64,000 bases of DNA. Origin: Tildeniella torsiva UHER 1998/13D. GTDB taxonomy: Bacteria; Cyanobacteriota; Cyanobacteriia; Phormidesmidales; Phormidesmidaceae. Shown one piece after another: positions 1 to 64,000 of this stretch. The notes under the pieces are model-generated. The model did no database searches, was not told where the DNA came from, and saw only the letters and a program-made list of their open reading frames with translations. The translations under genes and the position numbers were made by a program. The DNA lies in the NCBI GenBank assembly GCA_019358835.1, contig JAHHIH010000001.1, forward strand, positions 248,001-312,000, written 5' to 3'. Positions within the stretch are counted from its first letter, which is position 1. Every line of letters begins with the position of its first letter.

Positions 1-510
1 CGACTCCAGCGGTTTGAGCTGAAAAATGCGCGATCGGCTGACCAGCGCCTTGTTGACCTCAAAGTAAGGATTCTCGGTGGTTGCCCCAATCAAAATCACC
101 GTGCCGTTCTCTACCCAGGGCAGCAGCGCATCCTGCTGGGCCTTGTTGAAGCGGTGGACTTCGTCGATAAACAGAATTGTACGCCGACTGTACTGGCCGC
201 GCAGGTCTTGGGCCGATGCGATCGCCTCCCGAATATCCTTCACCCCCGCCAGCACCGCATTCAGCGCAATAAAGTGGGCGCTGGTGGTGTTAGCAATAAT
301 CTGGGCCAGGGTGGTCTTGCCCGTGCCCGGTGGCCCAAAAAAAATCAGCGAGGAAAGTTGATCGGCCTGAATCGCTCGCCGCAGTAGTCGCCCCGGCCCC
401 ACCACCGCATCTTGACCAATGAATTCATCCAGGGTTCGAGGCCGCAGCCGCGCGGCCAGCGGGGCGTCCCGGCCAATCTGCTCCTGGCGGTTATGGTCAA
501 AGAGATCCAT
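1..510 (-). CDS. rarA: RarA/MgsA replication-associated AAA ATPase, C-terminus cut by window edge
   Basis: The reading frame starts with ATG at 510 and is still open at base 1, so only the first 170 residues are present. It carries a Walker A motif (GPPGTGKTT, about residues 55-63), a Walker B motif (LFIDEVHRF) and the sensor-like GATTENPYF segment typical of the RarA/MgsA/WRNIP1 clamp-loader-like family. Family members act on stalled replication forks and single-stranded DNA gaps. The N-terminus ([12 protein letters not shown]) matches the family's usual start. The rest of the gene lies to the left, outside the window. Some cyanobacterial rarA genes carry C-terminal fusions; this cannot be judged here. 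Confidence 0.9.
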
Positions 511-659
511 TGGGGTAGGGCATCCCAGAAGGCCAGTCAAATCAGTGCTGGCAAGGCTATTTCCTAATGGTATAGCCCGAGGTGCTGCCCGTAGGCAAAG
601 ACCAGCGCCACCGCCGAACTCCCTCAGTTTAGATTGCGGTCGAACTTGAGCTTAGTCTC

Positions 660-1622
660 CTATCCGGCCAGGTAAGCTTTCAGGTCTTGACGGGCGTAGC
701 GCAGTTTTTTGATGGCGTCGCGCTCGATTTGGCGCACCCGTTCGCGGCTGACGTTGAGCTGTTGGCCCACCTTAGAGAGCGATAGCCCTTCCCCCGTACC
801 GAGGCCAAAGCGCAGTACCAGCACCTCGCGCTGCTGGGGTGTGAGGCGATCGAGAATGCGGAAGATATCTTGCTTAAGGCTGTTTTGGGCCGCATACTCC
901 TCGGGCGATCGCCCCTGTTCATCCTCCAGCATGTCGGCCAGCTCGGTATCGCCCTTATCGCCCACCAGAGCATTCAGCGACATGGGCTGCTGCGACTGCG
1001 AGAGAAACTGACGCACCTGCACCAGGGGCATATCGAGGTGATTAGCTACCTCTTCTAGGGTGGCGGTGCGGCCTAGCTCCTGGGCCAGGTGACGCTGGGC
1101 GCGCTTAATCTTGGTCAACTTTTCGAAAATGTGGATGGGCAGGCGAATGGCGCGGCTTTTTTCTGCGATCGCCCGCGTCACGGCCTGGCGAATCCACCAA
1201 TAGGCGTAGGTCGAAAACCGAAAGCCCTTGGTGGGGTCAAATTTTTCAACCCCGCGCTGCAAACCCATAGTGCCTTCCTGCACCAGATCCATTAGGTCTA
1301 GATTGCGTTTGGTGTATTTTTTGGCGATAGAAACCACCAGGCGCAGGTTCGCTTCTACCATGCGGCGGCGGGCGGCTTCTCCGTTTGCAATCTGCTGGTG
1401 CAAATCGTTGACTGAAATATGGGCCGCCTCGGCCCACTCATCGACCGACGGCTCGTGACCCAGGGTGCCAGTGAGTTGCGTCGATATCTCGGTGAGACGA
1501 TTGAGCTGCTGCACGTGTTTACCCAGCGAAATCTCTTCGTCGCGGGAGAGCCGGGGAATGCGGCCAATTTCTTTCAGGTATGCCTGAACAGAATTGCTAG
1601 AGGTGGAGAGAGCTTGAGCCAT
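660..1622 (-). CDS. Group 2 sigma-70 family RNA polymerase sigma factor
   Basis: A 320-residue primary-like sigma factor. Region 1.2 ([15 protein letters not shown]) is near the N-terminus, regions 2.3-2.4 ([18 protein letters not shown]) are in the middle, and region 4.2 with its helix-turn-helix ([17 protein letters not shown]) is at the C-terminus. Length and the short N-terminus fit the cyanobacterial group 2 factors (SigB/SigC/SigD/SigE type), which redirect RNA polymerase under stress, darkness or nitrogen change. Which paralogue this is cannot be decided by eye. The ATG at 1622 gives the usual family N-terminus. An in-frame GTG at 1658 would add 12 residues; neither start has a clear Shine-Dalgarno sequence. 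Confidence 0.9.
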
Positions 1623-1715
1623 GGGGAAATCAGTAGTGGCAATCGACTTACCTGCCACTATGACAAGGGTTGCGCTTCCACGCCTCTACCCCAGGGGAGG
1701 AAGGCTAAGGATACC

Positions 1716-2576
1716 TTAAGACCTACAGTTGGCCCCGTTGTACTCCACCTGTATCGGCAACCAGTGGGCCTGGGGATTGGGCAGAGCGCTGCCAGGGGTT
1801 GGCTCAAAGCTGCGCTGTAGGGCCAGCTCTAGCGCTTTTTCATCTAGCACCGTATAGCCTGTGCTGTCGAGCAAAACCGGCTCTTTGACCAGCTGGCCAG
1901 AGGCATCTACAATCACCCCAACTAGGCCCTCAGCGGGGGCTGGGGTGAGGCAGGCGGTGATGGCATAGGGCACCTGCAAGGGAGCCAGCTTAGTGCCCAA
2001 AACGGGGATGTCGGTGTCGCTTAGACCCTGCCCCTCTGTCTCTAGCCACCCCGGCACAACCGAGGTGTGAAAGGCCACTTCGTCCGCCACGAGCGATTTG
2101 GCCTGCTGATTAAACTGGTACTGCGCCGGATCCCGCAGGCGATCGTCGAGGGTGGCAGGAAGTGGCTCTGGGGGCACAGGCTCTAGGTCAACACCAGCAG
2201 TAGGTGGCGCAGGCGGAGTGGCGTCTACCCGTTCTGCCTGAGGCTTTGAAGGGGCTGGCGCAGGAGAAGCGGGCGGCGCAGAACGGACTAGGGGCGGCGC
2301 TTTGGGCGGCGGTGCCTGGGTTGCCTGGGGGGCTGGGGCGACTGCGATCGCCTCGGCGGCGGGCTCAGCGGCAGCCGGTAGCCGCACCACACCCACAACC
2401 GACGACGGGTCATTGATCTCGGTCAGACTCTCAGCGGCCTCGGGGGTAGTCTCGGGCACGGGCCACGCTAGCAACACGCCGTGCAGCCCGATCGAAAACA
2501 GCACCAGCAGCCCGCCCCCCGACCACCGGAGAGAGCGCTGCCCCACTCTGAGTTTGAAAGGAAATGCCATGGTCAT
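1716..2576 (-). CDS. TonB-like proline-rich periplasmic protein
   Basis: A 286-residue protein with one N-terminal membrane segment (about residues 20-38), a long Pro/Ala-rich linker (about 75-145) and a C-terminal domain (about 195-286). The last domain looks TonB-like: it predicts alternating strands and contains a short segment of the type 'VIVDASGQL...LDEKALELALQRSFEP'. TonB proteins couple inner-membrane proton motive force to outer-membrane receptors. No exbB/exbD genes lie nearby, so the energising partner is unknown. A second protein of similar layout lies at 61163-61957. Family-level assignment is inference from architecture; the exact role is unknown. Confidence 0.6.
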   Translation of the reverse strand: MTMAFPFKLRVGQRSLRWSGGGLLVLFSIGLHGVLLAWPVPETTPEAAESLTEINDPSSVVGVVRLPAAAEPAAEAIAVAPAPQATQAPPPKAPPLVRSAPPASPAPAPSKPQAERVDATPPAPPTAGVDLEPVPPEPLPATLDDRLRDPAQYQFNQQAKSLVADEVAFHTSVVPGWLETEGQGLSDTDIPVLGTKLAPLQVPYAITACLTPAPAEGLVGVIVDASGQLVKEPVLLDSTGYTVLDEKALELALQRSFEPTPGSALPNPQAHWLPIQVEYNGANCRS

Positions 2577-2740
2577 GCCCGTTGCTCTGCGCCCACAAAT
2601 GGTAGCGAAATGTTAGCGTTTGACGTTCTAAAGGTGGCACATCTTTTAGATAGCGTTATCAGTAAGCAGACAGTTTTTATATTGTCGTTATTTGCCGCTA
2701 CGCTAGGGCTGTTGAGGCTCTACCACAAAGGCTCACAACC

Positions 2741-4609
2741 ATGCGGCGAGAAGACTTGACCCTACTCACGGCAGGCCTGTTGCTCGTGCTGACAGCCATC
2801 CTTTTAATTGCCCTGGAGCCTCGCCAGGCATCCGTTGCTCCATCACCCGAGGCCAGTGCCGTGCCCACCCAGCTGTTAACCGACCCGTTTTTGCAGTACC
2901 CCACCCTTAGCGCAGTGCGAGTGGTGTGGTTTACCGAGTTTGAGGGCCAAGACCACCGGGTGCATTGGGGTGCTCCCGAGCAGCCATCCGAGGCTAATTT
3001 ACCCAATCAGGCGATCGCGATCACGACTCGGCTGGCTCGCACCCGAGAAGACGGCCAGTCTCAGGTCGATCACCCCAATTTTTCTGATTTACAGCAGACC
3101 ATAGCGCGCCCAATTTGGCGCCATGAAGCCATGGTAACAGGGCTACCACAGGGGCAGCGCGTGCCCTACCGGGTGGCCAGCACTGGGGTAGACGGCACCG
3201 TTGTCGAAAGCCGTGTGTTTACTCTGGCGGCGGCCCCCCCGGCGGGTCAGCCCACCCAGATTCTGCTCACCTCTGACCATCAAAACATGCCCATGGTTGC
3301 CGCCAATCTGCAAAAGGCGGCAGAAACCTTGGGTCAAGTAGACGCGGTGTTTTTTGCAGGCGATCTGGTCAACATTCCCGATCGCGCCTCGGAATGGTTT
3401 GACGACAGCCGGGGCTGCGGCTTTTTCCCCTGTTTGCAGGGTAAGACCAGCTATGCCCTAGAGCGCAATGGCCGCACCACCCGCTACCAAGGGGGCGAAA
3501 TTATTCAGCACGCACCGCTGTTTACAATCGTGGGCAACCACGAGGTGATGGGACGGTTTGCAGCGACCTCCCCCTTAAAGGAGCAGTTTGGCAATCCGGC
3601 CCCTCGCCAGGTGGCCGTAGCCCTTTACGACGCCAATGCCGATCTGTTTAACCCCAGCGGTGATCCTGCCCTGCGCCGCCAGTGGATTATTGACAATTCC
3701 TTTAACAGCGACACCTACGATGCGCTGTTTAGCCTGCCGGTCACCCAGGTGCCCAACCCCGATCGCCCCGAGACCACCAGCCGCTACTACGCCGTCACCT
3801 TTGGCGACGTTCGCCTAGTGGCGCTGCACGTTACCCAAATTTGGCGACCCTACGACCTCAATGCCACCACCCGAGGCCGCTACCAAGAGCGTGAAGCCGA
3901 CCTGGGCACGCCGCAGAGCTGGGGCCACGGCCAGCACATTTTTGAACCGATTGAGCGGGGGAGCTTGCAGTACCAGTGGCTAGAGCAGGAGCTGGCCAGC
4001 GAGGCCTTTCGCCAGGCCAAATACAAGGTGGTGATGTTGCACCATCCGCCCCACACCCTGGGCGACAACATTGTGCCCGCCTTCACTAACCCCGTTCGCC
4101 GCTACGATCGCGACGATGCAGGCCGTCTCACCGCCGTTCGCTACGAGTATCCCCGCGACGACGACTACATTGCCCGCGACCTGGTGCCCCTGCTAGAGCA
4201 GGCCGGGGTAGACCTGGTGTTCTACGGCCACTCGCACCTGTGGAACCGCTTTGTATCGCCCCAGGGCACCCACTACCTGGAAACCTCGAACGTGGGCAAT
4301 TCCTACGGCGCTTTCTGGAAGGATAAATCTCGCCCGGTACCCCCTGAGACAATTGAGGGCTCGGCAGTGACCTATTCCCCCTCCGACTATGTGGCCCAAG
4401 GCGACCCCAACGGCCTAGAGCCCGTGGTGCCCACGATCGCCCCCCTGCAAGACGATAGCGGCAATCCGCTGCCCTACCTGGCCAGCAATGACATCACTGC
4501 CTTCAGCGTGTTTGACACGGGCACGGGGACAATCAGTAGCTACTACTTTGATACGCGGGAGCCGAACTCGGCGGTGGTGAAGTTTGATGAGTTTGTTGTG
4601 GGCCGATGA
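2741..4609 (+). CDS. Secreted/membrane-anchored metallophosphoesterase, purple acid phosphatase-like
   Basis: A 622-residue protein with an N-terminal hydrophobic segment (about residues 8-26: signal peptide or anchor). An Fn3-like purple acid phosphatase N-domain (about 45-165) and a calcineurin-like phosphoesterase domain (about 170-530) follow. Metal-binding motifs are visible in order: SDHQ, FFAGDLVN, GNHE, HHPPH and GHSH. These are the conserved Asp, Asn and His ligands of the di-metal site. It likely acts in the periplasm or outside the cell on phosphomonoesters or diesters; the substrate is not evident. It is transcribed divergently from the TonB-like gene, sharing a 164-bp intergenic region. 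No Pho box was found by eye. Confidence 0.85.
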   Translation: MRREDLTLLTAGLLLVLTAILLIALEPRQASVAPSPEASAVPTQLLTDPFLQYPTLSAVRVVWFTEFEGQDHRVHWGAPEQPSEANLPNQAIAITTRLARTREDGQSQVDHPNFSDLQQTIARPIWRHEAMVTGLPQGQRVPYRVASTGVDGTVVESRVFTLAAAPPAGQPTQILLTSDHQNMPMVAANLQKAAETLGQVDAVFFAGDLVNIPDRASEWFDDSRGCGFFPCLQGKTSYALERNGRTTRYQGGEIIQHAPLFTIVGNHEVMGRFAATSPLKEQFGNPAPRQVAVALYDANADLFNPSGDPALRRQWIIDNSFNSDTYDALFSLPVTQVPNPDRPETTSRYYAVTFGDVRLVALHVTQIWRPYDLNATTRGRYQEREADLGTPQSWGHGQHIFEPIERGSLQYQWLEQELASEAFRQAKYKVVMLHHPPHTLGDNIVPAFTNPVRRYDRDDAGRLTAVRYEYPRDDDYIARDLVPLLEQAGVDLVFYGHSHLWNRFVSPQGTHYLETSNVGNSYGAFWKDKSRPVPPETIEGSAVTYSPSDYVAQGDPNGLEPVVPTIAPLQDDSGNPLPYLASNDITAFSVFDTGTGTISSYYFDTREPNSAVVKFDEFVVGR

Positions 4610-4647
4610 GTGGGTGGGTCGGTGGGTGGGTGAGTAGGCAGGTGGGA
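4608..4647. repeat. GTGG-rich low-complexity repeat
   Basis: Directly after the metallophosphoesterase stop codon there are repeated GTGGGTGG/GTGAGTAGG units. The composition resembles the GGGTAGGGAGT-type intergenic repeats near 20.7, 35.3 and 46.0 kb. No coding potential is seen. Confidence 0.4.
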
Positions 4648-4675
4648 TTGCCCATCTTATATAGCCATAGTCACC

Positions 4676-4730
4676 TGGGTTAGGACATCCAGAAACGTTT
4701 GAACGTTTTGAGGGGAAATGTCTTAACCAG
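4676..4730. terminator. Cruciform-like inverted repeat between convergent genes
   Basis: Outer arms at 4678-4688 (GGTTAGGACAT) and 4718-4728 (ATGTCTTAACC) pair over 10 of 11 positions. A second, inner palindrome (AAACGTTTGAACGTTT) sits near 4693-4708. The element lies between the convergent ends of the phosphoesterase gene and folC, 6 nt beyond the folC stop. That position suggests a two-way transcription end, but there is no clear T-run. Confidence 0.35.
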
Positions 4731-4735
4731 ACTGG

Positions 4736-6079
4736 CTACAGCTGTAAAGCGTTGGCGACGTCAACATCTCGGTAAGGTTCGGTGGCGAGGAAGTGGCCAA
4801 TTAGGTAGAGCGAGCCGCAGAGCACCTTGAGCTGAGCTGGGGACTGGGCGATCGCAATCAACCCATCCCTGAGCGAATTGTGGATTTCACACTGGGCCAG
4901 GTCATGGCAGACCGATCGCGCGATCGCCCCCAAATCCTCCGGCGCTGCCGTCTCGTGCCCCGGCACAGGTACCAGATGTAAGGTATCCCCTGGCCGCAGC
5001 AGGGCAGCAAAAATATCGCTGTGATCCTTGGTTGCCAGCATCCCCATCAGCCAAACTGTCCCAGTTGGTTGTCCCGGCTGGCCTGCCCACCAGCTATCCA
5101 CATACTGGCGCAGCACCTCGGCGGCAGCGGGGTTGTGGGCACCGTCAATTAGCAGCGGGTAGCTCTCCGGTTCCTGGCCCCAGGTCAACCACTGCAAGCG
5201 TCCGGGCCAGCGAGCGTTGCCCATGCCCTGGGCGATCGCATCGTCAGAAATGTGCCAGCCCTGGGCGCGCAAGGTTCGTAGGGTGGCGATCGCGATCGCA
5301 GAATTAGTCAGCTGGTGCTCGCCCAACAGCGCCAGGGCATAGGTAATGGCATCGTCACCCTGGCCGTAGCAGGCCTTTCCCTCCCCTAGGGGAACTGCGG
5401 GCGCAGGCCACACCGCCGGACAGCCCAACTCGGCCAAACGAGCCTGCACCACAGCGTCTGCTTCGCTAGGCAGCGGGCCAACCACGGCAGGACGCTCCGG
5501 CTTTAGCACCCCCGCCTTCTCGCGGGCGATGTCGGCCAGGGTGGGGCCGAGGCGCTGCCAGTGCTCGCGGCTGAGGGACGTAATCACGCTTACCAGGGGT
5601 GCATCCACCACGTTGGTAGCATCCAGCCTTCCCCCCAGGCCCACCTCCATCACCGCCACATCTACCCCAGCCTCAGCAAAGTGTAGCCAGGCGGCGGCGG
5701 TAAACACCTCAAACTGAGTTGGCGAGGGTTGGGCTGGATCAATAGCCGCCACCACCTGCTTCAGCCGATCAACTAAGTCCTGAGTCGCAAGGGGTTCCCC
5801 ATTGACCACAATGCGCTCGCGCCAGCTCACCAGGTGCGGTGAGGTATATCGCCCGACCCGATACCCCGCCGCCCCCAGCACCGCCGCCAGGTAGGCACAC
5901 ACCGACCCCTTGCCGTTGGTGCCCGCCACATGCACCAGGGGCACCCGATCCTGCGGATTGCCCAACGCCGCCAGCAGCCGCTGAATGCGCTCTAGCCCCA
6001 GCTCTACCCCAAACCGCCCAAAGGGGGCCAGGATGCTCTCAATCTGTTGCTCTTGTTCAATCTGAGGAGGCTGATACAC
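4736..6079 (-). CDS. folC: Bifunctional folylpolyglutamate synthase / dihydrofolate synthase
   Basis: A 447-residue FolC/Mur-ligase-fold enzyme. It adds L-glutamate to dihydropteroate or to tetrahydrofolates in an ATP-dependent step of folate synthesis in the cytoplasm. The family P-loop (GTNGKGSV) is at about residues 54-61, followed by GLGGRLDATN and the LIDGAHNPAA motif of the C-terminal domain. The start is GTG at 6079, supported by GGAGAG 8-10 nt upstream. The gene stands alone between an upstream glnB transcription unit and a convergent phosphoesterase gene. Confidence 0.93.
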   Translation of the reverse strand: MYQPPQIEQEQQIESILAPFGRFGVELGLERIQRLLAALGNPQDRVPLVHVAGTNGKGSVCAYLAAVLGAAGYRVGRYTSPHLVSWRERIVVNGEPLATQDLVDRLKQVVAAIDPAQPSPTQFEVFTAAAWLHFAEAGVDVAVMEVGLGGRLDATNVVDAPLVSVITSLSREHWQRLGPTLADIAREKAGVLKPERPAVVGPLPSEADAVVQARLAELGCPAVWPAPAVPLGEGKACYGQGDDAITYALALLGEHQLTNSAIAIATLRTLRAQGWHISDDAIAQGMGNARWPGRLQWLTWGQEPESYPLLIDGAHNPAAAEVLRQYVDSWWAGQPGQPTGTVWLMGMLATKDHSDIFAALLRPGDTLHLVPVPGHETAAPEDLGAIARSVCHDLAQCEIHNSLRDGLIAIAQSPAQLKVLCGSLYLIGHFLATEPYRDVDVANALQL

Positions 6080-6197
6080 AGGTAATTCTCTCCGCCAGCG
6101 AGGGATAGGGTAGCTGGGCCATTAAGCATCTTAATGGAACATTGAAAATCCACAAGGGCGATCGGATTGCAACAGATTACCCGCTGTGAGCAGGCAT

Positions 6198-6223
6198 AAA
6201 AAAGGCGCAGCGTACGCTGCGCC
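6198..6223 (-). terminator. Rho-independent terminator of glnB
   Basis: A perfect 20-bp palindrome (GGCGCAGCGTACGCTGCGCC, 6204-6223) is followed on the minus strand by six T residues (6198-6203). It lies 31 nt beyond the glnB stop codon. Confidence 0.88.
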
Positions 6224-6253
6224 TAGGTCGAGGCATTAACGTCTGGGCCAAGG

Positions 6254-6595
<342 letters not shown>

Positions 6596-6710
6596 TCAAA
6601 CCAGGGTGCTTCAGCGGGTATCTCTGTAAACCTCATCCGAGTCCAGAATTGGAGTTCTACCGGTGGAAAAACTACAGATTCCGAGCTGGACTTGGTATAG
6701 CTTCGGTCTA

Positions 6711-6753
6711 TGTGTATCGGGCCTGACCCCTACAATACTGTATCTTCAGCTAC
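6711..6753 (-). promoter_or_regulatory. NtcA-activated promoter candidate for glnB
   Basis: The minus strand reads GTAGCTGAAGATAC at 6753-6740, a perfect GTA-N8-TAC NtcA consensus. A -10-like hexamer TACACA (6716-6711) follows 23 nt downstream, the spacing expected for a class II NtcA-activated promoter. Transcription would start near 6705, about 110 nt before the glnB ATG. NtcA control of glnB is established in other cyanobacteria; the site here is read directly from the sequence. Confidence 0.75.
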
Positions 6754-6817
6754 AAAAATTCAGGCCAGTGGAGTCACAGCGGCTAGAAAAGCCAGCTATG
6801 GAGGGGAATCCAGCGTT

Positions 6818-7489
6818 CTAGCGAGAATTGCTTAGCAGCGGCTTCATAATCAAGAAACCGGCCCCAAAGGCGCTGATCACAATCAGCAGAATGGTTGCTG
6901 CCAGCCAAAGGCCACTCAGGTCTGACGATGACTGACTCAGCTGCCCAGGACGACTGGCGTCGATACGCTCTTCGGTGTACAGCCGCTGGGGGGCTGCCTG
7001 GGGCCGTTTAGGCGGCATTTTGGGTGCTTTTTTGGCCTTGGGCTTCACCATTTGGGTTAACTGGCTGGCCAGGGTCGATACCCCTTCCCCGACCGACCCT
7101 GATAGTCGCTCTGGCAGAGAGGCCGAAGGCTCTTCAGCCATAGAGTAAGTCGCGGCCATTGCTGGGACTTCAACACCCAAGGGAGCCGTTAGCGGGCGGA
7201 CAATGCTCTCTGGCTCGATCGCCTGGGGTTGACTGACCTCGATCGCCTGCTTGAGGCGGGCCGCCGAATCCGCAAAGCGAATCATTTCCTGGCGCAGCAC
7301 CTGGTTTTGCTGGGTGAGCTGCTGATTTTGCTGGGTCAGTGAATCGACCATGGCCTGGGTGGCGCGTAGCTCGGTGGCCAGCTCACGGTACACCGAAATC
7401 GGCACCGAAGGGGCCTGACGGCTACCCTGGGGTGCTTCTGGGGCCACAGCGCCAGAGTAAGCAGATTCGGGAGAAAAGGGTACGTTCAT
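6818..7489 (-). CDS. Conserved hypothetical protein with coiled coil and C-terminal membrane anchor
   Basis: A 223-residue protein. Residues about 30-85 form a predicted Gln-rich coiled coil (repeated LTQQNQ units). A Pro/Ala/Lys-rich central part (KPKAKKAPKMPPKRPQAAP) follows. One C-terminal membrane helix (about 195-217) leaves only a few residues beyond it. The protein is probably tail-anchored with its bulk in the cytoplasm. No catalytic motif or known family was recognised. It lies upstream of glnB on the same strand, but the glnB promoter separates them. The start ATG at 7489 precedes MNVPFSPESA. Confidence 0.6.
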   Translation of the reverse strand: MNVPFSPESAYSGAVAPEAPQGSRQAPSVPISVYRELATELRATQAMVDSLTQQNQQLTQQNQVLRQEMIRFADSAARLKQAIEVSQPQAIEPESIVRPLTAPLGVEVPAMAATYSMAEEPSASLPERLSGSVGEGVSTLASQLTQMVKPKAKKAPKMPPKRPQAAPQRLYTEERIDASRPGQLSQSSSDLSGLWLAATILLIVISAFGAGFLIMKPLLSNSR

Positions 7490-7621
7490 GATGACGGTAG
7501 AAGGGGCGTTTAAGAACGAAAAAGAGCCTTATAAATTGGTCTGCCCAAGGGTAGTTCACATTAGAGCAATTGCACCAGTTTTAGTCAAGAAAAGTTTTGG
7601 CCCTGACAGATACCCTGTGTC

Positions 7622-7647
7622 AAATTCCATTGTGGACAGTGGAATTT
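7622..7647. repeat. 8-bp inverted repeat in intergenic region
   Basis: AAATTCCA (7622-7629) and TGGAATTT (7640-7647) form a perfect 8-bp stem with a 10-nt loop. It lies between the 3' end of the cysteine hydrolase gene and the 5' end of the coiled-coil protein gene, both on the minus strand. It could be an operator for the latter or a weak terminator for the former. A direct repeat, TTCGACTGRCAAA, also occurs twice (about 7673 and 7712). Confidence 0.35.
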
Positions 7648-7767
7648 AGCAATTGTCTCACCCTAAAAGTAGATTCGACTGGCAAAGGTGCAGGGTTTTG
7701 AGCCGGATGCTGAGTTCGACTGACAAAACTCCCAATTGCAACCGATACCCCACACAGAGGCTTCCCC

Positions 7768-8556
7768 TCAGCTAGGTTCTACAGAAGGCTTTAGGGCCAC
7801 TGCCAACGCCGTGCTGTCAGTCACAAAGCCAAAGCACTGGTTGACGTTGTAGACGGTGGCCTGGGTGCAGTAGTTGGGGGAGGTGGTGGCGCTACAGTCG
7901 CTCAGCAAAACGCAGTCGTAGCCGAGAAAGTTGGCGTCTTGCAGGGTGGCCATGACGCACTGATCTACATTGACCCCGGCGAAGAACAGGGTGGTTTTGC
8001 CCAAGTTGCGCAAAATGCTGTCGAGGGGCGTATCCCAAAAGCCGCTCATGCGGTACTTATCGACCCAGATGTCTTGGGGCTGAGCTTTTAGCTCATCCAC
8101 TACCGCCGCCGCCCAGCTGCCCTTGGTGAGTACGGGGGCACCGTTGGCTGGGAGCGGATCGCCGAGGCCTACCCCGGCCCCGCTGGGGTTATAAACGTGG
8201 TGCAGGCCAGCGCTCAGGTTGAGGCGATCGCGGCGGTTGCCCCAGTTGACCCAAACCACCGGCACCTGGGCCGATCGTAGTTTAGGCAGCAGGGTTTGTA
8301 AGGGCTGAATTGCCTGACGGGCAAGGGTTACGTCAACCCCAATACTGGCCAGCCAGCCGTCCGGGTGGCAAAAGTCGTTTTGCATGTCGATCACCAGACA
8401 GGCGGTTTTGGCGAGGTCAAACCGCACTTGCTTGGTCTGGGTAACGAGGGTGGCTAGCCGGGGCTGTAACTCTTGACGACTAATGTCGGCGACCTGGTCA
8501 TTGACCCACCAGGCATTGGGCGGATGACCCAGAGGACGCAGATTTGAAATATCCAT
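7768..8556 (-). CDS. Isochorismatase-family cysteine hydrolase
   Basis: A 262-residue protein of the isochorismatase-like hydrolase fold. The catalytic Asp is in CLVIDMQNDF (about residue 57), the Lys in the middle (around VDKYRMSGF) and the nucleophilic Cys in GVNVDQCVMAT (about residue 201). The family includes nicotinamidases, N-carbamoyl amidohydrolases and RutB-type ureidoacrylate hydrolases. Which amide is cleaved cannot be told from sequence alone. The gene follows mraY after 29 nt on the same strand and may be co-transcribed with it, though no functional link is obvious. Confidence 0.85.
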   Translation of the reverse strand: MDISNLRPLGHPPNAWWVNDQVADISRQELQPRLATLVTQTKQVRFDLAKTACLVIDMQNDFCHPDGWLASIGVDVTLARQAIQPLQTLLPKLRSAQVPVVWVNWGNRRDRLNLSAGLHHVYNPSGAGVGLGDPLPANGAPVLTKGSWAAAVVDELKAQPQDIWVDKYRMSGFWDTPLDSILRNLGKTTLFFAGVNVDQCVMATLQDANFLGYDCVLLSDCSATTSPNYCTQATVYNVNQCFGFVTDSTALAVALKPSVEPS

Positions 8557-8585
8557 GGCGACGCTTCTGGGAGTGGGATGCAGAC

Positions 8586-9680
8586 CTATCTCACCTGGAG
8601 GGCCAGCACCGCCAGTAGGGCCGTCACCGCATAGGCCACCGCCACAACCTGAATCTCAGACCAGCCCGATAGCTCAAAGTGGTGGTGGAGCGGAGCCATC
8701 TTAAAGAAGCGTTTGCCCACGCCATCGGGGCCTTTGGTGGCTTTGAAATAGCCCACCTGAATGATCACCGACAGGGTTTCGGCAAAGAACAGCAGGGTCA
8801 GCACCAGCAGAGCAAACAGGTTACCGCTGAGAATGCCCACGGCTCCTAGGGCCGCACCCAAAGCTAGGGAACCGGTGTCGCCCATGAAGACGCGGGCGGG
8901 GTTGTGGTTGTGGAGCAAGAAGCCCAGGCAGGCACCGGCCATGGCGGCACAGAACACCATCAAATCGGGGTGGGTGGGGGCAACAATGGCTGCTAGACCC
9001 ATGAAGGCGATCGCCCCCGTGCCGCCCATCAGACCGTCGAGGCCGTCGGTGAGATTGGTGGCATTGCTTTCGGCCACCAGCACAAACCCGGCTAGGGGCC
9101 AAAACAGAAAGCCTAGGGGTAGCCCCAGGCCCAGAGGCAGCGCCACGGTGGTGAGGCTGGCAGGCTGACTGGTGAGCACCCAAAGGCAAAACAGCACTGC
9201 GATCGCCACCTGAAGCGCCAGCTTGGCGCGGGGCGAAATACCCTTGTTAGAGCGCCGCTGAATCACCTGCCAGTCATCTACCCAGCCGATCGCCCCGTAG
9301 GCCAGGGTGAGCAGCGACACGGCTACCGCATCGCGGGCAAAGCCGGTTGCTACTAGAGCCACAATTACCGCTACCGGCACAAAAAAAGCGCCACCCATGG
9401 TGGGGGTGCCCGCTTTTTTGAGATGACCCTGGGGGCCTTCTTCTCGAATAAATTGGCCAGTTTTGAGCGCCCGCAGCAGAGGCACCGCCGAAAACCCGAG
9501 CAGGCTGCTGCCCAGGGCCGCCACGATAAAGGGAACCGTAATTGAAGCACCCAGGCTGACGGTGTTGTCTAACACCCCATCTAGCCCGACAGCGGCAGCG
9601 CTAAGCCCTAGACCCAGCAGCCAAAAAAGCGCTTGGCCATTCAGAGACAGCCCCTTTGATGCTAAAAACTTCGCATCCAC
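8586..9680 (-). CDS. mraY: Phospho-N-acetylmuramoyl-pentapeptide-transferase
   Basis: A 364-residue polytopic membrane enzyme that transfers phospho-MurNAc-pentapeptide to undecaprenyl phosphate (lipid I synthesis). Family motifs are intact: GWVDDWQVI with the Asp pair, NATNLTDGLDGLMGG with the catalytic Asp, and APLHHHFE near the C-terminus. About ten hydrophobic segments are visible. I chose the GTG at 9680 because GAGGA lies 6 nt upstream and it gives the usual cyanobacterial N-terminus (VDAK...). An upstream in-frame GTG at 9710 would add 10 residues. The gene is not in a mur/fts cluster here. Confidence 0.95.
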   Translation of the reverse strand: MDAKFLASKGLSLNGQALFWLLGLGLSAAAVGLDGVLDNTVSLGASITVPFIVAALGSSLLGFSAVPLLRALKTGQFIREEGPQGHLKKAGTPTMGGAFFVPVAVIVALVATGFARDAVAVSLLTLAYGAIGWVDDWQVIQRRSNKGISPRAKLALQVAIAVLFCLWVLTSQPASLTTVALPLGLGLPLGFLFWPLAGFVLVAESNATNLTDGLDGLMGGTGAIAFMGLAAIVAPTHPDLMVFCAAMAGACLGFLLHNHNPARVFMGDTGSLALGAALGAVGILSGNLFALLVLTLLFFAETLSVIIQVGYFKATKGPDGVGKRFFKMAPLHHHFELSGWSEIQVVAVAYAVTALLAVLALQVR

Positions 9681-10059
9681 GAACAATTCCTCACTTGCAT
9701 CACACCGCACACCATCAGGAGTCTACTGGATGATCTTCCACTTGACTACATTTAGCGCCCGGAAATAGTCAGGAAGCTTAAATGAATCGTCTCACTTGGG
9801 CGCGAAGTTTAACAACACTTAACGGCGAATTCATTGCGCCATCCCCCTACGGCAGAGTAAGCGGCTGTAGAGTTCCAGCGTAACCAGCGCTTTTAGAGTG
9901 GCCCTGGCCAGTCAGCTAGCCTTCCAGCTTTTCAGTTAGCTGTCCTTAGTTCTCAACGCGCTGATGAACGCTATAAAACCGAGCCAGGGGGTCGCTGCGA
10001 CCGTCCTAAGGGGGCCGAGTTCGCCTGCCTGGCCAGAACGTTGCGTAAGCTAGATACGC
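9681..10059. other. Intergenic region, 379 bp, no gene recognised
   Basis: This holds the upstream region of mraY and the downstream region of the DUF3134 gene. I see no tRNA cloverleaf, no convincing small ORF and no clear terminator. A short dyad GCGTA-N7-TACGC lies close to the DUF3134 stop codon. Confidence 0.5.
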
Positions 10060-10311
10060 TTAATCGTCGTCATCGTCGAGGGCGAGATCGGTGTCGTCAT
10101 CGTCCTCAAAGGCATCGTCGTTGCCCATCAGATCGGAAATTTCCTCGTTCTCGGCTTCGTCGGGAATGGTTTCGACCACATCGCGGCTGCGCAGACGACC
10201 GATGCCCTCTAGCCAGTGCAGAATCGATGAGTCGCCGTTGGAGGGCAAAATCGGGGCCTTGGCGTTGCGAGGCACCTGGCGCAAGGACGGGTTGTAATAC
10301 TTATTAGACAT
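10060..10311 (-). CDS. DUF3134 family protein
   Basis: An 83-residue protein ending in an extremely acidic tail of Asp residues. The N-terminal part (NPSLRQVPRNAKAPILP, SSILHWLEGIGRL) matches the cyanobacterial DUF3134 family as I know it. No function is established. The ATG at 10311 is the family start; the open frame runs further upstream but that part overlaps the divergent fibrillin promoter and gene. The acidic tail suggests a soluble protein that may bind basic partners or metal ions (inference only). Confidence 0.8.
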   Translation of the reverse strand: MSNKYYNPSLRQVPRNAKAPILPSNGDSSILHWLEGIGRLRSRDVVETIPDEAENEEISDLMGNDDAFEDDDDTDLALDDDDD

Positions 10312-10447
10312 AGCGGTGGTCTTGTACCAATAACGAGGCAATACACAGACATTCCATCGTAGCAGAGACATTATTCTGCGGTGCCTACTATTCTGCGGAG
10401 CTTGGAGTTTTGCCGTATTATGCCGGTACTGCTGTGGAGACCGGGCC

Positions 10448-11041
10448 ATGTTGGGCAAAGCTGAGCTACTAGAGGCCGTGGCCCCAGTCAATCGGGGCAT
10501 TAGCAGCAGCCCCAGCGATCGCGCTGCTATCCAGGCCGCCGCCACTACCCTAGAGGGCCGCAACCCCACCCCTAACCCTCTCCAGGCCACCGATCGCCTC
10601 AACGGCGACTGGCGACTGCTATACACCACCAGCCGCGAACTGCTGAATATCGATCGCCTGCCCCTGGCCTCCCTCGGCCCCATCTACCAGTGCATTCGCC
10701 TAGCCGAAAACCGGATTTACAACATTGCCGAGGTGAATGGGCCACCCCTGCTGTCGGGGCTGGTGGCGGTGGCCGCTACCCTAGAGGCCGTGTCTACCCA
10801 GCGGGTGAATGTGGGCTTTGAGCGCGGCGTGATCGGGCTGCGGCAGGCTCTGGGATACGAGTCGCCCGCCCAATTTATTGAAGCAATGCAGACGACGCCA
10901 AAATTTTCGCTCTTCCAGGGCATTGACTTTAGAATTAACCGCGATCGCCAGGCGGGCTGGCTAGAGGTCACCTACCTCGACGACGACCTGCGGATTGGGC
11001 GCGGCAACCAGGGCAGCCTGTTCGTGCTGCAAAAAGTGTAG
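10448..11041 (+). CDS. PAP/fibrillin family protein
   Basis: A 197-residue plastid-lipid-associated-protein (fibrillin) homologue. Recognisable parts are the N-terminal KAELLEAVAPVNRGI, the central LNGDWRLLYTTSRELL, and the C-terminal LEVTYLDDDLRIGRGNQGSL that closes the lipocalin-like fold. In cyanobacteria and plastids these proteins associate with thylakoid membranes and lipids and help in photoprotection; the molecular activity is uncertain. It is transcribed divergently from the DUF3134 gene and ends 7 nt from the convergent M41-like gene. Confidence 0.9.
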   Translation: MLGKAELLEAVAPVNRGISSSPSDRAAIQAAATTLEGRNPTPNPLQATDRLNGDWRLLYTTSRELLNIDRLPLASLGPIYQCIRLAENRIYNIAEVNGPPLLSGLVAVAATLEAVSTQRVNVGFERGVIGLRQALGYESPAQFIEAMQTTPKFSLFQGIDFRINRDRQAGWLEVTYLDDDLRIGRGNQGSLFVLQKV

Positions 11042-11048
11042 GCAGGCG

Positions 11049-11738
11049 CTAGGCCGCAGCTTCTACCGAGGCGCAGTTCGCTTCCACAGTGGCGCAGCAG
11101 TCGGCCACCGGGGCGCGATCGCCCATGGCTGTCACCAGTGTATCAAAGGTGTCGCGGTGCTTTTCGAGCAGGGTTTTGGCCTGGAGGGTGGCCCAGCGCT
11201 GTTTGAGGGGGGCTTCGGCGGGCGAGCGCCCCAGCAGCGCCCAAAACTGGCCGAGGGCCGCGGTGTCATTGCCGCCCCCCTGGGCATCGCCGTAGATCAT
11301 CTGCTCGGCGGCGATGCCCGCCATCAACACCTGGCAGTAGCGGTCGATGGTCTGGGGCGTGAGCCGGGTTAGGGCCGCTGGGTCACTGGGGCCAAACACC
11401 ACGCCCCCCTGGCCAGGAATCCCCTGCTGCCAGGCCTCCCATGTGTTGAGGGTGTAGGCTTCGACGGGAATATCGAGCAGCACCGCCGCCAGAAAATGCC
11501 CGGCCTCGTGGTGCAGCACCCGCTGGCGGTGCTCAGGGGAAGCCCAGGCCACCGTATCCATCAAAATGTCGCCGATGCGGCCACTTAGGCCCAGCTGATC
11601 GACCGCAAACACCCCCAGCCCCACGGCGGCAAACACCGCCACTACAGCGGGCGACAGGTGAATGAGCGGCCCCAGCAAACTGGCCATGGTCACCCCAAAG
11701 ATAACGATGGCAATGGTGTTGAGGGTGGTGTCGCGCAT
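11049..11738 (-). CDS. M41-like membrane zincin (FtsH protease-domain homologue without AAA domain)
   Basis: A 229-residue protein with two N-terminal hydrophobic segments (about residues 8-25 and 30-48). An M41-type zinc site (HHEAGHFLAA, about residues 76-85) and a downstream acidic helix (QGGGNDTAALGQF) that could supply the third ligand follow. FtsH normally joins an AAA+ unfoldase to this peptidase; here the AAA module is absent. Related stand-alone proteins are known from cyanobacteria and chloroplasts. It may be a regulated membrane protease or a partner of a true FtsH (inference). The start ATG at 11738 has GGGAGA about 5 nt upstream. Confidence 0.75.
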   Translation of the reverse strand: MRDTTLNTIAIVIFGVTMASLLGPLIHLSPAVVAVFAAVGLGVFAVDQLGLSGRIGDILMDTVAWASPEHRQRVLHHEAGHFLAAVLLDIPVEAYTLNTWEAWQQGIPGQGGVVFGPSDPAALTRLTPQTIDRYCQVLMAGIAAEQMIYGDAQGGGNDTAALGQFWALLGRSPAEAPLKQRWATLQAKTLLEKHRDTFDTLVTAMGDRAPVADCCATVEANCASVEAAA

Positions 11739-11818
11739 GCGGTCTCCCAGCGGTTGAATAGCTCAAGCGGCGATCGCTCTGCTCTATGGTAGCGAGTATG
11801 GGGAGCCGGGGCTAGGGC

Positions 11819-14800
11819 TCAAAAAATGCCAGCCTCTAGCCGTTTGGCGGTTTGCAGGCTGTCTTGCAGGCGATCGCGCCCCGCCTCAGAGTGCTCAATG
11901 GGCACACTCTCCAGCAGCGCCGGGAAGAACAGCTCTGTCCAGCCCTCCGGCAGGGGGCAGCGGGTGCTACCCCGCCGCAGCATCACCCGCTGGGCCTCAG
12001 CGTCCCAAACGAAGGCGGTGGCGGCCCCCAATGCGATCGCTGCTACGTAGGGTTCACTCGGGCAGCTAGCCGCATCGGCCCCATTGAGGGCTGGGACGCG
12101 ATAGCCAGGGCGAGCGACGGGCTGAAAACTCACCCGATGGTCGTGGGCCTGGATGCCCAGCCGGGTCGCCTCCACCTGGATGCCCTCGACCCCCACCACA
12201 AACAACAGATCGCGGCGAAACTGAGCGCTGGGGAAGCCCACATTCTGAAGCGCTGGAGGCAGATCCGGTCGCTCTACCCCAGCGGCCAGCAGCGCTCCGG
12301 TGAGCAAAATGCGCTGAAACCCTGCCGCATCCCACTCGGTGATCAGGCCGCTGGCCAAGGCTTCGTGATACAGCCGCACCATGGCCCGAATGCGGGGGGC
12401 ATCGGCGACATCGACGGCGACCAGCTCCTGCACATTCAGAGTCTCTTGACCGTAGGCCCGCAGCGCCGCCTCGGTACCGCCGTAGACCGAAATGTCGGGG
12501 GCTTCCCTAAGGTAGATAGCCAGACTGCGGCGAAAGCTACGGTAGCGAGGGTCTGCCGGGTCAGCGGGGGCAAAGGCCTGGTCGAGCAAGCGCGCCAGGT
12601 GGGCCTGAAACCCCACCGCCTGCTTGAGGGTGGCGCTGACGCCGATATCTTGATCGGTGGTGACCAGAGCCGCGTAGAACGATTCGTGCAGGGTGGCTCC
12701 CTGCTGGGCTAGCTGCCGGTAGGCACTAATGTCTGCGGCGATCGCCCCCAGCTCAGCACCCAACAGCGGCTCTTTTTGGGCCAAAATTTGCCAAAAGCGG
12801 GGGCTAAAGGCGTGATCTTTGAGCAGGGCAAACACAATGCGATCGCCCCCCGATCCCTGGTCTACCCCAGCCAGCAGCTCCAGCAGCAGCAGTCGGCTAT
12901 TTTGGTAGGCCTGTTCCAGGCTGTAGCCTGCCTTCTCGTGACGAGAGACCATCACTGAAAGCGTGTTGTCGCCCGTGAGACGGGCCGCCCCGCCGGGGAA
13001 CAGGTGCTTGCCCATGCCCACCTGCGCCCAGTCGCGATCGCTAAACCGTAACAGCGCAAACCCCATTGCGGCTCGGTGCTCGGTTGCCAAGCCTCGCATT
13101 CTGCCCATGATGGTCGTTCTTAGGGCGTGCTTGTCGAACTCGTTTTGCTCAATGGCGGCGGCCAGCGATCGCAGCGAATCGGGATAGAGCCCCTCGCCCT
13201 CAAACCGCATTATCCCTAGTGCCAGGGCGATCGCCCCCTCCTCGGCCCCAAAGGTGACGTTGGGAATTTTCGACATCAGCTCGGGGGTGCTCGACAGCCG
13301 CCGACTCTCTAGGGAGGTGGAGGCATCCAGCTGCTTGAGCACGGCTAGGCGGGCCAGCTGCCCGGTTTGCCCCGGCTCAGCCAGCAGGGGGCGGGTGAGC
13401 AACTGCTGCATCGAGAGCAGCTGCTCGCCCGCCCAAAACGAACCCGCAGTACCCGCTCCGGCGGTAATCGGTCGAGCGTCGGGGTGGCGCAGCAGGGGGT
13501 CGTGCAGGGTGCGCAGGGAGTGATCGAGCATCCACAGCGATTCGCCAGGGTCGAGCCCCGCCGCACGGCTCGACTCAACGTAGACCGGCACAAAATACTC
13601 TAAAAAGAAGCGATCGGTATTGAAACGCCCTCCCTGGCGATATTCCAGCAGCCTGCCCTTAGCCAAATCGGCGGCGATCGCCGTGACGTAGGGGTTGGTC
13701 TGCAAAAACCAAAAAAACTTGCGATCGAGGGCCGGGCGCAGACGGCTGTCCAGTCCCCCGCTGGCCCGCTGGTAGGCGGCCTCCGACAGGGGCGGCACCA
13801 CAGTGCCATCGCTGAGGGTAAACCAGGCCCCGCTGCCCCTAAACTCGTAGGTCGCCCCCTCAATCGGCCCAATCCAGTCGCGGGGGGGAAGCGTCTGGGC
13901 CTGCATTCCCAACGCCGCCACCACCAGACCCAAGCCCAGGGGCAGCTGGCCCGGCGGCGTCAGGGCTGGGTCGGGCTGTACCGCCACAACGGGCTCTTGA
14001 AATGACCCGGTGAGCCGCGCCTGCCACTGCCAGGGCTGGGGGGCAAGAGGCAGGCGATCGCCCACTACCGCCCGCAAATCCTCAGCGGCGATCGGCGGCA
14101 CCTGGGCACTCAGGTCATAGCCCGTTTTTAGGTCTAGACTGCCCGCCGCCGTCAGTGCCATGGCCCCCACATTGAGATAGGTGTCGGATAGGGTCACCCG
14201 CTGCCCCCCAAGCTCTAGCAAGCTTTGCAGGTTTTGAACCGGGGCTGACTGCTGGCCCATTTCCCCCTGCCCGTCTCGAACCGCCACCGTCCCGCGCAGG
14301 TCGAGGGCCGCTAGGGGTGGCACCACGGCATTGGGCAGGGGGGTGGTCAGCCGCAGATCGCTGTTGAGCACGCCAGCCCGGATGTTAACCGCTGGCGGCA
14401 GCGCCAAATTGAGGCTAGAGAGGGGCAGGTTTTGGGTCTGAAGGCGGGCCTGGAGCGATCGCCGTCCCAGATCGACCGTGCCGCTGGTCTGCCAATGCCC
14501 CTCTTCAAGTAGTCCCTCCAGCGCAAAGGCAACCTGACGGGCCGCCTGTCCCCTGGGCAAGCGCACAGCAGCCTGCACCTCGTGAACCGTGACGGCAGAC
14601 CAGGGCGCAGCGGCACCAACGCTGGGGGTATAGAGGGTAAACCTGCCATCTTCGACCCAAAGACCCTCTAGGGTGCCAGAGAGGGGAGCAGAGGTGCTCC
14701 CCGCCCCCGAGCCGTTCTCCCCCAGAAAGCCCGGCCCAGTCCCTGCCTTAGGCACCACCACCGACAGATCGGGCCGCACCAGGGTGACCGTCATCCGCAG

Positions 14801-15127
14801 TTGACCCCGGTGCAGCAGCTCCGGCCAATCCAGCAGCACGACAACGGCATCGATCTCCCCCGCTAGCCCGTTGGCCTGAGTTCGAGGGACAACGGTTTTG
14901 CCCAGCACGATGCCCCACTGGGCCACCCCGCGCACCCCCCCTAGCTGAATCGGCTGTTGTAGAGAATTGGCAATCCTCTGTTCTACCTGGGCATGCAGGG
15001 CTTTCAGGAGCAGGCCGCTGCCCAAAACTAACCCAGCCAGCGCCCAGGGCATTGCTCCCCTTGCCGCCACCTGTTTAAACCGCTCTAACAGCCTGCGGCC
15101 AGAATAGTTTTGACGGGCAAGAGCCAT
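11819..15127 (-). CDS. 1102-residue membrane-anchored protein, AsmA/TamB-like N-terminal half, C-terminal half of unknown family
   Basis: The protein has one N-terminal membrane helix (about residues 28-45). Residues about 60-430 resemble the repetitive beta-rich periplasmic part of AsmA/TamB proteins: a PIQLGGVRGV-like start, then 'LDLRGTVAVRDG' and 'LDLKTGYDLSA' units. From about residue 440 a globular, mostly helical region begins (WFLQTNPYVTAIAADLAKG, DPGESLWMLDHSLRTLHDP) that I do not recognise. No catalytic motif is apparent. It follows the VanY-type gene after 37 nt on the same strand, suggesting a shared envelope role. The ATG at 15127 has no clear ribosome binding site. Confidence 0.55.
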   Translation of the reverse strand: MALARQNYSGRRLLERFKQVAARGAMPWALAGLVLGSGLLLKALHAQVEQRIANSLQQPIQLGGVRGVAQWGIVLGKTVVPRTQANGLAGEIDAVVVLLDWPELLHRGQLRMTVTLVRPDLSVVVPKAGTGPGFLGENGSGAGSTSAPLSGTLEGLWVEDGRFTLYTPSVGAAAPWSAVTVHEVQAAVRLPRGQAARQVAFALEGLLEEGHWQTSGTVDLGRRSLQARLQTQNLPLSSLNLALPPAVNIRAGVLNSDLRLTTPLPNAVVPPLAALDLRGTVAVRDGQGEMGQQSAPVQNLQSLLELGGQRVTLSDTYLNVGAMALTAAGSLDLKTGYDLSAQVPPIAAEDLRAVVGDRLPLAPQPWQWQARLTGSFQEPVVAVQPDPALTPPGQLPLGLGLVVAALGMQAQTLPPRDWIGPIEGATYEFRGSGAWFTLSDGTVVPPLSEAAYQRASGGLDSRLRPALDRKFFWFLQTNPYVTAIAADLAKGRLLEYRQGGRFNTDRFFLEYFVPVYVESSRAAGLDPGESLWMLDHSLRTLHDPLLRHPDARPITAGAGTAGSFWAGEQLLSMQQLLTRPLLAEPGQTGQLARLAVLKQLDASTSLESRRLSSTPELMSKIPNVTFGAEEGAIALALGIMRFEGEGLYPDSLRSLAAAIEQNEFDKHALRTTIMGRMRGLATEHRAAMGFALLRFSDRDWAQVGMGKHLFPGGAARLTGDNTLSVMVSRHEKAGYSLEQAYQNSRLLLLELLAGVDQGSGGDRIVFALLKDHAFSPRFWQILAQKEPLLGAELGAIAADISAYRQLAQQGATLHESFYAALVTTDQDIGVSATLKQAVGFQAHLARLLDQAFAPADPADPRYRSFRRSLAIYLREAPDISVYGGTEAALRAYGQETLNVQELVAVDVADAPRIRAMVRLYHEALASGLITEWDAAGFQRILLTGALLAAGVERPDLPPALQNVGFPSAQFRRDLLFVVGVEGIQVEATRLGIQAHDHRVSFQPVARPGYRVPALNGADAASCPSEPYVAAIALGAATAFVWDAEAQRVMLRRGSTRCPLPEGWTELFFPALLESVPIEHSEAGRDRLQDSLQTAKRLEAGIF

Positions 15128-15164
15128 GGATCAACGCCGGGCAGAACTGCTCAGAAAGCTGGGC

Positions 15165-15977
15165 CTATTCGCTATAGAAGGTCTCTAGGCTGGTGCGATC
15201 GCCCACAAACCGCCAGTGCCAGGGCTCAAAAGCCACCCCCTGAAAGTTGTCGGGCGGAAAGGACAGCTCATAGCCGTATTGCACGGCGTTGGTTTCCATC
15301 CACTGGTAGGCGCGGGTATCGACAAAGTCTGAGTTGAGATTAGTACCTGCCTGGTTGCCATCGCCGATGTCGATGGCGTAGCCAGTATGGTGCTCGCTGT
15401 AGCCCGGCGGGGCGCTGACCTCGGCGCGGGTTTGGGCATTTTGACCGCGATCGGCCTTGAGGCTAAAGAAAATTGTCTCCTGCTCTGCCTGGGAGCGAAA
15501 GCCCGACAGCGGCACCAGACTCACCCCGGCGCGACTGGCGGCCTGGGCCATGGCCTCATACTGGCTGGCCGCAGCGGTGCGCAGGCGAATCGAGGCATTG
15601 GCATTCAGCGCGACCAGCTCTTCGGCAGGGGCTTCGTCGTAGGCGCGGTGGTTGAGCAGGGTGCGGCTGGAGGGAGCTAGCTGCACAGCTACGTCGCGAT
15701 CGCTGGTAGCCGGTGCTGCGCCCCCTGTCCCAGCATCTGTCTCAACCGCAGAGCGGTTAACCATGGTTTCAAAGGGCTGAGTAAACTCGGCGGCAGAAAA
15801 CCCGTTGGTCTGGTACCAGGCCACTAGCCCGCCCGCCGCCAGGGCCAGCATAGCCAAACCCAGAAAGCGCCGCAGGAGCCGCGTGCGCCGCAGCCAGGCG
15901 GGCTGCTCTTGCCCCGCAGTAGAGAGGGGGACATCGCGGGCCGCTTGGGGAATATCGTCGATGGGAGACATGGTCAT
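15165..15977 (-). CDS. D-alanyl-D-alanine carboxypeptidase, VanY-like M15B family
   Basis: A 270-residue protein with an N-terminal membrane anchor (about residues 36-55) and a periplasmic M15 peptidase domain (about 115-270). The zinc-site motifs are visible: SEHHTGYAIDIGD (His and Asp ligands) and EPWHWRF (third His), plus the substrate-binding segment SGFRSQAEQ. Such enzymes trim the terminal D-Ala from peptidoglycan stem peptides. The ATG at 15977 has GGAAG close upstream; an alternative ATG lies two codons later. The large unknown protein gene follows on the same strand. Confidence 0.9.
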   Translation of the reverse strand: MTMSPIDDIPQAARDVPLSTAGQEQPAWLRRTRLLRRFLGLAMLALAAGGLVAWYQTNGFSAAEFTQPFETMVNRSAVETDAGTGGAAPATSDRDVAVQLAPSSRTLLNHRAYDEAPAEELVALNANASIRLRTAAASQYEAMAQAASRAGVSLVPLSGFRSQAEQETIFFSLKADRGQNAQTRAEVSAPPGYSEHHTGYAIDIGDGNQAGTNLNSDFVDTRAYQWMETNAVQYGYELSFPPDNFQGVAFEPWHWRFVGDRTSLETFYSE

Positions 15978-16056
15978 TCGCTTCCGGCAAAGCTCTACCC
16001 ATTATGGCCCTTGACGGCAATGCGGTTACAACTTCTCGCCGGGGCTGAGGTAGCGC

Positions 16057-16101
16057 CTGCCAACTCGCTCAAAACAGGGGAAGTTGGCAGGGGAAGTTGG
16101 C
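16057..16101. repeat. 13-bp tandem duplication with overlapping hairpin
   Basis: AGGGGAAGTTGGC occurs twice in perfect tandem (16076-16088 and 16089-16101). The first copy also pairs with CTGCCAACT at 16057-16065 (AGTTGGCAG, 16082-16090), giving a 9-bp stem with a 16-nt loop. It lies in the divergent region between the VanY-type gene and the AEC transporter gene. It may be regulatory. Confidence 0.4.
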
Positions 16102-16270
16102 AAGGCCAAACCCAGGGAGACTATCTGGTTCGCCGTCGCCACGCCAGATGCGCTGTCTTCAGCCTGCCTACCCAAAGCGGCGATGGCCGCACCAAACCCT
16201 CGCCTTGCCTGTCACAATCGCAGTGCAGAGTTATATGAGGGCCGCTGTTTTGCCACCGCTTGAGGTATTG

Positions 16271-17242
16271 ATGCGCCTGTACGGGCCAATTGGGGCTGGC
16301 ATCTGCGCGGGCGTTGGCCTGGGGGCTTTGCTGTACCGTTTTGCCCCCCACCGCGAGTCATCCCAGGGGCTGTATCAGCAGGTGCCCCTGCGTCTGGGTC
16401 GGTTTTTGTTTTGGCTGGGCATTCCCCTCAGCATTGTGGGATTTATGCGCCGGGCCGACCTATCGGGCAACCTGTACCTGGCTCCGGTGGTGGCCTGGGC
16501 CGCTATTTTGCTGGGGCTGCTGTGCAGTCGCCTGTGGATTCGCGCCGACCAAGAGCCGTGGGCAAGGCCTACCCAGGGCAGTTTTTCTTTGGCGGCCATG
16601 CTGGGCAACACCGGCTACATTGGTTACCCCGTGGTGCTGCTGCTGCCCCAGTTAGGAGTGAGCGTCTTTGGCTGGGCGCTGTTCTACGATGCCCTGGGCA
16701 CCCTGCTAGGCTCCTACGGGCTGGGGGCAATCTTGGCCTCAGAAATGGGGGGCCAAAGTCGAGACCTGTCGCTGCCCCGGCGGCAGCAATGGTCAACCAG
16801 GCTACGGGCCGTGGTGCAAAATCCGATTATTCTGGCCTTTGGCTTGGGCCTGGGGCTCAAGGCGATCGCCCTGCCCGCCTGGCTCGACCTGGGCCTCTAC
16901 CAGTTTGCCTGGGCTATTGTGGTGCTGTCGCTGATGCTGATGGGGCTGCGCATTCAGCAGCTCAGCTCGTGGCAGCACCTGCACCGGGCCACCGTAGCCG
17001 TGGCGATTAAGATGCTGGTACTGCCCCTGGCCGTGGGGTTGGGCCTCACTGCCCTGGGCATAGACGGCCCGCCCCGGCTGGTGATGATTTTGCAGGCGGG
17101 CATGCCCTGCGCCTTTTCTAACCTGGTGCTGGCCGAGGCCTACGACCTCGATCGCGATCTGTCGGTCACCTGCGTGGGGCTGAGTTCGGCTAGTCTGCTG
17201 TTGACCTTGCCCCTGTGGCTGTGGGCATTTTCTGGAGAGTGA
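16271..17242 (+). CDS. AEC family transporter
   Basis: A 323-residue membrane protein of the auxin efflux carrier (AEC) family. It has about nine to ten hydrophobic helices in the usual five-plus-five arrangement; recognisable parts include GNTGYIGYPVVLL in the first half and LQAGMPCAFSNLVLAEAYDLD in the second. Bacterial AEC members export or import small organic acids such as malate or malonate; the substrate here is unknown. I chose the ATG at 16271 because TGAGG lies about 6 nt upstream. An ATG at 16235 would add 12 residues. The peptidoglycan-binding gene follows after 5 nt, so the two are probably co-transcribed. Confidence 0.85.
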   Translation: MRLYGPIGAGICAGVGLGALLYRFAPHRESSQGLYQQVPLRLGRFLFWLGIPLSIVGFMRRADLSGNLYLAPVVAWAAILLGLLCSRLWIRADQEPWARPTQGSFSLAAMLGNTGYIGYPVVLLLPQLGVSVFGWALFYDALGTLLGSYGLGAILASEMGGQSRDLSLPRRQQWSTRLRAVVQNPIILAFGLGLGLKAIALPAWLDLGLYQFAWAIVVLSLMLMGLRIQQLSSWQHLHRATVAVAIKMLVLPLAVGLGLTALGIDGPPRLVMILQAGMPCAFSNLVLAEAYDLDRDLSVTCVGLSSASLLLTLPLWLWAFSGE

Positions 17243-17247
17243 CACCA

Positions 17248-17817
17248 ATGACCACCCGATGGATCGCCACCCTGCGCCAGGGCAGTCGGCTGCTGCTGGC
17301 CGGGCTACTTGCCGTAGGCGGTCTCCCACTCATTCCCCACGCGGGTCTTGCCCAGCCCGCTCCGCTGGCCCAGCGCGACACTGCCGCTACGCCCCTACTG
17401 CACGTGGGAGACAGTGGCCCATTAGTCAGTCAGCTCCAGACAGACTTGGCGAATAGGGGGCTTTTCGCTGGGGTAGTCGATGGTCACTACGGCACCGATA
17501 CCGCCGAGGCGGTGCGATCGCTCCAAGCCCAGCGAAACCTAGTGGTCGATGGCATCGCTGGCCCCCAAACCTGGCTCGCCCTCGAAGCCGCCCGCCGCGC
17601 CGTCACCCTGCCGCCGCCGCTGCTCACCGCCCAGTTACTCACCTTTACCCCCTTGGCGGTGGCTCAGCCCGCGCCACCGCCCCCGGCTTTTTGGCTAGCC
17701 CTGATGCCCCTGGTTCCGATCGCTGGCGGGGCGCTGACCTGTCTGCACCGCCGCCAGCAGCGTCGGGGGCGGGTGCTACGACGGCGGCACCCGGTAGTGC
17801 CTAAGCCAAAACCCTAG
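17248..17817 (+). CDS. Secreted peptidoglycan-binding domain protein
   Basis: A 189-residue protein with a signal peptide (about residues 1-35, ending in GLAQPAPLAQ) and one PG_binding_1 domain (about 50-110: GDSGPLVSQLQTDLANRGL, GTDTAEAVRSLQ, VVDGIAGPQTWLAL). A late hydrophobic segment (about 145-165) is followed by a strongly basic tail (RRQQRRGRVLRRRH). The layout suggests a cell-wall-binding domain outside, one transmembrane helix and a short positively charged cytoplasmic tail. The ATG at 17248 has GGAGAG upstream; an upstream in-frame start at 17215 overlaps the transporter gene and is less likely. Confidence 0.8.
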   Translation: MTTRWIATLRQGSRLLLAGLLAVGGLPLIPHAGLAQPAPLAQRDTAATPLLHVGDSGPLVSQLQTDLANRGLFAGVVDGHYGTDTAEAVRSLQAQRNLVVDGIAGPQTWLALEAARRAVTLPPPLLTAQLLTFTPLAVAQPAPPPPAFWLALMPLVPIAGGALTCLHRRQQRRGRVLRRRHPVVPKPKP

Positions 17818-18088
17818 CGATCTGTAACTGCTTGTAACCGATAAACCCTGGCTAATCTAAAGAAAAGCTACAAATACAACCCATGCCCCCGGCCCTAGAG
17901 GTCACCATAGAAGGGACTGCTGCAAACCGATTCGCAGCGCTGAGGGAGCTTCCCCAGCAGCCAGATTTTTGATCTTTCAGGCCGGACTTGTGTGCCGGTT
18001 GTGGGTTCAGACGACGGCCTGCCCGTGGCGCGTAGGCCTCTGTAACGCGCGGTTGTAGCCCTTATCCCACTGTTTCCTGGAGAGTCCT

Positions 18089-18487
18089 ATGCTGACCGTG
18101 GCCGACATCATGACCCCCAACGCCACCACCATTGCCAGCGGAGCCACCGTGGCCGATGCCATTGATCTCATGCAGCGGCGGCAGATTCGGTCGCTGCTCG
18201 TTGAGCATCGCTGCCAAGATATGCCCTTTGGCATGGTGACCGAGCGCGACATTGTCTATACCGTGGTGGCGCGGGGCCACAATCCTGAAACGGTGTTAGT
18301 GCAAGACATCATGCGCCAGCCCTGTATTTCTCTAGCCCCTGACCTCACCGTGCAAGAGGCCTCGCAGGTGCTGTCGGATACTGGCGTACAGCGTGCACCC
18401 GTGGTTCAGAATGGGCATCTGCTGGGGGTGATTTCGGTCACCGATATTCTCATGCGGGGCATGCCAACGCCGGTTTTGAGTCGATAG
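18089..18487 (+). CDS. CBS-domain pair protein
   Basis: A 132-residue protein made of two CBS motifs (about residues 5-60 and 70-128), with typical segments ADIMTPNATTIASGATVADAI and VQDIMRQPCISLAPDLTV. Stand-alone CBS pairs bind adenosine nucleotides and act as energy or redox sensors, often on an unidentified partner. TGGAGAG lies about 8 nt before the ATG. The 271 bp upstream contain no recognised gene. Confidence 0.88.
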   Translation: MLTVADIMTPNATTIASGATVADAIDLMQRRQIRSLLVEHRCQDMPFGMVTERDIVYTVVARGHNPETVLVQDIMRQPCISLAPDLTVQEASQVLSDTGVQRAPVVQNGHLLGVISVTDILMRGMPTPVLSR

Positions 18488-18629
18488 GGAAATGAGGAGA
18501 TGGGGAAGCTGGGGAAATAGTTTTGAATTTTGAGTGTTGAGTTTTGAATGCTCTATTTACAGCGAGAACTTAAAACTCAAAACTAATCATTCAACACTTT
18601 CCCCATTTCCCTCACCTTCCCCATCACTT
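18488..18629. repeat. Imperfect inverted-repeat element (intergenic, MITE-like)
   Basis: The outer parts pair imperfectly: GATGGGGAAG at 18499-18508 matches CTTCCCCATC at 18616-18625, and GGGGAAA pairs with TTTCCCC. The inner parts are A+T-rich, with TTTTGAATTTTGAGTGTTGA on one side and AAACTCAAAACT on the other. A related sequence is found at about 35.35-35.57 kb. It sits between the convergent CBS gene and malQ. Confidence 0.6.
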
Positions 18630-18633
18630 AGCG

Positions 18634-20145
18634 CTAATCCATCGAGTCTGTAGCTCGGTGCGAAAGCTCGGTGAGCGATCGCAGGCGATCGGCCATTTCC
18701 CCCGTCAGTGCCTCGGCCTCGTAGCGCCAGCCCCAGTTGCCGTCAGACAGGCCGGGGGTATTCATGCGGCAGTCGCTGCCGTAGCCCAGCACATCTTGCA
18801 GCGGAATAATCGCCTGGTTAGACACCGAGAACAGCGCCAGGCGAATTAGCGACCAGTGAATGCCCTCGGGGCTGATGCAGCCGAGGTAATGCTGGAGGCG
18901 ATCGCGCTCGTGGTCGGGCATTTTTTCAAACCAGCCGAGGGTGGTGTCGTTGTCGTGGGTGCCGGTGTAGACCACGCTATTGGCCACGTAGTTGAAGGGC
19001 AGGTAGGGGTTGTCGCTGCCGCCGCCAAAGGCAAAGTGCAGAATTTTCATGCCCGGAAATTCAAACTCGTCCCGCAGCGCCTCAACCTCGGGAGTAATCA
19101 TCCCCAAGTCCTCCGCCATGACGGGCAGCTTGCCAAATGTTTCGCGCACCGTTTCAAACAATTCTGTGCCTGGGGCCTCAATCCATTCGCCGTTGATGGC
19201 GGTAGTTTCGCCTGCGGGTACGCCCCAGAAAGCCTGCAACCCCCGAAAGTGGTCAACCCGAATAATATCGACGTAGCCCAGTAGCGCGTTGATGCGCTGA
19301 ATCCACCAGTTAAAGCCGCTTTTTTGCAGCACCTCCCAGTTGTAGGTGGGGTTGCCCCAGAGCTGCCCGGTTTCGCTGAAATAGTCGGGCGGCACGCCCG
19401 CCATCAGCGCTGGCGCTAGGGTTTCTTCATCGAGCATAAAGTTTTCGGGATAGGCCCACACGTCCACACTGTCGTGGGCGACGTAGATGGGAATATCGCC
19501 GATGATTTGGATCTGGCGATCGCGGGCGTACTGCCGCAGCGCCTGCCACTGGCGGTGAAACTCAAACTGCAAAAACTTGTGGCAAAAAATATCGCTGGCC
19601 AGCTTCTCGCGCCACTCGGCCATGGCCTCGGGTTCGCGCCGGGCGATCGCCCTGGGCCACTCCGTCCAGCCCGCGCCACCGTGGGCGCTTTTGAGCGCCA
19701 TAAAAAAGGCAAATTCATCCACCCAAAAGTGGCACTCTTCGCTGAACTGGGCCATGGCTGCCCGGTCTTCTTCAGACGCCACGTCGTCAAACCGGCTGGC
19801 CGCCCGCTCCAACAGCCGCATCTTGATCGGAATCACCTCGTCAAAATCTACCTGGTGGGGCGAAAAGTGCTCCAGATCGTGCAGTTCATCAGGGTAGAGT
19901 AGTGAATGCTCGCACAGCTCTTCTAAGCTGATTAGCAGCGGGTTGCCCGCCATGGCCGAATAGCAAAGGTAGGGCGAATTGCCGTGCCCTGTTGGCCCCA
20001 AAGGCAGCACCTGCCAGAGCTGCTGACGGGTGTTGGCCAAAAAATCTACAAATCGGTAGGCTTCTGGCCCCAGGTCGCCAATACCAAACCGACCGGGCAG
20101 CGACGTAGGATGCAGCAAAATGCCGCTGGCTCTGGGAAAGGTCAT
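18634..20145 (-). CDS. malQ: 4-alpha-glucanotransferase (amylomaltase)
   Basis: A 503-residue GH77 enzyme that disproportionates alpha-1,4-glucans, used in glycogen turnover in the cytoplasm. Catalytic motifs are present: nucleophile Asp in DIIRVDHFRGL, acid/base Glu in VMAEDLGMITPEV, and the third Asp in GTHDNDTTLGW. The N-terminus FPRASGILLHPTSLPGRFG is the family hallmark, which is why I take the ATG at 20145. An upstream ATG at 20181 would add 12 residues with little family similarity. Length fits the bacterial family. Confidence 0.95.
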   Translation of the reverse strand: MTFPRASGILLHPTSLPGRFGIGDLGPEAYRFVDFLANTRQQLWQVLPLGPTGHGNSPYLCYSAMAGNPLLISLEELCEHSLLYPDELHDLEHFSPHQVDFDEVIPIKMRLLERAASRFDDVASEEDRAAMAQFSEECHFWVDEFAFFMALKSAHGGAGWTEWPRAIARREPEAMAEWREKLASDIFCHKFLQFEFHRQWQALRQYARDRQIQIIGDIPIYVAHDSVDVWAYPENFMLDEETLAPALMAGVPPDYFSETGQLWGNPTYNWEVLQKSGFNWWIQRINALLGYVDIIRVDHFRGLQAFWGVPAGETTAINGEWIEAPGTELFETVRETFGKLPVMAEDLGMITPEVEALRDEFEFPGMKILHFAFGGGSDNPYLPFNYVANSVVYTGTHDNDTTLGWFEKMPDHERDRLQHYLGCISPEGIHWSLIRLALFSVSNQAIIPLQDVLGYGSDCRMNTPGLSDGNWGWRYEAEALTGEMADRLRSLTELSHRATDSMD

Positions 20146-20252
20146 AGATGGCTCGGCTAAAATTCCAGTTGACTCTAACATGGCCTACGGGGGCGAGTCG
20201 GCTTCCCTAAGAGTTATTTTTATTCCAGAAATTTTCCTGTAAAGCCTCCCCC

Positions 20253-20702
20253 ATGACCACCTATCGCAACCCCGCCCCCACCGTTGACATTGTTATTGAG
20301 CTGCTGCACCACCCCCACCGCCCTATCGTGCTGATCGAGCGCCACCACGAGCCCCTGGGCTGGGCGCTACCTGGCGGCTTTGTTGACTACGGCGAAAGTG
20401 TTGAAACCGCCGCCCGCCGCGAAGCCCAGGAAGAAACCGGCCTCGCCATCACCTTAATCGAACAGCTCGCCACCTACTCTGACCCCGATCGCGACCCCCG
20501 CAAACACACCATCAGTATTGTGTTTTTGGCCACGGCGATCGCCGACCCCGTCGCAGGCGACGACGCCAAAACCGCTGCGATCGTCACTCCCTGGGAGGTA
20601 CCCCAGAATCTCTGCTTTGATCACGATCGCATTTTGCGAGATTATTGGCAGTATCGGTTTTACGGCCAGCGACCTCGATTTGGCAGCCACCTAGAAAAGT
20701 AG
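20253..20702 (+). CDS. NUDIX hydrolase
   Basis: A 149-residue protein with a complete Nudix box (GGFVDYGESVETAARREAQ followed by EETGL, about residues 41-64). Nudix enzymes cleave nucleoside diphosphates linked to another moiety; the substrate is not evident. The hydrophobic WALPGGF lead-in is typical of MutT/ADP-ribose-pyrophosphatase-like members. It is divergent from malQ and followed by an intergenic repeat and ridA. Confidence 0.92.
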   Translation: MTTYRNPAPTVDIVIELLHHPHRPIVLIERHHEPLGWALPGGFVDYGESVETAARREAQEETGLAITLIEQLATYSDPDRDPRKHTISIVFLATAIADPVAGDDAKTAAIVTPWEVPQNLCFDHDRILRDYWQYRFYGQRPRFGSHLEK

Positions 20703-20795
20703 GGGGTAGGGAGTGGGGAGTACAGATACGGCCCCATCCATCCACCCCCTACCCCTTACTCCCTACCCCTCACCCTCCACCCCCTACCCCAAATC
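20703..20795. repeat. GGGTAGGGAGT-type inverted-repeat spacer
   Basis: One arm reads GGGGGTAGGGAGTGGGGAGTA, interrupted here after AGGGGGTAGGGAGTGGGGAG; the other is rich in CCCCTACCCCTTACTCCCTA. The arms can pair imperfectly. The same kind of spacer recurs at about 35.3-35.6 kb and 46.0 kb. It is a dispersed non-coding repeat. Confidence 0.6.
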
Positions 20796-20798
20796 CCC

Positions 20799-21188
20799 AT
20801 GCAGCGCACCATCATCAACACCCCCACCGCCCCTGCCCCCGTCGGCCCCTACAACCAGGCCGTGGCCGTCAGCGGGCAAATGCTCTTTGTCTCGGGCCAA
20901 ATTGCCCTCGACCCAACCACCGGCAAACTGGTGGGCGAAGGGGATGTGGTTGCCCAGACTGAGCAAGTGATCGCTAACCTGGAGGCCATTCTGACCGCTG
21001 CTGGGGCCAACTTTAACCATGTGGTGAAGACGTCGGTGTTTCTCAAAGACATGAACGACTTCGCTGCCGTCAACGAAATCTACGCCAAGTATTTTGGCGG
21101 TGACTATGCCCCGGCGCGAGCCTGTGTCGAGGTGTCGCGCCTGCCCAAGGATGTTGATGTCGAAATTGATTGCATTGCGGTGCTATAG
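20799..21188 (+). CDS. RidA family reactive intermediate/imine deaminase
   Basis: A 129-residue protein of the RidA/YjgF/UK114 family, which hydrolyses reactive 2-aminoacrylate-type imines made by PLP enzymes. Family segments are clear: APVGPYNQAVAVSG, FVSGQIALDPTTG, VVKTSVFLKDMNDF and the active-site Arg in YAPARACVEVSRLPKD. Length is normal. It is probably the archetypal cytoplasmic RidA, but closely related paralogues exist. Confidence 0.93.
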   Translation: MQRTIINTPTAPAPVGPYNQAVAVSGQMLFVSGQIALDPTTGKLVGEGDVVAQTEQVIANLEAILTAAGANFNHVVKTSVFLKDMNDFAAVNEIYAKYFGGDYAPARACVEVSRLPKDVDVEIDCIAVL

Positions 21189-21300
21189 GGCGATTCCCCT
21201 GCGTGGACAATCCGTGAACGCAACTGCCCAACGCCCTGCTGCTGGATCTTCTCCCAAGATCTACACTGGAGCCATGGATTATGGATGCGGTGGCCTAGCC

Positions 21301-21903
21301 ATGACCCAAGCCCAGCCTAAGCCCTTAACCTTTGCCCAGTACCTCGCTCAGGACAAGGGTACTGATCGTCGCTACGAGCTGACCCATGGAGTGCTGATTG
21401 ACGTGCCGCCTGAGAGCGACGACAACATTTCCCTGGCCCTAGGGCTAGCTGAATATCTTAAACAAGTTGTCAGTTGGCGACTGCTACGTACCCATGCCAC
21501 CACCTTGCAGGTACCGTCTCTACCGGGGGTGCCCCAGGAAAATCGCTTTCCCGACCTGATGGTGCTGACCCCTGAATTAGCGGCTCAGCTAAAAGGCAAA
21601 AGCAGCGCCATTACCTTTGCGATGCCCAACCCCGCCCTTGTGGTGGAAGTGGTAAGCCCCTATCGCAGTTCTGCAGAGGACAATTATCGTCGCGACTATA
21701 TCGATAAACGCCAGCAGTACGAGCAGCGTGGCATTGCTGAATATTGGATCGTTGATCCTACGTCGGCTCAGGTAACTGTGCTGGTGCTAGCGCCGGTAGG
21801 CTATCAGACTCAGGTATTTAAGGGGAAAGCGCAAATTACATCATCGGCCTTTCCAACGTTGTCCTTGAGCGTTGATCAGCTATTTGCCTTGGGCCACGAA
21901 TAG
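21301..21903 (+). CDS. Uma2 family (DUF820) endonuclease-like protein
   Basis: A 200-residue protein of the Uma2/DUF820 family, which is greatly expanded in cyanobacteria. Visible features are the N-terminal LTFAQYLAQDKGTDRRYEL, the acidic pocket residue in RFPDLMVLTPE, the VVEVVSPYRSSAEDNYRRDY stretch with a PD-(D/E)XK-like Glu, and the Lys/Tyr segment IAEYWIVDP. The biological role is not established. An upstream ATG at 21274 with GGAG close by would add 9 residues. Confidence 0.85.
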   Translation: MTQAQPKPLTFAQYLAQDKGTDRRYELTHGVLIDVPPESDDNISLALGLAEYLKQVVSWRLLRTHATTLQVPSLPGVPQENRFPDLMVLTPELAAQLKGKSSAITFAMPNPALVVEVVSPYRSSAEDNYRRDYIDKRQQYEQRGIAEYWIVDPTSAQVTVLVLAPVGYQTQVFKGKAQITSSAFPTLSLSVDQLFALGHE

Positions 21904-21978
21904 CCTTACTCAGCGATACCTCATGCTTAACCGGGGCGTGGGATGCTAGAACTCTACTTGGAGTATTGAGCATTTCCC

Positions 21979-22938
21979 GTGAAAGTTGCCTTCATCATCG
22001 ACCCCATCAACCGCCTCGACCCTGGCCACGATACCAGCGTCGCCCTTATGGAAGCGGCCCAGCAGCGCGGCCACGAGGTTTGGATTACGGCGGCCAACGC
22101 CCTCAGCGTGGTAGCGGGCAAAGCCCTGGCGCTGATGCAACCAGTGAAACTCACCCCCGTAGAGCTGGTGGATGGGCTTTGGGCAGCAGCTAACCCCTGG
22201 TTTGAAGTGGGCGAAGCGGTACAGCTGTCGATGGAAGAGATGGATGCGGTGTTTATGCGCACTGACCCGCCCGTGACGGTGCCCTACCTCTACGCCACCT
22301 ACATTCTCGACTACATCGACCCGGCCAAAACCCGTGTGATTAACTCGCCCAAAGGGCTGCGGGCCGCCAACGAGAAAATGTACGCCCTGCAATTTACCGA
22401 GGCGATTCCTGAAACCATTGTCAGCCAGAGCAAGGCGGTGATTCGCGAAACCGTGGAGCGGTGGGGGTCGGCGGTGCTCAAGCCCCTGGGCGGCAAGGCC
22501 GGGGAAGGGATTTTGTTTTTGCAGGCGGGCGATCGCAACCTCAACTCCATGGTCGAAATTAGCACTCAGCAGGGCAAAGAGCCGGTGATGGTGCAGACCT
22601 ACCTGCCCGCTGCCAAAGACGGCGACAAGCGAATTATTATGCTCAACGGCGAGCCCATTGGCGCAGTCAACCGCATCCCTACCGGCAGTGAGTTTCGCGG
22701 CAATATGGCGGTGGGTGGTCGGGTGGCTCAGGTAGACATCACCGATCGCGAACTCGACATCTGCCGCCAGCTCGCCCCCACCCTAATTCGCGACGGCCTC
22801 TACTTTGTGGGCATCGATGTGATCGGCGGCTACCTCACTGAGGTCAATGTCACCAGCCCCACCGGCATTCGCGAAATCGATCGCCTCAACGATGTGCGCC
22901 TGGGCGATCAGGTGATCGCCTGGGTCGAGCAGGGATGA
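21979..22938 (+). CDS. gshB: Glutathione synthetase
   Basis: A 319-residue ATP-grasp enzyme that joins glycine to gamma-glutamylcysteine, the second step of glutathione synthesis. Family segments include KVAFIIDPINRLDPGHDTS, RVINSPKGLRAANEKMY, the ATP-grasp VLKPLGGKAGEGI, and the C-terminal VNVTSPTGIREIDRL. The start is GTG at 21979. Length is typical for prokaryotic GshB. The downstream DUF4926-like gene follows after 52 nt on the same strand. Confidence 0.96.
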   Translation: MKVAFIIDPINRLDPGHDTSVALMEAAQQRGHEVWITAANALSVVAGKALALMQPVKLTPVELVDGLWAAANPWFEVGEAVQLSMEEMDAVFMRTDPPVTVPYLYATYILDYIDPAKTRVINSPKGLRAANEKMYALQFTEAIPETIVSQSKAVIRETVERWGSAVLKPLGGKAGEGILFLQAGDRNLNSMVEISTQQGKEPVMVQTYLPAAKDGDKRIIMLNGEPIGAVNRIPTGSEFRGNMAVGGRVAQVDITDRELDICRQLAPTLIRDGLYFVGIDVIGGYLTEVNVTSPTGIREIDRLNDVRLGDQVIAWVEQG

Positions 22939-22990
22939 TAGGGGTCGCTCGGTTTGTAACGGCGGTGCCCGATCGCGGCGGAGGCTTGCC

Positions 22991-23395
22991 ATGAGTCAGT
23001 TTCAGCTTTTTGATAGCGTCCAGACCTTAGACTCAGTGCCTTTGGCCGAGGGTGGAGTTGCCCCAGCAGGTACAACGGGCGCAATTGTCGAAGTTTTTAA
23101 TGGGGGCGAAGCGTTTTTAATTGAGCTATTTGGCCAATGGGTTAAGTATGACAATGAAGGCGATTTTGTCCCCTCTACTCAAGATGACCCCAATGCTTTT
23201 ATGGAAACTCTTGGGGTTGAGAGGGTCTATCCTCACCAAATAGCGTTGTTGGCGGCAGCGCGGGATGTAATGGGCGATCGCAGTTCTCTGCGAGTGTTGG
23301 CCGATGAGCTATCGGATGACTTGGTGGCTGAGGTGCTGGATTTTGCTGAGTTTTTGAAGCAGCGACGACAACGGCAACTGCCGGCTGACGCTTAA
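22991..23395 (+). CDS. DUF4926-like protein with C-terminal DUF2281-like segment
   Basis: A 134-residue protein. Residues about 5-55 (FDSVQTLDSVPLAEGGVAPA, GAIVEVFNGGEAFLIELF) resemble DUF4926, a small beta-rich domain. Residues about 95-128 (VLADELSDDLVAEVLDFAEF, LKQRRQ) look like DUF2281, a helical segment often found in VapB-like antitoxins. The combination suggests an antitoxin or regulatory protein without a neighbouring toxin. The function is unknown, and both family matches are from memory of the motifs. Confidence 0.6.
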   Translation: MSQFQLFDSVQTLDSVPLAEGGVAPAGTTGAIVEVFNGGEAFLIELFGQWVKYDNEGDFVPSTQDDPNAFMETLGVERVYPHQIALLAAARDVMGDRSSLRVLADELSDDLVAEVLDFAEFLKQRRQRQLPADA

Positions 23396-23400
23396 GCTAA

Positions 23401-23868
23401 TCACCCTTTTCTCTTGCCAAAGTATTGCTGGTGTTCTTCTGAGGCGAGCCAGTAGGCGCTGGCGGGTTCGATTTGGGTGACGATGGGCTTGGGGTAGTGG
23501 CCTGAGTCTTGCAGCTTGTTTTTGGCCTGGCGGGCAGCTTTGCCCTGCTCTGGGGTGTGGTAAAAAATCACGGAGCGGTACTGCTCACCGCGATCGCCCC
23601 CCTGGCGGTTGAGGCTGGTGGGGTCGTGGATGCGCCAAAAGGTATCGAGCAGCGCGTCGTAGGAAATTTCGGCGGGGTCAAACTGCACCTGGCAGACTTC
23701 GGCATGGCCGGTGATGCGCGAGAGCACATCCAGGTAGCAGGGGTTTTCGAAGTGGCCGCCCATGTAGCCGACGGAGGTATCGATCACGCCGTCGAGTTTG
23801 CGAAAGGCGGCTTCTACACCCCAAAAGCATCCGGCCCCAAAGGTGGCGAGTTCAGCAGTAGCGGTCAT
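23401..23868 (-). CDS. msrA: Peptide-methionine (S)-S-oxide reductase
   Basis: A 155-residue MsrA enzyme that repairs methionine-S-sulfoxide in proteins. The active-site motif is [18 protein letters not shown], with the catalytic Cys at about residue 13. Supporting segments are [30 protein letters not shown] and [20 protein letters not shown]. It ends 6 nt after the convergent upstream gene's stop. The higBA pair is upstream on the same strand, 23 nt away. Confidence 0.95.
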
Positions 23869-23891
23869 TGGTTCGACAAAGCATTTTGTAA

Positions 23892-24197
23892 TTAGGCTTG
23901 GTTGGCGAGGGCCACAACTTCCTGGTTGAGACGATCGCCCATCTCATCTTCCGCAACATCTAGGTCATAGTCCATTTGCAACCCCAGCCAAAACCGGGGC
24001 GACATATTAAAGTAGCGGGCTAGGCGCAGGGCTGTATCGGCGGTAATGCGCCGCTTGCCGTGAACGATCTCATTGATGCGCCGGGCTGGCACTCTCAGGG
24101 CCAGGGCCATTTGATTTTGGCTTAGGTTCATCGGCTTGAGAAATTCTTCTAGCAAAATTTCGCCTGGATGCACTGGCTGTAGCTTGTCTTCGACCAT
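23892..24197 (-). CDS. higA: HigA-type antitoxin, XRE helix-turn-helix
   Basis: A 101-residue antitoxin of the HigA family. It begins with the typical [20 protein letters not shown] and has an XRE helix-turn-helix ([20 protein letters not shown]) at about residues 30-50. The segment [20 protein letters not shown] closes the family signature. It neutralises the HigB RNase and represses its own operon. It follows higB after 9 nt, in the toxin-first order usual for higBA. A decayed copy of its C-terminus lies at 25045-25125. Confidence 0.92.
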
Positions 24198-24206
24198 GGG
24201 TTTACC

Positions 24207-24488
24207 TCAGTGATAGTCCACAATTTCTACATCAAGGGCTTCACCGTTTTGCCATTCAAAGCAGATTCGCCACTGATCGTTGATCCGAATGCTGTATTGG
24301 CTAGCTCTGTCTCCAGTAAGCCGCTCTAACCGATTAGCAGGTGGAACCCTGAGATCTTGAAGGGTTTCGGCGCGGTTGAGCATGCGTAATTTGCGTAGGG
24401 CCACCTGCTGAATGTCTGACGGCAACTTGCGGGAACGCTGCCGCTCAAAGATTTTTTGCGCTTCTTTATCTTTGAAGTTGCGGATCAA
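24207..24488 (-). CDS. higB: HigB-type mRNA interferase toxin
   Basis: A 93-residue RelE-superfamily toxin of the HigB/plasmid maintenance killer type. It begins IRNFKDKEAQKIFERQRSRKLP and contains PPANRLERLTGDRASQYSIR and the terminal WRICFEWQNGEALDVEIVDYH, both family hallmarks. HigB cleaves mRNA on the ribosome. It forms an operon with the downstream antitoxin gene. The A+T-rich 150 bp upstream should hold the auto-regulated promoter. Confidence 0.92.
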   Translation of the reverse strand: MIRNFKDKEAQKIFERQRSRKLPSDIQQVALRKLRMLNRAETLQDLRVPPANRLERLTGDRASQYSIRINDQWRICFEWQNGEALDVEIVDYH

Positions 24489-24637
24489 CGGCTGGGCAGC
24501 ATGACTTTAAATTAACAGTATATATGACGACACACGTTAAACGCCAATAGATAAACCGCACAGCGTGATTGCTGAATAGATACGGTTAAACTTGAACATG
24601 CAAGTTTCTATTTCTTTGCGCTCAAGCGTCTTTGCCT

Positions 24638-25048
24638 ATGGCTACGGTGCGAGTAACTTCAGAAGTTAGCCTCAATCTCGACCAGCTCTTGAGCGGGGTG
24701 GCGCAGCTCGATACTGACGAACTGAGGAATTTTGTTGAGCGGGTCAGTCTGATGCTGGCCCAGCGTAAGGCAGCAAGCTTGCCAGAGCTAGAGGCCAATC
24801 TACTGCAAGCCATCAACCAAGGATTACCTGAGAACACCCAGCACCGTTACAACGAGCTGCAAGCGAAGGTGCAGGATGAGACCATTGCCCCAGAGGAGCA
24901 CCAAGAACTGCTGCAATTGATTGATGTTGTAGAGCAAGCCGAAGCCAATCGTTTGCAAGCTTTGATGGAATTGGCCCAGCTACGGGGGGTGACGTTGCCT
25001 GCGTTGATGAAGCAGCTTAGGCTGCAACCGCCAACCGTTTATGCCTAG
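24638..25048 (+). CDS. Hypothetical protein, cyanobacterial helical family
   Basis: A 136-residue, mostly helical protein. The segments NLDQLLSGVAQLDTDELRNF and EEHQELLQLIDVVEQAEANR are of a type I have seen in many cyanobacterial hypothetical proteins that often precede an HNH endonuclease gene. No HNH gene follows here; a higA remnant overlaps its 3' end instead. No function can be assigned. The ATG at 24638 is preferred over an in-frame TTG at 24632. Confidence 0.6.
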   Translation: MATVRVTSEVSLNLDQLLSGVAQLDTDELRNFVERVSLMLAQRKAASLPELEANLLQAINQGLPENTQHRYNELQAKVQDETIAPEEHQELLQLIDVVEQAEANRLQALMELAQLRGVTLPALMKQLRLQPPTVYA

Positions 25049-25125
25049 GCGATACATTGCTGTTGATGAGCAACCACAACTTCTCGACTGAGGCGATCGC
25101 CCCTCTCATCTTCAGCAACATCGGT
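25045..25125 (-). pseudogene. Remnant of a second higA antitoxin gene (C-terminus only)
   Basis: Translated on the minus strand this stretch ends ...TDVAEDERGDRLSREVVV plus a short altered tail. The intact HigA at 23892-24197 has [18 protein letters not shown] at the same position. The match is in frame and covers about 17 residues up to a new stop at 25045-25047. Upstream of about 25125 the similarity stops. It is best explained as the tail of a second, lost higBA-type locus. It overlaps the last codon of the helical protein gene by 4 nt on the opposite strand. Confidence 0.6.
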
Positions 25126-25445
25126 GTTGCATGAATATACATTACTGGCTAAAAATAGCAACGGCTTGCAATGCTAAAGCAAACAGCATTAAGTAATCTG
25201 ATGGGGTCAGGTGCGGAGGCATCACTTTCTCTTCAAACTAATTTACAAGACAATCCTATCGAAATCAGTTTGAAGAGAATTAGGATGAGGTATTTTAGAA
25301 CCTCTGCCCGTTTTTCAAGAATTTTGAATTACTTAGTGTTTTTCTGTGGTAAGCGAATTCCACAAGATAAATGGTTGATTTTCTTAAAATTTTTTGACTG
25401 ATAAATTTTAAGGCAGCTTCCTATGCCGTCCCGAATCAAAGTTTT
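25126..25445. other. A+T-rich intergenic region with a 13-bp inverted repeat
   Basis: The stretch between the higA remnant and abiV has no convincing gene. It contains a perfect 13-bp inverted repeat, TTCTCTTCAAACT (25227-25239) and AGTTTGAAGAGAA (25267-25279), with a 27-nt loop. This may be part of a decayed mobile element or a structured 3' region of abiV. A 76-codon plus-strand frame here has unconvincing composition. Confidence 0.45.
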
Positions 25446-26153
25446 TCATGAATCGTCCACGCTGGCCTCGTAAATTTTTAAAATCCTACCCACAAAACAA
25501 ATTATATCGCTTGCAAAAATCTCCTTACTGACTTCTGGAAGTGAGTTAATCAAATCTTTTATGTCATTTGCCGAGGATGAAGCCATGGATTTTGTTTCTT
25601 CTGAAGAATCCTCAAATACTTGATAAAATGGAAGATCTTCAATTTCTTTGAATGCTTCAAATGCATAGCGAATCATCTTCAATGCCCTTTCTGGCGTGAA
25701 TCGTGAAGGTGTACCAATTACTCCAGATTCTAGTCCAACATAAAGAGCTTGCTGCTTAGCTATATCGAGACTCCCATCCATTATCTCAGAGTGGATGCCT
25801 GGGAAGTCTGAGTGATCTCCAACTGAAAACGATGCGTACTTCTGCTTCCAGCTATGGTTATAAAACTGCTTTCCTGAGAAAAGTTTTGGGAGAAAGTACT
25901 CTTTGAAGTTGTTATTTAGACCACTATTTAGCTCAAGCTCCATGCTAACATGGTCTAAACCTTGAAATTTCCCGCATTCTTCAAGGCTAAGCACAGCCAA
26001 AGCATAAGCTGTTGAGTGAGATCCAAAGGCAAAAAGAATGCAAGCATCTGTCAAGAGTGAGTATGCGTTAGAATATACTTCCTGACCTAACTCAAAAAGC
26101 AAATCGTAATCAAGAGAAGAATAGTCAAACTTTCCCTTTCCTTTCTTGGACAT
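25446..26153 (-). CDS. AbiV-family HEPN protein (abortive infection type)
   Basis: A 235-residue protein with strongly A+T-rich codon use, unlike the neighbouring core genes. Its N-terminal part carries the AbiV signature: NAYSLLTDACILFAFGSHST, AYALAVLSLEECGKF, then a His-rich stretch including NHSWKQKYASF. AbiV proteins belong to the HEPN superfamily. The prototype in Lactococcus stops phage multiplication by binding a phage protein and blocking translation. The defence role here is inferred from family and from the accessory, toxin-antitoxin-rich surroundings. No partner gene is adjacent. Confidence 0.75.
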   Translation of the reverse strand: MSKKGKGKFDYSSLDYDLLFELGQEVYSNAYSLLTDACILFAFGSHSTAYALAVLSLEECGKFQGLDHVSMELELNSGLNNNFKEYFLPKLFSGKQFYNHSWKQKYASFSVGDHSDFPGIHSEIMDGSLDIAKQQALYVGLESGVIGTPSRFTPERALKMIRYAFEAFKEIEDLPFYQVFEDSSEETKSMASSSANDIKDLINSLPEVSKEIFASDIICFVGRILKIYEASVDDS

Positions 26154-26345
26154 GTGGTTATCCTTTTCAAGCTATTGATTCCGCAAAAACTGATCTCTTT
26201 GCTTACAAGATTATCGTATTTCTTGAAAATATCTAAGGGCAACCTCCTACTTTATTTTGGCTTTTTATTCAATTCATAAATCCGTTCGAGCTATTCAAAA
26301 CTTTCCCGTTTGAATAAAATTTTTAGTAGTGTGTGAAAGTAAGCC

Positions 26346-26440
26346 TATAGCGGTTCCTGGTGAATGAAGTGGAGCAGGAGATTTACTTGATAAGCATTAC
26401 AGGCATTTGCAAGTACCTCGCATCAACGAGAACTGCTATA
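26346..26440. mobile_element. MITE-like element, 95 bp
   Basis: The ends TATAGCGGTTC (26346-26356) and GAACTGCTATA (26430-26440) form an inverted repeat with one mismatch. The enclosed 95 bp have no coding potential. Short elements with TATAGC(A/G)GTTC termini are common in cyanobacterial genomes in my experience, which suggests mobilisation in trans by a transposase. It sits in the 312-bp gap between abiV and the XRE gene; the rest of the gap holds nothing recognised. Confidence 0.5.
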
Positions 26441-26465
26441 TAGTTTCTGCTACTCTCCTGATGTC

Positions 26466-26705
26466 TTAACTAATTGGCCCAAACTCATCGGGTAAGTCCT
26501 CGATCGCAACCCCTAACTCCCTACACAGCGCCTTCACCTGCGGAATCGTCGGCCTTGGCGTAGCTTCCCCAGTCTCCCAGCGCACATAGGTTCGCAGCGG
26601 TATCCCACAGCGGCGAGACAACTCTTCTTGCGTCAACCCGAGGCGATCTCTCAATTGCTTCAGGGCTGACTCTGGCCTTGGCTCTTTTGGGCTACTTTCT
26701 GGCAT
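26466..26705 (-). CDS. XRE-family helix-turn-helix regulator
   Basis: A 79-residue protein consisting almost wholly of a Cro/C1-type helix-turn-helix (about residues 15-70: LKQLRDRLGLTQEELSRRCG, IPLRTYVRWETGEATPR). It is probably a DNA-binding repressor. ATG at 26705 is preferred over an in-frame GTG at 26723. A dyad (26734-26754) directly upstream is a likely autoregulatory operator. There is no adjacent toxin gene, so its targets are unknown; abiV on the same strand downstream is a candidate. Confidence 0.82.
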   Translation of the reverse strand: MPESSPKEPRPESALKQLRDRLGLTQEELSRRCGIPLRTYVRWETGEATPRPTIPQVKALCRELGVAIEDLPDEFGPIS

Positions 26706-26733
26706 GTCGAGACATTTCGCCACGACAACAAAA

Positions 26734-26761
26734 CATCTTGGCTAAGACAAGATGACATGTC
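26734..26761. promoter_or_regulatory. Dyad upstream of XRE regulator gene, putative operator
   Basis: CATCTTG (26734-26740) and CAAGATG (26748-26754) form a perfect 7-bp dyad with a 7-bp spacer. The palindrome GACATGTC (26754-26761) abuts it. The dyad starts 29 nt upstream of the XRE gene's ATG, a position suited to autorepression. Confidence 0.45.
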
Positions 26762-26900
26762 ACGATGGCATATAAGTTTTGCGGCTGATTCGTTAGCTCA
26801 GTTTCCCATCTAGCGCAGGGTTTCGCACCCTTCGTGCAATTTCTTGCGGCAAAACCCTAGGAGTCGGATCCCTTCTGTATACCCTTATCAATCGATCGCC

Positions 26901-27149
26901 ATGTCAGAATTCATCCCCAACAGCGAAATCTATAGCCAGCCGCCCTCCGGCAACCCACCCGGCTCAGAGCCTGCCGACCCACGCGAACCCGTGCGCGTCA
27001 TGCTCATCGGCACCGCCACCGGCATGGAGCTAGTCATCGCCCATCTCCACACCATCGGCTTTGCCGAACCCCGCGCCTGGAGCAAACCCCAGCTCGACCC
27101 CAATACCGGCCAACCCATGCGCATTCTCACTAAATGGATTCGCCGCTGA
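26901..27149 (+). CDS. Small conserved hypothetical protein
   Basis: An 82-residue protein. After a Pro-rich N-terminal part (SQPPSGNPPGSEPADP) comes a compact segment (PVRVMLIGTATGMELVIAHL, HTIGFAEPRAWSKPQ) ending in a basic tail (KWIRR). No domain with known function was recognised. Composition and codon use fit the core genome. The ATG at 26901 gives the most protein-like N-terminus. It converges with the FAD oxidoreductase gene. Confidence 0.55.
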   Translation: MSEFIPNSEIYSQPPSGNPPGSEPADPREPVRVMLIGTATGMELVIAHLHTIGFAEPRAWSKPQLDPNTGQPMRILTKWIRR

Positions 27150-27192
27150 TTCTCCATGAAACAAACGAGAACCCAACTGATGCTCCTGCCGA

Positions 27193-28794
27193 TCACCCTT
27201 TGAGCAGCCCCAGGGCCACGGCCTCCGCCACCCGGATGCCGTCGATGCCCGCAGAGAGAATTCCGCCTGCATAGCCCGCCCCTTCCCCAGCGGGGTACAG
27301 CCCAGCGGTGTTGAGGCTTTGCAACTGCTCATTGCGCTTGATGCGAATGGGCGATGAGGTGCGGGTTTCAATCCCGGTGAGCACAGCGTCATCCATGGCA
27401 AAGCCGTGGATTTTGCGATCGAAAGCGGGGATGGCTTCGCGAATGGCGGCGATCGCATAGTCGGGCAAACTCTCGCTCAAATCCCCCAGCTTGACCCCCG
27501 GTTTGTAGGAGGGCTGCACCTCCCCAAACGCCGTCGATGGCCGGTTGGCCAAAAAGTCGCCCACCAGCTGACCTGGCGCTTCGTAGGTGCCGCCGCCCAG
27601 CTCAAAGGCAAATTCCTCCAGGCGACGCTGGAGTTCGATGCCCGCCAGCGGCCCCTCGGGATAGTCGTCTGGGGTAATGCCAACGACGATCGCGCTGTTG
27701 GCATTCGACTCATCCCGCGCATACTCGCTCATGCCGTTGGTCACCAGGCGGCCCGGCTCTGACGCTGCCGCCACCACCTTGCCGCCGGGGCACATGCAAA
27801 AACTGTAGACCGATCGCCCATTTTCGCAGTGGTGCACCAGCTTGTAGTCGGCGGAGCCGAGGCGGGGGTGCCCGGCCTGCTCCCCCAACCGGCACTGGTC
27901 GATCAGCGACTGGGGATGCTCAATGCGAAAGCCGATGGAAAAGGGCTTGGCCTCAATGTAAACGCCGCGATCGTGGAGCATATGGAAGGTGTCGCGGGCG
28001 CTGTGGCCCACAGCCAGCACCACATGCTCGCTGGCCAAATAGTCGCCATTGTCGAGGCGCACGCCGCGTACCTGGCCTTGGTCAATGTCGAGATCCACCA
28101 CGCGGGTCTGAAAGCGAATTTCGCCACCCAAAGACTCAATCATGGCCCGCATGTTCTGCACGATTTTGACCAGGCGATAAGTGCCGATGTGGGGCTTATT
28201 GATATAGAGAATCTCAGGAGAAGCCCCGGCATTTACCAGTTCGACCAGCACCTTGCGCCCGTAGTGCTGAGGGTCGCTCACCTGGCTGTAGAGCTTGCCA
28301 TCCGAGAACGTGCCCGCGCCGCCTTCGCCAAACTGGGCGTTTGACTCGGGGTTGAGGGTTTTTTTGAGCCAAAAGCCAAAGGTGTCAACGCTGCGATCGC
28401 GCACCGATTTGCCCCGCTCCAGAATAATGGGCCGAAACCCCATCTGGGCCAGCATCAGCCCCGCAAACATACCGCAAGGCCCCATGCCAATCACAATCGG
28501 GCGATTCTGAAACCCCTCGGGAGCTTGGGCCACCGGGCAATAGGTCATATCGGGGGTCACGACCACCGTGGCGTCTTTCTTAAACCGTTTGAGCAGGGCC
28601 TTTTCCTTAGGCGTCTCCACATCGACGATGTAGACCAGGGCGATATTGCCCTTTTTGCGGGCGTCGTAGCTGCGCTTAAAGATGGTGAAGCGGGTCAGAT
28701 CGGCCGCCGCCAGGTGCAGCTTTTTGAGAATGGCCTCCTCAAGGGCGGCTTCGGAGTGGTCGAGAGGCAGTTTAATTTGGCTGAGGCGTAGCAT
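27193..28794 (-). CDS. FAD-dependent oxidoreductase (COG2509 type)
   Basis: A 533-residue flavoprotein. An N-terminal domain (about residues 1-80) precedes the dinucleotide-binding motif (VIGMGPCGMFAGLMLAQMGF, about 83-102), followed by LERGKSVRDRSVDTFGFW. It also has SNAQFGEGGAGTFSDGKL, AVGHSARDTFHML and the C-terminal GLYPAGEGAGYAGGI that closes the FAD site. This matches the COG2509 'uncharacterised FAD-dependent dehydrogenase' family, whose substrate is unknown. The ATG at 28794 (MLRLSQIKLPLDH) is the likely start; a longer frame reaches 28836. Confidence 0.88.
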   Translation of the reverse strand: MLRLSQIKLPLDHSEAALEEAILKKLHLAAADLTRFTIFKRSYDARKKGNIALVYIVDVETPKEKALLKRFKKDATVVVTPDMTYCPVAQAPEGFQNRPIVIGMGPCGMFAGLMLAQMGFRPIILERGKSVRDRSVDTFGFWLKKTLNPESNAQFGEGGAGTFSDGKLYSQVSDPQHYGRKVLVELVNAGASPEILYINKPHIGTYRLVKIVQNMRAMIESLGGEIRFQTRVVDLDIDQGQVRGVRLDNGDYLASEHVVLAVGHSARDTFHMLHDRGVYIEAKPFSIGFRIEHPQSLIDQCRLGEQAGHPRLGSADYKLVHHCENGRSVYSFCMCPGGKVVAAASEPGRLVTNGMSEYARDESNANSAIVVGITPDDYPEGPLAGIELQRRLEEFAFELGGGTYEAPGQLVGDFLANRPSTAFGEVQPSYKPGVKLGDLSESLPDYAIAAIREAIPAFDRKIHGFAMDDAVLTGIETRTSSPIRIKRNEQLQSLNTAGLYPAGEGAGYAGGILSAGIDGIRVAEAVALGLLKG

Positions 28795-28954
28795 ACAGAG
28801 TGGCGGGGCGAGGCCCCAGCGAAGCGCAGAGATCAATCATGCCATATTGGCTCAGGGGCATGGCGGGGTTGCCGATCGGGAATGTGCACCCCAAACGCTG
28901 TAGAGATCAATACAAAAGACTGCCTTGAGCCTGCGTTGTACTCCTAGAGGATAG

Positions 28955-29464
28955 ATGGCGATGAAATTAAAGTTTTGCTGGGCGCTGCTAACCAGTCTGC
29001 CCCTGAGCCTGGTCAGCGGCTTGGGCGCTGCGGCCCTAGCCAGCACAATCGATTTGAGTGTGCTGCCCCTGCTCACTGGCCCAGAGGCCCGCTGTCCGGA
29101 GGGGCTGATTGCCCACGAAACCCCTCGCCCCTACGTTGAGGGCAGCTTTTCAACCGATGGCATGGTCAAACTGCGCGACATTGCCACTAACATTCGGCTG
29201 TCTCAGTCAGATCAGTTTAGCGCCACCTGGGTGGGCACCCTCAAGCCCGAATACCGCAATTGCCAGGCCTCAGGCGGCATGGTCAATGTCGATGGTGAGG
29301 CCTACGAGGGCAACTCCTACATCCGCATTCAGCTGATCAATGGCCAGGTCAAAGCCATTCTTGACATGACCGGGATACGTGACCCCAACGGGTTTACCAC
29401 GGTGATCATTTTCAAGGGCCTGCGGGATGGCAATCCTCGCTGGACTTGGGGCGGCAGCGATTAG
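28955..29464 (+). CDS. Secreted hypothetical protein
   Basis: A 169-residue protein with a clear signal peptide (about residues 1-28, cleavage after AALA). The mature part is about 140 residues with two Cys (in ARCPEGL and YRNCQASG) that could form a disulfide. It contains several beta-type segments (NSYIRIQLINGQVKAILDM). No family was recognised. AGAGGA upstream of the ATG supports the start. It precedes the antiporter gene by 82 bp on the same strand. Confidence 0.65.
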   Translation: MAMKLKFCWALLTSLPLSLVSGLGAAALASTIDLSVLPLLTGPEARCPEGLIAHETPRPYVEGSFSTDGMVKLRDIATNIRLSQSDQFSATWVGTLKPEYRNCQASGGMVNVDGEAYEGNSYIRIQLINGQVKAILDMTGIRDPNGFTTVIIFKGLRDGNPRWTWGGSD

Positions 29465-29546
29465 GAACAAAGATCTACCGCAGGTTGCACTTCGCCCTCA
29501 AATCTAGCTCCTAGAGTGAAAGGGCGATTTATGTTTTGGCCTACCC

Positions 29547-30809
29547 GTGGATATCTACATTCTCGATCTACTGGTGATTGGCCTATTGCTGCTTGCCGTG
29601 ACCCTAGGGTCGGGCTGGATTGGCCGATTGCCCCTCTCCTATGCGCTGATCTATTTAATTGTGGGGATCATTCTCAGCCCCTACGGATTCAACCTCGTGC
29701 GGGCGCGCCCTGACACGGCTTTTTTAGAGCGGTTGACCGAGTTTGTCGTCTTAATTTCTCTGTTTAGCTGTGGCCTGAAGATGAATCGCCCGCTCAAGGC
29801 CTGGGCGTGGAATTCGACGATTCGGCTGATTGGCTTTTTGATGCCAATTTCAATCTTTGCGATCGCCGCCATCGGCCACTTTTTTCTCAAGCTAGAGTGG
29901 GGCGCGGGCATTTTGCTGGGGGCCATTTTGGCCCCCACCGACCCGGTCTTGGCCTCTGAAGTGCAGCTCGATGACCCCCAAGACCGCGATGAACTGCGCT
30001 TTGGGCTCACCTCCGAGGGGGGTCTCAACGATGCCCTGGCCTTTCCGTTTGTCTACTTTGGGCTGCACTGGCTCGAAAACGACAGCTGGGAAAGCTGGTT
30101 TGGCCGGTGGGTGGCGGTGGATTTGGTGTGGGCGATCGCCGCTGGCCTAATCGTGGGCATTGGGGTGGCCAAGGGGGTGTGCTGGCTAGAGCAGCATTTC
30201 ACCCAAGCGCAGAACGTTGACGCGCTGATGGAAGATTTTATTGGCCTCAGCACCATCTTGATCAGCTATTCTCTGGCTGAAATTGTTCACGGCTACGGCT
30301 TTTTGGCGGTATTTGTCGCTGGCGTGGTGATGTTTAGCCAGTGCCTGACTACCGAGCGATCCGCCTCTCGCCTCATGTTTATGGAGCGACTTGAAAAGCT
30401 GGCCGAGATCGGCACGATCTTGCTGCTGGGGTCGCTGCTGCGCATTGAGCCCATGCTCAAGTATGCGGTGCCGGGCCTGCTGATCGCGGGCTCGCTGATC
30501 TTTCTAATTCGCCCCCTGGGTGCCTGGGTAAGCACGATTGGATCGCCCGTGCACCCGGCCACGCGGTGGTTGTTTGGCTGGTTTGGCATTCGAGGCGTGG
30601 GCTCGCTGTACTACCTCGCCTACAGCTTGGGGCAGGGCTTGGAGGGCGAGATTGGCGAGCTGATTGCCTGGGTGACTATCATTACAGTCACGATTTCGGT
30701 GACGCTGCACGGCGTGAGTTCAACCCCGCTGATGGGGTGGTACGAGCGCCACATTGGTGGCCACAATGCCCTAGAGAAAGAGCTGCCCAATCCCGCCAGT
30801 GCCGATTAA
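29547..30809 (+). CDS. Cation:proton antiporter (CPA1/NhaP type)
   Basis: A 420-residue membrane protein with about 12 hydrophobic segments. Key family motifs are visible: LGAILAPTDPVLASEVQLDD (transport-site region) and LTSEGGLNDALAFPF with the Asn-Asp pair of electroneutral CPA1 exchangers, followed later by FGWFGIRGVGSLYYLAYSLG. Such proteins exchange Na+ or K+ for H+ at the plasma or thylakoid membrane. The start is GTG at 29547 (MDIYILD). Ion preference cannot be read from sequence. Confidence 0.92.
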   Translation: MDIYILDLLVIGLLLLAVTLGSGWIGRLPLSYALIYLIVGIILSPYGFNLVRARPDTAFLERLTEFVVLISLFSCGLKMNRPLKAWAWNSTIRLIGFLMPISIFAIAAIGHFFLKLEWGAGILLGAILAPTDPVLASEVQLDDPQDRDELRFGLTSEGGLNDALAFPFVYFGLHWLENDSWESWFGRWVAVDLVWAIAAGLIVGIGVAKGVCWLEQHFTQAQNVDALMEDFIGLSTILISYSLAEIVHGYGFLAVFVAGVVMFSQCLTTERSASRLMFMERLEKLAEIGTILLLGSLLRIEPMLKYAVPGLLIAGSLIFLIRPLGAWVSTIGSPVHPATRWLFGWFGIRGVGSLYYLAYSLGQGLEGEIGELIAWVTIITVTISVTLHGVSSTPLMGWYERHIGGHNALEKELPNPASAD

Positions 30810-30831
30810 TGGCGGGGGGAGTTCGCGAGGG

Positions 30832-31026
30832 CTAGGGCAGTTTTTGCAGGTCTTGCTGGAGCTGTTCGGCCTGCTGCTCTACGGTTTCAGCGGCCTGGTT
30901 GGCTTTCTCAATGTTCTCAGTGGGCAGAGCGGTCTCCCCCTCTGACGCTGGCTTGGTTTGGTGAAACACGAGGGCTCCCACGATGCTAAGCCCAACTAAC
31001 AACCCGACTAAAGAGAGTCCACGCAT
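30832..31026 (-). CDS. Small membrane-anchored hypothetical protein
   Basis: A 64-residue protein with one N-terminal membrane helix (LSLVGLLVGLSIVGALVF). A predicted coiled-coil tail rich in Gln and Glu (NIEKANQAAETVEQQAEQLQ) follows. It may be a small periplasm-facing or cytoplasmic scaffold. The ATG at 31026 is preferred over an in-frame TTG at 31035. It converges with the antiporter gene, 22 nt away. Confidence 0.55.
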   Translation of the reverse strand: MRGLSLVGLLVGLSIVGALVFHQTKPASEGETALPTENIEKANQAAETVEQQAEQLQQDLQKLP

Positions 31027-31287
31027 GATGTTCAAGAATCCTTAAAAGGCCGTTGCTAGGGTAGGTTCAATACCCTTAAGGTACCCAACGCGTTTCAGGA
31101 TTGCAGCAGAGCTTGAGCCGACGCATTTCCACGGCCTATGACGGGTGAAGTCCGGGAAAGGACAGCCGAAAATCCAAGGATTCGTGCTCATCGGGCATTT
31201 TTCGTTCTTCTATTTCCGTTCTTTTGCTCCAGGCGTGAGGTTGTGGTTCTGCGATCGCTTTGCCGCCCCTGCCTGTAGAATTTTGCC

Positions 31288-31797
31288 ATGACGACCTTTG
31301 TTGCCCTCGATTTTGAAACCGCCGATCGCTACCGCGATAGCGCCTGCGCCATTGGCCTGGTGCGGGTCGAGCAGGGCCAGGTGGTGGATAAAGTTCACTA
31401 CTTGATTCGCCCCCCGCGACGGCTTTTTGAGTTCACCCACATCCACGGCATTACCTGGCAGCAGGTGGCGAACCAGCCCGACTTTGCCGAGCTGTGGCCC
31501 GACATTGCGGCGATGCTGGCGGGGGCCGACTTTTTGGCGGCCCACAACGCCCCCTTCGATCGCAGCGTGCTCTACGCCTGCTGCAAGGCCTACGGCATTT
31601 TGCCCCCGGTGGCGGAGTTTGTCTGCACGGTGAAGCTGGCCCGCCAGGCGTGGAATATTCGTCCTACCAAGCTGCCCAACGTGTGCGACTACCTGGGCAT
31701 TCCCCTCAACCACCACGATGCCCTGTCGGATGCGGAAGCCTGTGCGCAGATTGCCATAGCCTCAGCGCTGAGGAGTAGCTATGCAGATCTGGGTTGA
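31288..31797 (+). CDS. DnaQ-like 3'-5' exonuclease (DEDDh)
   Basis: A 169-residue RNase T/DNA polymerase III epsilon-type exonuclease domain. The DEDDh residues are visible: [12 protein letters not shown] (D, E), [13 protein letters not shown] (D) and [16 protein letters not shown] (H, D). It is a stand-alone exonuclease, not fused to a polymerase, and probably acts in DNA repair or RNA processing. Its last 17 nt overlap the start of the next gene, so the two are translationally linked. Confidence 0.92.
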
Positions 31798-32230
31798 TGC
31801 CGATGCCTGCCCCAGGGTGATTAAAGAAATTCTGTTTCGGGCCGCCAAACGGGTCGAGCTAAAGACCACCCTGGTTGCCAACCAGGAGCTACAGATTCCG
31901 GGGTCGCCCTACATTGAGGCGGTGCAGGTGCGATCGGGCCTAGACATTGCCGACAACTATATTGTGCAGCACCTGGAAGCGGGGGATTTGGTGATTACGG
32001 CAGACATTCCCCTGGCGGCGGAGGCGATCGCAAAAGGAGCCTACGCCCTCAACCCTCGGGGACAGTTCTACGACGCGGGCAATATTCGAGAGCGTCTTTC
32101 AATGCGAAATTTTTTAGATGAGCTGCGCAGCGGTGGGGTCGAAACCGGCGGGCCACCCCCCTTTAGCCAGCGGGATACGGGCCTGTTTGCCAACCAGCTC
32201 GATCGCTTTTTGACCAAGCACAGAGGTTAG
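31781..32230 (+). CDS. YaiI/YqxD family (DUF188) protein
   Basis: A 149-residue protein of the DUF188 family, a PIN-like fold. Hallmarks are the N-terminal [20 protein letters not shown], the central [26 protein letters not shown] with conserved Asp, and the C-terminal [12 protein letters not shown]. The biochemical role is not established, although the acidic residues resemble a nuclease site. It overlaps the exonuclease gene by 17 nt, which suggests a shared nucleic-acid function. Confidence 0.9.
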
Positions 32231-32243
32231 GGGATTTTGCAAA

Positions 32244-32303
32244 GGGGACGGGTGCCTGGGGTTTAACCCCCATTCTTAGCCATTGGCAAAGGCACCCGTC
32301 CCC
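32244..32303. terminator. Long hairpin between convergent genes, copy 1 of a dispersed family
   Basis: GGGGACGGGTGCCT (32244-32257) pairs perfectly with AGGCACCCGTCCCC (32290-32303), with a 32-nt loop that itself contains GGGGTTTAACCCC. It lies between the stop codons of the DUF188 and DUF2993 genes, as expected for a two-way terminator. A related element with a compensated base-pair change is at 59694-59755. Confidence 0.65.
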
Positions 32304-32316
32304 TCTCGCGCGTTCC

Positions 32317-33057
32317 CTAGCTGCCGGGGAACGACTCCACATAGGCCTGAACCTGCAAGGCGATCTTTTTGGGTTGTACGTCCAAGCTTTGCAGCTGAAG
32401 GGTCATGCCGCTGAGAGTGAAATTGTGCAGATCGAGCAGGTCTTTAGCGGCGGCCAGCAACCCCTCGGTCAGCGCTGCCGACGTATTCTCTGCCTCGATT
32501 TGAACATCGTTGAGCACGATTTCATGCCCCTGCGGCCCCATGGCTGGTACGGCGCGAAAGGCCACCTGGTGGCGATCGCCGGTTTCGTCTAAGAGAACGC
32601 TGGCAGCGATCGCCACCAGACCATCCCCCGGCAGAGAGAAGGTAATATGCTCGGCACTTACCTTCACCGGGCGACCCTCTAGGGTGACGGCCAGCGATTG
32701 CAGTTTTTGGCGGATGTAGTCAGAATTGCAGGCCCGCTCAATATCGGCCTCGGTTAGCTCCACCGCAGCGGTGGCATTGGTAGGGCGGGTAAGTTCAATC
32801 TGGCCCAGGGCGGCCTTCAGCGGGTCGATGGCCAGCCCGTCAGTTTTTACCGTTAGCTGCTCGGTGCGCAGGTCGTTCTTAATCACCAGCCCCCGTCCCT
32901 GAATATCTGCCGACTCTAGCTCTCCCTGCATCAGCGCGATCGGGTTGGTGCGAATCTCGGCATTTAAGTCCTCTGCAGCATCTAGCTGGGTCGATAGCCC
33001 CATTTCAAACGCTTTGCTTAGGGCCTGTTCTCCCAAATCTGAATCGCCTTTAGTCAT
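32317..33057 (-). CDS. DUF2993 (LmeA-like) protein
   Basis: A 246-residue protein of the DUF2993 family, which is related to lipid-binding LmeA. Repeating beta segments with a regular spacing are visible (GELESADIQGRGLVIKNDLR, LTLEGRPVKVSAEHITFSLP), as is the C-terminal HNFTLSGMTLQLQSLDVQPK. No signal peptide is seen, so location is uncertain; in actinobacteria the family acts in the periplasm on glycolipids. It is monocistronic and divergent from the HPP gene. Confidence 0.8.
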   Translation of the reverse strand: MTKGDSDLGEQALSKAFEMGLSTQLDAAEDLNAEIRTNPIALMQGELESADIQGRGLVIKNDLRTEQLTVKTDGLAIDPLKAALGQIELTRPTNATAAVELTEADIERACNSDYIRQKLQSLAVTLEGRPVKVSAEHITFSLPGDGLVAIAASVLLDETGDRHQVAFRAVPAMGPQGHEIVLNDVQIEAENTSAALTEGLLAAAKDLLDLHNFTLSGMTLQLQSLDVQPKKIALQVQAYVESFPGS

Positions 33058-33491
33058 TGTGAATTAGCCTTCTGTAGGGTTGAAGGCACAGTCTAGACGG
33101 CGCTCACGCGGAAACGCTCTGTCGAGATGGGGGTCTTATCGGTCGCAATAGTCTGCCTAGGGAGGATAAATCCTGCCCGTTGTCTTTGCGGCTCCGACGA
33201 CATTGCCAGCGATGTTGAGGCAGCGATAACCCCCAGCGCTTCTGACAGAACGTAGGGAAGCCGTAATTTTGTAAGTGTGGGGAGAGGCTAGGGTGCGATC
33301 GCTTCCTACGGGCAGCGGAGGATTGCGTTGTCACCAGCGCAGTTCCTTGGCCCATAAATTACTAATTTCTGTGCTCTCAGCTACATTATTGCGACTGTGT
33401 CATCAAAGTATGACAAAATACTTCTAGAGTATTTTTGCTTAACACTGCGTCAATCATTCAGGCGGCTAAGGGCTTACGGCAGACACACACC
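33058..33491. other. Divergent intergenic region upstream of DUF2993 and HPP genes
   Basis: These 434 bp separate two divergent genes. The right end holds an NtcA consensus and an overlapping hairpin (33415-33435), both annotated separately. The left part has no recognised site; an 83-codon minus-strand frame (33104-33355) there has random-looking composition. Confidence 0.5.
33408..33435 (+). promoter_or_regulatory. NtcA-type site with overlapping hairpin upstream of HPP gene
   Basis: GTATGACAAAATAC (33408-33421) is a perfect GTA-N8-TAC NtcA consensus centred 77 nt upstream of the HPP ATG. It overlaps the dyad AAAATACT-TCTAG-AGTATTTT (33415-33435), which is followed by another T and could act as an operator or attenuator. 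A good -10 hexamer at the class II spacing was not identified. About 16 such hexamer-pair matches are expected by chance in 64 kb, so context matters: HPP proteins have been linked to nitrite transport. Confidence 0.55.
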
Positions 33492-34025
33492 ATGAGACAG
33501 CTTAACTATCGAACTGCGTCGCCGCGATACATCAGGCTTTTTCGCCGCTCCTCCCATCAGCCTCAGTTCACCCATGGGCAAATTTTGACATCCTACCTGT
33601 GCAGCTTTGTGGGGATTGCCGTGCTGGCCTACCTCACGGTCTACACCGGCTATCCGCTGATTGCAGCGCCCTTTGGGGCCACGGCGGTGCTGGTGTTTGC
33701 CGTCCCCGAAAGCCCCCTGGCCCAACCCCGCAACGTGATTGGCGGGTGTGTGATTGGGGGAGTGGTCTGCGTCGCCTGCGTCAGCCTTTTTGGAACTGCA
33801 CCCTGGGTGATGGCCCTGGCGGTGGCCACCGCAATTCAGCTTATGCAGCTCACCCACACCCTGCACCCCCCTGGGGGAGCCGTGGCCCTGGTCGGCGTTA
33901 TGAGCCATGCCTCCTGGGATTTTGTCTTTACCCCGGTGCTGACAGGGGCGATTTTGCTGGTGCTCTGTACGGTGGCCTTTAGCCGCTGGATTCCGGGCCA
34001 CCCCTACCCCAAACACTGGCTGTAA
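33492..34025 (+). CDS. HPP family transporter (possible nitrite transporter)
   Basis: A 177-residue membrane protein of the HPP family with four to five hydrophobic segments. The family-naming motif is visible in LHPPGGAVALVGVM, along with APFGATAVLVFAVPESPLAQPRN. Characterised HPP proteins of a cyanobacterium and of chloroplasts have been described as nitrite transporters. That role is therefore likely but inferred here. An NtcA consensus upstream supports nitrogen control. The ATG at 33492 is preferred over an in-frame TTG at 33435. Confidence 0.85.
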   Translation: MRQLNYRTASPRYIRLFRRSSHQPQFTHGQILTSYLCSFVGIAVLAYLTVYTGYPLIAAPFGATAVLVFAVPESPLAQPRNVIGGCVIGGVVCVACVSLFGTAPWVMALAVATAIQLMQLTHTLHPPGGAVALVGVMSHASWDFVFTPVLTGAILLVLCTVAFSRWIPGHPYPKHWL

Positions 34026-34049
34026 AGCACCTGGTCTACTCCAGAAGGT

Positions 34050-34610
34050 TTAGGAAGTCTGAGTGGGGGTTCCCTGAGGAGCATAGAAAGCTAGGTAGGC
34101 CGTGCCGTAATGCTTTTGGCGCACCAGTTCTAAACCTGCGATCGGGATAGGTGCCCAAGCATCAGGACGGTGCTCAACGGCAATTTCGCCCGTGGGGTGC
34201 AGCAGGTTTAGACTCACCACCCGTTCGAGAACAGGCAGGTATAGCTCGCTGTCGTAGGGCGGGTCGAAGTAAATGCAGTCGAAGGGTTGCCCGTGCAGCC
34301 GCGACAGCTGCTTGACCACATCCCCCCGAAACAGGCTAATGGTCTGGTCAGGCTGGGCTACCTGCTGCCAGTTCTCGCGGGTAATTTTGTAGGCGTCGGG
34401 CGACTTCTCAATGCCCACCACCTCGGCCGCGCCCCGACACAGCGCCTCGGCCCCCATCGCCCCGCTGCCCGTGCACAGATCGAGCCAGCGGCAGTCGGCA
34501 ATGCGCCCCTGCCAAATGTTAAATAGCGCCTCGCGCACCCGGGCCGAGGTGGGGCGGGTGTCTAAACCGGGCGGGGTTTTGAGGGCGCGGTTGCCGTAGA
34601 TGCGCAGCAT
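34050..34610 (-). CDS. rsmD: 16S rRNA (guanine(966)-N(2))-methyltransferase
   Basis: A 186-residue SAM-dependent methyltransferase that modifies G966 of 16S rRNA. Family features are the N-terminal RIYGNRALKTPPGLDTRPTS, the SAM-binding WLDLCTGSGAMGAEALCRGA, and the catalytic motif DCIYFDPPYDSELY. It follows hisH by 3 nt on the same strand, so the two are almost certainly co-transcribed. Confidence 0.93.
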   Translation of the reverse strand: MLRIYGNRALKTPPGLDTRPTSARVREALFNIWQGRIADCRWLDLCTGSGAMGAEALCRGAAEVVGIEKSPDAYKITRENWQQVAQPDQTISLFRGDVVKQLSRLHGQPFDCIYFDPPYDSELYLPVLERVVSLNLLHPTGEIAVEHRPDAWAPIPIAGLELVRQKHYGTAYLAFYAPQGTPTQTS

Positions 34611-34613
34611 GGG

Positions 34614-35258
34614 CTAGGCCACCGCCACAGGGGTTTGAGCTTTGACCAGAGCCACAAAGCTGGCCAGCATGAGAAGGCCAGCGGGGGCCGATTTTTCGGG
34701 GTGGTACTGCATCGCGAAGAGGTTATCTTGAGCGATCGCAGCTGTCACCGTCTGACTACCGTGGGTGGTCGTCGCTGCATTCACCACCGGGTTGCTGGGC
34801 TCAGCGTAGTAGGAGTGCACAAAGTACACCCAGTCGCCATCGCTCACCCCTTGCCACAGTGGGCAGTCCTGCTGGGTTAGTGTCAGCTGGTTCCACCCCA
34901 TGTGGGGGATGGCAATGTCTGGCTCTTTTTTGAACTTGCGAATACGGCCCGAAATTAGCCCCAGCCCTGGCTCCACCCCCTCGTCGCTGCCGTCAAACAA
35001 TAGCTGTAGGCCCAGACAAATGCCGAGGAACGGTTTACCTGCCGCAATCTCTCGCCTAATTGGCTCGATCAGTCCCTTCTCCCGCAGGTGCCGCATCGCC
35101 GGGTCAAAAGCCCCATCCCCCGGCAGCACCAGGGCATCGGCAGCCTCTAGATCAGCCACCACATCGGTAATCTGCGGCGTCGCCCCCGCCAGCGCCAACC
35201 CCTTACAGGCCGAGTGCAGGTTGCCCATGTCGTAGTCAATTACGGCAATGTTAGCCAT
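34614..35258 (-). CDS. hisH: Imidazole glycerol phosphate synthase, glutaminase subunit
   Basis: A 214-residue class I glutamine amidotransferase that feeds ammonia to HisF in histidine synthesis. The triad is visible: Cys in KPFLGICLGLQLLF, and His and Glu in MQYHPEKSAPAG. The N-terminal IAVIDYDMGNLHSACKGLAL is typical. The ATG at 35258 has AGGAG about 6 nt upstream and fits the family start; the open frame runs further upstream through an intergenic repeat and is not coding there. rsmD follows after 3 nt. Confidence 0.95.
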   Translation of the reverse strand: MANIAVIDYDMGNLHSACKGLALAGATPQITDVVADLEAADALVLPGDGAFDPAMRHLREKGLIEPIRREIAAGKPFLGICLGLQLLFDGSDEGVEPGLGLISGRIRKFKKEPDIAIPHMGWNQLTLTQQDCPLWQGVSDGDWVYFVHSYYAEPSNPVVNAATTTHGSQTVTAAIAQDNLFAMQYHPEKSAPAGLLMLASFVALVKAQTPVAVA

Positions 35259-35321
35259 ACACACTCCTGCTTTGTTCGTTTTCTGGGGCATCGAGGTTTC
35301 TACAGACTCTATCCTACCTGG

Positions 35322-35567
35322 CGATGGGTAGAGGGTAGATGGCTGGGGGTAGAGGGAAATTCTGAGTGCTGAGTTTTGTAAGTCCTTTGGACTGGCTACG
35401 CCTACGCGAAGCGTCTCCGAAGGAGAAACTTTGAATTTTGAATTTTTGGTATACAGCACGCATTCAAAACTCAACCCTTAAAATTCAAAACTAGCTCGTC
35501 ACTCCCTCACCTTCCCCACCTCCCTCACCCCCTACCCCCTACTCCTCACCCCTCACCCCTCACCCCC
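35322..35567. repeat. Composite intergenic repeat between hisH and pyroglutamyl-peptidase gene
   Basis: Three repeat types are stacked here: GGGTAGAGGGTAGA-type sequence (left) facing CCCCTACCCCCTACTCCTCA (right); an inner pair with TTTGAATTTTGAATTTTTG and ATTCAAAACTCAA; and a central CTACGCCTACGCGAAGCG. The last motif is a well-known dispersed cyanobacterial repeat. Together they form an imperfect inverted repeat without coding function. Related sequences occur at 18.49-18.63, 20.7 and 46.0 kb. Confidence 0.65.
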
Positions 35568-35568
35568 C

Positions 35569-36084
35569 ATGCTCCTCACCACCTTCGCCCCCTGGCGTGC
35601 CCACCAGCCCTCCAACGCCGCCGACGATCTAATCGTCCACCTACAACAGCAGCGACAGATTCCCTCCGGCACCGCTATTCTCCGCCACATTCCCGTTAGC
35701 TTTGAGCTGGCCCCCATTCGGGTGATTGCCAAAGTGGCCGAGCTGCGACCCTCTGTGGTGGTGTGCTGCGGCATGGCCGAGGGCCGCACCCACCTCAACC
35801 TAGAGCGCTACGGCAAACAGGAAGATCGAGCGGTACCCACCTCCCTGCCGCTGGAAGCCCTGATGGTGGGTACTCACCTGACGGCGATTAGCGACTGCGC
35901 CGGTACCTACGTGTGCAACCACCTGTATTACCGGGTGCTGGGGGCGATCGCCCAGCACCGCTGGCCTATCCAAGCCCTCTTTGTCCACATTCCCCCCCTG
36001 ACCCCAGCGACGCGCCCTATTTTTGCCCACGATTTGACCCTCATACTAAAACGGCTGACCCTATTGGCCAGCCGTTCTGAGTAG
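35569..36084 (+). CDS. Pyroglutamyl-peptidase I family protein (C15)
   Basis: A 171-residue C15 cysteine peptidase family member, which would remove N-terminal pyroglutamate from peptides. The catalytic triad can be placed: Glu in CCGMAEGRTHLNLERY, Cys in DCAGTYVCNHLYYRVL and His in ALFVHIPPLTP. It is shorter than the common bacterial enzyme (about 210 residues), mainly in the central part, but the active site is intact. The minus-strand terminator of the neighbouring envelope operon is embedded in its last codons. Confidence 0.85.
   Translation: MLLTTFAPWRAHQPSNAADDLIVHLQQQRQIPSGTAILRHIPVSFELAPIRVIAKVAELRPSVVVCCGMAEGRTHLNLERYGKQEDRAVPTSLPLEALMVGTHLTAISDCAGTYVCNHLYYRVLGAIAQHRWPIQALFVHIPPLTPATRPIFAHDLTLILKRLTLLASRSE
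36042..36076 (-). terminator. Rho-independent terminator of envelope operon, inside convergent CDS
   Basis: On the minus strand AACGGCTGGCC (36076-36066) pairs with GGTCAGCCGTT (36060-36050), with one mismatch and a 5-nt loop. The stem runs directly into a short T-run (TTTTAG). It lies 25 nt beyond the stop of the last DUF11 gene. The same bases encode the C-terminus of the convergent peptidase. Confidence 0.7.
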
Positions 36085-36100
36085 GGTGAGGTTAAAGCGA

Positions 36101-37774
36101 TTAGTTCACGGTGGTTTGAAAGCGGATTAGCCCTACCTGGTTGGCGTTTACCGGCCCCACCGTTACTACCACAGCACCGTTATTTTGGTTGGCACCGCAG
36201 ACCGCAGGCAGGGCCGCCCCCGGCGCGAAGAAGGTGCCAGGGTCGCCGTCGGCGGTGCTGGTGTAGGTGACCACTGGCCCCGGTGGGCTGGAGGAGGCGA
36301 TCGCTTCAATGCCTAGGCCCGCCCCATAGCCATCGGGGTTAAACGTTGTCCCCGCCGGAATTTGGTCACATACCACTACGCCGGTGACGCTAGTGGAATC
36401 GGTGTTGGTTAAGTAAATGGTGTACTCAATGCCATTGCCAGTTTGCACGGGCGGGTCAGCAATGGTGATTTGCCCCTGGCCCAGGTTGTTGTTGCGCAGC
36501 AGGTCAATGGTGCTGCCAGTGCCCAAAACCTGGCTAAAGTCGGGGAGGTTGGCCGGCCCCAGCAGGTCGGTGACCCGCTTCACCAAGGAGAAGGCCCCGG
36601 TTCGCCGAATCAGACCAAAGCCCCCGGCAATCAGGTCGAGACCACCGACGGCATTCGCGCCCGTAGTGGTAGTGGGAAAAATAGCCACGTTCTCGAAATC
36701 GACCAGCTGTGCACCTGCCCCATTCACATCGACCGCAAATAACGAATAGCCAAAGATAGGATTTGCATTGTCAGGGGCCGTCACCAGAGAATTGATGGGG
36801 AAAAAGATACCCCGCACCGGCTGACTGTTTACCAAGTGAGACGGCCTAAATAACGGTGGCGTCAGATCGGCTAGATTGTCCCACCGCGTCACGGCCGATG
36901 CTACCTGGACGTCGTTACTGGCACCCCAGCTAGCGGTAGTAACATCAATTAAAGGGCCATAGGCGGCTGGATTCCCTGCCCCATCTAGGGCCGTGATGGC
37001 CGCAATTTTAAAGGCGTCATTGCCGCCCCGCTCCAGAATCAAAAACCCTACATTTCCCTGATCGGCAATGGGCACCGAAATGCCGGGAGCCGTGATGATG
37101 TAGTCAATTCTTTCGATGTTGTTGGCGGTCTCCTGGCCGGTACCCCCAGCCGCGACCTCCGGCACGTTGTTAAAAACGTTGTCAATTCCCCGGTTGACAA
37201 TATTGCTCAGCATGGCCTCTTCAATGCTTCCGACCTGGCCAGGGGCTAGGGTTAGCGTAGTGGCGTTAGCGGTCGTTTGCTCAAAGAAGAGCAGCTGACG
37301 GTTGGGCAGGCCGACATTTGTGTTGCGACGAAACACGATCTGCTGGGCTAGCCCCACTGGCGGGAGTAGATCGGTGGCAGGCTCAAACCGAGTGCCACCA
37401 GCAATCACAGCGTTAAGCACAACGTTGTTCTCAGCCCCAAAGGTGAGGTTGGTAACGGCCCCTAAATTGCAACCCGCAAAGGAACCGGGATCGCACGGCG
37501 TAGTGTAGGGCGTCCCTGGGAAGTTGCTGACAACAGCAGGCTGCTCAGTGGCGAGCAGCTGATCAACCCCAACGGGAGTAGTAAGCTGAGCAAAGGCCGG
37601 GGTTGCCCCTCCAAACACAGCCGCTAGGGTCAACGCGACCCCCGCCATCAGGCCAGCTAAGCGACTAACCTGGGGCAAAATCGTCACAGCGATCCTCGAT
37701 TGCATCTGGGGTATAGCAAACTGTGGCATGACAAACATGGTTAAAGGCGAATACGGCAATTGCGGGTCATCCAT
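36101..37774 (-). CDS. Secreted DUF11-domain protein
   Basis: A 557-residue protein with an N-terminal signal peptide after a short leader (cleavage probably after TPAFA, about residue 62). A large beta-rich region of unknown family (about 65-430) follows, then a C-terminal DUF11-type repeat domain (about 440-557: GNGIEYTIYLTNTDSTSVTG, VVVCDQIPAGTTFNPDGY). DUF11 domains are Ig-like modules of bacterial surface proteins. It is the last gene of a four-gene operon, 10 nt after the OmpA-domain gene. The start could be the ATG at 37774 or one about 12 codons later. It is probably cargo exported to the cell surface (inference). Confidence 0.75.
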   Translation of the reverse strand: MDDPQLPYSPLTMFVMPQFAIPQMQSRIAVTILPQVSRLAGLMAGVALTLAAVFGGATPAFAQLTTPVGVDQLLATEQPAVVSNFPGTPYTTPCDPGSFAGCNLGAVTNLTFGAENNVVLNAVIAGGTRFEPATDLLPPVGLAQQIVFRRNTNVGLPNRQLLFFEQTTANATTLTLAPGQVGSIEEAMLSNIVNRGIDNVFNNVPEVAAGGTGQETANNIERIDYIITAPGISVPIADQGNVGFLILERGGNDAFKIAAITALDGAGNPAAYGPLIDVTTASWGASNDVQVASAVTRWDNLADLTPPLFRPSHLVNSQPVRGIFFPINSLVTAPDNANPIFGYSLFAVDVNGAGAQLVDFENVAIFPTTTTGANAVGGLDLIAGGFGLIRRTGAFSLVKRVTDLLGPANLPDFSQVLGTGSTIDLLRNNNLGQGQITIADPPVQTGNGIEYTIYLTNTDSTSVTGVVVCDQIPAGTTFNPDGYGAGLGIEAIASSSPPGPVVTYTSTADGDPGTFFAPGAALPAVCGANQNNGAVVVTVGPVNANQVGLIRFQTTVN

Positions 37775-37784
37775 AGCCCGATTT

Positions 37785-39863
37785 CTACTCGAGCTGGAGG
37801 TCGGCCTCCTGGTTCAGGAAGATGATATCGAGGCCGCGCACGTCGGTAAAGATAAACTCGACGCGGCGATCGCGGGCATATTCGACGCGGCCACTGCCCT
37901 CGCTGCGGCGCTGGGTCTCACCAAGGGGCACAATTCGCATGCGCTCCATGGGTACGCCCTTGCGAATCAGGTACTCGCGGGCGGCCAGGGAGCGGCGTTC
38001 GCTCAGGGCCAGGTTGTAGGCGGCGCTGGCACGGGGGTCGGTGTGGCCGTGTAGTTCCACCGTCAGGAAGGGATATTCCAGCAGGGCGGCGGCAATCTGG
38101 TCGAGCACCCCGGCGCTCTCGGGGCTAATGTTGGAGCGATCGAGGGCAAAGTGAACGTTGCGCGGAATCTCCAGCCGCAGGGGCTCCAGGGGCGGGGGCG
38201 GCTCGACGGGCGCGGGGGGCGGCTCCGGCGGATTACAGCTCGGCGGCTCTACCGGGGTGGCAGGCAGGTCGGGCAGGGTGCCATCGGCAGCCAGCACGGA
38301 AGACACGGCGGCGGGTTCGGAGGTGCCCCAGGCCGGATCGGTGGCGATCGCACTCACCCGAGTCCCCGGCGGCAGCGCCAGACTGGCGCTAAAGGTGCCC
38401 TCGGGGCTGGCAGTCACGGTTCCCAAGGGTTCAGTGAGCGGACTGTAGGGAAAGCCATCTTCCGCCACGCGGTAGAGATCTACCTCGCTGCCGGGGTCGG
38501 CGGTGCCGGTGAGAGTCACCTCCGCTGCACCGCTGGCAAAGCTGTAGGCATCAAACTGAGGGGCGTTGATGGCGGCGTTGCCGGTTTCGCGACGGCGGTG
38601 GTGCGAGTTGCGCGGCGGGTTTGGCCCATCCCCCTTTTGAAAGTCTTGCACCTCCGTGTTGCCCTGGGTGTTGAGGTCGATGGCCAGACCGTCTAGCTCG
38701 GCGTAGCGGTTGCCGCGAATCTGGTTGCGGTGGCTCTCAGGAAAAGCCGTCACCGCAACCCCTGGCCCCGGCTGGTAGCCAATAAAGTTGTCGCTGAGCT
38801 GGTGGTCGCTGCCCATCAGGTATACCGCCGCCCGCTCAAACCGTCGTCCGTTGTACTGAATGGCGTTGCCCGAGATCTGGGTGGCCCCCTCCGGCTTAAA
38901 TAAGTAGATGCCGCTGCCGTCGTTGGCACAGATCAGGTTGTCGGTGATGGCGCTGGCGGCGATCGTGCCCTCTAAGCGAATGGCGTCGGGCATGCCGGCC
39001 AGACCGTTGCCGATAATGGCGTTCTCGCTCACCTGCAAGCCATCGGCCCGAAAGCCGGTGATGATGGCGCTGCCGTCGTGGTTTTGAATGCGGTTGTTGC
39101 GAATCGTAGTCTCCACAGCGTTAAACACCGTCACCCCAAAGGCCGAGGGCACGGTGGGGAACTCGCCATCGGGCGGTAGCCCCAGCCAGTTTTGCTCGAT
39201 CACCACGCCACGGGGCGCGGCGTCAGGCTGATCGAGACGAAACAGCGCTAGTACCGGACTGAGGGGGCTAGCGTCTACCGGGGGAGCTAGGGCGCTGACA
39301 AAAATATCGGAAGGTGGCGTGGTCTGGGTGGCGCGATCGCTCGTCCTAAACCCATACAAACTAAGCCCCCGCACCGTCACGCCATCGGCAGCGATCGTGA
39401 GGCCGCGAGCCACCTCGCTGCCCTCCGCTACGGTTAAGCTCACCGCTGGCGCAGCCGGAAACTTGGGGTCATAGGTGGCTTCAGCGTCGTACCCGGCTTG
39501 GGTCGTACCGTCGATCACCAGCTCTGGTGCCACAATCTCGGGCAGGAGATCGACTAGGGCGATCGTGGTCTGCCCTGCCGGTAGGTCAAAGCCAATCCGC
39601 GAGCCTTGCCCAGCGGGCAAAGGCTGCACTAGGGCTTGCTCTGCCTCACTCAGTTGCTCAGGGGTAAGGGTGCCGTTGGCCAGCTCGATCGCCTCCCGCA
39701 GCGTCAGCCCTTGGTCAGGCTGCACCGGCCCATCATCACCACTGGTCACCCGCATGCTGTAGGTCGCCAGGGCCGACTGCCCTAAGGCCGGGGCGATCGC
39801 CATGCCCACGGCGGGTAGGCCCAGGGCGATCGCACCATATCCGATCCACCATCGCTGATTCAT
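37785..39863 (-). CDS. Parallel beta-helix protein with C-terminal OmpA peptidoglycan-binding domain
   Basis: A 692-residue protein with a signal peptide (about residues 1-30). A right-handed beta-helix domain (about 60-420) has repeated short 'TTIRNNRIQNHDGSAIITGF'-like turns. An Ig-like module follows (about 440-530), then a Pro-rich linker (PPSCNPPEPPPAPVEPPPPL) and an OmpA/Pal domain (about 570-680). The OmpA part shows the peptidoglycan-contact residues in LHGHTDPRASAAYNLALSER and RRSLAAREYLI. Its start overlaps the stop of the barrel gene by 4 nt (ATGA). It could tether the outer-membrane protein to the cell wall (inference). Confidence 0.8.
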   Translation of the reverse strand: MNQRWWIGYGAIALGLPAVGMAIAPALGQSALATYSMRVTSGDDGPVQPDQGLTLREAIELANGTLTPEQLSEAEQALVQPLPAGQGSRIGFDLPAGQTTIALVDLLPEIVAPELVIDGTTQAGYDAEATYDPKFPAAPAVSLTVAEGSEVARGLTIAADGVTVRGLSLYGFRTSDRATQTTPPSDIFVSALAPPVDASPLSPVLALFRLDQPDAAPRGVVIEQNWLGLPPDGEFPTVPSAFGVTVFNAVETTIRNNRIQNHDGSAIITGFRADGLQVSENAIIGNGLAGMPDAIRLEGTIAASAITDNLICANDGSGIYLFKPEGATQISGNAIQYNGRRFERAAVYLMGSDHQLSDNFIGYQPGPGVAVTAFPESHRNQIRGNRYAELDGLAIDLNTQGNTEVQDFQKGDGPNPPRNSHHRRRETGNAAINAPQFDAYSFASGAAEVTLTGTADPGSEVDLYRVAEDGFPYSPLTEPLGTVTASPEGTFSASLALPPGTRVSAIATDPAWGTSEPAAVSSVLAADGTLPDLPATPVEPPSCNPPEPPPAPVEPPPPLEPLRLEIPRNVHFALDRSNISPESAGVLDQIAAALLEYPFLTVELHGHTDPRASAAYNLALSERRSLAAREYLIRKGVPMERMRIVPLGETQRRSEGSGRVEYARDRRVEFIFTDVRGLDIIFLNQEADLQLE

Positions 39864-42800
39864 TCCTCACCTCCTGGGGCAGTGCCCGTTGCGTCGGCCT
39901 CGGGCCTGTCGATCAGGGCCGCCTCATCCACATAAGACTCTTGCTGCTGGGGTGGCGACACCGGCTGCACCCCAAAGCGGTTAAACAGCTGATTGACCTT
40001 GGCGGTAATGCCAAAGTAGGGGCCGCTGGCCGACCGATAGCCACCGCCGCCCACAAAGGAGCCGTCGCTAGCACCGCCAAAGCTGTAGCCCAGCCCCAGC
40101 CGCACATCAGGGGTCAGGTAGTAGCCCGCCTCCAGGGCAAAGCCGGTTTCGTTGTAGCCCACCACCGGCTGTCCTAGCCAACGTACCTCAGCCCCCACAT
40201 CCCAGCGGTAAGCAAAGCGATAGGTGGCCCGAAACTGGGCCAGGTGAATGCTGTTGGAGAAGCCAATATCCTGGGCCAGGTTGGCGGTGCTGTAGCGCAG
40301 GCCGTACTTGCCGTAAAACTCCCACTGGTAGTTGGGGGCGTAGATGCCCTCCAGCGACAGGGTGTGGTCTTGGGCCTCAGAACTGACCCCCTGCAAAATG
40401 CTGTTGGGAGTGCTGCTAGGGTTATTGCGAAACTCGTAGCTCAGCAGACCGTTGAACTGATCGCTCACCGGGTTGCGGTAGGCCAGCCCCAGCCGCAGCG
40501 TGCTAGAGTCTCCCAGCTGATCGGTGAGCGTCTGGTTGGCAAAGTTGCCCATCTCAAAGCGGGCCAACCCGGTGAGCGCCTCGGTAATGCGCCCGGCAGC
40601 AGCGGCCCCCAGCACCAAATTGCTCGACCCCGGCGAGTCGCGGTATTCAATGCGACCGCTGGCCTGCCAGTCGGGGTTGTCGGTGTACTCAAGCCCCACC
40701 GAGTACACCGTGGAAGCTTGCAGTCCGAGACCCGAGGCTCCCTGGCCCACCGCATAGGGCTGGGCGAATTGCTGGCCCAACCCGGTCAGGTTAAAGGCAT
40801 CCCCAAAGATGCGCTCAAAGCCAAAGGTGGCCCGCAGGCCGGGGGCCAGCGTCAGACGGTGGTTCAAGCCGACCGCTCCCTGCCCGGTAATGCCGTTGTA
40901 GCCCCCCAACAGCGAGTAGCGGTTGGTCAGGGTAGTGTTGTCGTCGAGCTGGTAGTCAACAATGGTGTCGAGGCTGGTGATAGAACCCGGCCCCTGCCCG
41001 CCCGATAGAAACTGCTGGGCCAGCCGTAGGCTAACGCCGGGCTGCACGGCCCACTCCAGACCAACGGTATTGCGGGTCGGGTAGAGGGGGTCAGCGGCAC
41101 TCAGGTTGATTTCACTCTGGGCCAGGGCGCTCAGGGTGGCGGTCAGCGGCAAGTTGAGACGTGACACCAGCTGATTGGCGTCGGTAGAGAAGTTGGTTAG
41201 GCGGTCTTCGCGGGAGCGATTGACGAAGTCCACCCCCAGGGTGGCGCTACCGATCTGCTGCACAACCCCGGCTCGAATTTCGGTGAGGGTGTTGTCAACG
41301 ACACCGCCTCGCACCGGGTTGTAGCCGGGCTGGAGCAGTGCGGTGGCGGTGGTTGGTACCGCTACGGCGTTGCCCACGTTGCGCTCCTGATCGACCAGGG
41401 CGCGCAGCTGGGTTTGCGCCCCCACCTGGGCCTGCACCTGGGCACCCCAGCGGGTCTGGCCGGGGCTAAAGCTGCTGGTGGCGGTATTGTTAAACCCGCT
41501 GTCGGTCGAGCGGTAGTAGGCCTGGCCGGTGATGCCTTCAAAGGGGGTGGCGCTCAGCTCGACGCGGTAGGCATTGCCCTGGTTATTGGTGGCCCCGGTA
41601 TTAAAGGAGGATCGGGCATATTCGCCCGTGATCTGGCCCAGGTCGCCCAGGGGCCACTGGAAGTCAAAGCCGTAGAGGGTAAAGTCTTGGGCTCCCTGGT
41701 TTTCGGTCAGCAGGGTGGCCCCGACGACACCGCCGTTGTCGCCTTCGGGGCGATACTGCAAGCGCCCCGCGTAGAGGCTGCCCCGCACCGAGGCATCGTC
41801 AACCTGGTAGGTGACGACAATGCGTCGCACCAGGGTGGTGCCCAGGGGGTTGAGGTCAACGGCCCGCACCGGCTGGCGAAAGAGCAGGGTGCCGCGATCG
41901 TAGTCGATGTCGTAGTCAACGCCGCGATAGAGCGGGGTGCGCTCGAGCACCGTGCCGGGGCGGTTAAATTCCTCGGCCTCAATGAACACATTCTCACTGC
42001 CCCGCAGCACCAGCCGCCGCGACAGAAAGTAGTAGCCGCTGGTGCCGTCAGGAGCGATGGTGTCGCGCTGAAAGGGCCGCACGTTGTCGCCGTACATGGC
42101 GGTCAGCTGAATGCCGTTGCCAAAGGTGTAGTTGCCCTTAAAGCCGTGCAGCTCACGAACAGTAGCGGTGAACTGCTGCGACGACCCGGCAAACTCCTGG
42201 GTGCCGTAGTCACCCCACATGAAGTAGTCGGGGTCGGCATCGGGAGCCAGGGAGTCGCGCTGAAAGCGCAGGTAGAGGCTGTCGATGGACTCGGTGAGAA
42301 AGTCGGTGGTGGAGCTGTCGCCGTAGACCGGGTAGGTCTGGTCACAGGCCTGCACATCGCGGTAGAGGCTGTTGCCATCGCAGCGAGCGTTGAGGCCACG
42401 GGTGTTGTTGTAGGCTCCGGTAAACGACCAATCGCCCACGGCACCTGTAGCAAACAGCCCGGTGGTAAAGCTCACCTCAACATCTTGATTGAGGGAGTCG
42501 GCGCTGAGGAAGTCTCTGAAACTGCCCAGTAGGTTTGTGCCGCCCCGGCCAATGCGGAAGTCAACTACCCCAGAAATGATGGTGGGGCGCAGGTCGGTGA
42601 TGAAGCTTACCTGGGTAGTGGCCTCTAGGGCTGGGTAGCCCTCCCGCAGCGTGGGGTCAAGCTCGCGCAGGGTGCGAGGGTCAACCGATGCCCGCACCGT
42701 GACCGATTGGGCGTCGAGGGTCGATCGCAGCTGCGCCTCAAATATCCCCTGCCGGGCCAGCACCTGAAACCCGCTGCGATCGCTGTCGTAGTCGGCCCCA

Positions 42801-43444
42801 ATAAATTCGCCAGCGCTGCTGGTCAGGGTCACTACTACATTGTCATCTAGAGGCGCACCCTCAGCGGCGGTGACAGCCCCTACCAGAGTCAGCGCCGATC
42901 GCCCGTTGGCGGGTATCTGAATATCGCGCTCGGGCTCGACGGTGATGCTGTAAGCGGCCACTTCGGGCTGGGGCACGACCGGCCGCAGCGGTTGGGTGGG
43001 GGGCGGGTTAAGCGGCAGCTGGTCACCACCAAACTGAAACTCAAACAGCTCAGAATTTTCGCTGCGGTTAGCTAGGGGCACTCCACCTTCCCCGGGCAGA
43101 GCATTGGTGTCAGGCGTAGGAAGATCGCCTGAGGGGAGGACTGTAGCGGCGGCGATCGCCGCTGTTGAATCGGCCCAGGGCTGTGCGGCCGTCGTCACAA
43201 CCACCTCAGAGTTCGTCAGTGGCGTCTCTGGCAGCGGCAACTCTAGCGTTTCGATGGCGCTGGGTTCGACTGCCGGAGCTTCAATGACGGATTGCACCGC
43301 TGCGCCCGGGCTACCAGAGATCTCCAGATCGGCTGCCGTACCCAGTTCCCCAGGGGCGGCATAGCTGGGCAATAAGATACCAAACGATCCAGCCAGGGTT
43401 GTTAGCAGGCCCAACCCCAGCGAACGAGAAGACAGAGGCATCAT
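39860..43444 (-). CDS. Large predicted outer-membrane beta-barrel protein with Ig-like module
   Basis: A 1194-residue protein with a signal peptide (about residues 1-30). A disordered Pro/Ser-rich region (30-165) and an invasin-like Ig module (about 170-270: NGRSALTLVGAVTAAEGAPL, VVVTLTSSAGEF) follow. A long C-terminal part (about 290-1170) is made of alternating amphipathic strands with aromatic girdles (GDWSFTGAYNNTRG, YQWEFYGKYGLRY, VRLGLGYSFGG). No TonB plug domain was recognised. This looks like a large outer-membrane barrel, possibly an export channel or adhesin. It overlaps both operon neighbours by 4 nt. Exact family not recognised. Confidence 0.65.
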   Translation of the reverse strand: MMPLSSRSLGLGLLTTLAGSFGILLPSYAAPGELGTAADLEISGSPGAAVQSVIEAPAVEPSAIETLELPLPETPLTNSEVVVTTAAQPWADSTAAIAAATVLPSGDLPTPDTNALPGEGGVPLANRSENSELFEFQFGGDQLPLNPPPTQPLRPVVPQPEVAAYSITVEPERDIQIPANGRSALTLVGAVTAAEGAPLDDNVVVTLTSSAGEFIGADYDSDRSGFQVLARQGIFEAQLRSTLDAQSVTVRASVDPRTLRELDPTLREGYPALEATTQVSFITDLRPTIISGVVDFRIGRGGTNLLGSFRDFLSADSLNQDVEVSFTTGLFATGAVGDWSFTGAYNNTRGLNARCDGNSLYRDVQACDQTYPVYGDSSTTDFLTESIDSLYLRFQRDSLAPDADPDYFMWGDYGTQEFAGSSQQFTATVRELHGFKGNYTFGNGIQLTAMYGDNVRPFQRDTIAPDGTSGYYFLSRRLVLRGSENVFIEAEEFNRPGTVLERTPLYRGVDYDIDYDRGTLLFRQPVRAVDLNPLGTTLVRRIVVTYQVDDASVRGSLYAGRLQYRPEGDNGGVVGATLLTENQGAQDFTLYGFDFQWPLGDLGQITGEYARSSFNTGATNNQGNAYRVELSATPFEGITGQAYYRSTDSGFNNTATSSFSPGQTRWGAQVQAQVGAQTQLRALVDQERNVGNAVAVPTTATALLQPGYNPVRGGVVDNTLTEIRAGVVQQIGSATLGVDFVNRSREDRLTNFSTDANQLVSRLNLPLTATLSALAQSEINLSAADPLYPTRNTVGLEWAVQPGVSLRLAQQFLSGGQGPGSITSLDTIVDYQLDDNTTLTNRYSLLGGYNGITGQGAVGLNHRLTLAPGLRATFGFERIFGDAFNLTGLGQQFAQPYAVGQGASGLGLQASTVYSVGLEYTDNPDWQASGRIEYRDSPGSSNLVLGAAAAGRITEALTGLARFEMGNFANQTLTDQLGDSSTLRLGLAYRNPVSDQFNGLLSYEFRNNPSSTPNSILQGVSSEAQDHTLSLEGIYAPNYQWEFYGKYGLRYSTANLAQDIGFSNSIHLAQFRATYRFAYRWDVGAEVRWLGQPVVGYNETGFALEAGYYLTPDVRLGLGYSFGGASDGSFVGGGGYRSASGPYFGITAKVNQLFNRFGVQPVSPPQQQESYVDEAALIDRPEADATGTAPGGEE

Positions 43445-44385
43445 GACTGCTCCTCCCCAAAGGTTGGTGTAACGGCAAAGTTCATTCGACCCAACCCACC
43501 TGGCGACAACCGCACAAAGCGGGAGACGCTGTTTTCTTCAATGCGGTAAAGGTTGGGAGCTAAGGTGTAGCCCGGCAGGCTGTAAAGATCCAGCGTGCCG
43601 ACTCGATAGCCTGGCAGCACGTTGGCCAGTGAGAACAACCCGTCAGGGTCGGTCAAAATACGGTTGCCATCGTCCATAAAGATGACGGCGTTGGGCACTC
43701 CAGCCTCACCGGGCTGCTGCTGACCGTCGAAGTTTTTGTCGACAAACACCCGACCCAGAATGGTGCCGCAGTCGGCCAGAATGCCGGGACGAATGGTCAT
43801 TTGGTAAGCGGCGGTTACCGGTGTAAAGCCGGGGGCCGAAGCCTGGGCAATGTTCCGTCCGCCGCCGCGCACGGCGTCAGGGGTCAGCAAGACTCCGTAG
43901 GCTACAGACACCGACTCCCCAGGGCCTAAAGAGGCGAAGGTCAGAGTTAAGCTGCTGTCGGTGGCAACCACCTGGGTTGGCTGCTGTGGAGTCGTCTGCA
44001 CCGAGTTGGGCACGTAGAGCAGCCCCAGGGGCAACTGGTCTGTAATGGTGAGCGGCGTGGCCGGTTGGGTCGAGAGGTTGGTGACCAGCAGTCGGTAGAT
44101 CGCTACATCGCCGGGTTCGGCAGCGGCGCGGTCGGCGGTCTTGGTAATTTGCAGCAGCGGCAGCAGCGGCCCTGGCGGCGTTAGGGTGCCCACCTGCGTC
44201 TGGTTAGAGACGGTGGTGGCTGGCCCATTGGGCCCCACAAACTGGGCCGAAGCCTGGTTAACAAAAATCTGGCTCTGAGCCTGCGCCACCGTAGACGATG
44301 GCCCTGCATGGCTCAGGCAATAGCTTAAAACCAGGGCCAGCAAGAATAGCAGCCCCCGGTACAGTCGTCGCTGAATACGTCTCAC
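43441..44385 (-). CDS. Secreted DUF11 / SdrD B-like domain protein
   Basis: A 314-residue protein with an N-terminal signal peptide (LYRGLLFLLALVLSYCLSHA). A DUF11 domain (about residues 75-185: ITKTADRAAAEPGDVAIYRL, DQLPLGLLYVPNS) and a SdrD B-like or carboxypeptidase-regulatory-like module (about 205-300: GRVFVDKNFDGQQQPGEAGV, DPDGLFSLANVLPGYRV) follow. These are surface Ig-type modules. I chose the GTG at 44385 because GAGGGG lies just upstream and the signal peptide then starts cleanly. A GTG at 44421 is possible. It is the first gene of the operon, overlapping the barrel gene by 4 nt. Confidence 0.75.
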   Translation of the reverse strand: MRRIQRRLYRGLLFLLALVLSYCLSHAGPSSTVAQAQSQIFVNQASAQFVGPNGPATTVSNQTQVGTLTPPGPLLPLLQITKTADRAAAEPGDVAIYRLLVTNLSTQPATPLTITDQLPLGLLYVPNSVQTTPQQPTQVVATDSSLTLTFASLGPGESVSVAYGVLLTPDAVRGGGRNIAQASAPGFTPVTAAYQMTIRPGILADCGTILGRVFVDKNFDGQQQPGEAGVPNAVIFMDDGNRILTDPDGLFSLANVLPGYRVGTLDLYSLPGYTLAPNLYRIEENSVSRFVRLSPGGLGRMNFAVTPTFGEEQS

Positions 44386-44849
44386 ACCACCCCTCTGAGA
44401 CCACTCTTCACACCACGGCACGCCTCTGAACCAGTCAGATATATGCCTTTGATCACTCCCACAGGGCCAAACGGCCCGCTGTCAACAGTCGAAAGACTTA
44501 ACTTCGCTGTCAAACTCGGCAAATCATACCAAGGTCATCCGTAAATACCACACAAATCCTGTAAAGATTCTTAAATGGATCCGGATCCCGCTATTGATGC
44601 TCAGTCCCCAATGCTAAAAATTCAGGCAGACAATGCTCTGCCGTAAATTTGAGCTAAAACGTACCACAGAGGTTATATGGAATTTGTAAGGACGGTTCCA
44701 GCAGACATTGCTGATGGTGTGAGCGATCGCTTCTGGGCCGTTGTCCGTCGGCAGTGCATTGGTTCGCATGCTTCCACTGCTAAGCTTTTTGGGCGTTGAG
44801 TCTGCTGCGATCGCACCCTCCACCCTCTCACCCCCTTAGGCCTAGCCCC
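44386..44849. other. Intergenic region upstream of envelope operon and MOSC gene
   Basis: 464 bp between divergent genes. Two HIP1 octamers lie at about 44734 and 44807. The region should contain promoters for both directions, but I cannot place them with confidence. No small gene or RNA was recognised. Confidence 0.5.
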
Positions 44850-45335
44850 ATGCCCTCTGTCGGTCGAATTGTTCAGATTAACATTTCCGACGGTGGGGTG
44901 CCCAAACTGCCGGTGCTCGCTGGCGAGGTAACCCTGGCCGGTCTAGAGGGCGATCGCCAGCGCAACCTTAAATTCCACAGCGGCCCCGACCGCGCCCTCT
45001 GCCTCTGGTCATTAGAGGTGATTGAACGGCTCCAGCAGGAGGGGCATCCCATCGCCCCCGGCAGCACCGGCGAAAACCTCACCCTGGCCGGGTTAGACTG
45101 GGCCACCCTGATTCCGGGCAGCCAGCTCCAGCTCGGTGACCAGGTGCGGGTAGAAATTACCGACTACGCTGCCCCCTGCCGTACCCTGATGCGCTGGTTT
45201 AGCGATCGCCGCTTCAGCCGCATTGCTCAAAAACACCACCCTGGCAGCAGTCGGCTGTACGCGCGGGTGCTGCGGGGCGGGCTGGTGAGTACGGGCGATC
45301 GCGCCCTGGTTCAGGTAGAAGGGCGCACGACCTAA
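44850..45335 (+). CDS. MOSC domain-containing protein
   Basis: A 161-residue stand-alone MOSC domain. Visible family parts are the N-terminal GRIVQINISDGGVPKLPV, the central GDRQRNLKFHSGPDRALCLW, PIAPGSTGENLTLAGLDW and the conserved Cys in ITDYAAPCRTLMRWF. MOSC proteins (YiiM-like) handle molybdenum-cofactor-linked sulfur or detoxify N-hydroxylated compounds. The ATG at 44850 fits the family start. Confidence 0.9.
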   Translation: MPSVGRIVQINISDGGVPKLPVLAGEVTLAGLEGDRQRNLKFHSGPDRALCLWSLEVIERLQQEGHPIAPGSTGENLTLAGLDWATLIPGSQLQLGDQVRVEITDYAAPCRTLMRWFSDRRFSRIAQKHHPGSSRLYARVLRGGLVSTGDRALVQVEGRTT

Positions 45336-45459
45336 GGCCACGAACCAGCTTTCCCTTTACAATCATCCAAGAAGCACTATGATTTGGGGTAGGCGGGGTG
45401 CTAAACCATTCCTGCACTCGGGATATTGGGCTTCGCAGTCAGGTTAGTGGATAATCACC

Positions 45460-45702
45460 ATGACAATGCCAGCGCTATCAAATGATTTTTTACTGGCGGC
45501 AGGGGCGTATGCCGGCATCGCCGGAACCTACCTGTTGGTAGTTCCTCTGGCGCTAATTTTCTACGTGCGGCGGCGCTGGTATGTGGCAGGCTCCGTCGAG
45601 CGCACGCTGTTATACGGGTTAGTGTTTGTTTTTTTCCCCGGTATGCTGCTGTTTAGCCCCTTCTTGAATTTTCGTCCTCAGCCCCGCGACCTCAAGGCCT
45701 AG
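45460..45702 (+). CDS. ndhL: NAD(P)H-quinone oxidoreductase subunit L
   Basis: An 80-residue membrane protein with two hydrophobic helices. Conserved parts are AGTYLLVVPLALIFYVRRRW and the C-terminal FFPGMLLFSPFLNFRPQPRD. NdhL is a small subunit of cyanobacterial/plastid NDH-1, in the thylakoid membrane, used in cyclic electron flow, respiration and CO2 uptake. The order ndhL-DUF3007-trpA seen here is common in cyanobacteria. The DUF3007 gene follows after 7 nt. Confidence 0.94.
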   Translation: MTMPALSNDFLLAAGAYAGIAGTYLLVVPLALIFYVRRRWYVAGSVERTLLYGLVFVFFPGMLLFSPFLNFRPQPRDLKA

Positions 45703-45709
45703 GGGGGTT

Positions 45710-46015
45710 ATGCGACGCATTGACGTAATTGCCATTGGCCTTGGCATTTCCCTCGCCGGGGGCGGTCTGTTCCTGGGTTTTCGGCTGTTTGGCCTAGACG
45801 GCATCAACGCTGGCATTTGGAGTCAGGTCGTCATGGTGGGCGGCCTAGTGGCCTGGCTGGCCAGCTACTTGCTGCGGGTGGTCACCCACAAGATGACCCT
45901 CAACCAGCAGATGGAAGATTACGAGTCGGCGGTGTTGCAGCGGCGGCTTGACGAACTTAGCCCCGAGCAGCTGGCGGCGCTTCAAGACCAGCTGGGTAAG
46001 GAAAAGGGCGATTAG
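45710..46015 (+). CDS. DUF3007 family protein
   Basis: A 101-residue cyanobacterial protein with two membrane helices (about residues 5-25 and 38-58). A cytoplasmic coiled-coil-like tail follows (LNQQMEDYESAVLQRRLDEL). A GGGGGGT stretch serves as ribosome binding site. It is co-transcribed with ndhL. A role in NDH-1 assembly or stability is plausible from gene order only. Confidence 0.9.
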   Translation: MRRIDVIAIGLGISLAGGGLFLGFRLFGLDGINAGIWSQVVMVGGLVAWLASYLLRVVTHKMTLNQQMEDYESAVLQRRLDELSPEQLAALQDQLGKEKGD

Positions 46016-46112
46016 TGGGTAGGGAGTAGGGAGTAGAGGGTAATCGGCGGCTCAACCGATTTGCCTCCCTTCGATGGGCGAATCGATTTGACAGTAGGGA
46101 GTCCAAATCCCC
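46015..46112. repeat. GTAGGGA-type intergenic repeat
   Basis: GTAGGGA units are repeated in tandem directly after the DUF3007 stop, with a further GTAGGGAGTCC about 75 bp on. This belongs to the same dispersed group as the repeats at 20.7 and 35.3 kb. It lies between DUF3007 and trpA. Confidence 0.5.
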
Positions 46113-46252
46113 GCCCCGTTCCCCTCCATCCCCAAACTCGAAACCTCGAACCATAGACGTAGTGCCTCTCTTGTCTTAGAGTGCTCTATTGGGCGATTGT
46201 TTGCCCAACCTCGCTGGCCCCCTGCCTTGGACTAAGTTTTTGGTACCCCGCT

Positions 46253-47047
46253 ATGGCCCTTGTTTCCGATCGCTTCCGTGACCTGCGCGCGCGGGGTGAA
46301 TGCGCCCTAATTCCCTTTATCACCGCTGGCGATCCTAACCTGGCGACCACTGCTGAAGCCCTGCGCGTGCTGGATGAGAACGGGGCCGACTTCATTGAGC
46401 TGGGGGTGCCCTACTCTGACCCCCTGGCCGACGGGCCGGTAATTCAGGCGGCGGCCACCCGCGCCCTGGCCCAGGGGGTTACCCTCGACGCCGTTCTGGG
46501 CATGGTGAAAGCGCTTCAGCCGCCGCTGCACGCCCCGCTGATTTTGTTTACCTACTACAACCCCATTCTCAACCGGGGCATTGACCAGTTTATGGCTGAC
46601 CTGGCAGCGGTAGGAATTGCTGGCCTTGTTGTGCCCGACCTGCCCCTGGAAGAGGTCGATGCGCTACTGGCCGCCGCCGCCGCCGCCAATATTGATGTCA
46701 CCCTGCTGGTGGCCCCCACTTCGCCGCCTGAGCGCATTCAGGCGATCGCCGCCCAGGCCCAGGGGTTTGTCTACCTGGTCAGCGTCACCGGGGTCACCGG
46801 CATCCGCAGCGAGCTGCAAAGCCGGGTCAAAGACCTGATTGACAGCTTGAAGGAATCTACCGACAAGCCTGTGGGCGTGGGCTTTGGCGTCTCTGACCCC
46901 GACCAGGCCCAGCAGCTCAAAGCCTGGGGAGCCGACGGCGTGATTGTGGGCAGCGCCTTCGTCAAACGGCTGGCCGCCGAAAATCCCGAGGCCGCTCTGC
47001 ACACCATTGCCGACTTCTGCCAAAGCCTCAAAGCCGCCCTCGTCTAG
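46253..47047 (+). CDS. trpA: Tryptophan synthase alpha subunit
   Basis: A 264-residue TIM-barrel enzyme that cleaves indole-3-glycerol phosphate to indole, which passes to TrpB. The catalytic Glu and Asp are in [19 protein letters not shown], and the phosphate-binding part is [12 protein letters not shown] with VIVGSAFVK. The ATG at 46253 ([12 protein letters not shown]) is the family start; the open frame extends upstream but that part is not conserved-looking. trpB is not in the window. Confidence 0.96.
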
Positions 47048-47067
47048 CCCCCCCTCTACCCTTCACC

Positions 47068-50000
47068 CTACGCCAGCCGCCACTTTTGGCCATGGCTAGC
47101 CTGCAGAAAGGGCACTGCCTTCGCCGCAGGCTGGGGGTAACCAAACAGATAGCCCTGCATTTCGTTACAGCCCAGCTCGTAGAGACACAGGGTCTGATCG
47201 GCAGTTTCGACCCCCTCGGCCACCAGGCTGAGAGAAAGCCCCTTGGCCATGGCAATAATGGCGTTGACCATGGCCTGGTCAACCGGGCTGTGGGGCAGAT
47301 CTTTGACAAAGGCGCGATCGATTTTGATGCCGTCGAGGGGAAACTGCTTCAGATGGCTGAGGCAGGAGTAGCCGGTGCCAAAGTCATCCATCGAGATTTT
47401 GACGCCGAGCTGGCGCAGGTCGCGCAGCCGCTCGATCGAGGCGGACATATCGGCCATGGCTGCCGTTTCGGTAATCTCTAGCTCTAGGTAGGTGGGGGGC
47501 AGGCCGGTTTCGGTGAGCACGGCGGTGACCACATTGACCAGATTGGGGTGCTGGAGCTGTCGGGCCGACAGGTTAACCGCCAGGTTAACCAAAGGAAGCC
47601 CCGCTCGGTGCCAGGCCATCACCTGGGTGCAGGCCGTGCGCATCACCCACTCGCCAATGGGCACAATCAGCCCATTTTCCTCCGCCAGCGGGATAAATTG
47701 ACCCGGAGCGACTAACCCCAGGGTGGGATGCTGCCAGCGCAGCAGGGCCTCCATCTGCACCACTACCCCGGTGACGACATTCACCTGGGGCTGGTAGTAG
47801 AGCACAAATTCGTCGCGGCCCAGGGCGTGGTGCAGCAAGGTTTCGAGCTTGAGGCGCTGGGCGGCCTCGGTGCTAAGGCTCTGGGTGTAGAACTGGTAGT
47901 TGTTGCGGCCCTGCTGCTTGGCCCGGTACATGGCAGCGTCGGCATTTTGTAGCAGGGTGGTCATGTCCTGGCCGTCTTGGGGAAACAGGGCAATGCCAAT
48001 ACTGGCGGTGACGTGCAGCTCGTGGTTTTGCAGCAAAAAGGGTGGCGTGAGCTGGTCGGCAATGCGCCGGGCGACTTTCGCGGCATCGCTGGAGGTGGCC
48101 AGGTTGGGCAAAATCAGGGTAAATTCGTCGCCGCCCCAGCGGGCCACAATGTCTTCGGCCCGCAGGGCGGCGCTGATCCGCTGGGTGACCTGCTGCAACA
48201 GCAGATCGCCCACGGCGTGGCTGAGGGTGTCGTTGATGGTTTTGAAATGGTCGAGGTCTAAGAAAATCACCGCCAGCATCTGCTCATTTTGGCTGGTGCG
48301 GGCGATCGCCTGGGGCAGATGCTGGTCAAAAAAGGCTCGATTGGGCAGCCCGGTGAGGGTGTCGTGGTACACCTGATAGCACATCTGCGCCTCGGTCTGC
48401 TGACGCTTGAGGGCACCCCCTAGGCTGGCGGCGACCGCCACCAAAATCGACTCGTCACTGGCGCTCCACTCCCACTCTTGGTGACAGGCATCGAAGCCGA
48501 TATAGCCCCACAGTTTGGCATCAATAAAAATGGGCACCATCAAAATCGATAGAATGTCGTCTCTGAGCAACACCGCCTGCTCGGCGGGGGGCATGTGGCG
48601 GGTCAGGGCGCAGATCGACTGGCCCTGCTGTAGTAGGGTGTGCCAGCGCTCTAGCCCCAGAGCCCGGTAGCTCTGGTCTTGCCAGTGGGGCTGGTCAATG
48701 CCGGGGGCGGTGGTGGGGGTGGTCCACTCGTAGCGCAGGGTCATGGCCGGTTCCCCCGTGATCGATTGGGGGTGGTGGGTGTAGACGTAGGCGCGATCGG
48801 CGGTGGCCGCTTCCCCCAGGCGGGCCAGCACCTGGGGAATGGCCTGGTGCATGTCGGTGGTGGTGAGCAGACACTGGCTGGCCTCGGCCACCCCTTGCAA
48901 CAGGCGATCGCGCCGCAAAATCGCCGCCTCTCCCCGCTTGCGATCGGTGATATCTTCGACGGTGCCCTCGTAGCCAATCAGCCGGTTGCGATCGTCGTAG
49001 ATCGCCCGCGCCGACTCCGCAATCCAGATCACCGCTCCGTCTTTGCGATACACCTCTGACTCAAACCCTAGGACTGCTCCACCGGCCTGAATTAGATCGG
49101 TAAATTCCTGACGGCGGCCCGGCTGCACGTAGAGCTGCTGGTTAATGTCGGTCAGGGTCTGCATCAAATCCTGGGGCGACTCGTAGCCGTAAAGCCTTGC
49201 CAGCATTGGGTTTACGGTCAGATACTGCCCCTCGGGCGTGCTCTGAAACATGCCCTCCACGGCATTCTCAAACATGCTGCGGTACTTCAGCTCGGCCTGC
49301 TTTAGCGACAGCTCGGTTTGGCGACGCTCCAGGGCGAGGGCCAGATCAGCGGTCACCACCTGGAGGAGATCAACGTCGGCCTCGGCCCAGGGGCGAGGGG
49401 CAATGCAGTTGCTGAACCCCATCACCCCTTGCAGCCGATTTTGCAGGGTTAGGGGCAGCAGCAGAATCGACTTCACACTGCTGGGAGGGTTAGACAGCAT
49501 CTGGCGCTGAAGGTCAGAGAAGTCTGATTCCACCTGATTAATAGGCTGCTGCTGCCGCAGTTGGGCATGCCAATCGGTAAATACGGGGTCTACCGGCAGA
49601 GTCTGAAACCGGGGATCGCCAACGGTGGAGACAATCCCTGGGGCCGACCATTCCACCCGCTGGCGCAGGGAGAGGGGCTCACCCTGCCCCCCTTGCAGCT
49701 CGTAGTAGTAGACCCGACTGGCCCCAGCCAGCTCTCCTAGAGCCGCAAAAATCGCCAAAATCGAGGGTTCTTGCCAATCCCACTGCCAGGCCAGCAGTCG
49801 GCGCTGTATCTCGGCCAGGGTGGACAGGGTCTGTTCTCGCCGCTTGAGGGCCTGCTGGGAGGCAATCTGCGCCGTCACATCTTCAAAGGTGCAGAGCACT
49901 CCCACCACGGTGCCGTCGGCGTCGCGCATGGGCAGGCGGCTACAGTCTACCCAGCCCTGGTGGCCATCGGGATAGGTCTGGGGCTCAATCGCCTGGAGAT

Positions 50001-50802
50001 CGGCAACGCCCTGGGCCATTACCAGGCGATCGCGGGCGGTTCGGTAGGCAGCTTCCTCCACGTTGAGGTAGGGCAGAGCGGTGTCGGTGCCCCCCACAAT
50101 CTCGGCAGGTGACGACAGGCCCATGGCCGTAGCAAAGGCCTGGTTGCAGCCCAGGTAGCGGCCCTGACTATCTTTCCAAAACAGGGGCTGGGGAATGCTG
50201 TCTAGCACCAGCTCCAGCAGGTCTTCCCGCGCTTTGAGAGCCTGCTCCACCTGGCGCAGGGCCGCCTCCGACTGTTTGAGCGGGGTGATGTCGGTAATAA
50301 ACCCTTCAATGCCGCTGATCTGCCCCTGGCTGTCTACAATGGGCGACCCCTTCTCCCACACCCATTTCTCTTCGCCGCTGCGGGTGTGGATGCGGTATTC
50401 GACCTCGTAGGCCTGGCGCAGATCCACAGACTGGCGAATGCTAACCAGCACTCGGGGCAGATCGGCGGCGTGGGTAATGGTGTTGTACGACGTTGGGTAG
50501 TCTGGGCTGAGCAGCTCCTCGGGCTGGTAGCCGGTGAGGGGATGACAGCCCGCGCTGAGGTAGCGCATTGACCAACCCGCATCGCCATCGGCCTGAAACA
50601 CAATGCCCGGCATCACATCGATCAGCCGCTGGGGGGCAGCCGTGCCGGGGGGCAGCGCCAGAAAAGCGCCTCGACAAGTCTCGTTATGGGAAGGGAGCAG
50701 GGTCAGGGTAAGCCAGTACAAGAGGGCATTGTTGGAAGCAGAAAAGCAGGCCGATGCAGGGGCGATTACAGAGTCAATGCGATGGATCTTGGGATCGTGC
50801 AT
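47068..50802 (-). CDS. PAS-PAS-GAF-PAS-GAF-GGDEF-EAL signalling protein
   Basis: A 1244-residue soluble c-di-GMP enzyme candidate. Domains in order (approximate residues): PAS 60-180, PAS 190-315, GAF 325-490, PAS 495-620, GAF 630-805, GGDEF 815-980, EAL 990-1240. The GGDEF site is intact (RWGGDEFTLIL), with an RxxD inhibitory I-site five residues before it (RAED). The EAL domain has MEALLRW, ELEITETAAM, SMDDFGTGYSCLSHL and KIDRAFVKD, so most catalytic residues are present. It may therefore both make and break c-di-GMP. It lies 138 nt downstream of the kinase-like gene that is divergent from kaiABC. Confidence 0.9.
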   Translation of the reverse strand: MHDPKIHRIDSVIAPASACFSASNNALLYWLTLTLLPSHNETCRGAFLALPPGTAAPQRLIDVMPGIVFQADGDAGWSMRYLSAGCHPLTGYQPEELLSPDYPTSYNTITHAADLPRVLVSIRQSVDLRQAYEVEYRIHTRSGEEKWVWEKGSPIVDSQGQISGIEGFITDITPLKQSEAALRQVEQALKAREDLLELVLDSIPQPLFWKDSQGRYLGCNQAFATAMGLSSPAEIVGGTDTALPYLNVEEAAYRTARDRLVMAQGVADLQAIEPQTYPDGHQGWVDCSRLPMRDADGTVVGVLCTFEDVTAQIASQQALKRREQTLSTLAEIQRRLLAWQWDWQEPSILAIFAALGELAGASRVYYYELQGGQGEPLSLRQRVEWSAPGIVSTVGDPRFQTLPVDPVFTDWHAQLRQQQPINQVESDFSDLQRQMLSNPPSSVKSILLLPLTLQNRLQGVMGFSNCIAPRPWAEADVDLLQVVTADLALALERRQTELSLKQAELKYRSMFENAVEGMFQSTPEGQYLTVNPMLARLYGYESPQDLMQTLTDINQQLYVQPGRRQEFTDLIQAGGAVLGFESEVYRKDGAVIWIAESARAIYDDRNRLIGYEGTVEDITDRKRGEAAILRRDRLLQGVAEASQCLLTTTDMHQAIPQVLARLGEAATADRAYVYTHHPQSITGEPAMTLRYEWTTPTTAPGIDQPHWQDQSYRALGLERWHTLLQQGQSICALTRHMPPAEQAVLLRDDILSILMVPIFIDAKLWGYIGFDACHQEWEWSASDESILVAVAASLGGALKRQQTEAQMCYQVYHDTLTGLPNRAFFDQHLPQAIARTSQNEQMLAVIFLDLDHFKTINDTLSHAVGDLLLQQVTQRISAALRAEDIVARWGGDEFTLILPNLATSSDAAKVARRIADQLTPPFLLQNHELHVTASIGIALFPQDGQDMTTLLQNADAAMYRAKQQGRNNYQFYTQSLSTEAAQRLKLETLLHHALGRDEFVLYYQPQVNVVTGVVVQMEALLRWQHPTLGLVAPGQFIPLAEENGLIVPIGEWVMRTACTQVMAWHRAGLPLVNLAVNLSARQLQHPNLVNVVTAVLTETGLPPTYLELEITETAAMADMSASIERLRDLRQLGVKISMDDFGTGYSCLSHLKQFPLDGIKIDRAFVKDLPHSPVDQAMVNAIIAMAKGLSLSLVAEGVETADQTLCLYELGCNEMQGYLFGYPQPAAKAVPFLQASHGQKWRLA

Positions 50803-50940
50803 AGGTCATCGGCGTGGCTTGGCGGTTTCAGTGCCCATGGCAGTGGTCTCAATATGCCCAAAGTGGCCCATAGGAATGATGCTCAACTATACTGCACGGG
50901 CCAATTTTGCCCGGCGGCGGCAAAATTTAGCTAGGTTGGC

Positions 50941-52905
50941 CTAACTTTCGGCGGGGCGCAGGGCGATCGCCCGCATTAAACTCACCACCGCCAGGGCGGG
51001 CGGCTGGGTCAACACCTCTGGGCAAGGGATCAGCGTTAGCCCCAGGGCTACGGCGGCGTCTTCGTTGGCCAGGGGCAATAGGGTGATCAGCGGGAGTTTA
51101 GCCAGGTCGGGCTGGTGGGCAACGTCTTGAAGGTAAGGGATAGACACCGCCTCTGCCCCGTCTAAAATGACTGCCTGGGGCCGCCAAACCCGACTGAGCA
51201 GGCTGGCCTGCTGCAGGTCGTCAACCTGCAACAGGCGGCAGTGGTAGCGCTGGAGCCAGGTGTGCACCAGCGGGGGCAGAGTACTTGGCCCCGCAGCCGC
51301 TGATGGGCGCAGCAGCAGCATGGTCAACGCGTCAGGTGGGGGGCGCGACGGCACCAGGCAAAGTTGGTCTAGGGTGGGCCGTAGCCCCTGGGTCAGGGTT
51401 TCCAGGTACAGGGTCTTGAGCGGCGTTGCCCCAGGATCTACTGACCTTGACCCAGCATCGGCCCCAGGGGCCGATCGCAGCACCACCGCCCCAGGTATCT
51501 CCAGGCGCTGCACGAGAGCCAGCTGGGCCGCCGCATCGACCGGGGCATCGGCTAGGCCTTCCCAGTGAATCAACGTGCAGCGAGGCGCGAGGCGCGTTTG
51601 CATAGCCGCCAGGGCTTGGCCACCGGGGGCCACGGCTAGGCGGTAGGGACTGTCCCGCAGGGCACCGTAGACCTGATCCACGACAGCCTGGCTGGCGCTG
51701 GCCAGTAGTACTAGCACAGTTTCGTTCTCGCCGGGTGGGCCAGGCCGAGGCAGCAGCAGCGTCATGCGGCTGCCCCAGGTGGGGGCGCTCAAACCGCTGA
51801 GTTCGCCCCCCTGGAGCTGGCTAAAGCGACGGGCCAGGGCCAGCCCCAACCCCTCTAGCGACTGGGAGGCAGGCTGAATATCAAGGCCTGGGGCCACCGT
51901 TGGTTCTAGAGGGGGGCCAGGGTTAACGATGAAGCTTGAACTCCACAGCGTCAGGCCTATCCAAGGCCCCCAGGGCTCGATTACCAGGCCGCCGGGCGTA
52001 GCGCCGTGGGCCAGTAGGTAGCCCAAACCATAGTGGAGACTCTGGCGCAAGCGCAGGGGGTCGGCCTGCACCCAGCCCTCTGCGATCGCCAAACCCACCG
52101 TAAATTCCTCGGCCCAGGCCGCTGCGCCACCCTCAGGCTGGGCATTAAAAAAGCCGGGCAGCAGCTCATCGGCCAGGGGCTTGAGGTACACCCGCTGGAG
52201 GCTCAGGCTCAGCTGGCCAGACTCTAGGCGCATCCAGTCGAGCAGCAGATTGATCAGGCCGGTCAGTTTGCGGATGGCCTGCCGCATCAGGCTGACGTAG
52301 CGAAACTGGCGATCGCTCAGCGACCCCACCCGACTGTCGAGCAGCAGGGTCGATAGCCCCAGCAGGGTCGTCATCGGGGTTTTGAGGGCGTGGCTGAGTT
52401 CCAGCACCCAGGCCTGCTGGCCCAAGCCCAGCGGCGGCGCGGCAATATGGCCTGTTTCCAAGGGTTCAGGGACGTTCAGCCAGGCCATCAGCTGAGCGGG
52501 GTTGAGCACCCCTCGGTAGCGACCGTCAGCGCTGGTGCAGACCCAGAGGGCCACGGTTGGCTCCAGGGCCATGGCTCTGAGCCGGGCGCTGGTGGGGCGA
52601 TCGCCCCACTCCCGATCGATCACCGCCACGACGGGCTCTAGCCAAGCCTGGCAGTCAGCCAACCGCAGGCTAGAGGCTTCAGTAGGTACTTCAGGCGCTC
52701 CACCCGGCGGCAAAGCTCCCTGGCTAGCCGCCCACAGTCGCCCGAGGGCGATCGCGCCCAGCGGGTGCTGCTCCCCATCGACAACCACAATGTGGCTGGG
52801 GGTCACGGCTAGCTGCCCTAGGGCCAGGGCGATGCGCTCCAGGGGAGTCGTCAAACCGTAGGCCGGAACAGGGCTCAGAACAGAGTCGAGGGGCGGCAGC
52901 GCCAT
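50941..52905 (-). CDS. Degenerate sensor histidine kinase-like protein with receiver-like C-terminus
   Basis: A 654-residue protein. Residues 1-150 include a CBS-like region (PSHIVVVDGEQHPLGAIAL). A HisKA helix with the phospho-acceptor His follows (ELSHALKTPMTTLLGLSTLL, His about residue 172). The ATPase-like domain lacks a recognisable N-box Asn (LRQSLHYGLGYLL at that place) and a D-box, but keeps a G-box (GLGLALARRF). The C-terminal part (about 390-654) looks like two degenerate receiver domains. Kinase activity is doubtful. I chose the ATG at 52905, since an upstream frame to 53061 would overlap kaiA. It is divergent from kaiA and probably co-transcribed with the GGDEF/EAL gene. Confidence 0.7.
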   Translation of the reverse strand: MALPPLDSVLSPVPAYGLTTPLERIALALGQLAVTPSHIVVVDGEQHPLGAIALGRLWAASQGALPPGGAPEVPTEASSLRLADCQAWLEPVVAVIDREWGDRPTSARLRAMALEPTVALWVCTSADGRYRGVLNPAQLMAWLNVPEPLETGHIAAPPLGLGQQAWVLELSHALKTPMTTLLGLSTLLLDSRVGSLSDRQFRYVSLMRQAIRKLTGLINLLLDWMRLESGQLSLSLQRVYLKPLADELLPGFFNAQPEGGAAAWAEEFTVGLAIAEGWVQADPLRLRQSLHYGLGYLLAHGATPGGLVIEPWGPWIGLTLWSSSFIVNPGPPLEPTVAPGLDIQPASQSLEGLGLALARRFSQLQGGELSGLSAPTWGSRMTLLLPRPGPPGENETVLVLLASASQAVVDQVYGALRDSPYRLAVAPGGQALAAMQTRLAPRCTLIHWEGLADAPVDAAAQLALVQRLEIPGAVVLRSAPGADAGSRSVDPGATPLKTLYLETLTQGLRPTLDQLCLVPSRPPPDALTMLLLRPSAAAGPSTLPPLVHTWLQRYHCRLLQVDDLQQASLLSRVWRPQAVILDGAEAVSIPYLQDVAHQPDLAKLPLITLLPLANEDAAVALGLTLIPCPEVLTQPPALAVVSLMRAIALRPAES

Positions 52906-52986
52906 GGGCTTATTCCCCAAGGGGTTTGCTTCCAGGTTTAGGGGGCAGGCTGTATTCTGGCAACCACCCTTTACAATTGACAATAT

Positions 52987-53007
52987 CCTGACATCCCCTA
53001 GGTCAGG
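52987..53007. promoter_or_regulatory. Dyad in the kinase-kaiA divergent promoter region
   Basis: CCTGAC (52987-52992) and GTCAGG (53002-53007) form a perfect 6-bp dyad with a 9-bp spacer, 20 nt before the kaiA ATG. It could bind a regulator of kaiA or of the divergent gene. No known consensus was matched. Confidence 0.3.
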
Positions 53008-53026
53008 GTAGTGCGTTCTGGCCCAG

Positions 53027-53983
53027 ATGGGTTCTAGCTGTTGTGCTCTGAACATTGTCACGGCGTTTTCCTGTCCCGCTCATCCCTGTCGCCCCTTGGT
53101 TGCTCCCCTTCAGATTTTTATCCTCACCCATGGTGATCAGGTTAAGCAGGGTCCCGAACTAAATCTGGATCCTAGCCGCTATGTGGTGCACCAAACGGCT
53201 GTGCTCGGCGACGTCCTAGACTGGTTGCAGAGTCGCCCCGATCTGCCCGACTGCCTGGTGGTCGATGACACGGGTTGGCTCCAAGAGCTGCGTCCAGCCC
53301 TGATGCAGCTCGGGCTGATGCTGCCGGTGGTGGTGCTGATCGAGCAACCCAACCCGACCCCTGACGAAGCGCTGAAGACCAATGCGGTGCCCCTAACTGG
53401 GGCCGAGTCTTACCCTGGAGCCGTCGTGCACCGCGCTACGGATGCTTTGCCCCAGCTTGACCGGGTGATTCAGAACGCCATTCAGGAGTTTTTGCGGCTG
53501 CCCAACCTCAAGGCCACGTCGCCCACTGCCCCTGCGGTGGATCAGCCTAACGCCCTCTCCGACAGCTTGAGCGCTCAACAACATCGCCTGATAGAAAAAC
53601 TTAAAGCCCGGTTAGGATACCTAGGAGTCTATTACAAACGCAGCCCCAGCTCTTTTTTGCGCCATATGAGCCCCGATGACCGCGCCGCGTTTTTGGGCCA
53701 GCTCAAGACCGATTACCGCACCATTATCCTGGGCTATTTTGCCAAAGATGCCAAAATCAACCTCAACCAGCTAATCGACGACTTTGTCGATCAGGCGTTC
53801 ATGGCCGATATTTCCGTCGCTCAAATCGTTGAAATTCATATGGAGCTGATGGATGGCTTCTCAAAACAGCTCAAGCTAGAAGGGCGTAGCGAAGAGATTT
53901 TGCTCGACTACCGCCTCACCCTGATCGATGTCATTGCCCATCTGTGCGAAATGTACCGGCGATCGATTCCCCGTGAGCCCTAG
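53027..53983 (+). CDS. kaiA: Circadian clock protein KaiA
   Basis: A 318-residue full-length KaiA. The N-terminal pseudo-receiver domain (about residues 28-155) is divergent and lacks an obvious phospho-acceptor Asp site. The C-terminal domain (about 195-318) is strongly conserved: GYLGVYYKRSPSSFLRHM, VVEIHMELMDGF-like VEIHMELMDGFSKQL, and LDYRLTLIDVIAHLCEMYRR. KaiA binds the KaiC A-loops and stimulates autophosphorylation. The ATG at 53027 is the only plausible in-frame ATG; it gives about 30 residues more than the Synechococcus protein before the receiver fold begins. Confidence 0.95.
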   Translation: MGSSCCALNIVTAFSCPAHPCRPLVAPLQIFILTHGDQVKQGPELNLDPSRYVVHQTAVLGDVLDWLQSRPDLPDCLVVDDTGWLQELRPALMQLGLMLPVVVLIEQPNPTPDEALKTNAVPLTGAESYPGAVVHRATDALPQLDRVIQNAIQEFLRLPNLKATSPTAPAVDQPNALSDSLSAQQHRLIEKLKARLGYLGVYYKRSPSSFLRHMSPDDRAAFLGQLKTDYRTIILGYFAKDAKINLNQLIDDFVDQAFMADISVAQIVEIHMELMDGFSKQLKLEGRSEEILLDYRLTLIDVIAHLCEMYRRSIPREP

Positions 53984-54046
53984 GGCTACTCGAACCAAAA
54001 CTACCGATACAATCATGCTTGTCCCTGTTCCAGCCCAGAGGGTTCT

Positions 54047-54361
54047 ATGAGCTCGATCAAAAAGACCTACATCCTTAAGCTTTACGTTGCGGGCAATACC
54101 CCCAACTCGATTCGCGCCCTGAAGACCCTCAACAATATTCTTGAAGAAGAATTTCAGGGCGTCTACGCCCTCAAGGTGATCGACGTGCTCAAAAACCCTC
54201 AGCTGGCGGAGGAAGACAAGATTTTGGCCACCCCCACCCTGGCCAAAATTTTGCCGCCTCCGGTGCGCAAAATTATTGGCGACCTGTCTGACCGCGAGCG
54301 CGTGCTGATTGGCCTCGACCTGCTCTACGATGAGCTGCGCGAAGACGACATCTACGGCTAG
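54047..54361 (+). CDS. kaiB: Circadian clock protein KaiB
   Basis: A 104-residue KaiB of usual length. The N-terminal half [20 protein letters not shown] and [20 protein letters not shown], and the C-terminal [20 protein letters not shown] are family hallmarks. KaiB switches fold to bind the KaiC CI ring at night and sequesters KaiA. GAGGG about 5 nt upstream supports the ATG. It follows kaiA by 63 nt and precedes kaiC by 168 nt. Confidence 0.97.
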
Positions 54362-54529
54362 CGGCGCCGCCATCATTGAGCAAGGCCCCAATGGCTGGCA
54401 AGGGACACCTAACGTCTGGGGAAAGCTGGCTTCAGTCCTCTAGGGCAGTCGGTTCGGGGTATGCTTAATCCTCAGGATTTCCTGTAGTTTATTAAGGGCG
54501 GCACGCTGCCCACGACCTAGCGATCTCCC

Positions 54530-56086
54530 ATGACAGATTCTGACCAAACCGATTTGCAGCCATCCTCCCACCCTCCGGGCGTGCGTAAAATTCGCACTCT
54601 CATTGAAGGTTTCGATGATATCAGCCACGGGGGCATGCCGGCAGGGCGATCGACCCTGGTAAGCGGCACCTCGGGTACCGGTAAGACCCTGTTCGCGGTG
54701 CAGTTCATCTACAACGGCATCACGGAGTTTGACGAGCCAGGGATATTTGTCACCTTTGAAGAATCTCCGGAAGACATTATTCAAAACGCCTACAGCTTTG
54801 GCTGGGACTTGCAGCGCCTGGTGGACGACGGCAAGCTGTTTATCCTCGACGCTTCGCCGGACCCCGAGGGGCAGGATGTGGTGGGCAACTTTGACCTGTC
54901 GGCGCTGATCGAGCGGATTCAGTACGCCATTCGCAAGTACAAGGCGCGGCGGGTCTCGATTGACTCGGTGACGGCGGTGTTTCAGCAGTATGACGCTGCC
55001 TCGGTGGTGCGGCGAGAGATCTTTCGCCTGGTAGCTCGCCTGAAGCTGATGGGGGTAACCACGGTGATGACCACCGAGCGCCTGGATGAGTATGGCCCCG
55101 TAGCCCGCTTTGGGGTCGAGGAGTTTGTCTCTGACAACGTGGTGATTGTGCGCAACGCCCTGGAGGGGGAGCGCCGCCGCCGCACCATTGAGATTCTTAA
55201 GCTGCGGGGCACCACCCACATGAAAGGGGAGTATCCGTTTACCATCACCAACGACGGCATCAATATCTTCCCGCTGGGGGCGATGCAGCTGACCCAGCGA
55301 TCGTCCAACGCGCGGGTGTCGTCGGGGGTGCCGACGCTGGACGAAATGTGCGGCGGTGGCTTCTTCAAAGATTCGATCATTCTGGCCACTGGGGCCACGG
55401 GCACGGGCAAAACTCTGCTGGTCAGCAAGTTTTTGGTGGATGGCTGCAAGAGCGGCGAGCGGGCGATTTTGTTTGCCTACGAAGAGTCTCGTGCCCAGCT
55501 CTCCCGCAACGCCTACTCCTGGGGCGTTGACTTTGAGGCGATGGAGGAGCAGGGGCTGCTGAAGATTATCTGCGCCTACCCTGAGTCGGCGGGTTTGGAA
55601 GACCACCTGCAAATTATCAAAACCGAGATCTCGCAGTTTAAGCCGTCGCGGGTGGCGATCGACTCGCTGTCGGCGCTGGATCGCGGCGTCAGCAACAACT
55701 CTTTTCGCCAGTTTGTGATTGGGGTGACGGGCTTTGCCAAACAAGAAGAAATCACCGGCTTCTTCACCAACACCACTGAGCAATTTATGGGGCTGCACTC
55801 GATTACCGAGTCGCACATTTCGACTATTACCGACACGATTTTGATGCTGCAATACGTGGAGGTGCGGGGCGAGCTGTCGCGGGCGATCAACGTGTTTAAG
55901 ATGCGCGGTTCGTGGCACGACAAGGGCATTCGCGAGTACACCATCAATAGCCAGGGGCCAGATATTAAAGACTCTTTCCGCAACCTGGAGCGGATTATCA
56001 GCGGCTCACCCACTCGGATTGCGGTCGATGAAAAGAGCGAGCTATCGCGGATTATTCAGGGGGTGCAGGGGGATTCTGAGTTATAG
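54530..56086 (+). CDS. kaiC: Circadian clock ATPase/kinase KaiC
   Basis: A 518-residue double RecA-fold protein. The CI P-loop is GTSGTGKT at 46-53 with the catalytic Glu pair E77-E78; the CII P-loop is GATGTGKT at 288-295 with E318-E319. The phosphorylation sites S431, T432 and the phosphotransfer residue T426 are all at the Synechococcus positions. The C-terminal A-loop region (GSPTRIAVDEKSELSRII) is intact. KaiC is therefore expected to be a fully functional clock oscillator with its KaiA and KaiB neighbours. No clear Shine-Dalgarno precedes the ATG. Confidence 0.98.
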   Translation: MTDSDQTDLQPSSHPPGVRKIRTLIEGFDDISHGGMPAGRSTLVSGTSGTGKTLFAVQFIYNGITEFDEPGIFVTFEESPEDIIQNAYSFGWDLQRLVDDGKLFILDASPDPEGQDVVGNFDLSALIERIQYAIRKYKARRVSIDSVTAVFQQYDAASVVRREIFRLVARLKLMGVTTVMTTERLDEYGPVARFGVEEFVSDNVVIVRNALEGERRRRTIEILKLRGTTHMKGEYPFTITNDGINIFPLGAMQLTQRSSNARVSSGVPTLDEMCGGGFFKDSIILATGATGTGKTLLVSKFLVDGCKSGERAILFAYEESRAQLSRNAYSWGVDFEAMEEQGLLKIICAYPESAGLEDHLQIIKTEISQFKPSRVAIDSLSALDRGVSNNSFRQFVIGVTGFAKQEEITGFFTNTTEQFMGLHSITESHISTITDTILMLQYVEVRGELSRAINVFKMRGSWHDKGIREYTINSQGPDIKDSFRNLERIISGSPTRIAVDEKSELSRIIQGVQGDSEL

Positions 56087-56087
56087 G

Positions 56088-56165
56088 CTATCTCGCCCAG
56101 AATATAGGTGGCGGTGAGTGCAGGTATTGCTCAAAGCTGAGGGTGGTGAGGGCGGCCTGGGTCAT
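56088..56165 (-). pseudogene. Possible N-terminal remnant of a Uma2-family gene
   Basis: A 25-codon frame starts at ATG 56165 and reads MTQAALTTLSFEQYLHS before it becomes unrelated and ends at a TAG. The first part looks like the N-terminus of Uma2/DUF820 proteins (compare MTQAQPKPLTFAQYLAQD at 21301). Only about 17 residues match, so this is a weak call. Confidence 0.3.
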
Positions 56166-56261
56166 GGGGGTCTCTGGCTATGCCTGGAGAGCTGAGAGCA
56201 TGATGGCATAGGTCGCTATGCTCTAAAGTAGCTAGCGCTCAAATAATGAATGCTTTCATAT

Positions 56262-56546
56262 TCAGTACACCTCGTCGTGTGAGCCGAGATTGAGTAACAG
56301 GATGGCTTGTTCATCCATCTCTGGATCGTCTACAAATTCAAATAAAATGCGGAGTTTGTAGTCGATTGAGCATGACCACACATCTTCTAAGCTTCCAGAG
56401 AGCTTGTGGGTTCGCAACGATGGCTCAAATGGGTCTCGAACTAACAGCTCTAGGGTTTGTCGGATGGTCTGCTTGAGTTGAGGGTTCCGCTTGACCAAGC
56501 GTTTGAAGGCGCGTTGCGATTTTGGTGTCCAGGCGAGGCGTCTCAA
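56262..56546 (-). CDS. RelE/YafQ-type toxin
   Basis: A 94-residue RelE/ParE-superfamily toxin. It begins RRLAWTPKSQRAFKRLVKRN and carries the basic-helix and C-terminal strand pattern DYKLRILFEFVDDP and LLLNLGSHDEVY typical of the YafQ/RelE branch, with a His and an acidic residue at the end as candidate catalytic residues. It would cleave mRNA on the ribosome. Its start overlaps the antitoxin stop by 4 nt. Confidence 0.85.
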   Translation of the reverse strand: MRRLAWTPKSQRAFKRLVKRNPQLKQTIRQTLELLVRDPFEPSLRTHKLSGSLEDVWSCSIDYKLRILFEFVDDPEMDEQAILLLNLGSHDEVY

Positions 56547-56773
56547 TCGTCTAGACCTGCCATGAACTCGTCAACTGAACCGAACTGGACGTTGCCTTGA
56601 GCAAATTCGTGGCGAGCTTCGGCAATGCTCTGACTGAGTTCTTGGCGGCGCTGGTCTGCGATGCGTTTTTGCAACAGGGTGAGCACAGCCTCTTGATCTT
56701 GAAGGGAAAGGGACTCGACCGCATCAATGGCTTTTTGAAAGGCTGAGATCGGTTCAGGCATAGATTTTGGCAT
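56543..56773 (-). CDS. Cognate antitoxin of RelE-type toxin
   Basis: A 76-residue protein with a helical N-terminal part (FQKAIDAVESLSLQDQEAVL, TLLQKRIADQRRQ) and an acidic flexible C-terminus (FGSVDEFMAGLDD). The latter would wrap the toxin. Placement directly upstream of, and overlapping, the toxin gene is typical of a type II pair. The ATG at 56773 or the one at 56761 is the likely start; longer frames reach 56800. Confidence 0.78.
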   Translation of the reverse strand: MPKSMPEPISAFQKAIDAVESLSLQDQEAVLTLLQKRIADQRRQELSQSIAEARHEFAQGNVQFGSVDEFMAGLDD

Positions 56774-56903
56774 ATACGCTGGATGGGTTGATCGTAGCAC
56801 TGGCAGGAGTTGTGGTGCGGTAGCGAGCAGAGGTAGCCCGAAAACGGGATGGGCGGGCTATAACTGAGGCGGTAGACGGGTTTTGCAGGGTAAGGGCACA
56901 GCG

Positions 56904-57008
56904 ATGGCACGGGATGCGGCATACCGGATAGCAGAAGAGTGGATTGAAGCAGCACTGAAGGAAGAGATTATTGAAATCGAAACAGGAAAGCAATATCGCT
57001 CAGCGTAG
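56904..57008 (+). pseudogene. 34-codon ORF resembling the N-terminus of leucine-rich-repeat proteins
   Basis: The frame ARDAAYRIAEEWIEAALKEE, then IIEIETGKQYRSA, resembles the helical N-terminal segment that precedes leucine-rich repeats in many cyanobacterial proteins (typically 'RDEAYQKAEEKIEEAL'). Here it stops after 34 residues, so it is probably a remnant. It could also be a tiny real gene. It ends 44 nt before the ApeA-type gene. Confidence 0.35.
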
Positions 57009-57052
57009 TTGCCAAAATATTGTTGGATTACATTATTTTCGGAGATCAAGAC

Positions 57053-58636
57053 ATGAGTGGGTTTGAAAAAGATGGTTATTGGTTCTTACCAGAAAAGCCA
57101 GACAGAGAAGTCTTTGGCAGGCTAATTTTCTATCCCGAAAAAGCCCCGAAACTGCTGCTTTCAAATACGCTTGAGGAATCGAAAAGTATCGAGCAGATTG
57201 CAAACGGCAATAGCTTTGAGGTGCTCAACGGATATTTCTTAGATGGGAAAGAAGTCACACTCGTTTACTGTTACCGGAGAGGAGGTTTGAAGACTGGTGT
57301 TCAAACCGCTGAAATATTCGCCAGATACATAATAGTAGGACATCACTTCAAATCTAAGGCCGACATAAAATTTTCAGAGATTTCTGCTAGATATACCTAT
57401 TTAGAGGAGTGGGTGTTATCTTCGAGCTTTGAGATTAGCTGGCAAGCGCAAGATGAAGAATCAAAACATGAGATAACCTTAAAACAGTCAATTGAATCTC
57501 CCAAAGAACTTGGAAGCCTTTCTGGGTTTACAGTTTCCATGCATGACTTGCCGTGGATCCCTGTTGAACATCTAAATCTCTTCAGATTCCTGGGGGAAAT
57601 TCCCACCAAATTATCTGTAGAAGAGAAGAAATCAATACTATTCAAATCGGATGCTGAGAAACCCTTTGAAGACTTCATTGACGCACTCATTCTTTTCCAA
57701 GATCTCCTAATATTCTGCACTGGAGAAATGATAAATATATACGATGTCATTTCATTTCCTTTTGTCAGAAAAAAGAAGATTAGAATCCCTAAATCCATAG
57801 AAATTGCAATGAGACTAGGTGCAATCGAGCCAGAAAACACCGTTGTCAGCAAATCTGGTTTTGCTGTAAAAAGCTATGGGGAGCGATATAAAGCTGTTGA
57901 GGAGGAGGTGCTAGAGCCAGAATTAATTCAGATCTATTTTTCGACAGGAGCAGCACAAAATGAAAAACAAAAACTTAATAGAGTCAAGGCACTACTCATG
58001 TTTCACGAAATTAAAGAAAAGATGCCATATGTCTTGACAAACTGGGAGTTAAACAAGCAAGAGGTAGGCTCAATTTTTGACTTATATTTACGCTTGACGT
58101 ACATTCCCGAAAGGCACGCAGATGACTTATTTTTGACGATATCACAAGCAATTGAAGCATTTCATAGAGTTTCTCACAAGCAAGATAAATTTGACAGTGA
58201 CATGTTTAACAGTGCTCGCGAAGCGATGATAAAATCAATTCCGAAGCGTCCAACCAAATACGGGTTAAACAATAATGAGGAGTCTGCTGAACTTATAACT
58301 AAGCTCAGGGAATTTATTGAGAGTAAATTACAATATATTAATGAATTCTCTTTAAAGGAGAGACTGGTTGAATTATACAATGAGCACCAAGAATGCTTGC
58401 CTGACGGACTTTTTGAGTTAGGAGAAATAGAAGATTTTAGCAAGCAAGTAAGAGACACAAGAGGCAGTTTAACCCATCTATCTAAATCATCGAGTCAAAA
58501 ACGAAGCAAACACATTATTCCTCGTGAGGAACGCAGAGAATTAATAAGGAAGTTATTAGTCCTTCTTCAAGCATGCTTGATCAAAAAAATTGGCCTTGAT
58601 GATGCTCAGGTAAAGGCAGTTCTTTCTAGAAGATAA
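57053..58636 (+). CDS. ApeA-type HEPN anti-phage protein
   Basis: A 527-residue protein with very A+T-rich codon use. The N-terminal part (FEKDGYWFLPEKPDREVFGR, LIFYPEKAPKLLLSNTLEES) matches the ApeA N-terminal domain. The C-terminal part (about residues 330-520) is helical and holds an RX4H HEPN ribonuclease motif (R470-GSLT-H475, in DTRGSLTHLS). ApeA is a single-gene abortive-infection system shown to restrict phage in E. coli; its HEPN domain is thought to cleave RNA. The role here is inferred from family. The ATG at 57053 has GGAG 8 nt upstream. There is no partner gene adjacent. Confidence 0.78.
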   Translation: MSGFEKDGYWFLPEKPDREVFGRLIFYPEKAPKLLLSNTLEESKSIEQIANGNSFEVLNGYFLDGKEVTLVYCYRRGGLKTGVQTAEIFARYIIVGHHFKSKADIKFSEISARYTYLEEWVLSSSFEISWQAQDEESKHEITLKQSIESPKELGSLSGFTVSMHDLPWIPVEHLNLFRFLGEIPTKLSVEEKKSILFKSDAEKPFEDFIDALILFQDLLIFCTGEMINIYDVISFPFVRKKKIRIPKSIEIAMRLGAIEPENTVVSKSGFAVKSYGERYKAVEEEVLEPELIQIYFSTGAAQNEKQKLNRVKALLMFHEIKEKMPYVLTNWELNKQEVGSIFDLYLRLTYIPERHADDLFLTISQAIEAFHRVSHKQDKFDSDMFNSAREAMIKSIPKRPTKYGLNNNEESAELITKLREFIESKLQYINEFSLKERLVELYNEHQECLPDGLFELGEIEDFSKQVRDTRGSLTHLSKSSSQKRSKHIIPREERRELIRKLLVLLQACLIKKIGLDDAQVKAVLSRR

Positions 58637-58666
58637 ATTTATTCTGTTGTTTGAAAGTATATTGAC

Positions 58667-58852
58667 TCAAGCTATTGAGTGCAAATAGAGCGATCGAGCA
58701 CTCTGACTCTGCCTGCGTTTTCACGAGAAGAGGATCCTCACTATCAGTGGTTGGGAATTAAGAGAATGCCAACCTACACGGGAAACTATCTCTGGCTTTG
58801 CGACAAACACTACCAGTCTGCCCAGCCCAAAATCCCCGATCGCATCGAATAG
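58667..58852 (+). pseudogene. Protein-like reading frame without start codon, unknown family (remnant)
   Basis: Between two stops an in-frame stretch of about 62 codons reads like a genuine protein tail: RSSTLTLPAFSREEDPHYQW, then LGIKRMPTYTGNYLWLCDKH, then YQSAQPKIPDRIE and a TAG. Only an internal ATG (58766) exists. The frame stays open after the TAG (58850-58852) straight into the ATG of the DUF4058 gene at 58901. The family was not recognised. It is best taken as the end of a truncated gene. Confidence 0.4.
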
Positions 58853-58900
58853 CTAGGCATTACAGCCTTTACACTGGTAGCACAGGCTCAGCGAGGGACA

Positions 58901-59656
58901 ATGCACAACCCTTTTCCTGGCATGAATCCCTACCTTGAACAACCTGGCCTCTGGCCCCAGGTGCACAATCGATTGATTGTTGCCCTGGCCGATGTCATCA
59001 CCCTCCAAGTAGCACCCAAATACTGGGTTTCTATTGAAGAGCGAGTCTACACCACGACTGAGCCGCTGCCCCTAGTAGGCATTGCTGATATTGCCATAGC
59101 CCAACGGGTAGACTCGCCCAGCCGTTCGGAAGCCACAACTCAACTGACAGCCCCTCGCCGAGTACAGGTACCCTTGCCTGTGGAGCTGACTGAACGTTTC
59201 TTAGAGGTGCGGCTGGTGCAAACCAATCTGCTGGTTTGCGTGATTGAAGTGTTATCACCCACTAACAAGCGTGTAGGGGAAGGTCGCACCGCCTACGAAG
59301 CCAAGCGGCAGAAAATTTTGGCCTCGGCTACTCATTTAGTCGAAATTGATCTGCTACGCAGTGGGCCTCCCCTGCCGTTAGGCGACCCCAGCCGAAAGCC
59401 CTACAGTATCTTGGTGAGCCGCAGTGGCGATCGCCCCAATGCCGAGCTGTACGAGTTTGACCTACCCGACCCGATTCCCTATTTCCCGGTACCGCTTCAA
59501 GCCAACGATTTAGAACCAGTGATCAATTTGCAGCAGGTGGTCAATGAGCTGTATAGCCGGGCTCGGCTTGACCTGGCGATCGATTATTCGCAACCGGTTA
59601 AGCCCGAGTTGTCTGAGTCAGAAATAACCTGGATCACGGGCATTTTGCCTGATTGA
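58901..59656 (+). CDS. DUF4058 family protein
   Basis: A 251-residue protein of the DUF4058 family, found widely and in multiple copies in cyanobacteria. The hallmark N-terminus NPFPGMNPYLEQPGLWPQVH is present, as is the central EVLSPTNKRVGEGRTAYEAK (PD-(D/E)XK-like core, resembling Uma2). Function is unknown. Copies of a 20-bp sequence flank the gene (about 58836 and 59668). Confidence 0.9.
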   Translation: MHNPFPGMNPYLEQPGLWPQVHNRLIVALADVITLQVAPKYWVSIEERVYTTTEPLPLVGIADIAIAQRVDSPSRSEATTQLTAPRRVQVPLPVELTERFLEVRLVQTNLLVCVIEVLSPTNKRVGEGRTAYEAKRQKILASATHLVEIDLLRSGPPLPLGDPSRKPYSILVSRSGDRPNAELYEFDLPDPIPYFPVPLQANDLEPVINLQQVVNELYSRARLDLAIDYSQPVKPELSESEITWITGILPD

Positions 59657-59693
59657 TCCCATCATTCCCGATCGCATTGAGTAGCTATTTAAA

Positions 59694-59755
59694 GGGGTCG
59701 GGTGCCCGCTGGTTTAGACGCAAAGCCTCTAGACCATAGCTAGGTACCCGACCCC
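59694..59755. terminator. Long hairpin between convergent genes, copy 2 of a dispersed family
   Basis: GGGGTCGGGTGCC (59694-59706) pairs with GGTACCCGACCCC (59743-59755), all Watson-Crick except one G-T. The loop is 36 nt. It lies between the stops of the DUF4058 gene and the futA-type gene. It resembles the element at 32244-32303, with the A-T pair there changed to T-A here, which indicates selection for pairing. Confidence 0.65.
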
Positions 59756-59783
59756 TAAGGCAGAGATCTCTAAAGCGAGAACC

Positions 59784-60857
59784 CTACTTCCAGCCCGCGC
59801 GATCGGTGATACGCAGGGCTTCGGGGTTATTGCGGCCAAACACAGCGGCATTCAGCGGGTCTTCTTTAAATTCGCCAAAGCCTGCCACCACCGAGTCGGT
59901 CGCAACGCCTGCCACCACGGGGTACTCGTTGTTGCTCTCGGCGAAAATGCGCTGGGCCTCGGGGCTGGCCAGATACTCTAGAAACTTCACAGCGGCCTCG
60001 GCATTGGGGGCAGTCTTCACCACCCCAGCACCGCTGATGTTGACGTGGGTGCCGCGCCCGTTGGGGCCATCGCCCTGGTTAGGGAAAAACACCCCCAGCG
60101 CATTGGCCACGGCTTGGTCTTCAGCGCTGTCAGACTTGACCATGCGGGCAAAGTAGTAAGTATTGGCGATCGCAATATCACCCAGCCCAGCGGCGGCCGC
60201 CTTAATCTGATCGCTGTCGCCCCCTTCAGGATCGCGGGCTAGATTAGTCACCAGGCCCCGCACCCATTCCTCGGTTTCTTCGGCCCCGTGGGCGGCAATC
60301 ATCGAACCCACCAGCGACTGGTTGTAGATATTGGTCGAGCTGCGAATCAGAATGCGGCCTTTCCACTTGGGGTCGGCCAGGTCTTCGTAGGTCGATAGTT
60401 CAGACGGGTCTACGGTGTCTTTGTTATAAATAATCACCCGCGCCCGCTTGGTCAGGCCAAACCACAGCCCGTCGGGATGGCGTAGATTTTCGGGAATCGC
60501 CTCGCTCAGCACCGAAGAGGTGACCGGCTGGAACATGTCTTCTTGCTCGGCGCGCCACAGGCGACCGGCATCGACGGTCATGAGCAGGTCGGCGGGGCTG
60601 TTTTGCCCTTCGCTCTTGATACGCTCGATCAGCTGGTCGGCCTCGGCTTCAACCACGTTGACGCGAATGCCCGTCGCTTCTCGAAAGCCGGTGTAGAGCT
60701 GGTCGTCGGTGTCGTAGTGGCGGGAAGAATAGAGATTGACCACAGGGCCACGGCCAAAGCCAAACTGGGCCGTGGCGGGGCGCTGGCGTAGATAGCCCGC
60801 GGCGACAGCGGTGGCGGCGGCACCGGCCCCCAAAAATGCGCGTCTTCCTAGTTTCAT
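59784..60857 (-). CDS. Fe(3+) ABC transporter substrate-binding protein (FutA type)
   Basis: A 357-residue periplasmic iron-binding protein. It has a twin-arginine signal ([20 protein letters not shown]) and iron-site residues in [15 protein letters not shown] and in the NTYYFARMV tyrosine cluster. It belongs to the FutA1/FutA2/Fbp family that binds ferric iron for an ABC importer or, as FutA2/IdiA, protects photosystem II. No permease or ATPase gene is adjacent, so it works with components encoded elsewhere. A Fur box was looked for upstream and not confirmed. Confidence 0.9.
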
Positions 60858-61162
60858 AGGGTGTTTACCTCCAAAAATTAAACCTCAACTAAATCTCTAG
60901 GAAACTCCAACCGGATAGCCCCAGATCATTGAGATATCAGGTTGCATTGTATCGCTTATTGCGACCACTTCTTGATAATGCCGTATTAAAGCCTAGACCT
61001 GTGGCGGATGCTTGCAATACCCTTGCATTGAGTCAATGTCTCTGCTAATGAGTCAGCGCCCTAGATATAAGGGCTTGAGGCCAGGGAAGAATAGCTTTAG
61101 AATGGCCAATGAGGAATAAGTCCTGTTAGCTTAACCGCATCTGCGATCGCAACCTTTCGACA
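60858..61162. other. Divergent intergenic region between futA-type and TonB-like genes
   Basis: 305 bp with no gene recognised. A TATAAG -10-like hexamer on the plus strand near 61066 could serve the TonB-like gene. The A+T-rich part near 60935-60990 could hold the futA promoter. No clear 19-bp Fur palindrome was found. Confidence 0.45.
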
Positions 61163-61957
61163 ATGACTCCCAGACTAACTACCCCACCGTTCGCCCTAAG
61201 CCGCCCTGCATCAAAGCCTAAGGGGCGATTCCCCTCGGGATTGCCCTGCAAATCGCGATCGTGGCTGGGGCTGATGTGTGCGATCGCGTCCCTCGCCGCC
61301 CACGGGGTCTTGCTGGCCATGGTCGTGCCCGACTCCAACCCGGCCCCTTCGCCGGTCGAAGCCGTGACTGAAACATCCCCGCCAATAGACGATGTGGCTG
61401 TCACGGTGCTTCCTAAGACCGCCACTGATTCTCCTCCAGCCGTAGTTCCAGCAGCGCCTGTGGCGACAGCGCCTGCCCAGACCGCGCCTGCCCAGACCGC
61501 GCCCCAGGCTCCGACGATGCCTATTCCCACTGTTGCGCCAGAAGCCTCGCCCCAGCCCGTGGCGGCGGCACCTGAACTCGCACCCTTCACGCCCCCTGCC
61601 GAACCTGCTACCCCAGATCCCCCTGCCCCGCCGTCGCTCTATGCCAACTTTCCCCACTTAGAGGGTGCCCAGGCCGCTTGTGAAGGGCTGGCCGACTGCT
61701 GGCGCAGCCCCGTGGGCAGCAGCTGGCGCAGTGCCGCAGGCGATCTACAAGCGCGACTAGAATCTCAGGGCTACACCGTGAGCAACATCACTGGCGATGT
61801 GCTGTCGATCGACTCGGGGGTGCGAGTGTATGCCGTCAGCAAGCCCGGCGAGCCTGAGTACTACTTAAATTTGGTTTCCGTGCGGGAGGGCTTACTCTAC
61901 ACCATGACCGCCGTACCCATGACGTCAGATCAAGTGCTGGCCTTGCAGCGATCGTAG
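61163..61957 (+). CDS. Proline-rich TonB-like membrane-anchored protein
   Basis: A 264-residue protein with one N-terminal membrane helix (about residues 33-53: LGLMCAIASLAAHGVLLAMV). A Pro/Ala/Thr-rich linker (55-155, including tandem TAPAQ units) and a C-terminal domain (about 160-264: FPHLEGAQAACEGLADCWRS, VRVYAVSKPGEPEYYLNLVS) follow. The layout and the membrane-exit sequence HGVLLA are shared with the protein at 1716-2576. The C-terminal fold is not a clear TonB domain. Being next to a FutA-type gene hints at iron uptake, but this is weak. Confidence 0.6.
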   Translation: MTPRLTTPPFALSRPASKPKGRFPSGLPCKSRSWLGLMCAIASLAAHGVLLAMVVPDSNPAPSPVEAVTETSPPIDDVAVTVLPKTATDSPPAVVPAAPVATAPAQTAPAQTAPQAPTMPIPTVAPEASPQPVAAAPELAPFTPPAEPATPDPPAPPSLYANFPHLEGAQAACEGLADCWRSPVGSSWRSAAGDLQARLESQGYTVSNITGDVLSIDSGVRVYAVSKPGEPEYYLNLVSVREGLLYTMTAVPMTSDQVLALQRS

Positions 61958-62037
61958 GTCGTTTTCAGGCGATTTGGTTAAATCAAGTTTGCGCGGGCAG
62001 GTCGGCAATTATCTTTCATCACTCCCAAAAATTCTAC

Positions 62038-62080
62038 AGCCCAGCTTTTCCCAAACAATGACAAAGGGAAAAGCTGGGCT
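62038..62080. terminator. 15-bp perfect hairpin between convergent genes
   Basis: AGCCCAGCTTTTCCC (62038-62052) and GGGAAAAGCTGGGCT (62066-62080) pair perfectly with a 13-nt loop. On the minus strand a T5 run follows a few bases after the stem, so it most likely ends nblA transcripts and may also stop the convergent TonB-like gene. Confidence 0.75.
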
Positions 62081-62144
62081 CATAGTTGGTTTGGGCATCA
62101 AACGTGAACTGTCTTGAGGGCATTGCCGTGTCTGGCAGAAGAAA

Positions 62145-62363
62145 TTATCCTTCTGCGAGTGCTTCGTGCCCAAAGTCAGGGCCTTTACCAATATCCCAGG
62201 TGTTTTTCAGAATTTCCCGAAACGTAGTGCTTTGGTACAACATTGCTTCTTTAAGCTGCACAAGTAAGGTTTGAGCATCTTCTGGAGAAAGCGACTGAAC
62301 CTGCTCCTCAAACACCCGAAGTTCAAACTGCTGCTCAAGGGGCAACTCTTGGCGAATATCCAT
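62145..62363 (-). CDS. nblA: Phycobilisome degradation protein NblA
   Basis: A 72-residue NblA-family protein. The core LPLEQQFELRVFEEQVQSLS, then PEDAQTLLVQLKEAMLYQST, is typical. NblA binds phycobiliproteins and guides Clp proteases to dismantle phycobilisomes during nutrient starvation. It is slightly longer than the common 55-65 residues because of a C-terminal extension (DIGKGPDFGHEALAEG). Upstream NtcA or NblR sites were searched for; no perfect GTA-N8-TAC was found. A strong hairpin follows the gene. Confidence 0.88.
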   Translation of the reverse strand: MDIRQELPLEQQFELRVFEEQVQSLSPEDAQTLLVQLKEAMLYQSTTFREILKNTWDIGKGPDFGHEALAEG

Positions 62364-62648
62364 GATGATGTCTCTTCTAGTACGACTTCATGTCTATGAA
62401 TGTAACACTTTATTAAAGAATCGGTGGAGATCTCTGTCTTACGTGCTAGTCAACTTGACTGCCGCTTCGCCTTCAACGCAGCCGACCGGGCTGCCCCTTA
62501 AGCCGTTCGCCAGGCACATGGCTCCCCAGGCTTTTTCTCAAAGAATGCACGTTAAGCACTGTCAAATCTTTGACCGTAAGCTACATGCCCCTGGGACAGC
62601 TTTTTAGAATGATTTTTATGCAACTGAGTAAGGCATCGCCGCGATCTG

Positions 62649-63383
62649 ATGCAAGTCAACACCCCCACCCAAGAAGCGGAGCGGCTTGAGGCACTCAGGC
62701 AATATAAGGTTTTGGATACGCCCGCCGAGCGTTCCTATGACGACATCACCTCGCTGGCCGCCTTTATCTGCGAGGTGCCGATCGCGCTAATTAGCCTGGT
62801 TGATGCAGAGCGGCAGTGGTTTAAATCTAAGGTAGGTCTGGTGGCGCAAGAGACCAGTCGAGATGTTTCTTTCTGCGCCCACGCCATTTTGAGCCCAGCG
62901 ATCATGATTGTGCAGGATGCGTCTGGGGATGAACGGTTTGCCAGCAATCCGCTGGTGACTGGCGAGCCGGGCATTCGATTTTACGCTGGAGTGCCGCTGA
63001 TTTCTCCTGGTGGTCAGCCCCTAGGAACGCTGTGTGTGATTGACAGAAAACCCAGGACTTTGAACGCTTACCAAATTCAGGCGTTAGAGGCGTTGGCGCG
63101 TCAGGTGGTGATGCAGCTAGAGCTACAGCGAGTGTCTGCGCAACTGGCTGAGGCGCTGGAGAAAATGGAGCTGATGGCTGGATTGGTGCCCATTTGTTCT
63201 TATTGCAAAGGCATTCGAAATGATCAGGGCTACTGGTCAACGGTGGAGTCGTTTATTCAGCAATATTCGGATGTCGGATTCACCCATGGGGTGTGCGACC
63301 ACTGTATGAAACGACATTTTCCAGAGGTAGCAGAAATTTTGCTCCCAAATCTGGAGTCAAACGACATCACCTCAGACGAGTAG
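62649..63383 (+). CDS. GAF-domain sensor protein with C-terminal Cys motif
   Basis: A 244-residue protein. A short N-terminal helix leads into a GAF domain (about residues 20-165: ICEVPIALISLVDAERQWFK, FYAGVPLISPGGQPLGTLCV). A helical linker follows, then a C-terminal module with two CxxC pairs (PICSYCKGIRNDQGYW; HGVCDHCMKRHFP). That module is often found at the end of GAF/PAS signalling proteins and may bind a metal. No kinase or cyclase output domain is present, so it probably works with a partner. The start is at 62649. Confidence 0.85.
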   Translation: MQVNTPTQEAERLEALRQYKVLDTPAERSYDDITSLAAFICEVPIALISLVDAERQWFKSKVGLVAQETSRDVSFCAHAILSPAIMIVQDASGDERFASNPLVTGEPGIRFYAGVPLISPGGQPLGTLCVIDRKPRTLNAYQIQALEALARQVVMQLELQRVSAQLAEALEKMELMAGLVPICSYCKGIRNDQGYWSTVESFIQQYSDVGFTHGVCDHCMKRHFPEVAEILLPNLESNDITSDE

Positions 63384-63399
63384 ATATAACGCACGGCCC

Positions 63400-64000
63400 T
63401 TACTCAGCCCACTGGCGCAGCAGGTTGGCGGTGGTTTTAGTCAGCAGATCAAACTCTGAGGTCTTGCCGGTTTGAGCAAACAGGCTGCGCTTCACGGTTT
63501 CAAGGTCAAAGAGAATTTCGCGGCGGGCGGCATCGCGCACTAGGCTTTGCACCCAACCCACGGCCACCATGCGATCGCCCCTCACCACCGGCTCCACCCG
63601 ATGCAGCGTCGTCGATGGGTAGACAAGGGCGCTGCCCGCCGCCAGCTTGTAGGGCTGCTCGCTGTCGGCCCCCTCAATCACCAATTCGCCGCCGTCGTAC
63701 TCCTCCGGCCCGCTCAAAAACACCGTAAACGACAGATCCGATCGGTAAAAGTTAGCGCCCCCCATCAGAGCATTGTCGGTGTGCCGCCCGTAACTCATGC
63801 CCACCCCATAGCGGCTAAACAGCAGGGAATGGATGATGCGGGGGTATGCGATCGCCTGAAACAGCGCATTCCGCACCAAAGCTTTTTGCACCACCGCCTT
63901 CAATGGCTCAGCCGCCTGCTTAGCCGCCTGCTCGTTTTGCTTGACCAGCTTGGCATGCCAGCCCGCCGTCGTTGCCCCCGGCACAAACTCAGCCTGGCCC
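63400..64000 (-). CDS. Fe(2+)-dependent 2-oxoglutarate dioxygenase, PKHD type, N-terminus cut by window edge
   Basis: The frame is open to the right edge (GQAEFVPGATTAGWHAK), so the first roughly 25 residues are missing. It matches the PKHD-type hydroxylase (YbiX/PiuC) family. The iron ligands are in SYGRHTDNALM (His, Asp) and STTLHRVEPV (His), with the 2-oxoglutarate Arg downstream in RGDRMVAVGW. Family members are often induced by iron limitation; a FutA-type gene is 3 kb away. It converges with the GAF gene, 16 nt apart. Confidence 0.9.
   Translation of the reverse strand, partial: GQAEFVPGATTAGWHAKLVKQNEQAAKQAAEPLKAVVQKALVRNALFQAIAYPRIIHSLLFSRYGVGMSYGRHTDNALMGGANFYRSDLSFTVFLSGPEEYDGGELVIEGADSEQPYKLAAGSALVYPSTTLHRVEPVVRGDRMVAVGWVQSLVRDAARREILFDLETVKRSLFAQTGKTSEFDLLTKTTANLLRQWAE

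Follow-up and report, generated by a model that had tools for sequence, protein, structure and literature searches.

A degenerate hybrid histidine-kinase-like protein encoded divergently from kaiA and its predicted c-di-GMP enzyme neighbor in Nodosilinea-type cyanobacteria

The input and output proteins of the clock are known mainly from S. elongatus. Among clock proteins, SasA is a histidine kinase and CikA combines a histidine kinase with a pseudo-receiver; RetS and DivL are kinase-like proteins that act on other kinases. ShkA is reported to be activated by c-di-GMP bound to its pseudo-receiver (PMC7010744). A 2026 study reports that changing c-di-GMP alters the period, phase and amplitude of the S. 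elongatus clock, with no consistent effect on the Kai proteins in vitro (PMC13001216), a link between c-di-GMP and the clock that an earlier note on the present DNA did not know of. A search of open-licence papers returned no description of the kinase-like protein treated here, nor of any kinase divergent from kaiA, which is no proof of novelty. We take all2883 to be the Anabaena neighbor of kaiA. This gene is listed among predicted cAMP-receptor targets in a passage of one paper that leaves the kai genes unmentioned (PMC2633013).

The window is the whole 64,000-nucleotide stretch of DNA that was analysed; its genome is Nodosilinea or close kin. From left to right the locus carries a PAS/GAF/GGDEF/EAL gene and a 654-aa degenerate hybrid histidine kinase gene, labeled HKL here, both on the minus strand, followed by kaiA, kaiB and kaiC, all on the plus strand within 53027-56086. 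The Pfam domains and open reading frames bear out what the earlier note had read here, a degenerate kinase gene divergent from kaiA with a PAS/GAF/GGDEF/EAL gene next to it on the same strand. The features are:

47068..50802, minus: PAS/GAF-GGDEF-EAL gene, 1244 aa (Pfam)
about 47137-47835, minus: EAL domain of the 1244-aa protein (Pfam EAL, 2.1e-74)
about 47899-48369, minus: GGDEF domain of the 1244-aa protein (Pfam GGDEF, 5.8e-55)
50834..50865, minus: conserved noncoding block, ~31 bp upstream of the GGDEF/EAL start (16-region alignment)
50941..52905, minus: HKL, kaiA-divergent hybrid histidine-kinase-like protein, 654 aa, ATG 52905 (Pfam, alignments, predicted structure)
50956..51333, minus: HKL REC2 receiver-like domain, residues 525-650 (model; weak profile match to receivers)
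51346..51726, minus: HKL REC1 pseudo-receiver, residues 394-520 (model)
51736..52203, minus: HKL CA domain, residues 235-390, lacking the N-box Asn and the G1 Asp (alignments)
52222..52428, minus: HKL DHp helices, residues 160-228, conserved His at residue 172 (HisKA, alignment, dN/dS)
52471..52905, minus: HKL N-terminal paired CBS-like part, residues 1-145 (strand/helix order in the model)
52949..52991, no strand assigned: conserved block between HKL and kaiA (30/43 columns invariant, 19 loci)
53096..53983, plus: kaiA, conservation-supported TTG start at 53096; frame readable from ATG 53027 (Pfam, alignments)
54047..54361, plus: kaiB (NCBIfam circ_KaiB)
54530..56086, plus: kaiC (NCBIfam circ_KaiC, 1021 bits)

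The kaiA product matches Pfam KaiA (1.8e-60) and KaiA_N (4.9e-16). In its predicted structure (mean pLDDT 86), HKL is a hybrid kinase by fold, with a paired-CBS-like part, DHp helices, a degenerate CA domain and two receiver folds. Pfam recognizes the DHp with its phosphoacceptor His (HisKA 7.3e-10) and leaves HATPase_c under the cut-off (0.014); it finds no CBS match in the window HKL, and weak ones in 4 of 7 orthologues, one of them over the cut-off. The phosphoacceptor Asp of REC1 is missing in 17 of the 20 rows shown (retained in L033, L049 and L097), and Asn is the majority residue at this position among 36 rows.

Among solved structures, Foldseek places full-length ShkA (6qrj) best for the HKL model (E 6.6e-14, 520 columns), a match that holds domain by domain, given a TM-score of 0.25 and an rmsd of 25. 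Both proteins have the order DHp-CA-pseudo-receiver-receiver, with the HKL pseudo-receiver sitting between the CA domain and the second receiver, but HKL adds its CBS-like N-terminal part and has lost its kinase boxes in Nodosilinea. With ShkA residues placed on HKL positions by a mapping that is in part our assumption, the c-di-GMP contacts (Y338 and the R344 region) are not conserved: 23 of 36 rows have Phe where Y338 would fall, a single one (L048) has Arg at the position of R344, and the window HKL has lost the motif around the latter position, so that ShkA-like gating by c-di-GMP is not borne out at the residue level and is kept below as a rival. HKL shares with CikA the joining of a histidine kinase and a pseudo-receiver but shows no GAF domain in Pfam. 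The REC1 profile matches 2j48, which we take to be the CikA pseudo-receiver, at 5.3e-8 and rank 40 of 161, behind ordinary receivers, and no kinship particular to the pseudo-receiver of CikA or of KaiA stands out from that background. HKL also differs from the clock kinase SasA in having no KaiB-like domain (no match up to E 1); SasA itself is probably encoded elsewhere, by a frame of 394 aa that carries a KaiB domain (G000:C8:7558). RetS and DivL give the highest VIA-align Z for the HKL DHp-CA part (15.5 and 15.4), tied within 1 with many ordinary kinases, and we do not claim a structural likeness; the analogy lies in the idea that HKL may act through its DHp.

Gene order compared across genomes shows that the neighborhood is not unique to this one; uniqueness was what the earlier note had named as counting against its reading, and for gene order that objection fails. 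Since the kai/HKL/GGDEF-EAL arrangement recurs elsewhere, it is no chance event. Of the 386 genomes of the phylum that were compared, 100 carry HKL at E 1e-110. In raw genome counts that ignore kinship, these comprise 99 of the 159 genomes that have KaiA and one (G255, with no KaiA match) of the 227 that lack it. Orthologues are separable from other kinases in family f1, where 37 matches of at least 543 bits stand far above the next at 341 bits. By a scripted coordinate count, 88 of the 100 HKL genomes have the gene pointing away from kaiA on one shared contig, with no more than 3.3 kb separating them; the two genes adjoin in 65/100 loci fetched with phmmer and in 67/80 named loci, and are unlinked in five genomes (G203, G157, G262, G105 and G111). 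Much of the phylum retains this linkage, with differing genes on the far side of HKL (of 44 loci outside Nodosilinea, 10 have PMT_2 there, one has EAL plus GGDEF, and the rest are mixed). HKL is thus an old neighbor of kaiA across much of the phylum. The KaiABC clock can do without it, as HKL was not found at this threshold in 60 of the 159 KaiA genomes, including the S. elongatus-like G036, which has no HKL beside kaiA; at least two of the 60 carry a diverged HKL there (G070, locus L049, and G213, locus L073). Because HKL neighbors kaiA in many lineages, occurs in a single KaiA-less genome and is absent beside kaiA in the S. elongatus-like genome, it presents itself as a candidate clock component that the S. 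elongatus model would leave invisible.

The phosphoacceptor His is present in all 65 aligned HKL rows and the N-box Asn in 32 (rows counted apart from the truncated L110). Intact kinase boxes are seen in 30 rows; several lineages, Nodosilinea among them, have broken ones. On the HKL tree, which also leaves aside seven near-copies or short rows, box state changes five times, or three times if only starred branches are trusted. Of the ATP-binding N, G1 and G2 boxes, the window HKL has neither the N-box Asn nor the G1 Asp, and an Ala follows its His, for which it is named kinase-like. Sequence change is faster in HKL than in KaiA or KaiC, a point against the reading favored below. Six comparisons show purifying selection strongest in the DHp helices, the most constrained part in Nodosilinea (dN/dS 0.016-0.103), ahead of the CA domain (0.17-0.29) and the CBS-like part (0.26-0.41); low values of this kind argue that the gene is kept. 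Repeated loss of ATP-binding residues with the DHp retained offers a clear test of pseudokinase action.

The 121 bp that the earlier note gave between the divergent genes presumed that kaiA starts at ATG 53027; the divergence holds, and the gap is probably ~190 bp, with TTG 53096 as the start. This codon is conserved in 19/19 aligned Nodosilinea-type loci and yields the usual KaiA N-terminus (MVAPLQIFI...), and the stretch 52992-53095 is barely conserved, with 7 of 104 columns invariant. The block at 52949..52991 has 30 of 43 columns invariant against 9/43 and 7/104 in its two flanks, in an alignment of 19 loci that omits some near-copies and five divergent Nodosilinea loci (L097, L099, L101, L105 and L106); in those five the 18-base core of the block shows 4-6 mismatches. 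Beside kaiA outside Nodosilinea this core has no convincing match, with at least 5 mismatches on the kaiA strand, like shuffles, and 4 mismatches once on the opposite strand (L045), again as in shuffles. A minus-strand promoter-like pair, TTGTCA-18-CAGAAT, overlaps the block; the promoter and terminator scan carries no weight by itself, given its counts (5 promoter-like sites against 2.3 expected, 5 terminator-like against 7.4 expected). No RpaB/RpaA-type box is claimed in this window, the Nodosilinea loci scoring 11-13, mostly within shuffles. Repeats resembling TTACAATTNNTTACAATT occur in the HKL-kaiA gap of some lineages and are clear against shuffles only in some. Scored against what we take to be the HLR1 consensus, a repeat of at least 14/16 is found in 15 of 65 HKL loci, all outside Nodosilinea, and in 3 of 35 loci without HKL.

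Judged against a catalytic motif set that we assume, the 1244-aa protein retains GGDEF, the preceding RxxD motif, EAL, DDFGTG and the other motifs sought, in keeping with catalytic function of both domains, and is a predicted c-di-GMP enzyme; its gene has a dN/dS of 0.07-0.13 against six Nodosilinea-type loci. Since the genome holds 28 EAL matches, this enzyme is one of many. It follows HKL in 15/16 informative Nodosilinea loci and in 1/42 others, counted over loci with at least 2.5 kb beyond HKL (7 of 65 fall short). The earlier proposal that a shared intergenic region could couple the clock genes to c-di-GMP has support as far as the conserved kaiA/HKL block goes. As a general link it is not supported, given the single case outside Nodosilinea, the conserved sequence that the GGDEF/EAL gene has upstream of itself, and the unrelated genes that close Nodosilinea also keep further out. 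L071, a candidate second c-di-GMP neighbor in another lineage, was rejected, for the match came through PAS domains and the protein looks like a class III cyclase. Beside HKL, the GGDEF/EAL gene arrived later and locally.

We put roughly even chances on HKL being an ancient clock-associated signaling protein that in Nodosilinea has become a pseudokinase acting via its DHp, with a possible, secondary tie to the GGDEF/EAL gene. HKL would be a soluble hybrid histidine kinase that shares a regulatory region with the divergent kaiA, and the two may be co-regulated. With intact boxes it would probably be a sensor kinase that uses ATP and stands on the input or output side of the Kai clock. In Nodosilinea and the several further lineages whose ATP-binding part is decayed, it may work as a pseudokinase through its bundle of DHp helices; most likely it would dock on another clock two-component protein or serve that protein as a phosphatase or phosphotransfer surface, with SasA, CikA, RpaA and RpaB as candidate partners. 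The GGDEF/EAL gene may have joined the locus in an ancestor of Nodosilinea and a sister genus, its product predicted to make or break down c-di-GMP as directed by its PAS/GAF sensors and possibly tied in function to HKL.

A different account, which we think unlikely, is that a shared divergent promoter makes separation of HKL and kaiA costly and holds them together with no link to timekeeping, the GGDEF/EAL gene being a bystander. A shared promoter can do this without any functional tie, and HKL falls below the threshold in the 60 KaiA genomes; close Nodosilinea also keep unrelated left-flank genes (trpA, DUF3007, ndhL and more), so GGDEF/EAL linkage there is no signal above background. Such an account sits poorly with the presence of KaiA in 99 of the 100 HKL genomes, the five unlinked ones included, and with a linkage that outlasts changes in the gene beyond. 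Outright decay of HKL toward loss in Nodosilinea is very improbable: the lost boxes, weak HATPase_c match and fast evolution are what it predicts, genera g144 and g153 of family f1 have no orthologue-level match, several f1 rows have one stop inside the matched stretch, and in the related assembly L150 HKL is split into two frames (as is kaiC), but the DHp is under tight constraint, complete Nodosilinea loci have called frames of 629-808 aa, and a conserved block marks the HKL start.

That the GGDEF/EAL protein sets local c-di-GMP, which HKL reads as ShkA does and relays to the clock, is quite improbable. The ShkA structural match, ShkA activation at the pseudo-receiver (PMC7010744) and the c-di-GMP effect on the S. 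elongatus clock (PMC13001216) speak for it, the last making coupling at the kai locus possible, and the GGDEF/EAL-HKL pair persists in L097, L099 and L113, where the genes further left were not found. The pair is missing, however, in L101 and L131; the ShkA contact residues are not kept, kinase activation makes little sense without ATP-binding residues, this enzyme is one of many in a genome with 28 EAL matches, and the clock effect comes from S. elongatus, whose near relative has no HKL beside kaiA. A bolder version, in which HKL is a clock accessory lost by the S. elongatus lineage and the Nodosilinea GGDEF/EAL protein signals through it to shift circadian time, is a long shot; if true, the Nodosilinea kai locus would count among the missing factors behind the effect of c-di-GMP on the clock. 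The locus is a concrete place to seek factors joining c-di-GMP and the clock. Upstream of the GGDEF/EAL gene, the block at 50834..50865, judged by eye, is clear in most of the 16 intergenic regions, though not in L097 and L099, and may be that gene's own promoter or leader.

In this locus the kinase-like gene is of more interest than the c-di-GMP gene. The gene order that the earlier note read in 47068–56086 is confirmed as a real arrangement, in which kaiA, kaiB and kaiC (plus strand) give good matches to their own families and diverge from two minus-strand genes:

50941–52905, minus strand: hybrid histidine-kinase-like gene (HKL), read from the ATG at 52905 as a 654-residue protein with a clear HisKA match and a sub-threshold HATPase_c match
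47068–50802, minus strand: GGDEF/EAL gene, next beyond HKL; its 1244-residue product has PAS, GAF, GGDEF and EAL domains, and both enzyme domains carry their motifs

The kaiA–HKL gap of 121 bp given in that note holds only if kaiA starts at the ATG at 53027; about 190 bp is more likely, because a TTG at 53096 is present in all 19 aligned Nodosilinea-type loci (the window's genus is here named Nodosilinea), and the sequence just upstream of it is poorly conserved. To the right, kaiC marks a synteny break, since only one ORF beyond it has a match, in 1 of 21 loci compared. The stretch right after kaiC (56262–58636) has two small ORFs, similar by eye to a RelE-type toxin-antitoxin pair, and an ApeA/HEPN protein (Pfam).

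HKL is a widely kept neighbour of kaiA for which we found no earlier description, and the pair is old. We compared 100 kaiA loci of up to 20 kb: 60 sample the phylum, for the most part with a single genome per genus, and 40 come from the Phormidesmidaceae, 19 of these from the window's genus. An HKL homologue lies divergent beside kaiA in 65 of them. Among named loci the count is 67 of 80, with relatives over-represented because these are the best 80 of 518; the nearest of these by KaiA are Nodosilinea, Leptolyngbya and Phormidium strains forming one group, with Nodosilinea sp. FACHB-131 among them and Nodosilinea nodulosa PCC 7104 lower in the list. A search of 386 phylum genomes with the HKL alignment found 100 at E 1e-110 or better, a lower bound because diverged forms beside kaiA (loci L049 and L073) miss this threshold. 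Ninety-nine of the 100 are among the 159 genomes with KaiA, counts that ignore genome relatedness; the single other, G255 (L237), has no KaiA match. HKL lies divergent within 3.3 kb of kaiA on the same contig in 88 genomes and is unlinked in five (G203, G157, G262, G105 and G111; at least 4 kb of flank read on one side or both), while six are left uncalled since the place of kaiA is not listed (G091, G298, G326) or kaiA and HKL sit on different contigs (G097, G123, G207). G255 shares its genus with G157 and G262. Within the family, 37 orthologue matches in 57 genomes score at least 543 bits and the next kinases 341 bits; in two of the 37 (G390, G413) HKL and kaiA are on different contigs. In L050, which we take to be T. 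vestitus BP-1 from its genome and its KaiA, HKL is short and degenerate. HKL is not found beside kaiA, nor anywhere at E 1e-110, in the S. elongatus-like G036, whose KaiA is close to that of PDB 5n8y.

In the predicted structure of the window's HKL (51-row alignment, mean pLDDT 86), the elements of the N-terminus are ordered as in paired CBS domains; DHp, CA and two receiver folds, REC1 and REC2, follow. HisKA and HATPase_c are found in all seven orthologues scanned, a receiver match in four (three over the cut-off) and a CBS match in four (one over the cut-off). Across 65 aligned rows (L110 excluded), the His is present in all, the N-box Asn in 32, and all boxes are intact in 30, most of them 800–1220 residues long. 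Most members have a pseudo-receiver as REC1: its phosphoacceptor Asp is missing in 17 of the 20 rows displayed (retained in L033, L049 and L097), and Asn is the majority residue at that place in an alignment of 36 rows. The degenerate kinase state requires five changes on the HKL tree, or three counting starred branches alone, on a quick tree with several long branches and with partial box loss scored as degenerate. In this genome HKL has probably become a pseudokinase. Nodosilinea rows carry Ala (once Ser) next after the His, lack the N-box Asn and the G1 Asp, and retain Thr or Asn four residues past the His, which by HisKA chemistry would fit a lost kinase activity and a possible phosphatase action.

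Against six Nodosilinea-type loci, dN/dS by a simple counting method, with short domains, is 0.21–0.34 for the whole HKL protein, 0.016–0.103 for DHp, 0.17–0.29 for CA, 0.26–0.41 for the CBS-like part, 0.17–0.48 for REC1 and 0.19–0.31 for REC2, compared with 0.07–0.13 for the GGDEF/EAL gene, 0.11–0.17 for KaiA and 0.005–0.018 for KaiC. The HKL protein is therefore kept, its DHp helices above all. Between HKL and kaiA, the block 52949–52991 has 30 of 43 columns invariant across the 19 loci; the stretches adjoining it have 9 of 43 and 7 of 104, and by comparison the first 120 bases of kaiA have 51 and the first 99 of HKL 16. Five divergent genus loci, excluded from this alignment, have 4–6 mismatches to its 18-base core. 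A promoter-like pair on the minus strand overlaps this block, fitting a candidate HKL promoter. A second conserved block upstream of the GGDEF/EAL gene suggests that this gene may have its own start.

The kaiA–HKL pair is widespread, but outside the genus the GGDEF/EAL gene follows HKL in only 1 of 42 loci with enough flank (L113, sister genus). Within the genus, 15 of 16 such loci have it next after HKL and on the same strand as HKL, the exception being L101. The flank left of it is collinear in close relatives, so linkage there is background. Of the compared region, L097, L099 and L113 have the GGDEF/EAL–HKL–kai part alone; the gene is missing from L101 and L131, and absent from the 2.25 kb of flank in L106. 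Three cases thus speak for a tie and two or three against it. Genomes G430 and G435 have no GGDEF/EAL homologue at 1e-150. Nine genomes of other family genera have homologues (50–54% identity) on a different contig from kaiA or more than 500 kb away. In the GGDEF/EAL tree all copies from this genus group together (100/100), but the tree does not settle how that clade, the sister-genus pair and the other-genera clade branch relative to each other; in the KaiC tree L113 and L131 join the genus at 86/86. The simplest account would be that the gene joined the locus once and was later lost in places.

In S. elongatus, altered c-di-GMP is reported to change period, phase and amplitude through unidentified factors, while Kai proteins in vitro were not consistently affected (PMC13001216, 2026). 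The Caulobacter hybrid kinase ShkA, whose pseudo-receiver binds c-di-GMP (PMC12632262, PMC7010744), has a layout similar to HKL and is the best Foldseek match for its model, but the ShkA Arg contact is not conserved in HKL rows. Passages of PMC12691664, on CikA-like kinases of Nostoc, make no mention of a kinase adjoining kaiA. From sequence, a clock role for HKL is likely, and c-di-GMP coupling to the clock at this locus is possible.

Other arrangements occur around HKL. The gene after it in L071 (11329–14355; genus g59) matched the GGDEF/EAL gene through PAS domains and was rejected, as its product looks like a PAS protein bearing a class III nucleotide cyclase domain; L234 (5531–8575; g59) has a probable homologue, with none seen in L235. 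In g59, too, HKL would be followed by a cyclic-nucleotide enzyme, though such cases are too few for a conclusion. Homologous PMT_2-type (glycosyltransferase-like) genes converge on HKL in ten loci, a recurrent PMT–HKL–kaiA order:

L035, L036, L040, L041, L072, L074, L079, L085, L086, L088: PMT_2-type gene beside HKL (several from one family)

Two loci, L101 (G430) and L148 (Cyanobacteria bacterium REEB459), have kaiC apart from kaiAB on the far side of HKL, convergent with HKL and ending 2 bp from its end. In locus L214 (G000:C2:34813–35052) a 292-aa open frame encodes an extra KaiB domain, distinct from KaiB and from a 394-aa frame that is probably SasA.
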